A DNA stretch of 37,713 bases, taken from assembly GCA_004124475.1 (NCBI GenBank), contig SCKK01000035.1, positions 1 through 37,713 on the forward strand, in the 5' to 3' direction. Each line of letters begins with the position of its first letter. Position 1 is the stretch's first letter. Below the pieces are notes generated by a model that saw nothing but the letters and a program-made list of their open reading frames with translations, made no database searches and was not told where the DNA came from. This document shows, one piece after another, positions 1-37,713 of the stretch. Source of the DNA: Fidelibacterota bacterium (lineage in GTDB: Bacteria; Fidelibacterota; Marinisomatia; Marinisomatales; SCKK01). A program made the position numbers and the translations under genes.

Positions 1-2
1 AT

Positions 3-119
3 GATGAAATAATACATACCATGCAAAGATTAAATAACCGCCCCAGAAAAAGACTTGGGTTCAAAACACCAAACCAGGTATTTTTCGGAAAGAATCAACA
101 AGTTGCACTTACTACTTGA
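3..119 (+). CDS. IS30-family transposase, C-terminal end (partial)
   Basis: The first 117 bases read as 38 residues and a stop, with the IS30-family C-terminal signature LNNRPRKRLGFKTPNQVFFG. The rest of the gene lies outside the window. A second, similar but not identical copy lies on the minus strand at the other end (R to C in the signature, different residues just before the shared VALTT end). The two therefore come from different insertions of one family. Family assignment rests on this motif alone. Confidence 0.85.
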   Translation, partial: DEIIHTMQRLNNRPRKRLGFKTPNQVFFGKNQQVALTT

Positions 120-125
120 ATCCAG
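103..125. repeat. IS30-type terminal repeat, left copy
   Basis: A 23-base stretch overlaps the end of the left transposase gene. It recurs exactly, in reverse complement, at 37568-37590. This is the expected position for the end of an IS30-type element, so the element boundary is probably near base 125. Confidence 0.7.
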
Positions 126-643
126 GTAATTGTATAGGAATTTTCATTTTATTTGTTTGTATACTTAGAAATTATGGAGTTATTTCCTAAGGTGGTTTGC
201 AAGATAACATCTTGCGCTACATTCAATGAAGAAATTTTCTTGGAAGATATATATTATATCAATACCTTTTATGTTGGTTATAAATTCAGATCTTGTATGA
301 TTAACTATAATTCACGTGATATAAAACACATGAGGAATCATATTACACAGATTTGGACATTTCCTGTTTGTGAATTTCAAGTAGTAGGCATTACTTTCTC
401 CTGAGTTTTCTGTTCTTTTTGACATGATACTAAGTTGCTTCATATCGATTGGGAAATGTAAGTGACGGGGCGGAGCTATGCCCCGCTGCGCGGGGAAGAT
501 AAAAGATAAATCAGGATCGCCTGTCTGATCCCGACTGGTCGGGAGCAGGCAATGACATTGCTGCTGCGCCTGGAAATCGAAAGAATTGTTCTGTTGTTCC
601 TACTTTCCGAAGGGTAAATTCACGAGGATAGAAAAGCTTCCAT
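126..643. other. Intergenic region with two GC hairpins
   Basis: The stretch from 126 to about 460 is AT-rich; one 83-codon reading frame (153-404) resembles nothing I know and has no ribosome site. From about 465 the composition turns GC-rich. Two short perfect hairpins are present: 481-495 (CCCCGC/GCGGGG) and 530-543 (CCCGAC/GTCGGG). They belong to the dispersed-palindrome style seen elsewhere in the window. No promoter could be assigned with confidence. Confidence 0.5.
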
Positions 644-649
644 TTGACG

Positions 650-2572
650 ATGAAATTCTTTAGTAACAAAGACCGGATCGATAAAATCAGAAGGACATGG
701 ATGGTCACGTCTGTTGTCATCCTGACTTCTGGCGTACTTTTAGGTCAGACTGCAGAAGAATTAAAGGAATTTAAAAAACGGATGGCTGAGCTTGAAGCAC
801 TTCAGGAGACAATCAGTCCCGTTGAACCTGCCGAAATCGAAACGGAGATTCCAGCAAGAGGCGAGATTGTGATTGAAAGGCCTAAGATAGAAAAGGCAGC
901 TCTTCCTTACTTTGGTTACGATTTCTTTACTAAAAGGGAACGTTTGGATATTTATAACAACTTGCCCCTACCTCGCGATTATCAATTGGGTCCCGGCGAC
1001 GAAATAATTATTTCAATATGGGGCGAGACGCAACTGCGCTCCAGCCATGTCATCAATCGAGATGGAGAAATCTTCATTGATAAGGTTGGGCTGGTGAATA
1101 TATCCGGGATCACTATGAGGGAAGCGAAAGCTGTCTTGCAAAATCACTTCGAGCGTGTATATGCAACATTGAAGACTAACCCTAAATCCACTACATTTTT
1201 AGATGTGTCCTTAGGCGAACTTAAAGCTATAAACATCAGCTTTGTAGGCGAGGTGACTGTTCCTGGGATGTACTCCATACATCCGTTTTCTACTGTCACT
1301 ACAGGCTTAATCCAGTCTGGAGGTGTGGCGTTGACGGGTACTTTGCGAAATATTCAGGCAATCCGTAACAAGCGCCTAATTCAGCAAGTAGATCTGTATT
1401 CCTTCCTTCTTAAGGGAGAAACAGAAGGTGACATTCGTCTTCAAAATGGAGATATTGTTTTTGTGCCGGTAAGGGAATCGACAGTGACTATAACGGGAGC
1501 GATTCGACGGCCGGCGATTTATGAGACAAGAGGAAACGAAGTTCTAACCAGCCTTATTTCCTATGCAGGACAGTTGCGAGCTGATGCAGGATCGCAAATT
1601 CAATTGAGCCGAATCACGCCGATTTCAGATCGAATTACGGATGATTACGCAGTTAAAACGTTCCTTTTATCGATGCAAGAAGCGGATAATTTTGAGGTTC
1701 ATGATGGGGACAAATATATTGTAACGAAGATTCACGATGTTGAACGGCAAATAGAGGTTCTCGGGCAAGTCAAAATTCCGGGTGTCTACCCCTTTAACAA
1801 AGGGATGGATCTAAGGGAAGCGCTCGAACTGGCAGGGGGGATATTCGATGAGGATTACTGGCAGTCGATTTATTCAACTCGGGCTGAAATTCTTCGCAGG
1901 CAAGAGGATAATGACTACGCTGAAATAATTGTTATAAACCTTGAGGAACTAAGGGCAGGTAATGAAGATCAGAACTTGCGTTTAGAGAATTACGACCAGA
2001 TTGTGGTTCACCGAAATCCTAAGTTTGAACCTCAACGAAATATCGTGATCACCGGAGAAGTTGAGCTCCCGGGAGTTTACTCCATTAGGAGAGATGGTGA
2101 AACGTTGCAAGAACTCTTTGAGGTGGCAGGTGGATTTACAGAGCGAGCTTTTGAAGAAGGAATTGAGATGACCCGCGGTGGGAAACGAGTGGTTCTGAGA
2201 GACTATACCATTCCCGTTGCCCCTGGGGATAGTATTATGGTGCCTGAATATCCTGGAGTGATTACGGTTATCGGGGAAGTCCATAACGCCGGCCTGATTC
2301 ATTATAAACCGGGGATGTCGCTGAAAGATTATATTGAAAGCGCTGGTGGATTCACCACAAACGCAAATAAGGGTGACATATCCATATTATATGCCAACGG
2401 GGATGTCAAAAAGCGAAGCTGGATTTTCGATCCGAAGATCAGGGAAGGTGCAACCATCATTATTCATCGTGCTGAAGAAAGAGAGCCCTTCGATACGACG
2501 GATTTTCTAAAAGAGATGGCGTCTATTGTGGCATCATTGGCGACAGTTATCTATATTATTGCAACTATATAA
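650..2572 (+). CDS. SLBB-domain polysaccharide export protein (Wza-like)
   Basis: Predicted exporter that forms the outer-membrane/periplasmic channel for capsule or exopolysaccharide. A hydrophobic segment near residues 20-33 looks like a signal sequence. A Poly_export domain starts at about residue 110 (DYQLGPGDEIIISIWGE). About five SLBB repeats follow, each with a G-x-V-x-x-x-G-x-Y core (for example FVGEVTVPGMYSI, VLGQVKIPGVYPF, ITGEVELPGVYSI). A C-terminal hydrophobic helix (SIVASLATVIYIIA) ends the protein. The length of about 640 aa fits multi-SLBB exporters rather than classical Wza (about 380 aa). A TTG six bases upstream (644) could also start translation; I prefer the ATG. Downstream wzz-type genes support the role. 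Confidence 0.88.
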   Translation: MKFFSNKDRIDKIRRTWMVTSVVILTSGVLLGQTAEELKEFKKRMAELEALQETISPVEPAEIETEIPARGEIVIERPKIEKAALPYFGYDFFTKRERLDIYNNLPLPRDYQLGPGDEIIISIWGETQLRSSHVINRDGEIFIDKVGLVNISGITMREAKAVLQNHFERVYATLKTNPKSTTFLDVSLGELKAINISFVGEVTVPGMYSIHPFSTVTTGLIQSGGVALTGTLRNIQAIRNKRLIQQVDLYSFLLKGETEGDIRLQNGDIVFVPVRESTVTITGAIRRPAIYETRGNEVLTSLISYAGQLRADAGSQIQLSRITPISDRITDDYAVKTFLLSMQEADNFEVHDGDKYIVTKIHDVERQIEVLGQVKIPGVYPFNKGMDLREALELAGGIFDEDYWQSIYSTRAEILRRQEDNDYAEIIVINLEELRAGNEDQNLRLENYDQIVVHRNPKFEPQRNIVITGEVELPGVYSIRRDGETLQELFEVAGGFTERAFEEGIEMTRGGKRVVLRDYTIPVAPGDSIMVPEYPGVITVIGEVHNAGLIHYKPGMSLKDYIESAGGFTTNANKGDISILYANGDVKKRSWIFDPKIREGATIIIHRAEEREPFDTTDFLKEMASIVASLATVIYIIATI

Positions 2573-2774
2573 TGCTAGTGCGGACATTCTTGGGCATATT
2601 CCTTTAATTGAGTTATATACTGCTGTGACCAATACCCTGATTGCAAAACACAACGATAGCATATTCTGTGCCCTCGGGGCAATAGTACGCAATCCTTGAA
2701 ATTAACAATTTGGTGACATGTATGAAGTGTTTAGACAAGGTGGCCAATTAAGATAATGTAAAAAATTTCAATAG

Positions 2775-3284
2775 ATGAACCAGGCTTTAGGATACAGTGA
2801 ATTCAAACCACTACTTGACAGATTTGTTGGGGATGTTCAGCAGTGTCACGGTGAAAACTTATTGAGTATTGTTCTTTACGGATCCGTTGCCCGGGAAACG
2901 GCAAGTTTCAACAGTGATGTTGATCTACTTCTTGTATTAGATAAAGCACCCAAGGTGTATTGGAAGCGATTGGAAAGTATTACTCCCATCCTTATGAACT
3001 TGCGAGGTGAGAAATGTTGGAAAGAGTTGGAAGAAGCGGGCATCACACTGGAAATAAATGTATTAATTTTCTCCCGCGAGGAAGCGGATCAGAACCGTTA
3101 TCTTTATCTGGACATGATCGAAGAAGCTCGAATTTTGGTAGATCGTGCTGGTTTTTTTCGGGGAAGATTAATAAAGTTTGAGAAACGGCTGGCGAAGTTG
3201 GGAGCAAAAAAAATACCTATAGACGGAGCGTGGTATTGGGATTTGAAGCCTGATCTTAAGAAGGGCGAGACTGTTGTTCTATGA
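2775..3284 (+). CDS. MNT-type nucleotidyltransferase (HEPN partner)
   Basis: A minimal nucleotidyltransferase of 169 aa with the pol-beta-type motif GSVARETASFNSDVDLLLV at about residues 37-55: the GS pair plus the two metal-binding aspartates DVD. Proteins of this family paired with HEPN proteins act as antitoxins, some by AMPylating the HEPN ribonuclease toxin (MntA/HepT systems). The stop codon overlaps the start of the downstream HEPN gene by 4 nt (ATGA), indicating translational coupling. The 169-aa length exceeds the short MntA type (about 100-140 aa). It sits between polysaccharide export genes, to which it has no evident functional link. Confidence 0.78.
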   Translation: MNQALGYSEFKPLLDRFVGDVQQCHGENLLSIVLYGSVARETASFNSDVDLLLVLDKAPKVYWKRLESITPILMNLRGEKCWKELEEAGITLEINVLIFSREEADQNRYLYLDMIEEARILVDRAGFFRGRLIKFEKRLAKLGAKKIPIDGAWYWDLKPDLKKGETVVL

Positions 3285-3700
3285 TGACGCGAGAAGAAGG
3301 GGAGAAACTTATTCATCAGGCGGAATGGGTAACACCCCCCTCGAGGGGGGATTTATTGAGCAAAGTGAGGATAGCTTGGGAAAAAAGAAACCACAATTTA
3401 GTGGTACGGCGAGTTCAAGAAGTGGTGGAGCTTGCCTTGAAAGGTGGGGTGAGGGTACTGGGTGGTGAGTATCCAAAAGTGCATGATGTGGCACCCGTGT
3501 TCTGTCGTCTGACTCACCAGAAAATTGGAGTTCCCAATAGCGATTTGGTACCGATTCTTAGGATTTCTCAGTGGCTCAGTGAAGCGAGAGCTCCCTCGTT
3601 TTATATGGAAATGGATTATCCGGAAGAAGATGCAAAGAGAGCGTATGACGATGCTCAGATAGTGCTTAATCCAGTGAAAGAAATGTTGGATATAAAGTAA
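3281..3700 (+). CDS. HEPN-domain protein (putative toxin of MNT/HEPN pair)
   Basis: A 139-aa protein. Residues about 35-75 resemble the HEPN core: a helix with RRVQEVVELALKGGVRVLG, then YPKVHDVAPVF, the common H-D-V/L end of HEPN helices. HEPN proteins beside MNT genes are typically RNase toxins or nucleotide-binding partners. I do not see a clean R-x4-6-H catalytic motif, so the nuclease activity is uncertain. The gene overlaps the MNT gene by 4 nt. A perfect 16-bp palindrome (3335-3350) lies in frame near its 5' end and encodes the TPPSRGD segment, possibly a repeat insertion. Confidence 0.68.
   Translation: MMTREEGEKLIHQAEWVTPPSRGDLLSKVRIAWEKRNHNLVVRRVQEVVELALKGGVRVLGGEYPKVHDVAPVFCRLTHQKIGVPNSDLVPILRISQWLSEARAPSFYMEMDYPEEDAKRAYDDAQIVLNPVKEMLDIK
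3335..3350. repeat. 16-bp perfect palindrome inside the HEPN gene
   Basis: C6-TCGA-G6 reads the same on both strands. It lies within the coding region at about codon 20. Palindromes of this kind are often dispersed repeats in Bacteroidetes-like genomes; only one copy was noticed in the window. Confidence 0.75.
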
Positions 3701-4121
3701 ATGACTCAAGTTTCGCACATAGTAAGTGTTTTATATTTCAGAAGATGTTCATTAATAAAGTCATTAAGTATCGCAATAAAAAAGACGAATTTCTTATTGT
3801 CGTTATTCTCTGTACTTTTCTTAGCGTAAGAAAAGTACCAAAAGAAACTGTCGCTAGAGAGAAATTTTACCCGTCTACACCATCGTTACGGGAATGAATT
3901 AAACTCATCCGCCAGCTAGCGGATTCAAACAGTAATTCATTCTGATCCTTCACGATGGTTTGACGTTAATGATAATCCCGATGCATCGGGACTAATGCGA
4001 CAAAATCACACATTCTGCGAACATCAACTACGTAAATGACCGTAAAGAGGTGCGAAACATAAGTAAATGATTTACTCCCTGATTATTATCTTCTTTCTTT
4101 TCTGTACCAAAATATAAGCAA
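3701..4121. repeat. Gene-free region made of several palindromes
   Basis: This 421-base gap has no credible gene. It holds three inverted-repeat units in a row: a perfect hairpin with 12-bp arms at 3812-3823/3827-3838; an imperfect long palindrome at 3879-3959, whose arms share ACCATCGT and GAATGAATTA and which encloses a perfect ATCCGC/GCGGAT hairpin (3907-3924); and a 16-bp perfect palindrome at 3976-3991. The string CCCGTCTACAC next to the second unit recurs at about 9004-9014, in another palindrome-rich gap. I interpret these as dispersed non-coding repeats. The first hairpin could also end transcription from the HEPN gene, but no T-run follows it. Confidence 0.7.
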
Positions 4122-4991
4122 ATGCACATGGAAGAAAAAATACAGATCATCAAAGACGACGAGATCGATATGCGTGCGCTGACTAAGGTTATCTGGGCTG
4201 GGCGGCGGTTTATTTTTCTTTTCACGGGAGCTTTCACCCTATTAGGTGTAATCTATGCTTTATTAGCAACCCCATATTACAAGTCCACTATTACGCTGTA
4301 TCCAGCGACGAGCGAGAGTGGTGGTTTGGGCCAGTTCAAGGGGTTGGCTACTACATTTGGTGTGGCCATTGGCGGAGCGGAAACCAGTTTTAACATCCCC
4401 GATGTGGTGAAATCAAGAAGGATCCGCAAAGCCGTCCTTGGCGAGGCGTGGACGACGGAGAAATATGAATACCCCGTCGACCTGATCACGTACTGGGAGA
4501 TCAACGATACGACCGGGACCGGGATATCGTTGAATCCACTAACGTGGGTGAAAACCCTCTTTGCAGAAACGAGTGCCGCGAACAGGGATTTGTCTAAAGT
4601 ATGGGAAGAGTCTGCGTTGGAACGACTGGGAGATCTGATTTCCATCTCTGAGGATAGAAAAACAGGGTTGATTCGTATCGATGTACTGATAGAGGAACCC
4701 CAATTGTCGGCTGATGTGGCTAATTACATTGCTGAAGCAGCTAACCATTATATTCAGGCTGAGAACTCCTTTGAGGCTTCTAGAGATCGCAACTTTATTG
4801 AAGAAAGGCTCACGGTTGTGAAAAATGAATTAAACAAAAGAAAGGTCGAGGATGGGTCTATTATTGTTGTTGCGAAGGAGGAAGAAGCCGAACCGCTGGA
4901 CAAGACGGAATTTGCCAAGGAGATTGCTTTCATCTTGGCGGATTTTGCACAGGTTATTGTGATTATTATCTTGGCTACTGGTACCGGTTGA
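4122..4991 (+). CDS. Wzz-like chain-length protein fused to an SLBB-exporter tail (chimera)
   Basis: Residues about 1-240 look like a Wzz/polysaccharide co-polymerase. They comprise a short cytoplasmic start, a transmembrane helix (FIFLFTGAFTLLGVIYALLA), a periplasmic region with GLGQFKGLATTFGV, and NFIEERLTVVKNEL, where the long coiled coil normally begins. The expected coiled coil and second membrane helix are missing. Instead the last 48 or so residues (DGSIIVVAKEEEAEPLDKTEF, then IAFILADFAQVIVIIILA) match the end of SLBB exporters. Compare REGATIIIHRAEEREPFDTTDF and SIVASLATVIYIIA in the 650-2572 protein. The join is near base 4840. It is probably a deletion product, and the Wzz function is likely lost or changed. 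ATG 4128 is an alternative start. Confidence 0.8.
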   Translation: MHMEEKIQIIKDDEIDMRALTKVIWAGRRFIFLFTGAFTLLGVIYALLATPYYKSTITLYPATSESGGLGQFKGLATTFGVAIGGAETSFNIPDVVKSRRIRKAVLGEAWTTEKYEYPVDLITYWEINDTTGTGISLNPLTWVKTLFAETSAANRDLSKVWEESALERLGDLISISEDRKTGLIRIDVLIEEPQLSADVANYIAEAANHYIQAENSFEASRDRNFIEERLTVVKNELNKRKVEDGSIIVVAKEEEAEPLDKTEFAKEIAFILADFAQVIVIIILATGTG

Positions 4992-5115
4992 GGATAAAAG
5001 TAATTGGTGATTAGTAATTGGTTAGTTTTGAGTTTATTGTCATTCAGATCCCCCCGACGTGTCAAGGTAGTGAGAGAAATCTCTGAAAAAAGAAAACAAT
5101 CTTAGTGGGTCAACT

Positions 5116-6315
5116 GTGAAATTTAACGAGTTACAGGATTTCCTAAGAGATGCCAAAGGAATAACCGCCCTAGCTGATATCGCTCGGGAGTTGGGTATCT
5201 CTCCTCAGTCCGTCAGCAACTGGAAGGCACGGGATCAGGTGCCATACAAGTATGTGGTGGAAATCCGGAAAAAGTATGGAAATCCGGAACCGGTAATGGG
5301 CAATCAGCAGCCGGTAGCGAGTCCACAGTTTCCAGTTTCTCTCTATCCCCCCTATTACGAGGAGGATATCATTTCCATTCGGGAGATTATTGACATTCTC
5401 AAGAAAAACTGGAAGACGGTCATTATCACCCCGACTGTGACGTGCATCATTGCTATCATTTATGTGTTGTTCATCGCTCAGCCTGTATATGTAGCAACGG
5501 CGAAGATTATCCCCTCCATGGGTGGGGGTTCAACATCCCAGTTACGAGGCCTGGCCGCTCAGTTTGGTGTAACCATTCCGGGAGGCGAGACAGAAACCGT
5601 TTCTCCTCAGAGGGTCTATCCGGAGATTCTCCAGAGCCGCACTCTGGCGCGTGCCCTACTGAAACGCAATTTTGATACGGAAGAATTTGGTCCAGACCAA
5701 CCCTTGCTGAAGATCCTCACTTACGGTGAAGAGGAACCGGAATTCGGGCCCGATACACTGGAAAAAATTGCTGTCAAAGCTCTGTTAGGGATGATTGATG
5801 TTTCCAAGGACCGCCAGTCATCTATTCTTACCCTGGAATTGAGTGCCTCAGAACCCCAGTTGGCCGCAGACATAGCAACGGCTCTTATCGAGGAATTGGA
5901 CCGCCACCAGCTGAAGTTTAAGATTTCCCGTGTGAGCAAGAAGCGGCAGTTTATCGAGGGCCGGATTGCGGATGTGCAGGTTGATCTGGAAAAGTCGGAA
6001 GAAGAACTGAAACAATTCCGGGACCGGAACCGGCAGATTCAGAATTCCCCAGCTCTGCTTTTGCAGCAGGAGCGGCTCATTCGTGAAGTGGAGGTTGAAA
6101 AGTGGATCTTCATCACCCTGAAACAGGAGTATGAGCTGGCTAAAATCCAGCAGGTGGAAGATGCTACGGTGTATGTTCTTGATCCACCGGAGGCGCCTTT
6201 AAAGAGAAGCAAACCCAAGCGTAAACATACTGTGATTCTCGCCGGGCTCTTGGGTATTGGCGGTGGTATCGGTATCGTATTCGCACGCGAATACTGGAAA
6301 AACTCAACAGAGTAA
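5116..6315 (+). CDS. Wzz-type chain-length determinant with N-terminal HTH domain
   Basis: A 399-aa fusion. Residues about 12-55 form a helix-turn-helix of the Cro/CI-repressor style (LADIARELGISPQSVSNWKA). A proline-rich linker follows, then Wzz: TM1 at about 101-120 (IIAIIYVLFI), a periplasmic region with LRGLAAQFGVTIPGG, a coiled coil at about 270-345, and TM2 at about 372-392 (GLLGIGGGIGIVFA). By Wzz topology the HTH would face the cytoplasm, so it could bind DNA while tethered to the membrane. GTG is the start; ATG is absent nearby. It is full length for Wzz, and it is the intact member beside the chimera just upstream. DNA binding is inferred. Confidence 0.85.
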   Translation: MKFNELQDFLRDAKGITALADIARELGISPQSVSNWKARDQVPYKYVVEIRKKYGNPEPVMGNQQPVASPQFPVSLYPPYYEEDIISIREIIDILKKNWKTVIITPTVTCIIAIIYVLFIAQPVYVATAKIIPSMGGGSTSQLRGLAAQFGVTIPGGETETVSPQRVYPEILQSRTLARALLKRNFDTEEFGPDQPLLKILTYGEEEPEFGPDTLEKIAVKALLGMIDVSKDRQSSILTLELSASEPQLAADIATALIEELDRHQLKFKISRVSKKRQFIEGRIADVQVDLEKSEEELKQFRDRNRQIQNSPALLLQQERLIREVEVEKWIFITLKQEYELAKIQQVEDATVYVLDPPEAPLKRSKPKRKHTVILAGLLGIGGGIGIVFAREYWKNSTE

Positions 6316-6548
6316 TGCGTATTCTTGTCTCCCTGTTGAATAATGGGAGATTCCACCCCGATACGTTCGTTCCTCACTACGGGGCAGGCCCCCGCATCCG
6401 CTATGCTACTGATGGGATTTCCCTGCCTGGTAGGCAGACAGGCGCTATGCTCAACAATGACATAATGACCCTAGTGAAATACCTCCTTCGTCGGATTTCA
6501 CAGGGCAAGCAGCGCAGCGAAGTTAATGACTATCAATAGTGCAATGAA
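6316..6548. repeat. GC-rich dispersed repeat, copy A (core 6356-6389)
   Basis: The gap after the HTH-Wzz gene holds a GC-rich repeat. Its core reads GATACGTTCGTTCCTCACTA and then CGGGGCAGGC. Near-identical cores occur at 7889-7933 and 8275-8317. The apparent 74-codon frame across it looks like repeat translated by chance, not a gene. Confidence 0.75.
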
Positions 6549-6926
6549 ATGAACAGGCAAGAAGAAATAATAGAAGAGATAGAGAAACAGTTATGTCGAG
6601 TACGACGCGAATTAAAAGGATATAAGGTTTTTCTTTTTGGTACACGTGCCGCCGGGGTTGCCCATAAACATTCCGACTTTGATATTGGTATTCTCGGTGA
6701 TCGTCCAATTCCTTTGAAAACGTTTTTTAAAATTGAGGATCTCTTCGATTCAATAGATACTTTGTACACTATAGATTGGGTGGATCTAAACCGTGCCAGT
6801 GCATCTTTTCGTGAGGAAGCTCTGAAAAATACGGGAAATATCATGAATAAACACCGAATACAGTATGATTCTCCATTGGATGCACTTATTGCACTGGTGA
6901 AACAACTCCATGTTTACGAAATGTAA
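6549..6926 (+). CDS. MNT-type nucleotidyltransferase, solitary
   Basis: A 125-aa minimal nucleotidyltransferase with FGTRAAGVAHKHSDFDIGIL. The usual G-S pair is G-T here, followed by the two-aspartate metal motif DFD at about residue 41. Such proteins are normally the antitoxin half of an MNT/HEPN pair, but no HEPN gene follows directly. An HI0074-like HEPN remnant lies about 1 kb downstream (7934-8227) and may be the lost partner or come from another pair. ATG 6549 was chosen; ATG 6544 is out of frame. Activity is not demonstrable from sequence. Confidence 0.75.
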   Translation: MNRQEEIIEEIEKQLCRVRRELKGYKVFLFGTRAAGVAHKHSDFDIGILGDRPIPLKTFFKIEDLFDSIDTLYTIDWVDLNRASASFREEALKNTGNIMNKHRIQYDSPLDALIALVKQLHVYEM

Positions 6927-6932
6927 TATCAC

Positions 6933-7073
6933 ATGGACTCTGAAGATTTTAGTGACAAATTTCAGAAAGGACAACTGGGGGATTCCATTGACTTTATCGA
7001 ATGGGCAAACACATACCAGCATCACATAGCTTTGCGAGCCGAAGTCCAAAAGCTTCTCGTCTATGTTGCATGA
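6933..7073 (+). CDS. Small ORF of 46 aa (conserved-looking hypothetical)
   Basis: The frame starts six bases after the MNT gene stop. It reads MDSEDFSDKFQKGQLGDSID, then FIEWANTYQHHIALRAEVQKLL. The composition and the GDSIDFIEWA core look like a family of small acidic proteins found beside nucleotidyltransferase or toxin genes. I recall that pattern only loosely and cannot name it. Tight spacing suggests co-translation with 6549-6926. Confidence 0.5.
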   Translation: MDSEDFSDKFQKGQLGDSIDFIEWANTYQHHIALRAEVQKLLVYVA

Positions 7074-7136
7074 GATAAGTGTATTGAATCCTATGGTTGA
7101 TCGTTTGCCACTGTGTCGCTGTTCAAAGAGGAACTA

Positions 7137-7400
7137 ATGGAGAAAAGGTACATAACAAAGGAACATAATCCTATCATGGAAACAATAATTACGATACATA
7201 TAGAAAGACTACCAGAGGGGATTTACCTTGCTACCTCTGACGATGTGCAAGGTCTTGTCGCTCAGGGACGCACGGTAAGTGAGACTCTGGAGATTGCGAG
7301 GGACGTGGTTAAGAAATTGATAGAGGCTCAGGGTAAACCGCTGGCACGGATAAAACGAGTGAAGAAATCTTTTGATTATCCGCTGGTGGTGGGGGTATAG
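7137..7400 (+). CDS. hicB: HicB-like antitoxin
   Basis: A HicB-fold antitoxin of 87 aa. After a short N-terminus it has the typical ITIHIERLPEGIYLATSDDV, GLVAQGRTVSETLEIARDVV and a C-terminal basic stretch. The start at 7137 was chosen because an AAAGAGG ribosome site ends six bases before it; ATG 7176 is the other option. It directly precedes a HicA gene without a gap, in the order hicB-hicA. The antitoxin would bind HicA and probably repress this operon. Confidence 0.78.
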   Translation: MEKRYITKEHNPIMETIITIHIERLPEGIYLATSDDVQGLVAQGRTVSETLEIARDVVKKLIEAQGKPLARIKRVKKSFDYPLVVGV

Positions 7401-7625
7401 TTGGGGCGTCTAGCTGGTTTTAGTTACCGCAAAGTAGGGAAGAAATTGAAGAGGTTAGGATTTGAGTTTCATCGACAAGCTGCTGGAAGTCACGAAATTT
7501 GGCATAATCCTGAAACGCACTTGTATACAACCATTCCTAATCACCCAGGTGATATTCCTGAGGGAACTCTTCGTGCGATACTGAAGCAGGCGGGAATCAA
7601 CCCAGAACAATTTCTTTCACCTTAG
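7401..7625 (+). CDS. hicA: HicA-like mRNA interferase toxin
   Basis: A 74-aa YcfA/HicA protein with a dsRBD-like fold signature: YRKVGKKLKRLGFEFHRQ, then GSHEIWHNPE with the catalytic histidine in the G-S-H motif, then TIPNHPGDIPEGTLRAILKQ. The length is normal for the family, and the gene appears intact. TTG at 7401 follows the hicB stop codon immediately, so translation is probably coupled. HicA cleaves mRNA when its antitoxin is lost. Confidence 0.85.
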   Translation: MGRLAGFSYRKVGKKLKRLGFEFHRQAAGSHEIWHNPETHLYTTIPNHPGDIPEGTLRAILKQAGINPEQFLSP

Positions 7626-7700
7626 GTGATGGAACAAAAGTCAGGAAGCAGTGGGCGGGTGTCACTGATCAGGGTTAGTTTGGAAGGAAAGGAGGCAAAC

Positions 7701-7829
7701 TTGACATATGTAGAGAAATGCACTCGATGCAGTGGAGAAGTAGTTGAAAAGAATGTTAAAGAGATTCTTTCCGCTACAGTTCCCGATGTTTCGGGACGGA
7801 CGGGAAAGGCCCCGAACAGTCGTTTCTAA
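7701..7829 (+). pseudogene. Truncated YgiT-type zinc-ribbon antitoxin fragment
   Basis: A good ribosome site (AAAGGAGG, 7688-7694 region) precedes TTG 7701. The product starts MTYVEKCTRCSGEVVEKNVK, the N-terminal half of a YgiT/MqsA-like zinc ribbon (first C-x2-C pair). The second Cys pair is missing, because the reading frame runs into a GC-rich repeat at about 7775. The remaining residues are repeat-encoded. An alternative longer frame from GTG 7626 exists. I treat it as a remnant broken by the repeat. Confidence 0.55.
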
Positions 7830-7933
7830 TAAAGCTTCGCAACCTGCCCGACTGCGTCATTCAGGCGGGCGGGACAGGTCGTTCCCTACCCCAGTACGCT
7901 CGTTCCTCGCTACGGGGTTGGCGGGACAGGCAG
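7780..7933. repeat. GC-rich dispersed repeat, copy B (core 7889-7933)
   Basis: The core reads CCAGTACGCTCGTTCCTCGC, then TACGGGG, matching copies A and C. It is surrounded by CCTGCCC/GGGCGGG inverted stretches. The repeat sits exactly between a 3'-truncated YgiT fragment and a 5'-truncated HEPN fragment, so it marks a deletion or insertion junction. Confidence 0.75.
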
Positions 7934-8227
7934 TATTTTGAGTTCTGTTTTGAATTAGCCTGGAAAAGCATTAAAATTTTTTGTGAAGAACAGGGGCTCA
8001 GCGATTGTAATTCACCAAAGAAAGCACTCAAACAAGCTTTTGCTTTAAAATGGATTGGAAAAGAAGAAATTTGGCTTGAAATGCTTTCGGCAAGAAATCA
8101 AATGGCACATACTTATGATTCCAAAGATGCTTTACAAATCTATTATCGTTTGTCCTTTTTTGTCCCGGAGCTATCAAATCTAGCAAAAAAATTGCAACAG
8201 GAATTGACAGATGGTAATAATCCCTGA
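7934..8227 (+). pseudogene. HI0074-like HEPN (nucleotidyltransferase substrate-binding) protein, 5'-truncated
   Basis: In frame 2 this region reads FEFCFELAWKSIKIFCEEQG, then WLEMLSARNQMAHTYDSKDA and ends at a TGA at 8225-8227. This matches the HI0074/TIGR01987 family, whose conserved FEFTFELAWK and RN-x3-HTY motifs I recognise. The first 35 or so residues and the start codon are missing; the sequence emerges from the repeat. The partner nucleotidyltransferase is absent next to it. It is a broken toxin-antitoxin remnant. Confidence 0.8.
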
Positions 8228-8274
8228 GTTGTGCTTTCAACTTGAATGTACCTGCCCGCCCTTATTTTTCGCTA

Positions 8275-8317
8275 ACCCAGTATGGTCGTCCCTCCCTACG
8301 GGGCAAGCGGGGCAGGC
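8275..8317. repeat. GC-rich dispersed repeat, copy C
   Basis: The core reads CCCAGTATGGTCGTCCCTCC, then CTACGGGGC. It is the third member of the family with copies A and B, and is followed by further GGGCAGGC strings to about 8340. It lies just after the HEPN remnant and before the antitoxin gene at 8398. Confidence 0.75.
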
Positions 8318-8397
8318 ATTCTTCCCTATAGGGCAGGCGATAGATAAACTTATAAGGTGAATAATTAAAGTTAGGTAAGTGAGGAGGTAATAATCAC

Positions 8398-8622
8398 ATG
8401 AATGAAAAAATATCTTCTTCGAGATTTCAGGAAGCAATAGAAACAGTTGAGGCGTTACCAAAAGATGATCAGGCGCTATTGATTGAGATACTTAAACAAC
8501 GTTTTATTGCGCATAGGCGTAAAGTAATAGCAAACGATATTTCAGAAGCACGCGAAGCCTATGAGCAGGGTAATGTTCATCGTGGGACTGTTGAGGATTT
8601 GATGCGGGATATGGAGGAGTGA
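8398..8622 (+). CDS. Putative antitoxin of a RelE/YafQ-type module
   Basis: A 74-aa, mainly helical protein with EAIETVEALPKDDQALLIEI, AHRRKVIANDISEAREAYEQ and GTVEDLMRDMEE. This pattern is familiar from small antitoxins that precede RelE-superfamily toxins. A strong ribosome site (GAGGAGG, about 8381-8387) precedes the ATG. The stop overlaps the toxin's GTG start by 4 nt. The function is assigned by family look and neighbour. Confidence 0.75.
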   Translation: MNEKISSSRFQEAIETVEALPKDDQALLIEILKQRFIAHRRKVIANDISEAREAYEQGNVHRGTVEDLMRDMEE

Positions 8623-8903
8623 AAACTCTGGTATGGAGTAAAACGTTCCTGCGAGCATTTAAACAAGCCATTCGAAGACAGCCTGAATTGGAAGTAAGAG
8701 TAAAACATTCACTACAACAATTAGCGGAAGATCCCTTTCACCCATCGCTACACAGTCATAAGTTGAAAGGATCGTTAAAAGGATCTTGGGCCTGCACAGT
8801 TGATTATGATAATCGAATTTTATTCGAATTAGTAAAGAATCCGGAATCAGGTGAAGATGACATTTTATTATTGACAATGGGAACTCATGATGAAGTTTAT
8901 TAA
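8619..8903 (+). CDS. RelE/YafQ-superfamily mRNA interferase toxin
   Basis: A 94-aa toxin fold protein. The N-terminus VWSKTFLRAFKQAIRRQPEL, a middle part with LAEDPFHPSLHSHKLKGSLK, and a C-terminal VDYDNRILFELV region match the RelE/ParE-type arrangement (HKLKG...YRILF). The length is normal and the frame intact. GTG start (GTGA overlap with the antitoxin). RelE toxins cleave mRNA at the ribosome; ParE-like action on gyrase cannot be excluded from sequence. Confidence 0.78.
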   Translation: MKTLVWSKTFLRAFKQAIRRQPELEVRVKHSLQQLAEDPFHPSLHSHKLKGSLKGSWACTVDYDNRILFELVKNPESGEDDILLLTMGTHDEVY

Positions 8904-9214
8904 GTACTTAGTGTATTGTAAGCCTGTAAAGTTCATTAAGTCTAACAAAGCCAATAAACTTTGAATAGCCCTAATAACAAAAAATCCTTAAATTTATTCT
9001 TATCCACAAATGGCCCGTCTACACTGCACTACCCATCTTCACTTCCATCATAATTTCATTACGATGGATAAACCGTTACGATGGACAGGCGACGGGCAGG
9101 CCCGCCAAAAAAACCGGTGGGTCAGGCAATGACCACTAAAAACCTTATATTTCTATTCGCCTGTCCTGTGAAATACGAAGGATGAGCAAATTTCTACAGG
9201 ATGGACAGTGATTA
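8904..9214. repeat. Palindrome-rich intergenic gap
   Basis: This 311-base gap shows no gene. CCCGTCTACAC at about 9004 repeats a string from the 3701-4121 gap. TCCATCATAAT and TTACGATGGA form an imperfect palindrome around 9050-9070. A further hairpin at 9165-9200 has CCTGTGAAAT and ATTTCTACAGG arms. Its arm matches the terminal repeat of the GIY-YIG element 50 bases downstream. Confidence 0.65.
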
Positions 9215-9250
9215 GTGGATAAAATACTTGTTACTGGTTCTGCCGGCTTT

Positions 9251-9544
9251 ACCCTGTGAAATAATTTCATATTTCTAATAGAGATGAAAATGTATTACAC
9301 ATATGTTTTGCTGAGCGAAAGGGATGGAAATATGTATTCTTGATTTACTGAGAATATGAAATTAAGATTTGAGCAGCATCAAAAGGGATTTGTTGATTCA
9401 ACAAGAAATAGGCGACCATTAGCGTTAATTTACTATGAAGCATGCAAGAGTAAAGATGATGCGATCAGACGAGAAAAGTATTTTAAAACCCACTATGGTA
9501 GGATGTTTATCAAGAAACGGCTCAAATCTTATTTCACGGGGTGA
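9251..9544 (+). mobile_element. 294-bp GIY-YIG element with terminal inverted repeats
   Basis: The left end reads ACCCTGTGAAATAA. The right end region reads TTATTTCACGGGGT, its reverse complement with one mismatch. The element splits the epimerase gene between codons TTT and ATC, and removing it restores GSAGFIGFHL exactly. It holds one gene, a GIY-YIG nuclease, whose last codons (SYFTG and stop) lie within the right repeat. Its length is a multiple of three. No target duplication can be shown. I consider it a small mobile unit. Confidence 0.78.
9284..9544 (+). pseudogene. GIY-YIG endonuclease with in-frame stop
   Basis: The frame reads MKMYYTYVLLSERDGNMYS, then a TGA stop at 9341-9343, then FTENMKLRFEQHQKG, LIYYEACKSKDDAIRREKYF and ends RLKSYFTG. 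In intact members the position of S-stop is the I-G of the YIG motif (MYIGFT). The two-part GIY-YIG signature is therefore lost, while the Arg and Glu regions (LRFEQH, AIRREKYF) remain. The downstream 62-codon part could start at ATG 9356 but would lack the GIY motif. The gene is probably inactive. Confidence 0.85.
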
Positions 9545-9941
9545 ATCGGCTTTCATCTCTCAAAGTCACTCCTTGATGATGGCTACCAGGTGCTGGGGAT
9601 TGATAATATCAACGATTACTACGACCCCAAACTCCCTCTTGAAAAGGTAGATATTGCAGATAGAGAAGCTCTCACCCAATCATTTCAATCATTCAATCCT
9701 GACAAAGTTGTCAACATAGCCATGCAAGCTGGAGTACACTACAGCATTGAGAATCCTTATGCATACATGGATTCCAACTTGGTCGGCTTTTTAAATATCC
9801 TAGAATTATGCCGGCACAATAAGGTGGAAGGATTTGTTTATGTGTCTAGTTCTTTGGCTCATGGATGTAACACCAAAAATACATTTAGTGAGGACGGGGT
9901 TAATAATCCAATTTCATTGTATCTAGAATATATTAGTTCAC

Positions 9942-10418
9942 ATGGGTAATCATAATATTAAACTTCTTGTTTATGACTTCGATGGTGTTATGACTGATAA
10001 CAAAGTCTATGTTGACCAAAAGGGAAATGAAATGGTTCAAGTAAACCGGGCGGATGGGTTGGGTGTTAGTGAAATAAAAAAACTTGGTATTGAGCAAATC
10101 ATTATTTCAACAGAAAAAAATACTGTGGTAACATTTAGAGCCGCTAAACTTGGTATTCCCTGTTTGCAGGGGGTTGATAATAAGAAAGCAGCTTTAATGG
10201 ATTATTGTAAAAAAAACGATATTGATATTCAGAAAGCAGCTTATGTGGGTAACGATATAAATGATAAGGACGCCATGGAGATTGTAGGCTTTACATACAG
10301 TCCTGCAGATGCCCATGAAAGTATTAAAGCAATTTCAGATCAGGTATTGAGAACAAAGGGTGGCCATGGCGTCATCAGAGAATTATTGGATTTCATCATA
10401 GAAAAAAAAGGAGTATAA
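9942..10418 (+). CDS. KdsC-type HAD phosphatase
   Basis: A 158-aa HAD-superfamily phosphatase of the KDO-8-phosphate phosphatase type, without a cap domain. Motif I is VYDFDGVMTDN (nucleophile and acid aspartates), the threonine/serine motif is IISTEK, and the acidic motif is YVGNDINDKDAM. Next to NeuB and NeuA genes, the likely substrate is the 9-phosphate of a nonulosonic acid (Neu5Ac-9-P or KDN-9-P), not KDO-8-P. That is context inference. The start overlaps the epimerase remnant by 8 bases. The length is normal. Confidence 0.85.
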   Translation: MGNHNIKLLVYDFDGVMTDNKVYVDQKGNEMVQVNRADGLGVSEIKKLGIEQIIISTEKNTVVTFRAAKLGIPCLQGVDNKKAALMDYCKKNDIDIQKAAYVGNDINDKDAMEIVGFTYSPADAHESIKAISDQVLRTKGGHGVIRELLDFIIEKKGV

Positions 10419-10419
10419 C

Positions 10420-11268
10420 ATGTCAATATTCATAACAGCTGAAATCGGTATTAACCACAATGGCGATCTTGGTATTGCCAAAGACCTCATTGATGTAGCA
10501 GTTGATGCCGGCGCAGATGCGGTTAAGTTTCAAAAAAGAACGATCGACTTAGTTTATACCAAAGAAATGCTGGATAGTCCAAGAGAAAGCCCCTGGGGCA
10601 CCACCCAGCGCAAACAAAAGGAAGGCCTTGAATTTGGTCTGGGAAAATACCAGGAAATTGATAAGTACTGTAAAGAAAAAGGAATTGAATGGTTTGCTTC
10701 TGCCTGGGACCTGGAAAGCCAGAAATTCCTGCAACAGTTTGATCTTAAGTACAATAAAATCGCTTCTGCCATGATTGTGTATGAAGATCTGCTCAAAATA
10801 GTTGCATCGGAAGGCAATCACACATTCATTTCTACAGGGTTAAGTACACTTGAGGATATTGATAAGGCTGTGAAGATCTTCCAGGATGCCAATTGCCCCT
10901 TTGAACTTATGCACTGTGTTTCTACCTACCCCATGAGAGATGAGGATGCCAACTTGAAAATGATACACACCTTGAGAAAGCGTTACAACTGCAATGTTGG
11001 CTACAGCGGCCATGAAGTTGGTTTGGCGGTCACGTATGCTGCTGCTGCATTAGGTATTACATCGCTTGAGCGGCATATCACTTTAGATAGAGCCATGTAT
11101 GGATCTGATCAGTCGGCATCTGTAGAACCAGCCGGATTCAAGATGCTCGTAGGTGCAGTCCGAAAAATCGAGCAGGCCATGGGGGATGGTAATAAGCGAA
11201 TTTTGGAGGCGGAAATCCCTATTGCTCAAAAACTACGAGCGCACATAAAATGGGAAGCGAATGAATAA
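10420..11268 (+). CDS. neuB: NeuB-type nonulosonic acid synthase lacking the SAF domain
   Basis: Condenses phosphoenolpyruvate with an N-acyl or plain mannose-type sugar to a nine-carbon acid. The NeuB TIM-barrel begins ITAEIGINHNGDLGIAKDLI and shows GADAVKFQKRTID, SPWGTTQRKQKEGLEF, FISTGLSTLEDID, STYPMRDEDANL and GYSGHE. At 282 aa it ends right after the barrel (LRAHIKWEANE), so the C-terminal antifreeze-like SAF domain (about 60 aa) is absent. A ribosome site AAAGGAG precedes the ATG. With the KdsC-like phosphatase just upstream it may use a 6-phosphate substrate. Confidence 0.88.
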   Translation: MSIFITAEIGINHNGDLGIAKDLIDVAVDAGADAVKFQKRTIDLVYTKEMLDSPRESPWGTTQRKQKEGLEFGLGKYQEIDKYCKEKGIEWFASAWDLESQKFLQQFDLKYNKIASAMIVYEDLLKIVASEGNHTFISTGLSTLEDIDKAVKIFQDANCPFELMHCVSTYPMRDEDANLKMIHTLRKRYNCNVGYSGHEVGLAVTYAAAALGITSLERHITLDRAMYGSDQSASVEPAGFKMLVGAVRKIEQAMGDGNKRILEAEIPIAQKLRAHIKWEANE

Positions 11269-11289
11269 AAAATTACTATCTAACATCAT

Positions 11290-12024
11290 TTGAAAATAAT
11301 TGCCCTCATTCCTGCGCGTGCTGGATCAAAAGGGATTTCCAGTAAGAACATAAAGAAACTAGGTAAATACCCTCTAATTGCATATTCAATTGCTGCTGCC
11401 AAATTATCAAAATACATTGAAGAAATAATTGTCACAACTGATTCGGAGCATATTGCAGAAATTAGTAGAAAATATGGTGCTGAGGTACCTTTCCTACGGC
11501 CCACTGAGATATCCCAAGATTATTCAACGGACATGGAATTTTTTGAACATTTTATTTCCTTCAATAAAAACAATAAACTAAAGTTACCTGATTACATAGT
11601 TCATTTGCGACCAACCTCACCACTGAGAGATATCGAAGTTTTAGACGAAGGTATTGAACATATGCTTTCTAATAATAATGCAACAGGATTAAGGTCGGTT
11701 TATCCTAGTTCAATCTCACCATTCAAGATTTTTCTGATGGAAGGATCATTCTTGAAAGGGTTTTTTCCAGACGATCCAAGAGATGAATATTATAATCTGC
11801 CGAGGCAAGCATTTCCACAAACATACATTCCAAATGGTTATGTAGATATTGTTAAACCATCAACATTAGAATCTGGAGTATTACATGGTAACAAATTGTT
11901 GGGATATTTAGTTAACAAGGTTCCAGATATTGATGTTGAAGAAGACTTTGTTTATGCGGCTGGATGTCTTAATGATGCACGCTTTTCTAATCTAATTAAT
12001 GGAATGGAGATTTTATATGGTTGA
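11290..12024 (+). CDS. neuA: CMP-nonulosonate cytidylyltransferase (NeuA-like)
   Basis: Activates a nonulosonic acid to its CMP form. Characteristic N-terminus IIALIPARAGSKGISSKNIK (nucleotide-binding loop), then PLIAYSIAAAK, ATGLRSV and a late DIDVEEDF acidic motif. At 244 aa the length is normal for bacterial NeuA without fused domains. TTG start at 11290, 22 bases after the NeuB stop. It forms a set with the phosphatase and NeuB. The methyltransferase gene that follows starts before it ends. Confidence 0.88.
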   Translation: MKIIALIPARAGSKGISSKNIKKLGKYPLIAYSIAAAKLSKYIEEIIVTTDSEHIAEISRKYGAEVPFLRPTEISQDYSTDMEFFEHFISFNKNNKLKLPDYIVHLRPTSPLRDIEVLDEGIEHMLSNNNATGLRSVYPSSISPFKIFLMEGSFLKGFFPDDPRDEYYNLPRQAFPQTYIPNGYVDIVKPSTLESGVLHGNKLLGYLVNKVPDIDVEEDFVYAAGCLNDARFSNLINGMEILYG

Positions 12025-12788
12025 TTTAAGAGAATACTATAACAAACTTTATAGTGAAGGCAAAGAGAAGTATTGGAATGACTATAGCGATTCCAATCAA
12101 ACACTGAGCGGGAGTCGGCAATTCATAATTGATTTGGTTAAGCGAAAAAACTTGAATCCTTCCTCTATACTCGATTTCGGTTGTGGCGAAGGGAATTTTT
12201 TGAACTATTTTTCAAAGAAAGCTAATAAAATCAGAGTAGGGATTGACTTTTCTAGCGTCGCGATCGAAAAGGCAAAGTCATTTTACCCTAAAATTAATTT
12301 TATACTTGGTTCTGAAGATAAAATTGAAGGAACATATGATTTTGTAACATCCATTGGTGTAATAGAACACACAGATGACCCTGCTTTGCATTTTAAGAAA
12401 CTGTACATCGCAACTAATAGAAAGGGCCATTTATTCATTGTTTGTCCAAACCATTGTAATACTAGAGGAATTATTTGGCAGACCTTGAGTCTTCTTTTTG
12501 ATTTTCCTATTTTCATTGGCTGATAGGCATGTAATTAATTTATCAGATATTAATAAAGGAGTATCACAAAATGATGAGGTTGAGTTTTATACCATAGGTA
12601 ATGATGTATCAATGAGAGAGTGCATGATTACAGACTTAAAAAAACGCCTGACAAATGCATTAAATGATGCTAATATGGATAATAGTAAAGTTGATGATTT
12701 ATTAGAGTGGCTTGAAGGTAATTATAAGTTTTTTCCAGTAAATGAATATAGCGGATGGTTATCTGTTTTTGTTATATCTAGAAACTAG
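12017..12788 (+). pseudogene. SAM-dependent methyltransferase with a +1 frameshift
   Basis: The N-terminal half contains SILDFGCGEGNFLNYF (SAM loop) and IGVIEHTDDP, and reads to FDFPIFIG-stop in frame 2. The remainder, LADRHVINLSDI, then LKKRLTNALNDANMDNSKVD and FPVNEYSGWLSVFVISRN, is in the next frame. Deleting one T from the TTTT run at 12510-12513 joins them into one class I methyltransferase of about 256 aa. Either the gene is broken or the sequence carries a homopolymer error. The start overlaps neuA by 8 nt. Substrate unknown; probably a sugar. Confidence 0.78.
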
Positions 12789-12800
12789 TCCGATACATAT

Positions 12801-13499
12801 ATGAGTGATTATTTAGAGACAAATTATTTCAAAGATGAATATGGCGAAAATGACTATCCACAACTTCTATGTGATTATATAATCAATAGATATTTTAAAT
12901 CTCATTTTGGTGATATTTCTGAACTAAGTTTGCTTGACATAGGAAGCGGCAAAGGTAATCATCTTGTGGGTTTTTCAAGAAGAGGTATAAATGTAATAGG
13001 ACTTGATAAGAGAGACGAATGTTTAAATGCTTTAGAGGGATTTGATATTAAAGAATGCGATATTGAAAATGAAAAAATGCCATTTCCAAATAACTACTTT
13101 GATATTGTTCATTCCAAGTCGGTAATCGAACATGTGATTAACACAGATAACTTGATTTCTGAAACATACAGAGTTTTAAAAAAAGACGGTTTGGCAATAA
13201 TTATGGTACCCGATTGGGGCAGTCAGTATAAAACATTTTTTGATGATTGCACACATGTAAAACCTTGGACACGCAAGGGTCTACAGAATGTTTTGAGAAT
13301 GAACGGTTTTTCCGATGTAAAATGTGAATATTTTAGACAATTACCTCTGTTATGGAAATATCCATGGTTAACTGTCTTCTGCAATATTATATCCTTACTT
13401 CCAGAATCATTTAAATGGAAAGATAAGGAAGAAACACTACATAGGAAGTGGGTGCGCTTCTCAAAGGAGAAAATGCTCCTTGCAACTGGATCTAAGTGA
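12801..13499 (+). CDS. SAM-dependent class I methyltransferase
   Basis: A 232-aa methyltransferase with the SAM-binding motif LLDIGSGKGNHLVGFSRRG, an acidic loop VIGLDKRDE, and FDIVHSKSVIEHV as the post-motif. The C-terminal half (VPDWGSQYKTFFDDCTHVKP) fits polysaccharide or LPS-modifying methyltransferases. Start ATG 12801, 12 bases after the frameshifted methyltransferase. The substrate is unknown. The position suggests methylation of a sugar in the surface glycan. Confidence 0.8.
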   Translation: MSDYLETNYFKDEYGENDYPQLLCDYIINRYFKSHFGDISELSLLDIGSGKGNHLVGFSRRGINVIGLDKRDECLNALEGFDIKECDIENEKMPFPNNYFDIVHSKSVIEHVINTDNLISETYRVLKKDGLAIIMVPDWGSQYKTFFDDCTHVKPWTRKGLQNVLRMNGFSDVKCEYFRQLPLLWKYPWLTVFCNIISLLPESFKWKDKEETLHRKWVRFSKEKMLLATGSK

Positions 13500-13535
13500 A
13501 TTATTGCCAAAAATTGTAACTAAAAATAATTTGAT

Positions 13536-13979
13536 ATGCTAGCGATAAGACACATAGGGCTGACCGTATCTGATATGGAAAAAAGCCTTAAGTTTTATCA
13601 AGATCTACTTGGTTTTAAGCTAATAAAAAATAATCTTGAAAGCGGTGACTACATTGACAATTTTTCTGATTTGCAAAAAGTTCAAGTTACAACTGCTAAA
13701 TTGTGTGACCCTCAAGGATCCCGAGTTCTCTTGGAACTTCTCCAGTATCATTCCCACCCACATGAACCAAAAAGTACGCTAAGACCTATTTGTGATGTTG
13801 GCTATTCTCACTTTGCTATAACAGTTGATAATCTAGATCAACTTTATGAAAAGTTGCTTAGAAACGGAATCAGATTTAATTCTCCTCCGCAACACTCTCC
13901 AGATGGATATGCTAAAGTTACATTCTGCCGGGATCCTGAAGGTAATTTAATTGAATTAGTCGAAGTCATTGGTGACTGA
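13536..13979 (+). CDS. VOC-superfamily (glyoxalase-type) protein
   Basis: A 147-aa protein with two beta-alpha-beta-beta-beta repeats. It starts LAIRHIGLTVSDMEKSLKFY, a metal-ligand His, then RVLLELLQYHS, VGYSHFAITVDNLDQLYEKL (His) and DPEGNLIELVE (Glu). These fit the usual metal-site positions of vicinal-oxygen-chelate enzymes. The reaction cannot be told from sequence; a sugar epimerase or dioxygenase is possible in this setting. It overlaps the next gene by about 8-11 bases, so the two are likely co-translated. Confidence 0.78.
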   Translation: MLAIRHIGLTVSDMEKSLKFYQDLLGFKLIKNNLESGDYIDNFSDLQKVQVTTAKLCDPQGSRVLLELLQYHSHPHEPKSTLRPICDVGYSHFAITVDNLDQLYEKLLRNGIRFNSPPQHSPDGYAKVTFCRDPEGNLIELVEVIGD

Positions 13980-14661
13980 TATCAAAAATAAAAAAGTATT
14001 AATCACAGGAGCCACGGGTGGACTTGGTCAAGCATTGATTGCTCGATTAAAGAATGAACGATGCAAATTATATGTTACCGGTCGCAATAAACAAAAGTTG
14101 ATAAAATTAAAAAAAGAGTATGATGTGGTTGACTTTGTTGATGGGGATTTAAATGATTTAGAATTTACCGAATCAATTCCATCAATTTTTCCAGATATTG
14201 ATATTTTAATAAATAATGCTGGTGTGTTTCCATTAAAGAATATTCTTAATTCTGACGTTAAGGATTATGAGACATGTTTTAACGTTAATGTAAGAGCTCC
14301 TTTTATATTAAGCACTAAATATGGTGCTATGATGAAATCTAAATCTTGGGGCAGGATTGTGAATATTGGTTCTTCATCTGCATACAATGGTGATAAAGAT
14401 TCAGGTTTATATTGTGCATCGAAACATGCGATACTTGGTTTATCAAGATCTTTATTTTTAGAATTAAGAGGCACTGGAGTCCGGACGTATTGTATTTCCC
14501 CTGGTTCAATGCAAACTGATATGGGTAAAACGGATAAACGACAAGATTATTCTACCTTTATAAAACCAGATGAAATTGTGGATTTTATAGTATACACTAT
14601 AAAGTTTGACTCTGAGATGATACCAGAAGAGGTTCGTTTAAATAGAATGATTGATAAATGA
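13972..14661 (+). CDS. Short-chain dehydrogenase/reductase, SDR 1
   Basis: A classical SDR of about 229 aa. The cofactor motif is TGATGGLG, followed by NNAG and the catalytic S...Y-C-A-S-K (YCASKHAILGLSRSLFLEL). GTG 13972 is the chosen start; TTG 13969 is possible. The end overlaps the next SDR gene by 4 nt (ATGA). Alone it is unspecific. In the cluster it may reduce or oxidise a keto sugar, possibly with the VOC protein. Confidence 0.83.
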   Translation: MTDIKNKKVLITGATGGLGQALIARLKNERCKLYVTGRNKQKLIKLKKEYDVVDFVDGDLNDLEFTESIPSIFPDIDILINNAGVFPLKNILNSDVKDYETCFNVNVRAPFILSTKYGAMMKSKSWGRIVNIGSSSAYNGDKDSGLYCASKHAILGLSRSLFLELRGTGVRTYCISPGSMQTDMGKTDKRQDYSTFIKPDEIVDFIVYTIKFDSEMIPEEVRLNRMIDK

Positions 14662-15410
14662 ATGAATATATAAAAAAACTATTTAGTTTAGATAATAAAG
14701 TTGCTATTGTGACAGGTGCGGCTCATGGGAATGGTAAGGCAATGGCTAATGCCTTAGCCTCAGCAGGTGCAATAATTGTCGGGGTGGATTTGGACGCAGC
14801 AATTAATACAGAGATTTATGATATATCTTTATTAGGGGATATAACAAAAAAAAGAGATCGTCATAAAATAGTTGATTCAACGTTAGCTACATACGGAAGG
14901 ATTGATATCTTGGTCAATAATGCTGGTGTTTCCTATGGATCTAATTTCTTGGAATATCCTGATGCTAGTTGGGATCTAACTTACGAGGTTAATCTTAAAG
15001 CACCATTTGAGCTTGTAAAATTGGTATTACCACATATGATGAAAAAACATGGTGGATCGATCATTAATATAACAAGCCTAAATTCAGAATTAGGATTTTC
15101 GAATAATCCCGCCTATGTGACCTTCAAGACTGCGCTCAAGGGTTTGACCAAAGCAATAGCAGTTGATTTTGGTGCTTATGGTATTAGAGCAAACAATATA
15201 GGACCGGGTTATTTAAAAACTTCTATGACGAAGAAAAGTTGGGATGATTCTAAAAGAAGAAAAAAAATCAAAGATAAAACTGTATTAGGGCGCTGGGGTG
15301 AACCGAATGATTTGGCTGGAACAGTTATTTTTTTGGCATCAGATGCATCGCAATATATTACAGGCCAAGACATTTATGTTGATGGTGGCTGGTTGATTAA
15401 AGGACTATAG
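14658..15410 (+). CDS. Short-chain dehydrogenase/reductase, SDR 2
   Basis: A 250-aa classical SDR. It has VAIVTGAAHGNGKAMANALA (cofactor loop), VDLDA, ILVNNAGVSYGS, SIINITS and the catalytic Y-V-T-F-K. It ends ITGQDIYVDGGWLIKGL as FabG-like SDRs do. It is translationally coupled to SDR 1. The substrate cannot be told. PtmA, an SDR in Campylobacter flagellar legionaminic-acid loci, is one possible relative by context only. Confidence 0.85.
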   Translation: MNEYIKKLFSLDNKVAIVTGAAHGNGKAMANALASAGAIIVGVDLDAAINTEIYDISLLGDITKKRDRHKIVDSTLATYGRIDILVNNAGVSYGSNFLEYPDASWDLTYEVNLKAPFELVKLVLPHMMKKHGGSIINITSLNSELGFSNNPAYVTFKTALKGLTKAIAVDFGAYGIRANNIGPGYLKTSMTKKSWDDSKRRKKIKDKTVLGRWGEPNDLAGTVIFLASDASQYITGQDIYVDGGWLIKGL

Positions 15411-15678
15411 TATAATAATAGACATATTTATATCCATTTGATGTTTCTCAAGATAGAAGTTATACTAGAAACAAAAAAGATTTATCTTCTTAACATTAAA
15501 TGTTCGGTGTACTATAGCTAGAATGAGCGGCAGATATAAAATGCTACTTTTATTAAAAACAAAATTTACAATTATAGCTTTTTATTAGCGAAAGCATAGA
15601 ACCTTTAAAGCTAAACCGCTATTTTTTTGTGTACAGATAATTCCTATTGTATTTCATAATCTATAAATAATTCAACAT
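15411..15678. other. AT-rich intergenic gap
   Basis: This 268-base AT-rich stretch separates two + strand genes. I see no gene, hairpin or clear promoter in it. A transcription start for the next gene could lie here, but I cannot support a specific site. Confidence 0.4.
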
Positions 15679-16830
15679 ATGCAAGTAGGTAAACACCTAA
15701 ATATACAAGTATGTTTTCATGCCCCTCGTCAAAGTAATATCGTTTTGTTTTATGAAAATAATATAGACTTAATAAAAAGATATATATTGACTGACATTCC
15801 ATTTTTTACCTATAGTACTAAACCCGAAAAGTTTTATTTTTGTCTTGGTGTGATTTCTTATTTTATGAGATCACTGAAAAATTTCGATTGGAAGGAATTT
15901 ATTATCAAAAAAAAATTAAAGAGATTGTTAGGCATATTATTGAACCACTATAGACTAGCAACCTTGGAATATATAAATCCCAAAGTTGTAATTACTTATA
16001 TCGATAATTCCGAATTGTTTCATTGGCTAAGCAGAAACTGTAATGGTAGTGAATTTTTTGCAATTCAAAATGGTAATCGGACGAACTGGGAACTTGAACG
16101 TGTTTCTAAAAATGATTATTACCTAAAACATTTTTTTTGTTTCGGTAATTATGATGTAGACCGTTTTAAGGCATTTAATCTAAAAATAGATGACTTTTAT
16201 CCCATTGGTTCATTGAAAGGTGGAATTATTTTATCTGAGGCAGCGAAGCATATCAACAACAATAAATATGATATCTGCTTTATATCATCTGGAACTTTGG
16301 AAACGAAATCGAAAGAATTTAACAGGGATTACTACTTATCTTATGAGTTATTAATTACATATCTTGCAAAATTTATTGAAGAATTTGATTTAAGTATTTC
16401 AGTAGCATTGAGATTTGATAAAAAATATTTCCCTGGGTTAAGTAAACTTGAGAAAGAGCACTTCGATTGCAAATTTTCAAAGAAAGCTGATCTAATAGAA
16501 ATGAATAGATTGAGCACCTATTTTAATGCGCTAGATTCTAGTGTTTTGATTGGTTCTGGTACATCAGTTTTGGCTGAATGTTTTGGGTTCGGCAAGAAGA
16601 TCCTATACTGTGATTTTAGTGAGAGGAAAATATATAATAATCATGATTCAATGGTATTATTTACAGAACCTAATTATGATTCTTTTAAAAATCGATTAAA
16701 TGAATTAATAAACGAACCTTATGATAAATATTGTGAACGGACAAGAGATTATAGATCTTACGTGATGAACTATAACATGGATTGTCTTCCACATGTCTTT
16801 ATCAGAAAAAAAATAAAAGAATATCTGTAA
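15679..16830 (+). CDS. Probable surface-carbohydrate glycosyltransferase, GT-B-like (unclear)
   Basis: A 383-aa soluble protein that I do not recognise by name. The N-terminal half has VVITYIDNSELFHWLSR and EFFAIQNG. The C-terminal half has SSVLIGSGTSVLAECFGFGK, a serine-rich donor-binding-like loop typical of GT-B glycosyltransferases and of capsule-type surface-carbohydrate proteins. It sits in a polysaccharide cluster. I infer a glycosyltransferase or related transferase for the nonulosonic acid chain, with low certainty about donor. ATG start; no clear ribosome site. Confidence 0.55.
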   Translation: MQVGKHLNIQVCFHAPRQSNIVLFYENNIDLIKRYILTDIPFFTYSTKPEKFYFCLGVISYFMRSLKNFDWKEFIIKKKLKRLLGILLNHYRLATLEYINPKVVITYIDNSELFHWLSRNCNGSEFFAIQNGNRTNWELERVSKNDYYLKHFFCFGNYDVDRFKAFNLKIDDFYPIGSLKGGIILSEAAKHINNNKYDICFISSGTLETKSKEFNRDYYLSYELLITYLAKFIEEFDLSISVALRFDKKYFPGLSKLEKEHFDCKFSKKADLIEMNRLSTYFNALDSSVLIGSGTSVLAECFGFGKKILYCDFSERKIYNNHDSMVLFTEPNYDSFKNRLNELINEPYDKYCERTRDYRSYVMNYNMDCLPHVFIRKKIKEYL

Positions 16831-17031
16831 TTATTGAACGACTATTCGTTTCACCCATTAAAAATCATTTATATATTCGAAATGATAATAGTACTGTTTT
16901 GTCTAAAACAAGAATTCTTCAACAGGGATAAATCTTGTTCTTTTCTTTATCAAAAAACTCTTATGTACAATTTTACTGCGTCTTTCATCTAATTGATAAA
17001 ACATTATTTCTATTTAAAAATTATTCAAAAC

Positions 17032-18317
17032 CATTACTGTCCGGTTAAAATAGTGCTAATTGGGGGTCAGGTTCCCTTGCTTTCTTAATTGTTTTCGCGT
17101 TTAAAGACAAGATATCGATCAAATTTGTCCGCTCCATTAACACTTCTCTTACCATTCTACCCAATTCTGTAAGAGAATATGCATATTTTGTCTGATATTT
17201 AATGTACGTGAGCAGGAGATAATAGCACATTGCTACCCAAATTTGTGTTAACACTGCATTGGGACTAGTTCCCAGGAAAGATTTAATCTTCAGATTTTGC
17301 TTTATCCATTTGAAAAAGAGTTCTATCTGCCATCTGGATTTATAGATGTCTGCAATGGTTTTTGCTGACAGTTTCCAGTTATTTGTTAGAAACTCATAAT
17401 GTTTACCGGTTTCAGGATCAGTGTACCCAACAATTCGTAGATCCCCCGAGTATTTCTGCTTGGTATAAAAGCCTGTTAGTTGGACAATATCATCCCGGTC
17501 AACCTGTTTATTTTTGATTGGTTTATGCTGTCCGATAACTTCGTATTGCATGTTATTCTTTACACGGGTCACGAAGAAGACATTACGCTTGTTTAAAGAA
17601 TACAACCAGTTATAATCTATGTAGGCTTTATCGATGGAGAGGATGCTGTCCGGCAAGAGGGCAAAATCAAGTTTCTCCTCCTGTCTGGCTACTCTAATAT
17701 CGTGATGTCTTCCATCGGTCAGGGTCATAAATGACGGTAAGGAACCACTGTGATCGTACAAATAGTGTAATTTGATAGCCCCTTTACGTTTCCGGAAGGT
17801 GGCCCAGGGAAAGATCGATAGACACAAATCAATAACCGTGGAATCCAATGTATATAGTGGATTCTTAAACTTAAACCGATGCTTCGGGGTTACCGACCTG
17901 CATTTCTCCAAAAGCTTATAGAATAATCCTTCAAAGATTTCATAAGGCCGCTCACGCATTGCATCTGACAGGGTGCTTCGCTTGATCCCTCTCAGCCCAA
18001 TATGATACCACTTGGAATATTGAACAGACAACGATGTCTCAATATCTCTCAAACTGTCTTTCCTTCCAGCCTGGGCAAACAATAGGGTGATCAACTGCTG
18101 CCAACCCGTAAAATACTTCGTGTAATGGTTCCCACTATAACGGGATACTAACTTCTCAAATTCATATCTTGGAAAAAGTTTTAACAGTTCCAGCATAATG
18201 GTGTTAACTTTTGACATGGTCTGGTCCTCCTTGATAAATCAATGTTTTCATCGGGATAATTTATCCCAATTTCGGGGAGTTCCAGACCTTTACTAAAACT
18301 TTTACCGGACACTAGTG
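17032..18317 (-). mobile_element. Complete IS4-family insertion sequence
   Basis: A 1286-base element. Its ends read CATTACTGTCCGG on the left, and CACTAGTGTCCGG as the reverse complement on the right (imperfect inverted repeats). It is flanked by a 9-base direct repeat ATTCAAAAC at 17023-17031 and 18318-18326, the target duplication. It carries one transposase gene on the minus strand. It inserted in the gap between the 15679 gene and the flippase, against their direction. Confidence 0.9.
17045..18217 (-). CDS. IS4-family DDE transposase (DUF4372 type)
   Basis: A 390-aa transposase. The N-terminal DUF4372-like part begins MSKVNTIMLELLKLFPRYEF. It has the DDE catalytic core with TLDSTVIDL (first Asp), SIDKAYIDY (second Asp), and the Y-(2)-R-(3)-E-(6)-K motif YKSRWQIELFFKWIKQNLKI (catalytic Glu). 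The length is normal and the frame intact, so the element may be active. The gene starts about 100 bases inside the right end and ends 13 bases inside the left end. Confidence 0.93.
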   Translation of the reverse strand: MSKVNTIMLELLKLFPRYEFEKLVSRYSGNHYTKYFTGWQQLITLLFAQAGRKDSLRDIETSLSVQYSKWYHIGLRGIKRSTLSDAMRERPYEIFEGLFYKLLEKCRSVTPKHRFKFKNPLYTLDSTVIDLCLSIFPWATFRKRKGAIKLHYLYDHSGSLPSFMTLTDGRHHDIRVARQEEKLDFALLPDSILSIDKAYIDYNWLYSLNKRNVFFVTRVKNNMQYEVIGQHKPIKNKQVDRDDIVQLTGFYTKQKYSGDLRIVGYTDPETGKHYEFLTNNWKLSAKTIADIYKSRWQIELFFKWIKQNLKIKSFLGTSPNAVLTQIWVAMCYYLLLTYIKYQTKYAYSLTELGRMVREVLMERTNLIDILSLNAKTIKKAREPDPQLALF

Positions 18318-18378
18318 ATTCAAAACATAAGTGAACAATCTTTAATGCTGAATTTTAATAGTCAAAAATCAAAATAAT

Positions 18379-19854
18379 ATGGCAACTAGAAATAAATCCT
18401 TTTTACAAGATTCATCCATTTATTTTTCTGCGATTATCATATCCACTGCCATTGCATTTCTTACTTTACCCATTTATACTAGATATCTTTCCCCAGCCGA
18501 CTATGGTATTGTAGCCTTATACATGATGTTCGGCCAAATCTCATCAGGTTTGGTGTCAATTGGTATACACAGTGCGTCCTATAGATACTATTTTAAATAT
18601 AAAGATGACCCTGTTGAGTACAAGATCCTTAATTCAACCAACTTACTATTTCTTTTTATTGTTTATACTCTGGTTGGTATAGGTGTTTATTACTTAGCCA
18701 GTTGGTTTTCGTCAAATTTATTTAATGGCAAAATTACGGATGCACTTATTATTTTGTCTTTTATAAATGGGTGCATAAACTACTTTATCAATTATACTAC
18801 ACTAATTCTAACAGCACAGTTACGTTCCGTTACTTTCTCAACAATTATAATTTCCCAAGCCCTTCTAAGAGTAGCGCTTGCTTTATATTTTATATTCATG
18901 TATTCTATGACATATCTGGCCCTCATTTATGCGACTATTTTTACAAACATTATAATAGTTGTTTTGCTTCTATTTTTGATTCGCCAAACATTAGGAATTC
19001 GATTTTCGCTTTCCAGTTTGAGAAAGTCGCTTCTATTTTCCTATCCTACTACACCAATTAAAGTTGTTGGGCTGGTTTATTCATCTTTTGATAAAATAAT
19101 GTTAAATAAATATACCGGATTGATTTCAGTAGGGTATTATATTTTTGGTCAAAAATTTGGGAATATGTTAAAGATGGTTATGGATTCTATAGGAAAAGTA
19201 TGGACCCCATTTTTTATGGAAAATGCGTATTTAAATACAAAGAAAGCACAAAATATTATCGTCAATCGTTTTTATGAACTGGCATTTTTTTATATGACTA
19301 TTGGACTGGGAATTATCTATTTCTCTGAAGAAATGATTAAAATTTTAACCACAAAAGAATATTATCCATCTATGTATGTAGTTCCAATTTATGTATACTT
19401 TTATTTTTTCAGTATTATGGGTACCATCACTGTGCCACAGCTTATGTTTGCCGAAAAAATGATTTATAGACTTCCTATTTCAGTTGTTTCCGTAATTGTA
19501 AATATTGTTTTGAATGTATTACTAATACCAAGTTTTGGTGCGATTGGGGCAGCGGTTGCTACGACTTTGTCACAGTTAATGGTGGGTATTATTGGTCTTT
19601 ATCTAAGTCAACGGGTTTTTCCGTTACCGATAAATAAATTAAAATTAATTAGACTATATTTAATTCTTTTGATTTTTACAATACCAGTTTATCCCATCAT
19701 GGCCTTGGGCATAAACTTCTTACTCAAAGTAGTGATTAAACTAAGCATTATTCTGCTTTTTATTTGGGTAGGGGTTAAGATCAAACACATTACCTTTAAA
19801 TATTTTAGTGATACTTTTTTTCACTTGTTTGGCCGAAGATTAAGTTTAACATAG
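18379..19854 (+). CDS. wzx: Wzx-type polysaccharide flippase
   Basis: A 491-aa integral membrane protein with about 12-14 hydrophobic helices and the MATE/Wzx-style N-terminus FLTLPIYTRYLSPADYGIVA. It translocates the lipid-linked repeat unit to the periplasmic face of the inner membrane. It has the expected length and the conserved Wzx DKIMLNKYTGLISVGYYIF region. It lies just after the IS4 element and before nonulosonate genes. No Wzy gene is nearby. Confidence 0.88.
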   Translation: MATRNKSFLQDSSIYFSAIIISTAIAFLTLPIYTRYLSPADYGIVALYMMFGQISSGLVSIGIHSASYRYYFKYKDDPVEYKILNSTNLLFLFIVYTLVGIGVYYLASWFSSNLFNGKITDALIILSFINGCINYFINYTTLILTAQLRSVTFSTIIISQALLRVALALYFIFMYSMTYLALIYATIFTNIIIVVLLLFLIRQTLGIRFSLSSLRKSLLFSYPTTPIKVVGLVYSSFDKIMLNKYTGLISVGYYIFGQKFGNMLKMVMDSIGKVWTPFFMENAYLNTKKAQNIIVNRFYELAFFYMTIGLGIIYFSEEMIKILTTKEYYPSMYVVPIYVYFYFFSIMGTITVPQLMFAEKMIYRLPISVVSVIVNIVLNVLLIPSFGAIGAAVATTLSQLMVGIIGLYLSQRVFPLPINKLKLIRLYLILLIFTIPVYPIMALGINFLLKVVIKLSIILLFIWVGVKIKHITFKYFSDTFFHLFGRRLSLT

Positions 19855-19921
19855 TTTTTATGAACTGTTTTCTTTACAACAATCTAAAAAATATTAGGTT
19901 TACGATAATCTCAAAATAAAG

Positions 19922-20611
19922 ATGGTAATTATAATTTTAGCAGGTGGTTTTGGCAAACGCTTACAGTTCATAAGTCAGGGAATACCCAAAGCACTATTGC
20001 CTATTGGCAACAAAGTCTTTCTAGACAAGATTTTTGGTAATATTTTCAAATTGAACATTGACCATATTTATCTAAGCCTCTATTATAAACCGGAATTGTT
20101 TGAAGCTTATTTAAGAAGTAGCTCCTACAGTAATAGAATTAAGCCAATCATTGAGCCCAAACCATTAGGGACAGGTGGTGCTATAAAATACGTTGTTGAA
20201 AGTACATCGATTTCATCCCCTTTCTTTGCTATCAATGGTGATACGCTTTCAAATTTAAATCTTGGTAAGATGAAAATCGCCTTTGATGAATCCGGATATG
20301 ATATTATGGTTGGTGTATCATATATTAACAATGCAAGCCGATATGGGACAGTTAAGTTTGAAGGTGATCGATTGATTGATTTTATTGAAAAGGGCAGCGC
20401 ACTGTCAGGGTGGATCAACAATGGTCATTATATTATGAATAAAGATGTTCTCAACGATATTTCTGTAGGGGAATTTTCCATTGAATTTGACGTTTTCCCT
20501 AAACTTACATCAGATGGTCGTATAGGTGTTTTCCCAGTAATAGATGATGACTTTATCGATATTGGTATTCCTGAAGATTATCAGCGTTTATTAAAGAGGA
20601 ATAAACAATAA
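19922..20611 (+). CDS. Sugar-1-phosphate nucleotidyltransferase (HddC/PtmE-like)
   Basis: A 229-aa nucleotidyltransferase. Motif ILAGGFGKRL and PKALLPIGNK form the nucleotide loop, FFAINGDTLS carries the metal-binding Asp, and a final DDFIDIGIPEDYQ fits mannose-1-P/GlcN-1-P or heptose-1-P guanylyltransferases (HddC). In Campylobacter legionaminate loci PtmE does this for GlcN-1-P. Here the CBS domains usual in PtmE are absent and instead occur on the kinase at 23170. GDP-sugar production is inferred. Confidence 0.8.
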   Translation: MVIIILAGGFGKRLQFISQGIPKALLPIGNKVFLDKIFGNIFKLNIDHIYLSLYYKPELFEAYLRSSSYSNRIKPIIEPKPLGTGGAIKYVVESTSISSPFFAINGDTLSNLNLGKMKIAFDESGYDIMVGVSYINNASRYGTVKFEGDRLIDFIEKGSALSGWINNGHYIMNKDVLNDISVGEFSIEFDVFPKLTSDGRIGVFPVIDDDFIDIGIPEDYQRLLKRNKQ

Positions 20612-20628
20612 CATTAAAGGATAAATAG

Positions 20629-21684
20629 ATGGAAATTGAAATTTCAGGTAGGAAGATAGGTGATGGACACCCTGTATTTTTTATCGCAGAAGCTGGAGTT
20701 AATCACAATGGTTCAATAGAATTAGGTAAAAAACTTATTGATGTTGCTATTGATGCCGGTGCCGATGCGGTGAAGTTTCAAACCTTTAAAACAGAGAATA
20801 TCATTACGCCTGATGCTCCGAAATCTACATACCACGTAGAAACAATGGGAGATGATAAAAGTCAAAGTTGGTTTGATTTGTTGAAAACACAGGAGATGTC
20901 CCGTGATATGCATATTGAGCTCATTGAACATTGTAAGAAAAATGGCATAGTCTTTTTGAGTACCCCTTACGATGAGGAAAGCGCTGATTTACTTGAACAG
21001 CTGGACATTCCTGCCTTTAAGATCGCCTCTACGGACACCAACAATACGCCCCTATTGCGGCATATCGCCCGCAAAGGCCGTCCCATGATCATATCCACCG
21101 CTATGGCTACCATGGCGGAGGTAGAGGGAGCCACCGCTGCTGTTCGAGATGAAGGTCTGGAAGATATTGTTGTGCTTCAATGTACAGGCAACTATCCTTC
21201 CCGACTGGAGGATTCTAACCTCCGCGTTATGTTAACCTATAAGAACCAATTAAATTGTCTGGTGGGCTACTCGGATCATACACCAGATCTTATCAACCCT
21301 GTTGCCGCTACCGCTTTGGGGGCTACTGTATATGAAAAACACTTCACAATTGATAAGGGTCTACCTGGTCCAGATCATCGCATGTCATTATCTCCAGAAG
21401 AATTAAAAAAAACCGTTCAGGCGATCAGGAAAACTGAAAGGGTTATGGGATCTTCTGTAAAAATAGTGTTACCGGATGAAGAAGAAAACAGACTCAAACT
21501 GAGAAAAAGCATTGTTACAAACTGTAACATCAAAAAAGATCAAATTATTGATAAAGCAATGCTCGGGATTAAACGACCTGGGAACGGCATCCCACCATCT
21601 GAGATTGAAAGATATATCGGCAAGAAAGCCAAACATGATATTCTTTCGGGGACGGTCGTTACACATGAAATGATATATGGTTGA
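20629..21684 (+). CDS. Nonulosonic acid synthase with SAF domain (NeuB/LegI-like)
   Basis: A full-length 351-aa synthase. The TIM-barrel begins FFIAEAGVNHNGSIELGKKL and includes GADAVKFQTFKTENI, FLSTPYDEESADLL, FKIASTDTNNTPLL, GNYPSRLEDSNL and GYSDHT. It is followed by a C-terminal SAF domain from about residue 290 (RKSIVTNCNIKKDQII...VVTHEMI). The family condenses PEP with ManNAc or 2,4-diacetamido-6-deoxymannose. Which one cannot be read directly; the SAF-bearing form contrasts with the 10420 gene. A ribosome site AAAGGA precedes ATG, and the end overlaps the NeuD-like gene. Confidence 0.9.
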   Translation: MEIEISGRKIGDGHPVFFIAEAGVNHNGSIELGKKLIDVAIDAGADAVKFQTFKTENIITPDAPKSTYHVETMGDDKSQSWFDLLKTQEMSRDMHIELIEHCKKNGIVFLSTPYDEESADLLEQLDIPAFKIASTDTNNTPLLRHIARKGRPMIISTAMATMAEVEGATAAVRDEGLEDIVVLQCTGNYPSRLEDSNLRVMLTYKNQLNCLVGYSDHTPDLINPVAATALGATVYEKHFTIDKGLPGPDHRMSLSPEELKKTVQAIRKTERVMGSSVKIVLPDEEENRLKLRKSIVTNCNIKKDQIIDKAMLGIKRPGNGIPPSEIERYIGKKAKHDILSGTVVTHEMIYG

Positions 21685-22300
21685 TAAAGAAAAAATTGCA
21701 ATTATTGGTGCCGGCGGATTTGGTAATGAAGTATACCATTTATTAGATAAAGACAAGTTTGAACCCATTGGATTTATTGATAATAATAACTTAAAGGAAA
21801 ACCTCCCTTTTTCAGTTATTGGTAACGAAGATGTTATGTCAACACTTATGGAGAATTATCAATTTGCTTCTTGTGTCATTGCAATAGGAAATATCAAGAA
21901 AAGGCAAAAAATTTATAGTAAAATAGGAGGAATGAAATTACGGTTTCCACAAATTATTCATAGCTCTATTCAATCCCATAGTGCTGATATTGGTGAGGGA
22001 ACAATTATATATCCCAATGTAGTCATTATGAATGGTTGCAAGGTTGGAAAATTCAGTTTGATAAATTCTGGGGTTACTTTTGGACATGATGTGCTAATCG
22101 GAGATTTTTGCAATATAAATCCTGGTGTACATCTAGCTGGCAAAATAACAATAGGCGACGGTTCCTTCATTGGTATTGGTGCAAGTATTAAAGAAGATAT
22201 TCATATTGGCGGAAACGCCGTAATCGGAGCGGGGAGTGTTGTGCTTAAAGATGTGCCTGATGGTACCACGGTATACGGCGTTCCTGCCAAAAAACATTAA
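21677..22300 (+). CDS. NeuD/PglD-type acetyltransferase
   Basis: A 207-aa protein: an N-terminal Rossmann-like PglD domain (KIAIIGAGGFGNEVYHLL, FIDNNN) followed by a left-handed beta-helix with hexapeptide repeats (ADIGEGTIIYPNVVIMNGCK, IGDGSFIGIGASI, VIGAGSVVLKDVP, VYGVPAKK). It acetylates a sugar from acetyl-CoA. In legionaminate/sialate loci it makes acetylated precursors or O-acetylates the acid. The histidine at GHDV is probably the catalytic base. It starts inside the end of the synthase gene. Intact. Confidence 0.85.
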   Translation: MVDKEKIAIIGAGGFGNEVYHLLDKDKFEPIGFIDNNNLKENLPFSVIGNEDVMSTLMENYQFASCVIAIGNIKKRQKIYSKIGGMKLRFPQIIHSSIQSHSADIGEGTIIYPNVVIMNGCKVGKFSLINSGVTFGHDVLIGDFCNINPGVHLAGKITIGDGSFIGIGASIKEDIHIGGNAVIGAGSVVLKDVPDGTTVYGVPAKKH

Positions 22301-23180
22301 ACACTGCATATTAAATAATTTTTTTCTATCCAGTGCGTTTCTTCCAGATGGATCACCATTATTCGAATCTCTGAATTTATGTAAAGAATATAATATCAAT
22401 TCAGTTGAGATTGGATCAAACCACTGCTTTGAAGATAATTATCTTTATCTGGGTAATTATCATTTTGATTTCCTAGTACATAACTATTTTCCAATACCGA
22501 AAGATTCTTTTGTACTAAATATTGCTTCATTTAATAAAAAAATCAGGACTAAAAGTATTAATCACATAAAGAGTGCAATCGATTTTTGTGAAAACATCGG
22601 TGCCAAATTGTACACGTTTCATCCCGGTTTTTTAACGGATCCGCTCGGCTCAAATCTATCTAAAGCAAATTATGATTTTCAGTGGGATGAAAATCAACTT
22701 GCTAAAGCTAATTATACTAATACAAAATCTTTAATGTACAATGCCCTTGATGATATAATTAACTATGCAACATCAAAACCGGTAAGAATCGCTATAGAAA
22801 CAGAAGGTTCGGTGTATAAAAAAGACTATCTACTAATGCAACGACCGGAAGAATACAAAGAATTTCTAGATAAATATTCTCCAATGGATATAGAAATTAA
22901 TCTCAATATTGGTCATTTGAATCTTGCTGCAAATACATTCAACTTTAAAAAAAAGGATTTTGTTAATCTTATTCAAGATTATATAGTTGCCATGGAATTA
23001 AGCCATAATGATGGAATTGAAGATCAGCATTTACCCTTGCAGTCAAATGAATGGTACTGGCCTCTAATTTGCGATCCACGTTTTAATCATGTATATAAAA
23101 TCTTGGAGTTTCGAAACACTGGGATAGTTGAAATAGTGGAAAATATTAAATTGTTCCAAAAGGAAACATATGCCATTTAA
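22260..23180 (+). CDS. TIM-barrel (xylose isomerase/AP-endonuclease-like) protein
   Basis: An approximately 300-aa protein of the AP_endonuc_2 fold. FLVHNYFPIPKDSFVLNIAS, AKLYTFHPGFLTDP, IAIETEGSV, INLNIGHLNLA and AMELSHNDGIEDQHLPL contain the His, Glu and Asp positions expected for metal binding. It may isomerise or epimerise a sugar phosphate. The 5' end is uncertain: the first conserved motif begins near CILNNFFLSSAFLPD, but the nearest ATG start (22260) overlaps the NeuD gene by about 41 bases. No ATG, GTG or TTG was seen between that and the motif. Confidence 0.6.
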   Translation: MVPRYTAFLPKNIKHCILNNFFLSSAFLPDGSPLFESLNLCKEYNINSVEIGSNHCFEDNYLYLGNYHFDFLVHNYFPIPKDSFVLNIASFNKKIRTKSINHIKSAIDFCENIGAKLYTFHPGFLTDPLGSNLSKANYDFQWDENQLAKANYTNTKSLMYNALDDIINYATSKPVRIAIETEGSVYKKDYLLMQRPEEYKEFLDKYSPMDIEINLNIGHLNLAANTFNFKKKDFVNLIQDYIVAMELSHNDGIEDQHLPLQSNEWYWPLICDPRFNHVYKILEFRNTGIVEIVENIKLFQKETYAI

Positions 23181-24558
23181 ATACCTAGATAGAATTATTT
23201 TCGGGGAAAATGCCTCTTTGAAGGATGTATTGGAAAGGTTTAATGAAACTGCTCTCCATACAGAAAAAAACGGATTTGCAATTATCACCAATAAGAAAGG
23301 TAAATGTATTGGTGTAGTTAGCGATGGTGATATACGTCGCAAAATATTAGAGGGAATATCTATTGATTTTTCTATCAAGTTAGCATTAAATACGGATTTT
23401 TCCTTTGTTTCATTGAATGACAGTCCACACAAAGTGTTAAGGCAGTTTGATAAAAAAGTCACCAATCTGCCTGTTCTGGACCTTGATGGCAAACCAGTAG
23501 ACCTGTATCAATATTCTAAATTCGTGGCCTCTACGCGAGCTGAACAAAGAATCATCCGCGCCCGTGTCCCCGTTCGGGTAAGTTTTTCCGGTGGCGGAAC
23601 AGATATGAGTAGTTACATAAATCAAACATCTGCTGCTGTATTGAGCTCAACCATTAATAAATATTGTACTGCCTCGGTAATTGTGCGAAGTGATGATGAA
23701 ATTCACATTACCAGTAAAGATTTGAATTTAAAATATTCTGCCAAGAATTTTAAGGTTATTGAATATGGTGATGATCTGGACTTAATTAAAGCCGCCATAA
23801 AAATAATGGAGCCGGATTTTGGCTTTGATTTAGAGACATATGCTGAGTTTGAACCCGGTACAGGACTTGGTGGTTCATCCGCAATCGTTGTATCTGTTTT
23901 AGGTGCTTTAAACTATTTTAGAAATGAACAGCAACTTAATATTTACCAGCTAGCTGATGTGGCCTACCAGGTTGAGCGCATTGATATGCAAATCCACGGC
24001 GGCTGGCAGGATCAATATGCGACTGCTTTTGGTGGCTTTAGCTGGATAGAGTTCCGCCAAGACGAAGTAATTGTAAATCCAATTATGCTACAAAGGGAGA
24101 CACTTTTAGAACTTGAATATAATTTGATGCTCTTTCGCCTAGGAGGGCAGCGAAGTTCTAGTAATATTCAGGAAAGCTATATAAATGAGATAAAAAATAA
24201 ATCAAAAAATTTAGAGTCATTTACAAAAATGGCGGAATTATCGATTAAAATGAAAGAGACGCTTCTCAAAGGGGAGGTAAAGACCTTTGGAGATCTGTTG
24301 CATGATTCTTGGATGCTCAAAAAAGAAATGAACAAAAGTATAACTAATCAATTAGTAGAAGATTGTTACAATACCGCAAGAGATTTAGGAGCGCTTGGCG
24401 GAAAACTTTTAGGTGCCGGCGGCAGCGGCTATATGCTTATTTATGCTTCACCTTTGTACTGGAAACAAATTACAGAGGCCTTAGCAGAAAAAGGGGCTGT
24501 TCAAGAAATATTTAAGTTTAGTAAAAATGGACTGGAAGTTTGGTCTACAAAAAAATGA
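23170..24558 (+). CDS. CBS-domain / GHMP heptose-kinase fusion (HddA-like)
   Basis: A 462-aa fusion. Residues about 1-115 carry a CBS pair: AIITNKKGKCIGVVSDGDIR and VTNLPVLDLDGKPVDLYQYS. A GHMP kinase follows: RVSFSGGGTDMSSY, the ATP loop PGTGLGGSSAIVVSVLGALN and the C-terminal GGKLLGAGGSGYML. The kinase resembles HddA (D-glycero-D-manno-heptose-7-phosphate kinase). CBS domains are not usual on HddA; they occur on PtmE nucleotidyltransferases. They may sense nucleotide or ATP state. GmhA and GmhB are not found in the window. Confidence 0.85.
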   Translation: MPFKYLDRIIFGENASLKDVLERFNETALHTEKNGFAIITNKKGKCIGVVSDGDIRRKILEGISIDFSIKLALNTDFSFVSLNDSPHKVLRQFDKKVTNLPVLDLDGKPVDLYQYSKFVASTRAEQRIIRARVPVRVSFSGGGTDMSSYINQTSAAVLSSTINKYCTASVIVRSDDEIHITSKDLNLKYSAKNFKVIEYGDDLDLIKAAIKIMEPDFGFDLETYAEFEPGTGLGGSSAIVVSVLGALNYFRNEQQLNIYQLADVAYQVERIDMQIHGGWQDQYATAFGGFSWIEFRQDEVIVNPIMLQRETLLELEYNLMLFRLGGQRSSSNIQESYINEIKNKSKNLESFTKMAELSIKMKETLLKGEVKTFGDLLHDSWMLKKEMNKSITNQLVEDCYNTARDLGALGGKLLGAGGSGYMLIYASPLYWKQITEALAEKGAVQEIFKFSKNGLEVWSTKK

Positions 24559-24564
24559 GGATGC

Positions 24565-25500
24565 ATGAACAATAAAGTTTTAGTCACAGGTGGCGCTGGA
24601 TATATTGGTTCCGTGTTCGTACCGCAACTTCTTGCAACTGGTTATAAAGTAACGGTTCTCGACAATTTTATGTATAAACAGGATAGTTTACTGGATGTTT
24701 GCTACCATCCTAATCTTGAAATAATTCCCGGTGATGTCCGGGATACAGATTTACTCAAAAAAGAAATTGAAAAGCATGATATTATTATACCACTGGCAGC
24801 GATAGTGGGCGCTAGGGCCTGTGACAGGGATAAATCACTAGCCAAAGAAATAAACCAAACACAGGTAGAAAATATTGCCGGTTGGGTTGTCGATGAGCAG
24901 ATGGTTTTATTTCCGGTTACTAATAGCGGCTACGGAATTGGTCAGAAAGGAAAATATTGTGATGAAACTACCCCGCTAAATCCTATTTCCCATTATGGCC
25001 GGAAGAAGGTAAACGCTGAGAAAGCACTTTTGGATATGGGGAATGCTGTTACTTTTAGATTGGCTACAGTTTTTGGAACAGCGCCAAGAATGCGGATGGA
25101 TCTTCTGGTGAATGATTTTGTCTACCGCGCCTACAAAGATCGGTTCATAGTTCTTTTTGAATCGCACTTTAAACGTAATTATATACATATAAGGGATATT
25201 GCATCTGTGTTTTTACATGCCGTTGACAACTATGCCGCAATGAAAGGCAAAGCATATAATGTGGGCTTGAGCGATGCTAATTTTTCTAAGCGTGAATTGT
25301 GTGATAAGATTAGAGAGCACATACCAGACTTTCACATTTTTGAATCTGAGATTGGAAAAGATCCTGATAAAAGAAATTATATGGTCAGTAATAAAAAAAT
25401 TGAGGACACTGGTTGGGTGCCAAAATATAATATCGATGATGGAATACGAGAATTGATTAAGATGTACCAATACCTAAAGGTATCAAATTATCAAAACTAG
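24565..25500 (+). CDS. NAD-dependent epimerase/dehydratase (extended SDR)
   Basis: A 311-aa extended SDR. The glycine motif is VLVTGGAGYIGSVFVPQLL, with DNFMY, GDVRDTDLL, TNSGYGIG (catalytic Ser region) and Y-G-R-K-K. The family includes GDP/UDP-sugar 4-epimerases, dehydratases and reductases. It lies just after the kinase and HddC-like genes, so GDP-sugar conversion is plausible but unproven. The frame is intact and length normal. Confidence 0.83.
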   Translation: MNNKVLVTGGAGYIGSVFVPQLLATGYKVTVLDNFMYKQDSLLDVCYHPNLEIIPGDVRDTDLLKKEIEKHDIIIPLAAIVGARACDRDKSLAKEINQTQVENIAGWVVDEQMVLFPVTNSGYGIGQKGKYCDETTPLNPISHYGRKKVNAEKALLDMGNAVTFRLATVFGTAPRMRMDLLVNDFVYRAYKDRFIVLFESHFKRNYIHIRDIASVFLHAVDNYAAMKGKAYNVGLSDANFSKRELCDKIREHIPDFHIFESEIGKDPDKRNYMVSNKKIEDTGWVPKYNIDDGIRELIKMYQYLKVSNYQN

Positions 25501-25510
25501 ATTATCTAAA

Positions 25511-26341
25511 ATGTCTAACTCCATCAAAATAGATACATGTCCACTTTGTTTATCAAGAGAATTTGAAGAAATGTATACTGACTTTGAGAATAACAATTAT
25601 GTTAGATGTGTTTCCTGTTCACTTGTATTTCAAAATCCACGAGCGATCATTGATTATGAAGAAGATTATTGGAGTCACTCCAAAGATCCGGATGGTAAAA
25701 TAAGAAATCTGATGAGTCCTGAGGAAAGAAATTTTAAAGTAAAAAACAGGATGAAAAAAGAAATTGATTACGTCAATTCATTATATGGTGGTAAGATTTT
25801 AGACGCAGGTTGTGGTCCTGGATTTTTTTTGGCAGAGCTAAATAGCAAGTGGGAAAAATACGGAGTTGAAATATCAGAATACAATATAAAATACATAAAT
25901 GATAATTTTCCAAATATAAATACATCACAATCCAAGCTTGAGGAGTTACCATTTAGTAATTATTATTTTGATATAATTTATTGTTTTCAAGTGTTGGAAC
26001 ATGTTGAAAATCCTGTAAAAATAATTAGGGAGTTTAAAAGAGTATTAAAGCCTAATGGGACAATAATTTTGAGTACACCTAATATTGAAAGTTTTTGTTC
26101 TAAAAGATTTAAAGGAAATTATAGACTACTAGGGACAGCACATATTGTTATATGGTCGCCAAAAACAATTAAAAATTTGCTAAATATAATTGGTTATGAA
26201 ATTGTAAAAGTTAGATTCCCTTATTTTGGTACGGATTACTTTACATACAAAAATGTCTTACGATTGTTTGATAAAAATAAAATTTCACCATCTTTTTACG
26301 GGAATGAAATGACTGTTTATGCAAGACCAAAATATAGTTAG
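25511..26341 (+). CDS. Methyltransferase with N-terminal zinc ribbon
   Basis: A 276-aa protein. The first 40 residues hold CPLC and CVSC, a zinc-ribbon pair. The SAM core follows: ILDAGCGPGFFLAELNSKW, VEISEYN, YYFDIIYCFQVLEHVENP. This arrangement is common in sugar C- or N-methyltransferases from polysaccharide loci. The acceptor is unknown. The start is 10 bases after the SDR stop. Confidence 0.83.
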   Translation: MSNSIKIDTCPLCLSREFEEMYTDFENNNYVRCVSCSLVFQNPRAIIDYEEDYWSHSKDPDGKIRNLMSPEERNFKVKNRMKKEIDYVNSLYGGKILDAGCGPGFFLAELNSKWEKYGVEISEYNIKYINDNFPNINTSQSKLEELPFSNYYFDIIYCFQVLEHVENPVKIIREFKRVLKPNGTIILSTPNIESFCSKRFKGNYRLLGTAHIVIWSPKTIKNLLNIIGYEIVKVRFPYFGTDYFTYKNVLRLFDKNKISPSFYGNEMTVYARPKYS

Positions 26342-26352
26342 TTGTTTTTATA

Positions 26353-27057
26353 ATGAAAGTATTGTCTCTCATTCCAGCCCGAGGTGGATCTAAAGGTGTT
26401 CCCCGAAAAAATATTAAGTTATTGAATGGAAAACCTCTTATCGCGTATACCATCGAGGCCTCTTTAGGTGCAAAAATTATTGATCGAACTATTGTTTCAA
26501 CAGACGATAATGAGATTGCAGAAATTGCGTGTGACTTCAAAGCAGAGGTGCCTTTCCTACGTCCTAAAGAATTAGCAGGTGATACAGTTTTGGACTTTCC
26601 AGTCATCAAACACGCCATTAATTACTTAAAAGAATATGAGGGATATGAACCTGAAATTGTTGTCTATTTGAGACCTACTATTCCACTTAGGACATCAAAT
26701 GAAATCAATCAAGTGATTAAATTGTTGATAGAGAATAAATCAGCAGACTGTGTTAGAACGACTAGACCCGCTATTTACCCGCCTTATTGGATGAAAAAAA
26801 TTAATAATGATGGTTATTTAGAACCATACCACTCGCATGTAAAACCAAATGTTTTTACACGTCGACAGGACCTTCCCAAAGTAGTTATGTGTGATGGTTA
26901 TGTAGACGCAGCGCGAGTTGATTCAGTACTAAAAAACATGGAATTTCCTACAGGTAAAAAATTATCATATTACAGAGAAAACATTCCGTTTATTGATATT
27001 GACACAGAAGAAGATTGGAACTATTGTGAGTACTTTTTTAAGAAAGGAACTACTTGA
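26353..27057 (+). CDS. CMP-nonulosonate cytidylyltransferase (NeuA-like), second copy
   Basis: A 234-aa cytidylyltransferase: VLSLIPARGGSKGVPRKNIK, PLIAYTIEASLGA, VYLRPTIPLRTSNEI and DIDTEEDWNY. It is the second NeuA-like gene in the window. It lies in the synthase-with-SAF half of the cluster, so it probably pairs with the 20629 synthase. The stop overlaps the following aminotransferase start by 4 nt. Confidence 0.88.
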   Translation: MKVLSLIPARGGSKGVPRKNIKLLNGKPLIAYTIEASLGAKIIDRTIVSTDDNEIAEIACDFKAEVPFLRPKELAGDTVLDFPVIKHAINYLKEYEGYEPEIVVYLRPTIPLRTSNEINQVIKLLIENKSADCVRTTRPAIYPPYWMKKINNDGYLEPYHSHVKPNVFTRRQDLPKVVMCDGYVDAARVDSVLKNMEFPTGKKLSYYRENIPFIDIDTEEDWNYCEYFFKKGTT

Positions 27058-28160
27058 GAAAATTTATACCCGTTTTTGAACCCTACTTAACAGGAAATGA
27101 AAAGAAATACCTTTTAGATTGTATTGATACAAACTGGATATCTAGTCTTGGAAAATATATTTTGGATTTTGAAAAATCATTGGCGGATTATCACCAAGTT
27201 AACAATGCGATCGCGACCTCTAGCTGTACTACTGCATTACACTTGTCACTAAAAGCTTTAGGAATTGGACATGGAGATGAGGTGATTTGTCCGGCACTTA
27301 CTTTTATAGCACCTGCAAATATGATCGTTCTCTCTGGTGCAAAGTTGGTTTTAGTTGATATTGATCCTAATACATTAACTATTGATCAAAAACTTATTGA
27401 AGAAAATATTAATCATAATACAAAAGCAATTATAGTGGTTCACCAGTTCGGGCACGCAGCTCACATGGATGAAATAATGGCTATTGCCGATAAATACGAT
27501 TTGAAGATTATTGAAGATAATGCTGAAAGCATTGGCGGGAAGTATAAGAACCAGTTGCTTGGTACTATCGGGGAAATATCGACTTTAAGTTTTTTTGGGA
27601 ATAAAATTATCACGACTGGCGAGGGTGGTGCTATTCTTACTAATGATGATTACATTAATATTAAATGTCGTGAACTTCGTGATCATGGAATAAATCATAA
27701 AAAGAAATATCATCATGTAGACCTCGGGTATAATTATCGAATGACTAATATGCAGGCTGCTGTTGGGTTAGCGCAAATGGAAAAACTCGATGAAATACTG
27801 CAACTGCGGAAAAAGCAGATGGAATATTATTATGCACAATTAGAAGGGCTGAATGGAATTGCTGTACGAAAATATGCTAACTGGTGTGAACCAGTACACT
27901 GGATGATGACCATTACTCTTTATGATCAGTATAATAGAAATAACTTCTTAAAATATATGAAGAAAAAAGGTATTGATTGTCGTCAAATGATAAATCCCGT
28001 GCATTATGCAGATCATTTCAAAAACGTTTTTGATATTGAACAATTTCCTATAGCTGAAAATGTTTCTCGCCAGTCAGTACATTTGCCAAGCGGTACTGCA
28101 TTGTCAAGAGGAGATATTGATTTTATAGTTAATACCGTAGAGACTTTTCTTAATAATTGA
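27054..28160 (+). CDS. DegT/DnrJ/EryC1-family aminotransferase
   Basis: A 368-aa PLP enzyme of the sugar aminotransferase family. Motifs are ISSLGKYILDFEKSLADYHQ, GDEVICPALTFIAPANM, IIEDNAESIGGKYKNQ, FFGNKIITTGEGGAI (schiff-base Lys) and YRMTNMQAAVGLAQ. The length is normal. TTG start in a TTGA overlap with neuA. It transfers an amino group to a keto sugar, as LegC does in legionaminate formation. The dehydratase partner (LegB) is not clearly identified in the window; the SDR at 24565 is one candidate. Confidence 0.9.
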   Translation: MRKFIPVFEPYLTGNEKKYLLDCIDTNWISSLGKYILDFEKSLADYHQVNNAIATSSCTTALHLSLKALGIGHGDEVICPALTFIAPANMIVLSGAKLVLVDIDPNTLTIDQKLIEENINHNTKAIIVVHQFGHAAHMDEIMAIADKYDLKIIEDNAESIGGKYKNQLLGTIGEISTLSFFGNKIITTGEGGAILTNDDYINIKCRELRDHGINHKKKYHHVDLGYNYRMTNMQAAVGLAQMEKLDEILQLRKKQMEYYYAQLEGLNGIAVRKYANWCEPVHWMMTITLYDQYNRNNFLKYMKKKGIDCRQMINPVHYADHFKNVFDIEQFPIAENVSRQSVHLPSGTALSRGDIDFIVNTVETFLNN

Positions 28161-28166
28161 TTCCCT

Positions 28167-28823
28167 ATGAAACTGAAGACTGATCTGGTTGAGAAACTCC
28201 ACACTTTAATTCCTGGAGATGAAATTAATGATCCTAAAATCACTAAGAATCAAAGATTGGTGATCACAAAATTGGGGATGGAAGGATTAGATGATATGTA
28301 TGATTATTCAAAAAAAAGTGTTTTTTATCGAAATCTTAATATAGAATCTCATAAAACGAAAAAGGATACAGAAAATTATTTAAACGAATTAATCAGAAGA
28401 ACGAAAGATGGTTATGCCGGCTGGAAAGCAATGTACTGGTTTATTAGATTAAGATCATCGCAAAAAGTAATTGGAACTTTTGGGTTTATGAATTTAGATG
28501 AAAATAAAAAGTCTATTCAAATAGGCAAAGGTTTATCCCCTGATTATTGGGGTAAGGGTTATGTCTATGAATTACTTGGAATAATGTTAACCTATGCTTT
28601 TATTACATTAGATCTGAATTATATTTATTCCATGACTCAAAGAACTAATATTGCAAACATAAAATCTATGGAAAAGAGTGGCTTTAAGGTAGTTAAATTA
28701 ATTGATGATTACGTTGATGGTATTGGTATAAAAAATGATACTGTGAAAATGATAGTAAGAAAAGAGGAAGCTAGTCCTATAGTGTGTTTTGATATAGCAT
28801 TTAAAAAGTATAAAACTTTATAA
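28167..28823 (+). CDS. GNAT-family N-acetyltransferase
   Basis: A 218-aa protein of the RimJ/RimL-like GNAT type. It shows YRNLNIESHKTKKDTENYL, IGTFGFMNLDENKKSIQIG and the acetyl-CoA motif GKGLSPDYWGKGYVYELLG, then YIYSMTQRTNIANIKSMEKS. It starts six bases after the aminotransferase stop. With that gene it may acetylate the amino sugar, as LegH does in the legionaminate route. Substrate is inferred only from neighbours. Confidence 0.83.
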   Translation: MKLKTDLVEKLHTLIPGDEINDPKITKNQRLVITKLGMEGLDDMYDYSKKSVFYRNLNIESHKTKKDTENYLNELIRRTKDGYAGWKAMYWFIRLRSSQKVIGTFGFMNLDENKKSIQIGKGLSPDYWGKGYVYELLGIMLTYAFITLDLNYIYSMTQRTNIANIKSMEKSGFKVVKLIDDYVDGIGIKNDTVKMIVRKEEASPIVCFDIAFKKYKTL

Positions 28824-28902
28824 ACAATTCATTCGTTTCAATCGTTTATGACTTTTTACCAGCTTAGATGATATTCGGTAGCTATTAACTATATTTTCCA
28901 AA

Positions 28903-30105
28903 TTGATAAAACGTATAATTTTCTTCCCTCAAAATAAATTAAGCGATAGAGACTACAGTAGATTTGGCCTTGATATAATTCAATTCAGGGGATATGAAGC
29001 TGAGGTGTGGGATTTTACACCGGTTTTACGACCATATTATTTCAAGAATTATGATCTCCCAAATCCTTCCAAGTTCTCAGGTATTAAAGTTTTCTATGAT
29101 AAAAAGCAAATTGAAGAACACATTTCCGAATTAACCCCAAATGATATCATTGTCTGTTTGATTCATTACAGTGAATCAAACAGATTCATTTTTGAAAAAT
29201 TAGACAAATCAAATGTTGAATATGGGTTTATCAGCCTCACCTCGCATCCTGAGACTTATAGTAAATACATGAGGTATGTACAACATTATGAGGATATAAA
29301 ACAAAATCCTTCTTTGTTGATAACTAAAGTAAAGTCCCGTTTATCTAATTTAAATACCAAAGAAAAACATAAGAGCATAATACCATCTTTTATCATAACT
29401 GGTGGTGAAAAGAGCATTCTTAAATTTCCCCAATATATTAACAATAAAAAAATTTCAATTATTAATGCTCACCATTTGGATTATGATATTTATTTAAATG
29501 ATTTATTAAAACCTAAAGATCCTGTAGTTGGTAAAGAGTCTTACGCAGTATATATAGATATGTATTTACCATTTAGTATGGACACCAGCCATGGAAATGA
29601 AAAAAATCAGCCATCAGCCAATGCAGATACATTTTATCCTGTAATTAATATTTTTTTTGATGAATTTGAGCGTAAGTTTAATGTGGATGTTGTTATTGCT
29701 GCGCACCCTCGTTCGGATTATACTGGTGAAAAAAAATCTCTCTACGGTGACAGGTTAGTTATAAGGAATAAAACACATAATTTAATAAAATATTCAAAAT
29801 GCGTATTGACACATCATAGCACTACGGCTGGTATTGCCGTGCTCTATAAAAAGCCAATGATTTTTATATCACCGAATGTTATTAGAAATCGTTTAAGAAG
29901 AAGAATCAAATTTATGGCCAATAATTTTTGTAAAAAGCCTATCAATATTTCATTAAACCGCATTCCTTCTATCAATATTGATCCTATTAATGAAGATGCA
30001 TATAAGGAGTATAAAAATAGTTATATTAAAATGGAAGGCACTCCAGAAAGACCAATATGGGATATATTTTGTGATTTTATTGATTCTAGAAATAAATATT
30101 TATAG
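28903..30105 (+). CDS. Uncharacterised surface-carbohydrate protein, GT-B-like
   Basis: A 400-aa soluble protein not recognised by name. The C-terminal half holds VDVVIAAHPRSDYTGEKKSL, LIKYSKCVLTHHSTTAGIAV and LYKKPMIFISP. This nucleotide-sugar-binding style resembles capsule-type and sialyltransferase-like GT-B proteins. Its general layout resembles the 15679 protein, though sequence similarity is weak by eye. TTG start. I infer a glycosyltransferase; a transferase of nonulosonic acid is possible. Confidence 0.55.
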   Translation: MIKRIIFFPQNKLSDRDYSRFGLDIIQFRGYEAEVWDFTPVLRPYYFKNYDLPNPSKFSGIKVFYDKKQIEEHISELTPNDIIVCLIHYSESNRFIFEKLDKSNVEYGFISLTSHPETYSKYMRYVQHYEDIKQNPSLLITKVKSRLSNLNTKEKHKSIIPSFIITGGEKSILKFPQYINNKKISIINAHHLDYDIYLNDLLKPKDPVVGKESYAVYIDMYLPFSMDTSHGNEKNQPSANADTFYPVINIFFDEFERKFNVDVVIAAHPRSDYTGEKKSLYGDRLVIRNKTHNLIKYSKCVLTHHSTTAGIAVLYKKPMIFISPNVIRNRLRRRIKFMANNFCKKPINISLNRIPSINIDPINEDAYKEYKNSYIKMEGTPERPIWDIFCDFIDSRNKYL

Positions 30106-30132
30106 AATCATTTTACATAGCAATTTTCAGTC

Positions 30133-30667
30133 ATGAACGAGCCAGTCAAACTATTAAATGAATTCAAATTGTTTCAAGGGAACCAGTTTAATGTTGTGGA
30201 AAGGGATTTTTCCCTACCTGGAATTAAAAATGTAAAAAAAGAAATTATAATATCTAAAGCAATCATTGTTGTAGTCCCCGTTTTAGATAAAAACCAAATT
30301 ATTTTAATTAATCAATATCGTTTTGGTGCCAAAACATATCTCCTGGAATTACCAGCGGGCACAGTAAAGAATGATGAAGAGCTGTTAGATTGTGCTAATC
30401 GTGAACTTGAGGAAGAGACAGGTTACACTGCCGCCAAATTTGAAAAAATTAACTTCATTTTGTTCATCACCAGGAATAAATACAGAACATGTCCACTGCT
30501 ATATTGCAACGAATTTGAAAAAGACTAAAAACAACTTAGACTACGATGAAATTTTAGATCCGGTAGTAATAAATAATGATAAAATCTTAAACATGATAAT
30601 TGAAGGTTACATTAAAGATGCAAAAACAATAATTGGATTATTGTTTTATTTTTTAACAGAAAGATAG
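30133..30667 (+). pseudogene. Nudix hydrolase (ADP-ribose/sugar pyrophosphatase type) with frameshift
   Basis: The first frame has an intact Nudix box: GTVKNDEELLDCANRELEEE followed by TG, with all conserved Gly, Glu and Arg-Glu residues. It then diverges at AKFEKIN and stops at 30528. The next frame continues as LTSFCSSPGINTEHVHCYIA, then DEILDPVVINNDKILNMIIE, the usual end of ADP-sugar diphosphatases. Removing one A from the six-A run at 30443-30448 gives one gene of about 177 aa. As written it is broken, or the sequence has a homopolymer error. Confidence 0.83.
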
Positions 30668-30681
30668 GAAATTGAAAGCTA

Positions 30682-31326
30682 ATGACAATTGAAGAAATAA
30701 TAGAAATAAATAATGAAGTTTATAATATACTTGCTCCAGAGTATAATGAAAAAATGGATTTATATACAAAGCATCAAATGCAGGTGTTAAAACCATTTAT
30801 TGATGTACTTAATGAAAATTTTAAAAATGATATCCACACACTAGATGTCGGTTGCGGAGTAGGACTTGATTTAAAGATTATGAACGATCACGGATTTAAG
30901 ACACATGGAATAGACTATTCATCCAAAATGGTTGAATACGCAAAAATGAATAATCCCAAATCAACCATTCTAAATAGTGATTTTACCAGTTGTGATTTTG
31001 ACCGACAGTTCCACGGTGTTTTATTGGATGCATTTATTCATTTATTTCCGAAAAAGGAAGTAGAAAAAATTTTTAAAAAAATAAATCCAGTATTATTGCA
31101 TAAAGGCTTTGCCTTTATTTCGACAACAAAACATAATCATCCAAGAGAAGGACTATTTAAAAAAGAAGATTATAAATCAAAAATCAAAAGATATAGAGCA
31201 TACTGGTCTGCAGATGAATTAGAAATGTCAATTAACAATTTTGGGTTTACAATTATAAAACAATACGAAGATTATGAAACTAATTTCAAGAAAAGCTGGA
31301 TGAATTTTATAATTCAAAAATCTTAA
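30682..31326 (+). CDS. SAM-dependent class I methyltransferase
   Basis: A 214-aa methyltransferase with HTLDVGCGVGLDLKIMNDHG (SAM loop), THGIDYSSKMVEYAK and FHGVLLDAFIHLFPKKEVEK, then HKGFAFISTTKHNHPREGLF. Start ATG 30682, 15 bases after the Nudix frame. The substrate is unknown. It is the fourth methyltransferase of the cluster. Confidence 0.82.
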   Translation: MTIEEIIEINNEVYNILAPEYNEKMDLYTKHQMQVLKPFIDVLNENFKNDIHTLDVGCGVGLDLKIMNDHGFKTHGIDYSSKMVEYAKMNNPKSTILNSDFTSCDFDRQFHGVLLDAFIHLFPKKEVEKIFKKINPVLLHKGFAFISTTKHNHPREGLFKKEDYKSKIKRYRAYWSADELEMSINNFGFTIIKQYEDYETNFKKSWMNFIIQKS

Positions 31327-31396
31327 AATCAGCTTTAACAAAATTAAATCAATCTGCTAACCCAATATCACCGGTTTCCAAAGAAAGCTATAGTCT

Positions 31397-32299
31397 ATGC
31401 AAAGTATAAATGAACTAAGGTCAATATGCCAAACAAAACCAATCGGTCGTAGCCATGATAAAAAGACTAAAGTTGATTTATTCTTTTCAATATATTTTAC
31501 ATGGCTTTTTCTTCGTTTGGGTATTAGCCCCAACGCAGTGACAGTTTTATCGGGAATCATGTCAATTATTGGCGGTATTTTGTTATCTTCAAAATCCTTT
31601 TTGATTTTGATTCTTGGTGTGCTTTTTCTACACTTATATTACCTTTTGGATTATAGCGATGGAGAAGTAGCTCGTTACAATAATAAAGTAAGTATTACTG
31701 GACATTTTCTAGATTGGTATATGCTTTTTGTTAGGGATGCTGCTATGTTTATTGGATTAGCGATTGGGGCATTCACAATTGAACCAAGTAAATTCATTAT
31801 TATATTTGGATTTTTTGCTGTCCTGACTCCAATCATGGATAAAACTATACTCAATAGTGGATGGACAGTAATAAGCTGGGCTAGGTTCAGAGCATTAAAA
31901 ACGGGGAAAGAAGTTATAGATGATCCTGAAATTTTTCAACAAATTGAAGATCATATGGATTCCTCAGAAAAAAATATAAAAAAACCTATTGGAAAATCAC
32001 CAAAATTGTTCGTGAACCGTTTATTAAAAGTTACTAAACACTTATCTACTGCTATTTTTCAACATCACTGGTCGCCACTAGTATTATTAATATTAGCATT
32101 AATGCAAATAATTTTGAATTATACTACAATGATTTCATACGATTTTCGACCCCTCTTAATTATTTATGCTGGTATTATCGGTCCAATTTATATAGTAGTT
32201 AAGATAATCATATTAGTTAAAAAGAATGCTTTTGAGGATGGTTACAAACGTCTTTTTTATAAGAAAAACGGTATTACTTCAAGTGATTATTTTTTTTAG
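31397..32299 (+). CDS. CDP-alcohol phosphotransferase-like membrane protein
   Basis: A 300-aa protein with several hydrophobic helices. It carries the CDP-alcohol phosphotransferase motif DYSDGEVARYNNKVSITG, then HFLDWYML. The pattern D-x2-DG-x2-AR-x8-G-x3-D is complete, but the last Asp, expected four residues on, is Leu. That Asp is usually the catalytic base. It may be a related but altered enzyme, attaching a phospho-alcohol to a glycan or lipid, or inactive. In this cluster it could decorate the polysaccharide. Substrate unknown. Confidence 0.78.
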   Translation: MQSINELRSICQTKPIGRSHDKKTKVDLFFSIYFTWLFLRLGISPNAVTVLSGIMSIIGGILLSSKSFLILILGVLFLHLYYLLDYSDGEVARYNNKVSITGHFLDWYMLFVRDAAMFIGLAIGAFTIEPSKFIIIFGFFAVLTPIMDKTILNSGWTVISWARFRALKTGKEVIDDPEIFQQIEDHMDSSEKNIKKPIGKSPKLFVNRLLKVTKHLSTAIFQHHWSPLVLLILALMQIILNYTTMISYDFRPLLIIYAGIIGPIYIVVKIIILVKKNAFEDGYKRLFYKKNGITSSDYFF

Positions 32300-32360
32300 A
32301 CGTTTAGTGTTGAGTACAATGATGAATGTAACAAAAAAGTTCTGCTGAAAGGATAACTTT

Positions 32361-33143
32361 ATGGATGTAATCATTTTATGTGGCGGTAAAGGGACCCGCT
32401 TAAGTGAGGAAACCACAAAGAAACCCAAACCCATTGTTGAAATTGGCGGGAAACCGATCTTATGGCATATTATGAAGATATACAGTCATTATGGTGTAAA
32501 TAGGTTCATACTCGCTCTCGGTTATAAAGGTGAGCAGATAAAGCAATATTTTTATAACTACAGAATAATGGGATCTAATTTTACGCTAAGATTAGATCCT
32601 AGACATGATATTGAGTTTTTAAATCATACAGATGAAAAAGATTGGGAAATTATCTTTGTTGATACAGGTGAAGAAACATTGAAAGGTGGACGGATAAAGA
32701 GAGTAGAGAAATATATAAAGAATAACTTATTTCATTTAACCTATGGGGATGGCGTTAGTGACGTTAATCTAAACAAATTGGTTGAGTTTCATAAGTCTCA
32801 TGGTTGTATAGGAACAGTTACGGCTGTAAGGCCTCCTTCGAGATTTGGAGAATTGAATATAGATGAAGATGATACCGTATTGGGTTTAGAAGAAAAACCG
32901 CAAATGGGACAAGGTTTGATTAATGGCGGTTTTTTTGTTTTCGATAAAAAAATGCTTTCATATTTAACAGAAGATGAAGATTGTGATTTCGAGTTTGGCC
33001 CTCTTCAGAAAATTGCAAAAGATGGTCAACTAAAAGCATTTGTACATGATGGTTTTTGGCAATGCATGGATAACGTGAGAGAACGTGATTATCTTGACAA
33101 ACAATTTAGAACTAATAACGCACCCTGGAAGATGTGGAAATAA
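32361..33143 (+). CDS. rfbF: Glucose-1-phosphate cytidylyltransferase
   Basis: Makes CDP-glucose from CTP and glucose-1-phosphate, the first step of CDP-deoxyhexose synthesis. The 260-aa length is typical. Motifs are CGGKGTRLSEETTKKPKPIV, GGKPILWHIMKIYSHYGV, YKGEQIKQYF, YGDGVSDV and GFWQCMDNVRERDYLD. A ribosome site AAAGGA precedes ATG. It overlaps or nearly abuts the next gene. Confidence 0.93.
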   Translation: MDVIILCGGKGTRLSEETTKKPKPIVEIGGKPILWHIMKIYSHYGVNRFILALGYKGEQIKQYFYNYRIMGSNFTLRLDPRHDIEFLNHTDEKDWEIIFVDTGEETLKGGRIKRVEKYIKNNLFHLTYGDGVSDVNLNKLVEFHKSHGCIGTVTAVRPPSRFGELNIDEDDTVLGLEEKPQMGQGLINGGFFVFDKKMLSYLTEDEDCDFEFGPLQKIAKDGQLKAFVHDGFWQCMDNVRERDYLDKQFRTNNAPWKMWK

Positions 33144-33151
33144 CAGAAACA

Positions 33152-34252
33152 ATGTTTGGACGTATTTATAAGAATAAGAAAGTATTGATCACAGGTAACA
33201 CTGGTTTTAAAGGCAGCTGGTTGACAATCTGGTTATTGAAATTAGGTGCCAGGGTTTATGGAATATCTAAGGATATTCCTACTGAACCTTCCATGTTTAA
33301 AGAGCTTGGATTAAAGAAGAAAGTCGTTCATTATAAGAAAGATGTCAAAGACTTAGATTCAGTTATTCGAATAATTAAGGAGGTTAAACCTAGCTTTTTA
33401 TTTCATCTTGCCGCGCAGTCCTTGGTTTCAGTATCTTATTCAGATCCGATTGAGACAATTTTTACTAATGTACTGGGGACTACGAATGTTTTAGAAGCTC
33501 TGAGAAAATCAAATCACAATTGTGTAGGTGTCATTATCACCAGTGATAAATGTTATGATAATGTGGAATGGGCTTGGGGTTACAAAGAGACAGATACCTT
33601 GGGGGGTAAAGATATTTATAGTGGTTCAAAAGGCGCAGCAGAATATATTTTCAATTCTTATTATCATTCCTTTTTCAAAAATGATGATTCCAATGTAAAA
33701 GTTGTTTCAACTAGAGCCGGTAATGTAATTGGTGGTGGTGACTGGGCAAAAGATAGAATTGTGCCAGATTGTATGCGTGCCTGGAGTAAAAATGAGATCG
33801 TAGAAATTCGGAGCCCAAAGGCGACCAGACCATGGCAACATGTTTTAGAACCTTTGAGTGGCTATTTAACCCTTGGACAACAATTATATGAAAGTGATGA
33901 TTTAAATGGTGAAAGTTTCAATTTTGGACCTCTTTCACAGTATGGTCATACTGTGGAAGAACTCATACAGGATTTGAGTAGATACTGGAATTTCCAAAAT
34001 TTAGCAAAAGCATATAAAGTCACTGGAGATATAAAGTTTCATGAGGCTGGCTTATTAAAACTTAATTGTGATAAGGCTCTCTTTCATTTGAAATGGTTGC
34101 CAACTTTAGACTATGAAAAGTTGATTGAATTTACAGGAAGTTGGTACTTCAACTTTTATAATGGCCAGGGGAATATGCTTGATTCGACTTTATCTCAAAT
34201 TGAAGAGTATGAACATAAGGCGACAGAAAAAGAGATTCCATGGACGAAATAA
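33152..34252 (+). CDS. rfbG: CDP-glucose 4,6-dehydratase
   Basis: Converts CDP-glucose to CDP-4-keto-6-deoxyglucose. The glycine motif is VLITGNTGFKGSWLTIWLL. It has FLFHLAAQSLVSVSY, ITSDKCYDNVEWAWGY, Y-S-G-S-K (catalytic Tyr and Lys) and VSTRAGNVIGGGDWAKDRIV. Full length. ATG 33152 was chosen; GTG 33134 in frame would add six residues and overlap rfbF. It follows rfbF directly, as in classic CDP-sugar loci. Confidence 0.93.
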   Translation: MFGRIYKNKKVLITGNTGFKGSWLTIWLLKLGARVYGISKDIPTEPSMFKELGLKKKVVHYKKDVKDLDSVIRIIKEVKPSFLFHLAAQSLVSVSYSDPIETIFTNVLGTTNVLEALRKSNHNCVGVIITSDKCYDNVEWAWGYKETDTLGGKDIYSGSKGAAEYIFNSYYHSFFKNDDSNVKVVSTRAGNVIGGGDWAKDRIVPDCMRAWSKNEIVEIRSPKATRPWQHVLEPLSGYLTLGQQLYESDDLNGESFNFGPLSQYGHTVEELIQDLSRYWNFQNLAKAYKVTGDIKFHEAGLLKLNCDKALFHLKWLPTLDYEKLIEFTGSWYFNFYNGQGNMLDSTLSQIEEYEHKATEKEIPWTK

Positions 34253-34689
34253 ATATTAATGGTGTGTTCCTCACCCCGCTAAAGAAAATATATCATCCCA
34301 AGGGTGATATCTTTCATGGGATGAAAAAAAGCGATGCAGGATTTGCTGGTTTTGGTGAGGCATACTTCTCAACAATCAAAGGGGGTCAAATAAAGGGTTG
34401 GAATAAACATACAAGAATGACTTTGAATCTTGTTGTCCCCATAGGTACTGTTGCATTTGTGCTCTATGATGGGCGCGAAGGTAGCAGCATGGAAAGTAGT
34501 TTTTGCAAAATTGAAATTGGCCGTGATAACTACCACCGCTTAACAGTCCCTCCGGGGGTATGGTTGGGTTTTATGGGGAAGAGTAATGATACAAACTTGA
34601 TACTAAATATTGCTGATATGGAACACGATCCGTATGAAATTGAAAGATTGGATCTGGATCAGATTAACTATAATTGGGATTTTGCGTGA
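34240..34689 (+). CDS. RmlC-like (dTDP-4-dehydrorhamnose 3,5-epimerase-type) cupin
   Basis: A 149-aa protein of the RmlC cupin fold. GVFLTPLKKIYHPKGDIFHG and GEAYFSTIKGGQIKGWNKH, then LVVPIGTVAFVLYDGR and LTVPPGVWLGFMG match that family's layout. The W-N-K-H histidine replaces the usual G-x-H-x-H style. It may epimerise C3 and/or C5 of CDP-4-keto-6-deoxyglucose. It overlaps rfbG by 13 bases and the next gene by 4. Confidence 0.8.
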   Translation: MDEININGVFLTPLKKIYHPKGDIFHGMKKSDAGFAGFGEAYFSTIKGGQIKGWNKHTRMTLNLVVPIGTVAFVLYDGREGSSMESSFCKIEIGRDNYHRLTVPPGVWLGFMGKSNDTNLILNIADMEHDPYEIERLDLDQINYNWDFA

Positions 34690-35672
34690 AAAAAGTGTTG
34701 GTGACAGGAGCCTGTGGTTATTTAGGAGCCAGATTAAGCAAGTACTTGGCGGAAAATGGATTTAGAATAACTGCTTTTGATAGTTTTGATCCTTCTATGT
34801 ATAGCCAGTGGACTTCGTTAATGGAAGAGGTGATTATTGGAGATATTCGTGATGAAACAATTCTTTACAATTTAGCCAAAAAACAATTTGATATAGTTAT
34901 TCATTTAATATCATTAGACCATAACAGGTCTGAAGATGAACCCAATTTTGTTTCTTCCATAAACGTAATGCCAACATGGAATCTGCTTGATAAACTATCT
35001 AAAAATGGTTTAGAAAAGTTTATATATTTTTCTACTCAACAAGTACTAGGGAAATTACCTTCTACAATAATAGATGAATCTTCCCCACCAAACCCAATAA
35101 ACAAATATGGGCTAACTCATTTATTGTGTGAGCAAATTGTTAATTACTACAACGAAATAACAGAAACTAAGTGTATTAACATTCGGCTTTCGAACGGGTA
35201 TGGAAGTCCAGTCTTCAAGGAAAACAATTGTTGGTGGCTGGTCATTAATGATTTCTGTAAAATGGCGAATGAACGTGGTGAAATTAAATTGCTTTCAGAT
35301 GGTTCTCCTCAAAGAGATTTTATACATAATTTGGATATTAGTAGAGCTGTTGGTGTATTAATTAAATCTAAAGAAGATTTCATTGATAATATATTTCACA
35401 TTGCTACTGGGGAAACATGGGCTATACTAGAATTAGCTCATATAGTTGCTGATATTTACAAAGGAAGGTATAATAAAGAAATTCCAATTTTTTTACCTGA
35501 TAATTCTATTTCAGAAAGCCCAGAATTATACCAAAACGAACAAAGATTTAATATTGATATAACAAAAATGAAAAAACTTGGTTTCCAACCCGAAATTAGT
35601 TTACAAAAAGGAATTTTAGAACTTTTTGAATATCTTAATTCATTGTATTTGGATTCAAGTGATATTTACTGA
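34686..35672 (+). CDS. NAD(P)-dependent sugar-nucleotide reductase/epimerase (extended SDR)
   Basis: An approximately 328-aa extended SDR. The glycine motif is VLVTGACGYLGARLSKYL, with GDIRDET, FIYFSTQQVLGK and Y-G-L-T-H. The normal Y-x3-K catalytic Lys is His here, a change I recall from other 4-ketosugar reductases. It probably reduces the C4 keto group after RfbG and the RmlC-like step to give a CDP-6-deoxyhexose. The start is GTG 34686 in a GTGA overlap; TTG 34674 is less likely. Confidence 0.78.
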   Translation: MKKVLVTGACGYLGARLSKYLAENGFRITAFDSFDPSMYSQWTSLMEEVIIGDIRDETILYNLAKKQFDIVIHLISLDHNRSEDEPNFVSSINVMPTWNLLDKLSKNGLEKFIYFSTQQVLGKLPSTIIDESSPPNPINKYGLTHLLCEQIVNYYNEITETKCINIRLSNGYGSPVFKENNCWWLVINDFCKMANERGEIKLLSDGSPQRDFIHNLDISRAVGVLIKSKEDFIDNIFHIATGETWAILELAHIVADIYKGRYNKEIPIFLPDNSISESPELYQNEQRFNIDITKMKKLGFQPEISLQKGILELFEYLNSLYLDSSDIY

Positions 35673-35695
35673 TTTCCTGAATAAATAAACTTAGT

Positions 35696-36595
35696 ATGCC
35701 CCCTTTTTTCAGCGTTGTTATTCCTACCTATAATTGTGCTAAATTCCTTAAAAGAGCCCTCACGTCGGTATTCTCACAGACATACCAAAACTTTGAAGTC
35801 ATTGTTGTAGATAATTCATCAACAGATAATACAGAAAATGTTATAAAAAGCTTTGCTGAAAATAGAATGAATGTAATAGAGGTAAACAATAATGGGATTA
35901 TTGCTTACTCAAGAAATAAAGGAATAAAAAATGCAAAAGGTGATTGGATTGCCTTTTTGGACTCTGATGATGTTTGGAAACCTAATAAATTGGAAAAAGT
36001 TAGGGATGTTATAGATCATAATTCAGAAGTTATTTTAGTATGCCATGATGAATGGCATGTACATAAAGGTAAGATTAAAAATCGCTTGAAATACGGTCCT
36101 GCTGGACCTGATATGTACGATAGACTAATATTTAAAGGAAATTGTATTTCAACATCAGCAGTGTGTTTGCGTAAGGACATTGCAATAAAATCAGGCGGTT
36201 TTTCAGAAAGAAAAGCTTTCGTAACTGTCGAAGACTATGAATATTGGATTCGTTTAACACAAGAAGGAAAATTTTATTTTATCAATGAAGTATTAGGCGA
36301 ATGGCATACTCACGGAAAAAACTACAGTGATGATGCAATAATACATGCCGGTGCTTTAATTGCCGTAATGGAGCATCATTTAGATAGGTGGTTAAAAACA
36401 TTTCCAGGTTCAATCAAGCGAGTGAAACAAGGCCGGGCTACAGTTTATACACAGGCTGGTCGAATCCTTCAAAAGAGAGGATTATTTCCAAATGCCTATC
36501 GGTATGCATGGAATGCAATATTGAAAAGTCCATTCCGAGTGAAAGCATGGATGATCTTATTACTTTCCTTTTTCAGGATAAATTATCCCAGATAA
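35696..36595 (+). CDS. Family 2 glycosyltransferase
   Basis: A 299-aa GT-A inverting glycosyltransferase. It has SVVIPTYNCAKFLKRALTSV, VIVVDNSSTDNTENVI, IAFLDSDDVWKPNKLEKV (DxD metal motif) and a later EDYEYWIRLTQEGKFYFI. It transfers one sugar in repeat-unit assembly. It is the only clear glycosyltransferase of known family in the window. Donor unknown; proximity suggests the CDP-deoxysugar branch, though that is only inference. Confidence 0.88.
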   Translation: MPPFFSVVIPTYNCAKFLKRALTSVFSQTYQNFEVIVVDNSSTDNTENVIKSFAENRMNVIEVNNNGIIAYSRNKGIKNAKGDWIAFLDSDDVWKPNKLEKVRDVIDHNSEVILVCHDEWHVHKGKIKNRLKYGPAGPDMYDRLIFKGNCISTSAVCLRKDIAIKSGGFSERKAFVTVEDYEYWIRLTQEGKFYFINEVLGEWHTHGKNYSDDAIIHAGALIAVMEHHLDRWLKTFPGSIKRVKQGRATVYTQAGRILQKRGLFPNAYRYAWNAILKSPFRVKAWMILLLSFFRINYPR

Positions 36596-37553
36596 ATTCT
36601 ACACCCATTACTTCTCCCACGCCCGTACCGCTCTCAAATACGGTTTGCAATCCCTGATACTTAAATCTGAAGATGTCATTCTTTTGCCGGAGTACATCTG
36701 TAATGTGGTTCTTCATCCCCTGAACCAGCTTGGAATTTTATACACGTTTTATCCTGTAGATGCTGGTTTGAAACCACGGTGGGATGAGCTAGACAGTCTG
36801 GTAAGCGCTAAAACGAAAGCTGTCATGATGGTCCATTTTTTTGGTAAATCCCAAGATATTTCCGCTTTTCAAGTGTTTTGTAGCAAACACAACCTGCTTT
36901 TAATCGATAACAATGCTCACGGTCACGGGGGAACATTTAATGGTCAGCCCCTTGGAAGCTTTGGTGACATCGGTATAAGCTCACCCAGGAAGATATTAAA
37001 TACTTTCAGCGGAGGCTTGCTTTGGCTGCGTAATATTGATCTAAAGTTCATCCTTGATCTTCAGCCTTTCCCAGTGTCATTCAAGCAGCATGTAAAGAGA
37101 AAGATTTTCAACTCTTATCCATTATTGAAAAATTCAATCAGGAAAACCTTAAAAAACCGCCCAAAATATGAGGATCCTTGGGCCTGCAGGGAGCTAGTAA
37201 TTTCAGATTATACTATTGATAAATGGTCAAAAGAAGTTATTGAGCATACAGACTGGGATAAACCGAGAAACACCCGTCAGGAATCCTATCATAGGTGGCA
37301 GGGATTCGCCATGAATAATGGTTTGAAACCAGTGTTTAAGGAACTTCATCCTGAAGCCATTCCCTGGTGTTTCCCAGCCTATGCCAAAGACCAGCAGGAA
37401 GCTATAAGATGGTTTGATTGGGGTTGGGAAAATAATGTGAATATTTTCTCTTGGCCAACGCTTCCAAAAAAAATAATTAATGAAAATGGTTCTGCGCTAA
37501 AATGTTGGGAAAAGCTAATTTGTTTTTCCACCGAGGATAATTATAAAGAATAA
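36582..37553 (+). pseudogene. DegT/DnrJ-family aminotransferase-like protein, start missing
   Basis: From the earliest open codon (36582, after a stop) the frame reads FYTHYFSHARTALKYGLQSL, LLPEYICNVVLHPL, AVMMVHFFGKSQDI, LIDNNAHGHGGTFNGQPLGS and SSPRKILNTFSGGLLW, where Lys is the expected PLP residue. The family signature is clear, but there is no ATG, GTG or TTG before the conserved FYTHYFSHARTALKYG part. TTG 36645 would drop it. The sequence abuts the glycosyltransferase's stop directly. I read it as a 5'-truncated gene, with the glycosyltransferase end and this gene joined by recombination. ATT initiation is a less likely option. Confidence 0.65.
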
Positions 37554-37567
37554 GATTAATTAATAAG

Positions 37568-37590
37568 CTGGATTCAAGTAGTAAGTGCAA
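37568..37590. repeat. IS30-type terminal repeat, right copy
   Basis: A 23-base sequence identical to the reverse complement of 103-125. It lies beside the right transposase end and marks the other IS30-type element boundary. Together the two copies frame a 37-kb interval. Confidence 0.7.
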
Positions 37591-37711
37591 CATTTGAAAG
37601 TTCCCCGAAAAATACCTGATTGGGGGTTTTGAACCCAAGACATTTTCTCGGACGGTTATTTAGCTTTTTAATAACTCTGATTATTTCATCATCTGTGATG
37701 GTTCTAAAGTC
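37574..37711 (-). CDS. IS30-family transposase, C-terminal end (partial, second copy)
   Basis: The minus strand reads DFRTITDDEIIRVIKKLNNR, then PRKCLGFKTPNQVFFG, ending in VALTT and stop. It is the C-terminal signature of the same family as the left end, but with several changes, so it is a different copy. The N-terminal part lies beyond the window. It faces inward, opposite to the left copy. Confidence 0.85.
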   Translation of the reverse strand, partial: DFRTITDDEIIRVIKKLNNRPRKCLGFKTPNQVFFGELSNVALTT

Positions 37712-37713
37712 TC

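Follow-up and report, generated by a model that had tools for sequence, protein, structure and literature searches.

A decayed inverted-repeat element with a lone GIY-YIG nuclease gene in an epimerase gene of Marinisomatales, and its relatives in other phyla

Described systems and the design of the element

Known bacterial transposases use a few chemistries (DDE, HUH, serine and tyrosine). Penelope-like elements combine a GIY-YIG endonuclease with a reverse transcriptase, and Slx1 is a branched-DNA nuclease. A 2006 survey of the GIY-YIG superfamily left open whether further families are molecular parasites (PMC1564403). The main text of a report on CPR rRNA genes describes GIY-YIG ORFs in non-intron insertions, which were judged to lie outside spread by homing (PMC11270868). 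In REP/RAYT systems, the palindromes are kept by compensatory changes (PMC2817692).

REP/RAYT is the nearest known system in design to the element described here. As in that system (PMC2817692), a small nuclease gene lies between inverted palindromic units, gene-less copies of the unit are dispersed and compensatory changes occur; the inverted flanks pair in 40 elements, and copies of the flanking unit are abundant in three genomes (G042, G044 and G045) and few or absent in most others. The differences are that the enzyme is GIY-YIG rather than HUH/Y1, that the ends read CCCNGT and lack a GT(A/G)G head, that the two arms, at opposite ends of the whole element, pair with one another, and that copies occur within genes in addition to intergenic sites. 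Since enzyme class and head motif both differ, the element works like REP/RAYT without being a member. It shares with freestanding GIY-YIG homing endonucleases (phage Seg/Mob type, I-TevI) a nuclease as sole gene and conserved coding targets, but its 84 residues are too few to include a further DNA-binding domain, its inverted arms covary, ORF-less copies with the same ends exist and its targets change from one gene family to another. Terminal inverted repeats, short non-autonomous copies and clean insertion recall MITEs and small insertion sequences, from which it differs in having no DDE or HUH transposase and no fixed-length target duplication, duplication being absent in most copies and 54-60 bp long in others. 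Like Penelope-like elements it has a GIY-YIG endonuclease in a mobile element, yet it is bacterial, 290 bp long and without reverse transcriptase, and, unlike the UPF0213/COG2827 and Slx1 host proteins, this nuclease branch is carried by an inverted-repeat element. The CPR rRNA insertions resemble it in holding GIY-YIG ORFs outside introns; in the main text of that report (PMC11270868) the term inverted repeat does not occur and mini copies are not described. Among the open-access papers searched, none describes a GIY-YIG element with ends of this kind.

An old insert in an epimerase gene

The window is the whole stretch of DNA analysed, 37,713 nucleotides of a Fidelibacterota contig. A 294-bp element (98 codons; 9251..9544, with 9252-9545 equally possible since the boundary is ambiguous by 1 bp) is inserted at the GF|IG codons of a gene for a NAD-dependent epimerase; element, arms, nuclease ORF and both epimerase fragments are on the forward strand. 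The left fragment (VDKILVTGSAGF, 9215..9250) has a GTG start and is in frame with the right fragment (9545..9949), a pseudogene with an internal deletion and a truncated C-terminus. One frame is common to the left half (GTG at 9215), the nuclease (ATG at 9290) and the right half (from 9545). In-silico removal of 9251-9544 yields VDKILVTGSAGF|IGFHLSKSLLDDGYQVLGIDN and neither adds nor removes a host codon; the joined flanks restore VTGSAGFIGFHLSKSLL, the halves read through, and the PF01370 match of the joined protein spans the junction (residue 5 to 72). An uninterrupted paralogue in the same genome (L102, G000:C51:15192) reads GGTGCCGCTGGCTTC|ATCGGCTTCCAC, that is GGCTTC|ATCGGC at the insertion place, and is the known empty site for this element. 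The window has no target duplication at the element. A preliminary description had proposed a 294-bp inverted-repeat insert that cleanly splits the epimerase gene, shares one frame with it and on excision restores a conserved turn without codon change, and all of this holds.

The only protein of the element is a GIY-YIG nuclease (84 aa, 9290..9544; PF01541, E 4.5e-12); there is no tyrosine (HUH/Y1) transposase. An in-frame TGA at 9341-9343 falls at the YIG motif, where the earlier reading had placed it, giving Y-S-stop where relatives have Y-x-G. With this stop, and with the epimerase decayed beyond the insertion itself (internal deletion after DYYDPKL, truncated C-terminus), the copy reads as an old relic that is no longer able to make active nuclease. 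Catalytic positions are conserved in relatives, the invariant residues including Y15, G17, R25, H29 and E61, which argues for retained nuclease activity there. The structure is predicted with a pLDDT of 95, its nearest folds being UPF0213 (1zg2) and Slx1 (6seh), and 1zg2, 1ywl and 6seh (UPF0213/COG2827, Slx1) are the nearest sequences and folds overall. By profile and fold the nuclease is thus of Slx1/UPF0213 type, and cleavage of branched DNA is predicted. No match to the nuclease was found in a defence library or among NCBIfam models, and phage GIY-YIG homing endonucleases match it weakly.

The left arm (TTTACCCTGTGAAATAA, 9248..9264), whose outer TTT is also part of a host codon, and the right arm (TTATTTCACGGGGTGAA, 9529..9545), which codes for the last nuclease residues (YFTG-stop, stop at 9542-9544), are complementary at 15/17 positions. 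The near-matching ends noticed at the outset, with the nuclease finishing inside the right repeat and its stop at the edge, are accordingly real features of the locus. A right-end motif, TCAAATCTTATTTCAC (9522..9537), is kept in relatives whose ORF stops upstream of it. The arms score 12.0, where shuffled sequence has its 95% point at 9.0 and reaches 12.5 at most; those of this one locus are only moderately unusual, at the top of the shuffled range, so the case rests on the relatives, and the family-wide result is decisive.

The source genome holds one DNA-level copy of the 294-bp element among 8 diverged GIY-YIG matches; its second element (L027) has CCGTTAGA ends. A group I intron or other known RNA family was rejected, as no Rfam covariance match was found at E up to 1 in window positions 8900-10000. 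Carriage by phage or plasmid was likewise rejected, with no copies of the element in plasmids or viral contigs and one weak match in phage records. Elsewhere in the window, other GC-rich palindromic repeats of CCCAGTACGCTCGTTCCTCGCTACGGGG and CTGCCCGCCC types (7790-7935 and 8250-8340) lie between small toxin-antitoxin-type genes, making a repeat-rich island.

Relatives, insertion sites and gene-less miniatures

A strict end pattern with a 200-230 bp gap had no matches in 31 genomes, because ends vary and the allowed gap was too short, so that relatives had to be sought by protein. The protein search recovered 53 loci with identities of up to about 70%, in Bacteroidota, Elusimicrobia, Cloacimonadota, Aminicenantes, Patescibacteria, Marinimicrobia and other phyla. 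In about 40 relatives, from several phyla and patchy within each, the GIY-YIG ORF is enclosed by inverted arms; more distant loci, mostly Patescibacteria beside tRNA genes, are without them. The nuclease element is present in 4/395 Bacteroidia and 6/245 genomes of its own phylum, at 1-3 full copies per genome, and no two near-identical full-length copies were found at different sites of one genome. The idea of dispersed GIY-YIG repeats in Bacteroidetes needs two corrections: the element is neither high-copy in its source genome nor specific to Bacteroidetes. The same architecture recurs at unrelated sites in many genomes, and the segment is not a fixed part of the epimerase gene in relatives, which supports mobility and the proposal of a minimal mobile unit with a GIY-YIG nuclease as its only gene.

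In the closest branch the order is left arm, 4-45 bp, ORF and right arm, the last usually formed by the final codons (KSYFTG-stop). Four relatives (L047, L049, L052 and L053) have an ORF that stops earlier, and right-end sequence resembling TCAAATCTTATTTCAC persists in them outside the coding sequence, as an exact match in L053 and as TCAAATCTTATTCCAT in L049. The arm ends share the consensus TTYACCCNGT followed by a variable inner part; arms thus vary among copies (GTGAAATA, GTTAAATA, GTGGAATA, GTGTAATA, GTGAGATA, GTTAGAATC and GTTCCAAC) and pair within each. Among the 40 elements in which both arms could be placed, pairing is 90.2% Watson-Crick against 66% (maximum 76%) after shuffling, with 81 double changes against a shuffled maximum of 40; 0/2000 shuffles reach the observed value, the shuffle ignoring kinship in each case. 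C-terminal coding changes (F to L, T to I) are mirrored in the non-coding left arm.

Once the hosts are joined, a Pfam domain match spans the junction in 9 cases: the epimerase of the window, a PDDEXK_3/GxxExxY gene (L061, junction GTGTTT|ATGCAG) and seven four-helix 23S_rRNA_IVP genes (L141, L149, L035, L039, L043, L042 and L036). The boundaries were free to shift by 0-5 and 0-6 bases when joins were chosen; for that reason a join exact to the base is asserted only at the window and L061, and the IVP cases are clean at the level of the domain. By these joins, insertion cost the interrupted genes little or nothing net. Insertion sites fall in conserved motifs (epimerase GF|IG, 23S-IVP N-I-A|E-G and GxxExxY), some repeatedly, with six insertions at the epimerase GF site and several at the IVP motif. 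In the other epimerase GF insertions (L003 of the sister species, L041, L048, L050 and L137) a second complete gene start follows. Not all sites are clean: L050 carries a perfect 54-bp duplication and L044 one of 60 bp, L041 is two units in tandem with the upstream unit truncated, and the main element of L143 is not inserted base-perfectly. The nuclease tree, which is poorly resolved, follows neither host phylum nor target gene; for example, L041 (epimerase) and L143 (IVP gene) group together at 82% identity. Close nuclease relatives thus occupy different gene families, and the L041 tandem fits homologous repair. We note that at one locus (L149, G478) two different nuclease elements interrupt a single IVP gene, and that at another (L136) the gene apparently split is that of a Y1/IS200-like transposase.

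Miniatures are ORF-less palindromes of 31-55 bp with the same ends as the nuclease element. One lies in the window (CCCTAGTGAAATACCTCCTTCGTCGGATTTCACAGGG, 6469..6505), and the epimerase start is closely preceded by a probable decayed one (CCTGTGAAAT...ATTTCTACAGG, 9165..9200); upstream of the sister species' own element, GTGAAATACTTCCTTCGTCAGATTTCAC occupies a corresponding place. Beside the nuclease element of L143, a 54-bp ORF-less unit (ACCCTGTGAAATAA...TTATTTCACAGGGTGA) splits the same IVP gene at TTT|ATC, the junction letters of the window insertion. The pattern CCCTGTGAAATN{4,34}ATTTCAC occurs in 5/390 random Bacteroidia versus 10/29 nuclease-bearing genomes, with about 60 copies in G042, 15 in G045 and 10 in G044, and none for reversed-pattern controls. 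Within Bacteroidia, with phylum membership in part assigned by the analysts from locus titles, miniatures are found in 5/19 genomes with the nuclease versus 4/386 (Fisher p = 1.5e-5). Most lie in non-coding repeats, in either orientation. Two inner hairpins are present in 35/61 miniatures versus 1/61 shuffled, usually capped by triloops of the type C-AAA-G or C-GNA-G, and single-stranded examples folded as DNA form perfect three-way junctions (z about -7 to -8).

A 39-bp CCCTGTGGAAT unit is dispersed in the own genus, at non-matching sites in the two species; miniatures with the CCGTTAGA ends of L027 were searched for and not found. Miniatures with CCCTGTGGAAT ends do not track nuclease end type, so these two results do not support a strict pairing of each nuclease with miniatures of its own. 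Many nuclease-bearing genomes lack miniatures of the two end types searched, some genomes have miniatures and no close nuclease relative, and more than one end type can share a genome. At L231 (939-1096, G045:C237) miniatures stand in head-to-tail tandem, like BIMEs. Three loci of G042 (L199, L208 and L209) have the same flanks, the miniature in opposite orientations and different inner hairpins, as if the unit flipped or was replaced in place.

A second nuclease branch lies beside tRNA genes, both in the own order (L004-L031) and in Patescibacteria and others (L057, L060, L062-L064, L071, L072, L077, L078 and L081). Most of these GIY-YIG ORFs have a complete tRNA gene no more than about 100 bp away (for example, tRNA-Ser in L013, tRNA-Gly in L057 and tRNA-Leu in L064); the opposite flank often carries a partial tRNA copy, and GC-rich palindromes are often present too. 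Degenerate tRNA copies beside the nuclease, at 1417-1490 in L011, at 1409-1493 in L028 and also downstream of the ORF in both, have hairpin palindromes in, or replacing, an arm. The nuclease adjoins a tRNA-Met(CAT) downstream of its ORF in L009, L010 and L017; in two of these, L009 and L017 from genomes of different families, a similar AGCAGACTCA remnant flanks the nuclease on its opposite side.

Competing explanations and what the element may be

The best reading is a REP/RAYT-like mobile system with an Slx1/UPF0213-type GIY-YIG nuclease as its enzyme. The arms would be extruded to form branched DNA, the nuclease would cut at the arm junction, the target or both, and the element, or a miniature copy moved in trans, would be joined by host repair. 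Mobility of the element is well supported by comparison of the loci, and we infer that the nuclease is the mover. That the 294-bp segment is a decayed minimal mobile element which its nuclease moved through the branched arms seems on balance probable. The helper proposed for this copy in the preliminary description is plausible, since the nuclease is interrupted here; gene-less copies with the same ends exist.

A freestanding homing endonuclease gene, cutting conserved motifs and copied in through flanking homology with arms that are incidental or transcript-protecting, would account for the repeated hits on the epimerase GF and IVP N-I-A|E-G sites, for the duplicated gene starts that leave an intact gene (L003, L041 with its tandem, L048, L050 and L137) and for the weak phage match. 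We consider it unlikely, because it leaves unexplained the arms that match within and differ between copies, the right-end motif kept outside the ORF and the ORF-less same-end copies at unrelated, mostly non-coding sites, and because close relatives sit in different gene families. Were homing the mover, the element would fall back to a variety of a known kind. Another enzyme could move the palindromes: the nuclease gene may be a passenger that rode into a REP-like palindrome moved by a RAYT, a different enzyme, or replication and repair. Miniatures are indeed much more numerous than nuclease copies, and some genomes have them yet lack a close relative of the nuclease, but the association between nuclease and miniatures, the building of the nuclease gene into the right arm and the conserved catalytic residues make a passenger quite unlikely. 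All the observations are also compatible with a mixed model, in which the nuclease cuts conserved targets and repair draws on a structured donor.

The arms would also pair as RNA, and the preferred hosts are genes of the 23S-IVP family, as might be expected if the segment were cut from the transcript in the manner of 23S rRNA intervening sequences. Interrupted protein genes would then need re-ligation, however, Rfam gave no match and many miniatures lie in non-coding repeats in either orientation, so an RNA-level process is very improbable. Chance, or a fixed segment with no mobile unit behind it, could appeal to the moderate score of the arms at a single locus; against all the family-level results, the uninterrupted homologues and the recurrent architecture, its probability is practically negligible.

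Returning to the nuclease-driven reading, there is about an even chance that these loci represent a new class of transposable element, in which a lone Slx1-like GIY-YIG nuclease serves as transposase, recognizes the branched DNA of its own arms and moves both itself and REP-like miniatures that form three-way junctions, with a similar sister branch beside tRNA genes. Its newness rests on anatomy (a sole GIY-YIG gene, covarying arms and miniature partners) rather than on a proven mechanism, and intact copies in cultured environmental isolates, such as Draconibacterium orientale (L041), Mangrovibacterium marinum (L038) and Psychroflexus longus (L039), make the element directly testable. If true, this would bring a further transposase chemistry, that of an 84-residue GIY-YIG nuclease, and the 290-bp element that it drives would rank with the smallest autonomous mobile elements. 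Such an element would also account for dispersed palindromes and for the small GIY-YIG genes that are abundant but unexplained in Bacteroidota, Marinimicrobia and Patescibacteria, and it would settle the question of molecular parasites left by the 2006 GIY-YIG survey (PMC1564403).

Follow-up and report, generated by a model that had tools for sequence, protein, structure and literature searches.

A 294-bp inverted-repeat element with a GIY-YIG nuclease gene interrupts an epimerase gene and represents a widespread, possibly mobile, family

Results

Throughout, the window denotes the whole 37,713-nucleotide stretch of DNA that we analyzed. On its plus strand, an NAD-dependent epimerase gene is interrupted by a 294-bp GIY-YIG inverted-repeat element at positions 9251 to 9544, whose placement rests on its ends, the reading frame, and the empty-site sequence of G001, a genome of the same genus; the border can be shifted by 1 nt, as positions 9252 to 9545 fit equally well. 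The 5' part of the epimerase gene (VDKILVTGSAGF, 9215 to 9250, plus strand) begins at a GTG codon at 9215 and reads DKILVTGSAGF up to the insert, and the 3' part (9545 to 9949, plus strand) resumes with IGFHLSKSLLDDGYQV (IGFHLSKSL...). An earlier note on this DNA had proposed that removal of the segment restores the GSAGF^IGF turn in frame (the caret marks the insertion point) and that nuclease and epimerase share one frame, and both proposals held: the host frame is the same on the two flanks of the insert and in the nuclease, and the host without the insert matches the Epimerase profile PF01370 from profile position 1 (E = 2.6e-28, versus 2.9e-17 for the downstream part alone). G001 has the uninterrupted sequence ...GTTACTGGTTCAGCGGGGTTCATCGGTTTCCACCTC..., an empty site at the level of DNA. 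Compared with the full G001 gene, the 3' part in the window is decayed, having lost an internal piece and ending early, at 9949.

The left terminal arm of the element (TTTACCCTGTGAAATAA, 9248 to 9264, plus strand), placed by an inverted-repeat search and the family consensus, has an outer TTT(A) that doubles as host-gene sequence, and the right arm (TTATTTCACGGGGTGAA, 9529 to 9545, plus strand) carries the last nuclease codons and their stop. These arms match over 17 nt in inverted orientation at 88%, and their inner 14 bp pair at 13 of 14 positions, the single mismatch having been described before. The tetranucleotides flanking the insertion, TTTA and TGAA, follow the geometry of the clean copies described below but form no exact 4-bp repeat, and a right subterminal motif that is kept as DNA across the family (CTCAAATCTTATT) lies at 9521 to 9533 on the plus strand.

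The nuclease gene itself is a pseudogene (9284 to 9544, plus strand), translated from 9284 as MKMYYTYVLLSERDGNMYS, a stop, and then FTEN...LKSYFTG with a terminal stop. It matches PF01541 (GIY-YIG) at E = 4.5e-12 and its relatives keep the catalytic Y, R, and E, but a TGA at 9341 to 9343 replaces the I-G of its YIG motif, the interruption that the earlier note had read there. Also as that note had it, SYFTG and the stop sit in the right arm at the element edge. The window copy has the appearance of a fossil, its nuclease gene and the host gene both being broken. That it might be served by a helper copy elsewhere found no support, as DNA and protein searches of its own genome revealed no second copy with the window's ends; the only other close nuclease there (51% identical, contig C65, about 32700 to 33050, catalogued as L003 and L104) has different arms, and the window copy is therefore probably dead.

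Two solitary palindromes, neither assigned to a strand, lie nearby, and their link to the element is inferred. One, CCCTAGTGAAAT(acctccttcgtcgg)ATTTCACAGGG at 6469 to 6505, has the element's arm sequence. The other, the imperfect CCTGTCCTGTGAAAT..AAATTTCTACAGGATGGACAG at 9160 to 9208, is just upstream of the epimerase start and absent from the list of the repeat tool; a similar palindrome lies upstream of the element in G001. Positions 6549 to 8903 contain a series of small toxin-antitoxin-like genes, flanked by a chain-length/Wzz-like gene on one side and the broken epimerase on the other; among them are a Polbeta/MNT-like nucleotidyltransferase (6549 to 6926), a HicB-like DUF1902 protein (7113 to 7400), and a YafQ-like toxin (8619 to 8903).

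A scan of GTDB contigs yielded 449 relatives of the nuclease; we fetched the best 80 of these and added others from whole-genome searches. Among the 90 distinct copies compared, 81 had no internal stop, and nearly all of the 90 were enclosed by ends in the same way, so the end structure in the window is not due to chance. An element of this family measures about 290 to 330 bp and consists of two terminal inverted repeats and one stand-alone GIY-YIG gene of 80 to 110 aa. Further copies with the same ends, the check that had been suggested, thus occur in many phyla: the relatives fetched came from Bacteroidota, Balneolota, Neomarinimicrobiota, Nitrospinota, Elusimicrobiota, Cloacimonadota, Bacillota, Thermodesulfobacteriota, and several CPR groups. 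Many are metagenome bins, and single phylum assignments may be wrong. Close copies number 1 to 4 per genome, and the picture of dispersed repeats drawn in the earlier note has to give way to one of elements that are not abundant but low-copy, horizontally spread, and site-selective. Relatives were present on five viral contigs, and the plasmid and phage collections held no copies of the element.

Most of the nuclease pairs tested are under purifying selection, strong in several, with dN/dS of 0.02 to 0.16 in ten pairs and higher values, 0.37 and 0.46, in two pairs of very close sequences. In an alignment of 49 relatives, Y5, Y16-x-G18, R26, and E62 are invariant or nearly so. The structure model of the nuclease (mean pLDDT 95) is a bare GIY-YIG domain with a short helical tail, and its fold matches SLX1 (Z = 7.7), the I-TevI catalytic domain (6.4), and UPF0213 (6.0); by sequence, the closest solved relatives are of the UPF0213/YhbQ type (BH0048, 1zg2, E = 5e-9). 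The nuclease reached no NCBIfam cut-off and no PHROG or PADLOC (defence) model, and a search of the element for a second domain besides GIY-YIG found none, nor any DDE, HUH, serine, or tyrosine transposase.

More distant GIY-YIG homologues stand directly beside tRNA genes, in the window's own genome at L004, L005, L006/L007, and L008, and likewise at L013, L015, and L103. The adjoining tRNAs are those for Ser, Glu, Gly, Val, and Asn, and L006/L007 is a 320-bp tandem duplication of nuclease and tRNA-like pieces. These homologues are possibly a tRNA-targeting cousin family.

We compared the ends of the elements after placing each arm independently by consensus, with permuted partners as the control. 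The family arm core is ACCCYGTGAAATAA, and several arm types exist (GTGAAAT, GTCAAAT, GTTAAAT, CATGAAAT, and GTTAGAGAT), with the two arms of one element nearly always of the same type. The proportion of positions at which left and right arms agree is 0.791, versus 0.689 +/- 0.008 with permuted partners (maximum 0.722 of 5000). At core position 10, for example, the left/right pairs are G/G in 56 elements, C/C in 15, and T/T in 13, with 6 mismatches. In tree-independent pairs, the two arms change together in 5/5 cases at each of two core positions; with only five such pairs, a single position does not reach formal significance. The outermost tetranucleotides (TTTA, TTCA, or CTTG) behave in the opposite way, being the same at both ends in only 3/43 elements versus 13.2 expected, a value never so low in 5000 permutations, and on the tree this avoidance holds in 4/4 independent pairs.

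The right arm normally overlies the codons for SYF(T)G, which raises the possibility of a coding effect. Seven copies have a different C-terminus (LRNWNNENS followed by a stop, for example), and in these CTCAAATCTTATT is nevertheless kept at 12 to 13 of 13 positions, despite lying out of frame or beyond the stop; the background maximum was 10/13 in 957 draws. The right end is thus conserved as DNA independently of the reading frame, as a DNA signal and not as a coding effect. Together, the covariation of the ends and this independence of frame argue for recognition of the ends by the nuclease, an argument from sequence patterns for which we have no binding data.

The interrupted genes were judged by motif-level reading and by family scans of the insert-free sequence, as an automatic test for open frames across the junctions gave no excess, its borders being off by a few bases. 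In epimerases the insertion motif is the GGAGF^IG turn, and in genes for four-helix-bundle proteins of the 23S-IVP type it is the NI^AEG region (without the insert, one such target matches PF05635, 23S-rRNA intervening-sequence proteins, at 4e-37). RAYT transposase genes are split at WCL^MPNHFH and at NPV^HHG, and these targets match NF047646 at 6e-14 and 7e-14, under that model's cut-off. The other close copy in the window's own genome (L104) splits an integron integrase at TTMI^YTHV, directly before the catalytic tyrosine, and this integrase without the insert scores 385 bits against TIGR02249. The nuclease and the gene that it interrupts are read in the same direction in every case looked at. 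The class of target tracks the tree of the nucleases, which was built on 84 columns: epimerase targets (20 rows) require 4 changes versus 18 when shuffled, RAYT targets (5 rows) 1 versus 4.9, and four-helix-bundle targets (11 rows) 6 versus 10.5. In one four-helix-bundle gene (L105, genome G121, contig C118, about 16415 to 17013), two different nuclease elements occupy two sites.

Relatives carrying the target without the insert, the other check that had been suggested, were found for several of these genes. RAYT sites are empty in at least 14 genomes, with no gaps at the junction, the four-helix-bundle gene has an empty site in relatives, and the epimerase is empty in Mesonia relatives, with one further relative keeping only a scar of the right arm. 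These empty sites are 70 to 85% identical to occupied ones, and we found no full and empty alleles that were nearly identical to each other. The earlier note would have abandoned mobility had close relatives held the segment as a fixed part of the gene, or had no other copies existed, and neither proved to be the case.

Exact 4-bp target duplications were seen in two copies. L104, with perfect 17-nt arms (TATACCCCGTTAGAATC), is flanked by TATA on both sides, and L138, which splits a RAYT gene of Sunxiuqinia dokdonensis (empty target motif CCTGTCCACCATGG), has TCCA on both sides; in both, the gene is restored exactly when CCC...GGG and four further bases, the repeat, are taken out. Many insertions, the window's included, are without exact 4-bp flank repeats, and no single duplication length resolves the four-helix-bundle sites and the other RAYT sites.

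In about 19 copies, the 5' end of the interrupted gene is present twice, which leaves a complete gene downstream of the element; nearly all of these are in epimerases, and one is in an unrelated CPR gene (L052). The first repeat ends at the left arm and the second 71 to 81 nt past the right arm, a constant distance although the start codon lies 33 to 66 nt before the site. Within each of L127, L128, L130, and L140, the two 5'-end copies are closer to each other than to those of any other element. A simple long target duplication was rejected as the origin of the 71- to 81-nt repeat, since the repeat of L127 is 97% identical in its coding part but element-like ahead of the ATG; four-helix-bundle and RAYT copies without the repeat also disfavor it. 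Tandem remnants at L131 and L082 document repeated insertion at one site.

This arrangement bears on the claim that the element split the epimerase cleanly. The clean split is what the window contains, but it may not be how the element arrived: in G001 the repeated 5' end stops 78 to 80 nt past the right arm, ATCGG stands both after the right arm and after the repeat, and a 78-bp slippage deletion between two such ATCGG in a G001-like arrangement would produce that of the window. Judging from this comparison, the clean split is probably secondary; a direct clean insertion is not excluded. Independent insertion in the window and in G001, at which the tree hinted, was not supported by an AU test (p = 0.54).

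Short palindromes without a nuclease also occur. In L127 and in L128 of Mesonia profundi they lie at the same epimerase GGGTTT^ site, upstream of the nuclease element, and measure 34 bp (ACCC(C/T)GTGTAATGGAGCTCAATTACA(C/T)(A/G)GGGTGA). Such same-arm palindromes could be nuclease-free derivatives of the element. The arm pattern matches 6 places in the window's own genome and no more than 19 in any of 33 genomes tested, counts that cover only GTGAAAT-type arms and that rule out high-copy REP-like repeats. The Tangfeifania genome, with 19 matches, contains an array in which 42-bp palindromes, nearly identical and with GTGAAAT arms, recur at a 54-bp spacing (G268, contig C71, about 24947 to 25258).

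Discussion

We propose that this family is a minimal mobile element, IS-like and homing-like at once, which depends on its nuclease and recognizes its own ends. This is the best-supported reading, as the earlier note had suspected in calling it a minimal mobile unit with a GIY-YIG nuclease as its only gene, and we think it somewhat likelier to be right than wrong, with movement and enzyme chemistry inferred. For the fuller statement, a class of bacterial transposable elements in which a nuclease of about 84 residues, the sole enzyme, recognizes co-evolving ends, targets conserved gene motifs, makes 4-bp duplications, and, in epimerases, leaves an intact gene, we see the chances as evenly balanced.

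Our observations extend to anatomy, family, selection, empty sites, and target preference; mobility by the nuclease and all of the enzymology are inferences from them. We infer recognition of the ends from the concerted arms and the frame-independent right end, recognition of the site, as in homing enzymes, from the conserved-motif targets and the clade-specific choice among them, and a staggered cut from the 4-bp repeats. The nuclease would thus bind the ends of its own element and a preferred target, and would cut the target with a 4-nt stagger; the element would be placed in the gap, which the host would then repair. It would in effect be a transposase with homing-like site choice, and strands might be joined by the nuclease itself or by host repair. 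To our knowledge, GIY-YIG enzymes are hydrolases, and we know of no strand transfer by one. Other points also count against a mobile element: no movement has been observed, full and empty alleles that nearly match are lacking, many insertions show no exact 4-bp repeat, and copy number is low, unlike that of most insertion sequences.

The most serious alternative is that the nuclease is a homing endonuclease gene, which cuts uninterrupted alleles and is copied in via flanking homology, with repeats that are incidental or serve transcription. Conserved motifs as targets (the Rossmann turn of the epimerase, the HUH motif of RAYT, the catalytic-tyrosine motif of IntI, and NIAEG in 23S-IVP) are what such a gene would choose, and its low copy number, its horizontal spread across phyla with each clade true to a target gene, and a fold near the I-TevI catalytic domain (Z = 6.4) would all fit. 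Homing, however, needs no element ends, and here the ends covary and the right one is kept as DNA out of frame; nor would homologous homing yield sites in unrelated genes or 4-bp duplications. We therefore regard it as unlikely, if still a real contender. If it were true, the family would be a variation on a known kind and no new category.

Less likely again is a non-autonomous element whose ends are moved in trans, by a RAYT/IS200-type Y1 or a host DDE transposase, with the nuclease as a passenger. That short palindromes with these arms exist without a nuclease is compatible with this, and the non-identical outer tetranucleotides (3/43 versus 13.2) loosely recall the REP head (PMC2817692). 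Against it stand the one type of ends that always encloses this nuclease subfamily across phyla, the purifying selection on the nuclease, and a nuclease gene that runs into the right arm. Moreover, IS200/IS605 elements are not known to leave a target duplication, whereas two copies here have clean 4-bp ones. Finally, a fixed gene or regulatory RNA hairpin between complementary sequences, as a single locus with often mismatched outer arms might suggest, is scarcely tenable given several interrupted gene families, the same ends in distant phyla, tandem re-insertions (L131 and L082), no Rfam match for positions 9000 to 9800 of the window at E up to 1, and the empty sites, which already contradict it.

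Returning to the reading as a nuclease-dependent mobile element, DNA movers are sorted by few chemistries (DDE, HUH, serine, tyrosine, and reverse transcription), and a GIY-YIG nuclease between co-evolving repeats would, if this is correct, add one. It would also link homing endonucleases with insertion sequences, perhaps as the smallest autonomous element, and would explain many small GIY-YIG genes of Bacteroidota and CPR now known only as "hypothetical nuclease." At about 84 aa, and with a confident structure model, these proteins make the question directly testable. The element kind is widespread and apparently undescribed: no description of such an element was found in the open-access papers covered or the family databases searched, and a 2006 survey of the GIY-YIG superfamily does not mention inverted repeats (PMC1564403). 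Whether it is a new category rests on mobility, and we lean modestly toward thinking that it is.

Among known systems, insertion sequences and MITEs are like it in having terminal inverted repeats that belong to the element, a single gene, interruption of genes, and short nuclease-free palindromes; two of its copies also have 4-bp direct repeats. It differs in its very short ends for its size, in having 1 to 4 close copies per genome, and in lacking a transposase of any known class (DDE, HUH, S, or Y), its sole gene being the GIY-YIG nuclease. Free-standing homing genes of the I-TevI type resemble it in fold, preference for conserved motifs, horizontal spread, and low copy number, and like them it has a nuclease in a conserved target with empty alleles. 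The element, with a nuclease of 84 aa, is without an intron, intein, NUMOD, or other extra DNA-binding domain, and has covarying terminal repeats and, in two copies, short target duplications. A homing endonuclease does not recognize its own mobile DNA but only the uninterrupted target (PMC1564403); for the element, covarying and frame-independent ends argue, from sequence alone, that its ends are recognized. A group I or II intron or an intein is not what we see, as there is no Rfam match in 9000 to 9800 at E up to 1 and host-frame stops lie inside the element.

UPF0213/YhbQ proteins (BH0048, 1zg2), the closest solved relatives, have the same fold, but the nucleases of the element subfamily end in a distinct C-terminal LKSYFTG tail, which is translated from within the right arm, and we know of no UPF0213 protein that lies between terminal repeats. 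Penelope-like elements also use a GIY-YIG endonuclease for integration and make short target duplications (PMC3846280), but they are eukaryotic retroelements with a reverse transcriptase, of which the element has none. The closest analogue in logic is the RAYT/REP unit, in which a nuclease gene is flanked by inverted palindromes that change with it (PMC2817692); more than 100 REPs per genome are typical. Both have a single small nuclease gene, palindromic arms that change with it, and short palindromes without the gene. RAYT, however, is an unrelated HUH/Y1 enzyme, so that neither the HUH Y1 gene nor the more than 100 REPs of such a unit is found here, where a GIY-YIG nuclease goes with few palindromes, and the GIY-YIG elements themselves interrupt RAYT genes.
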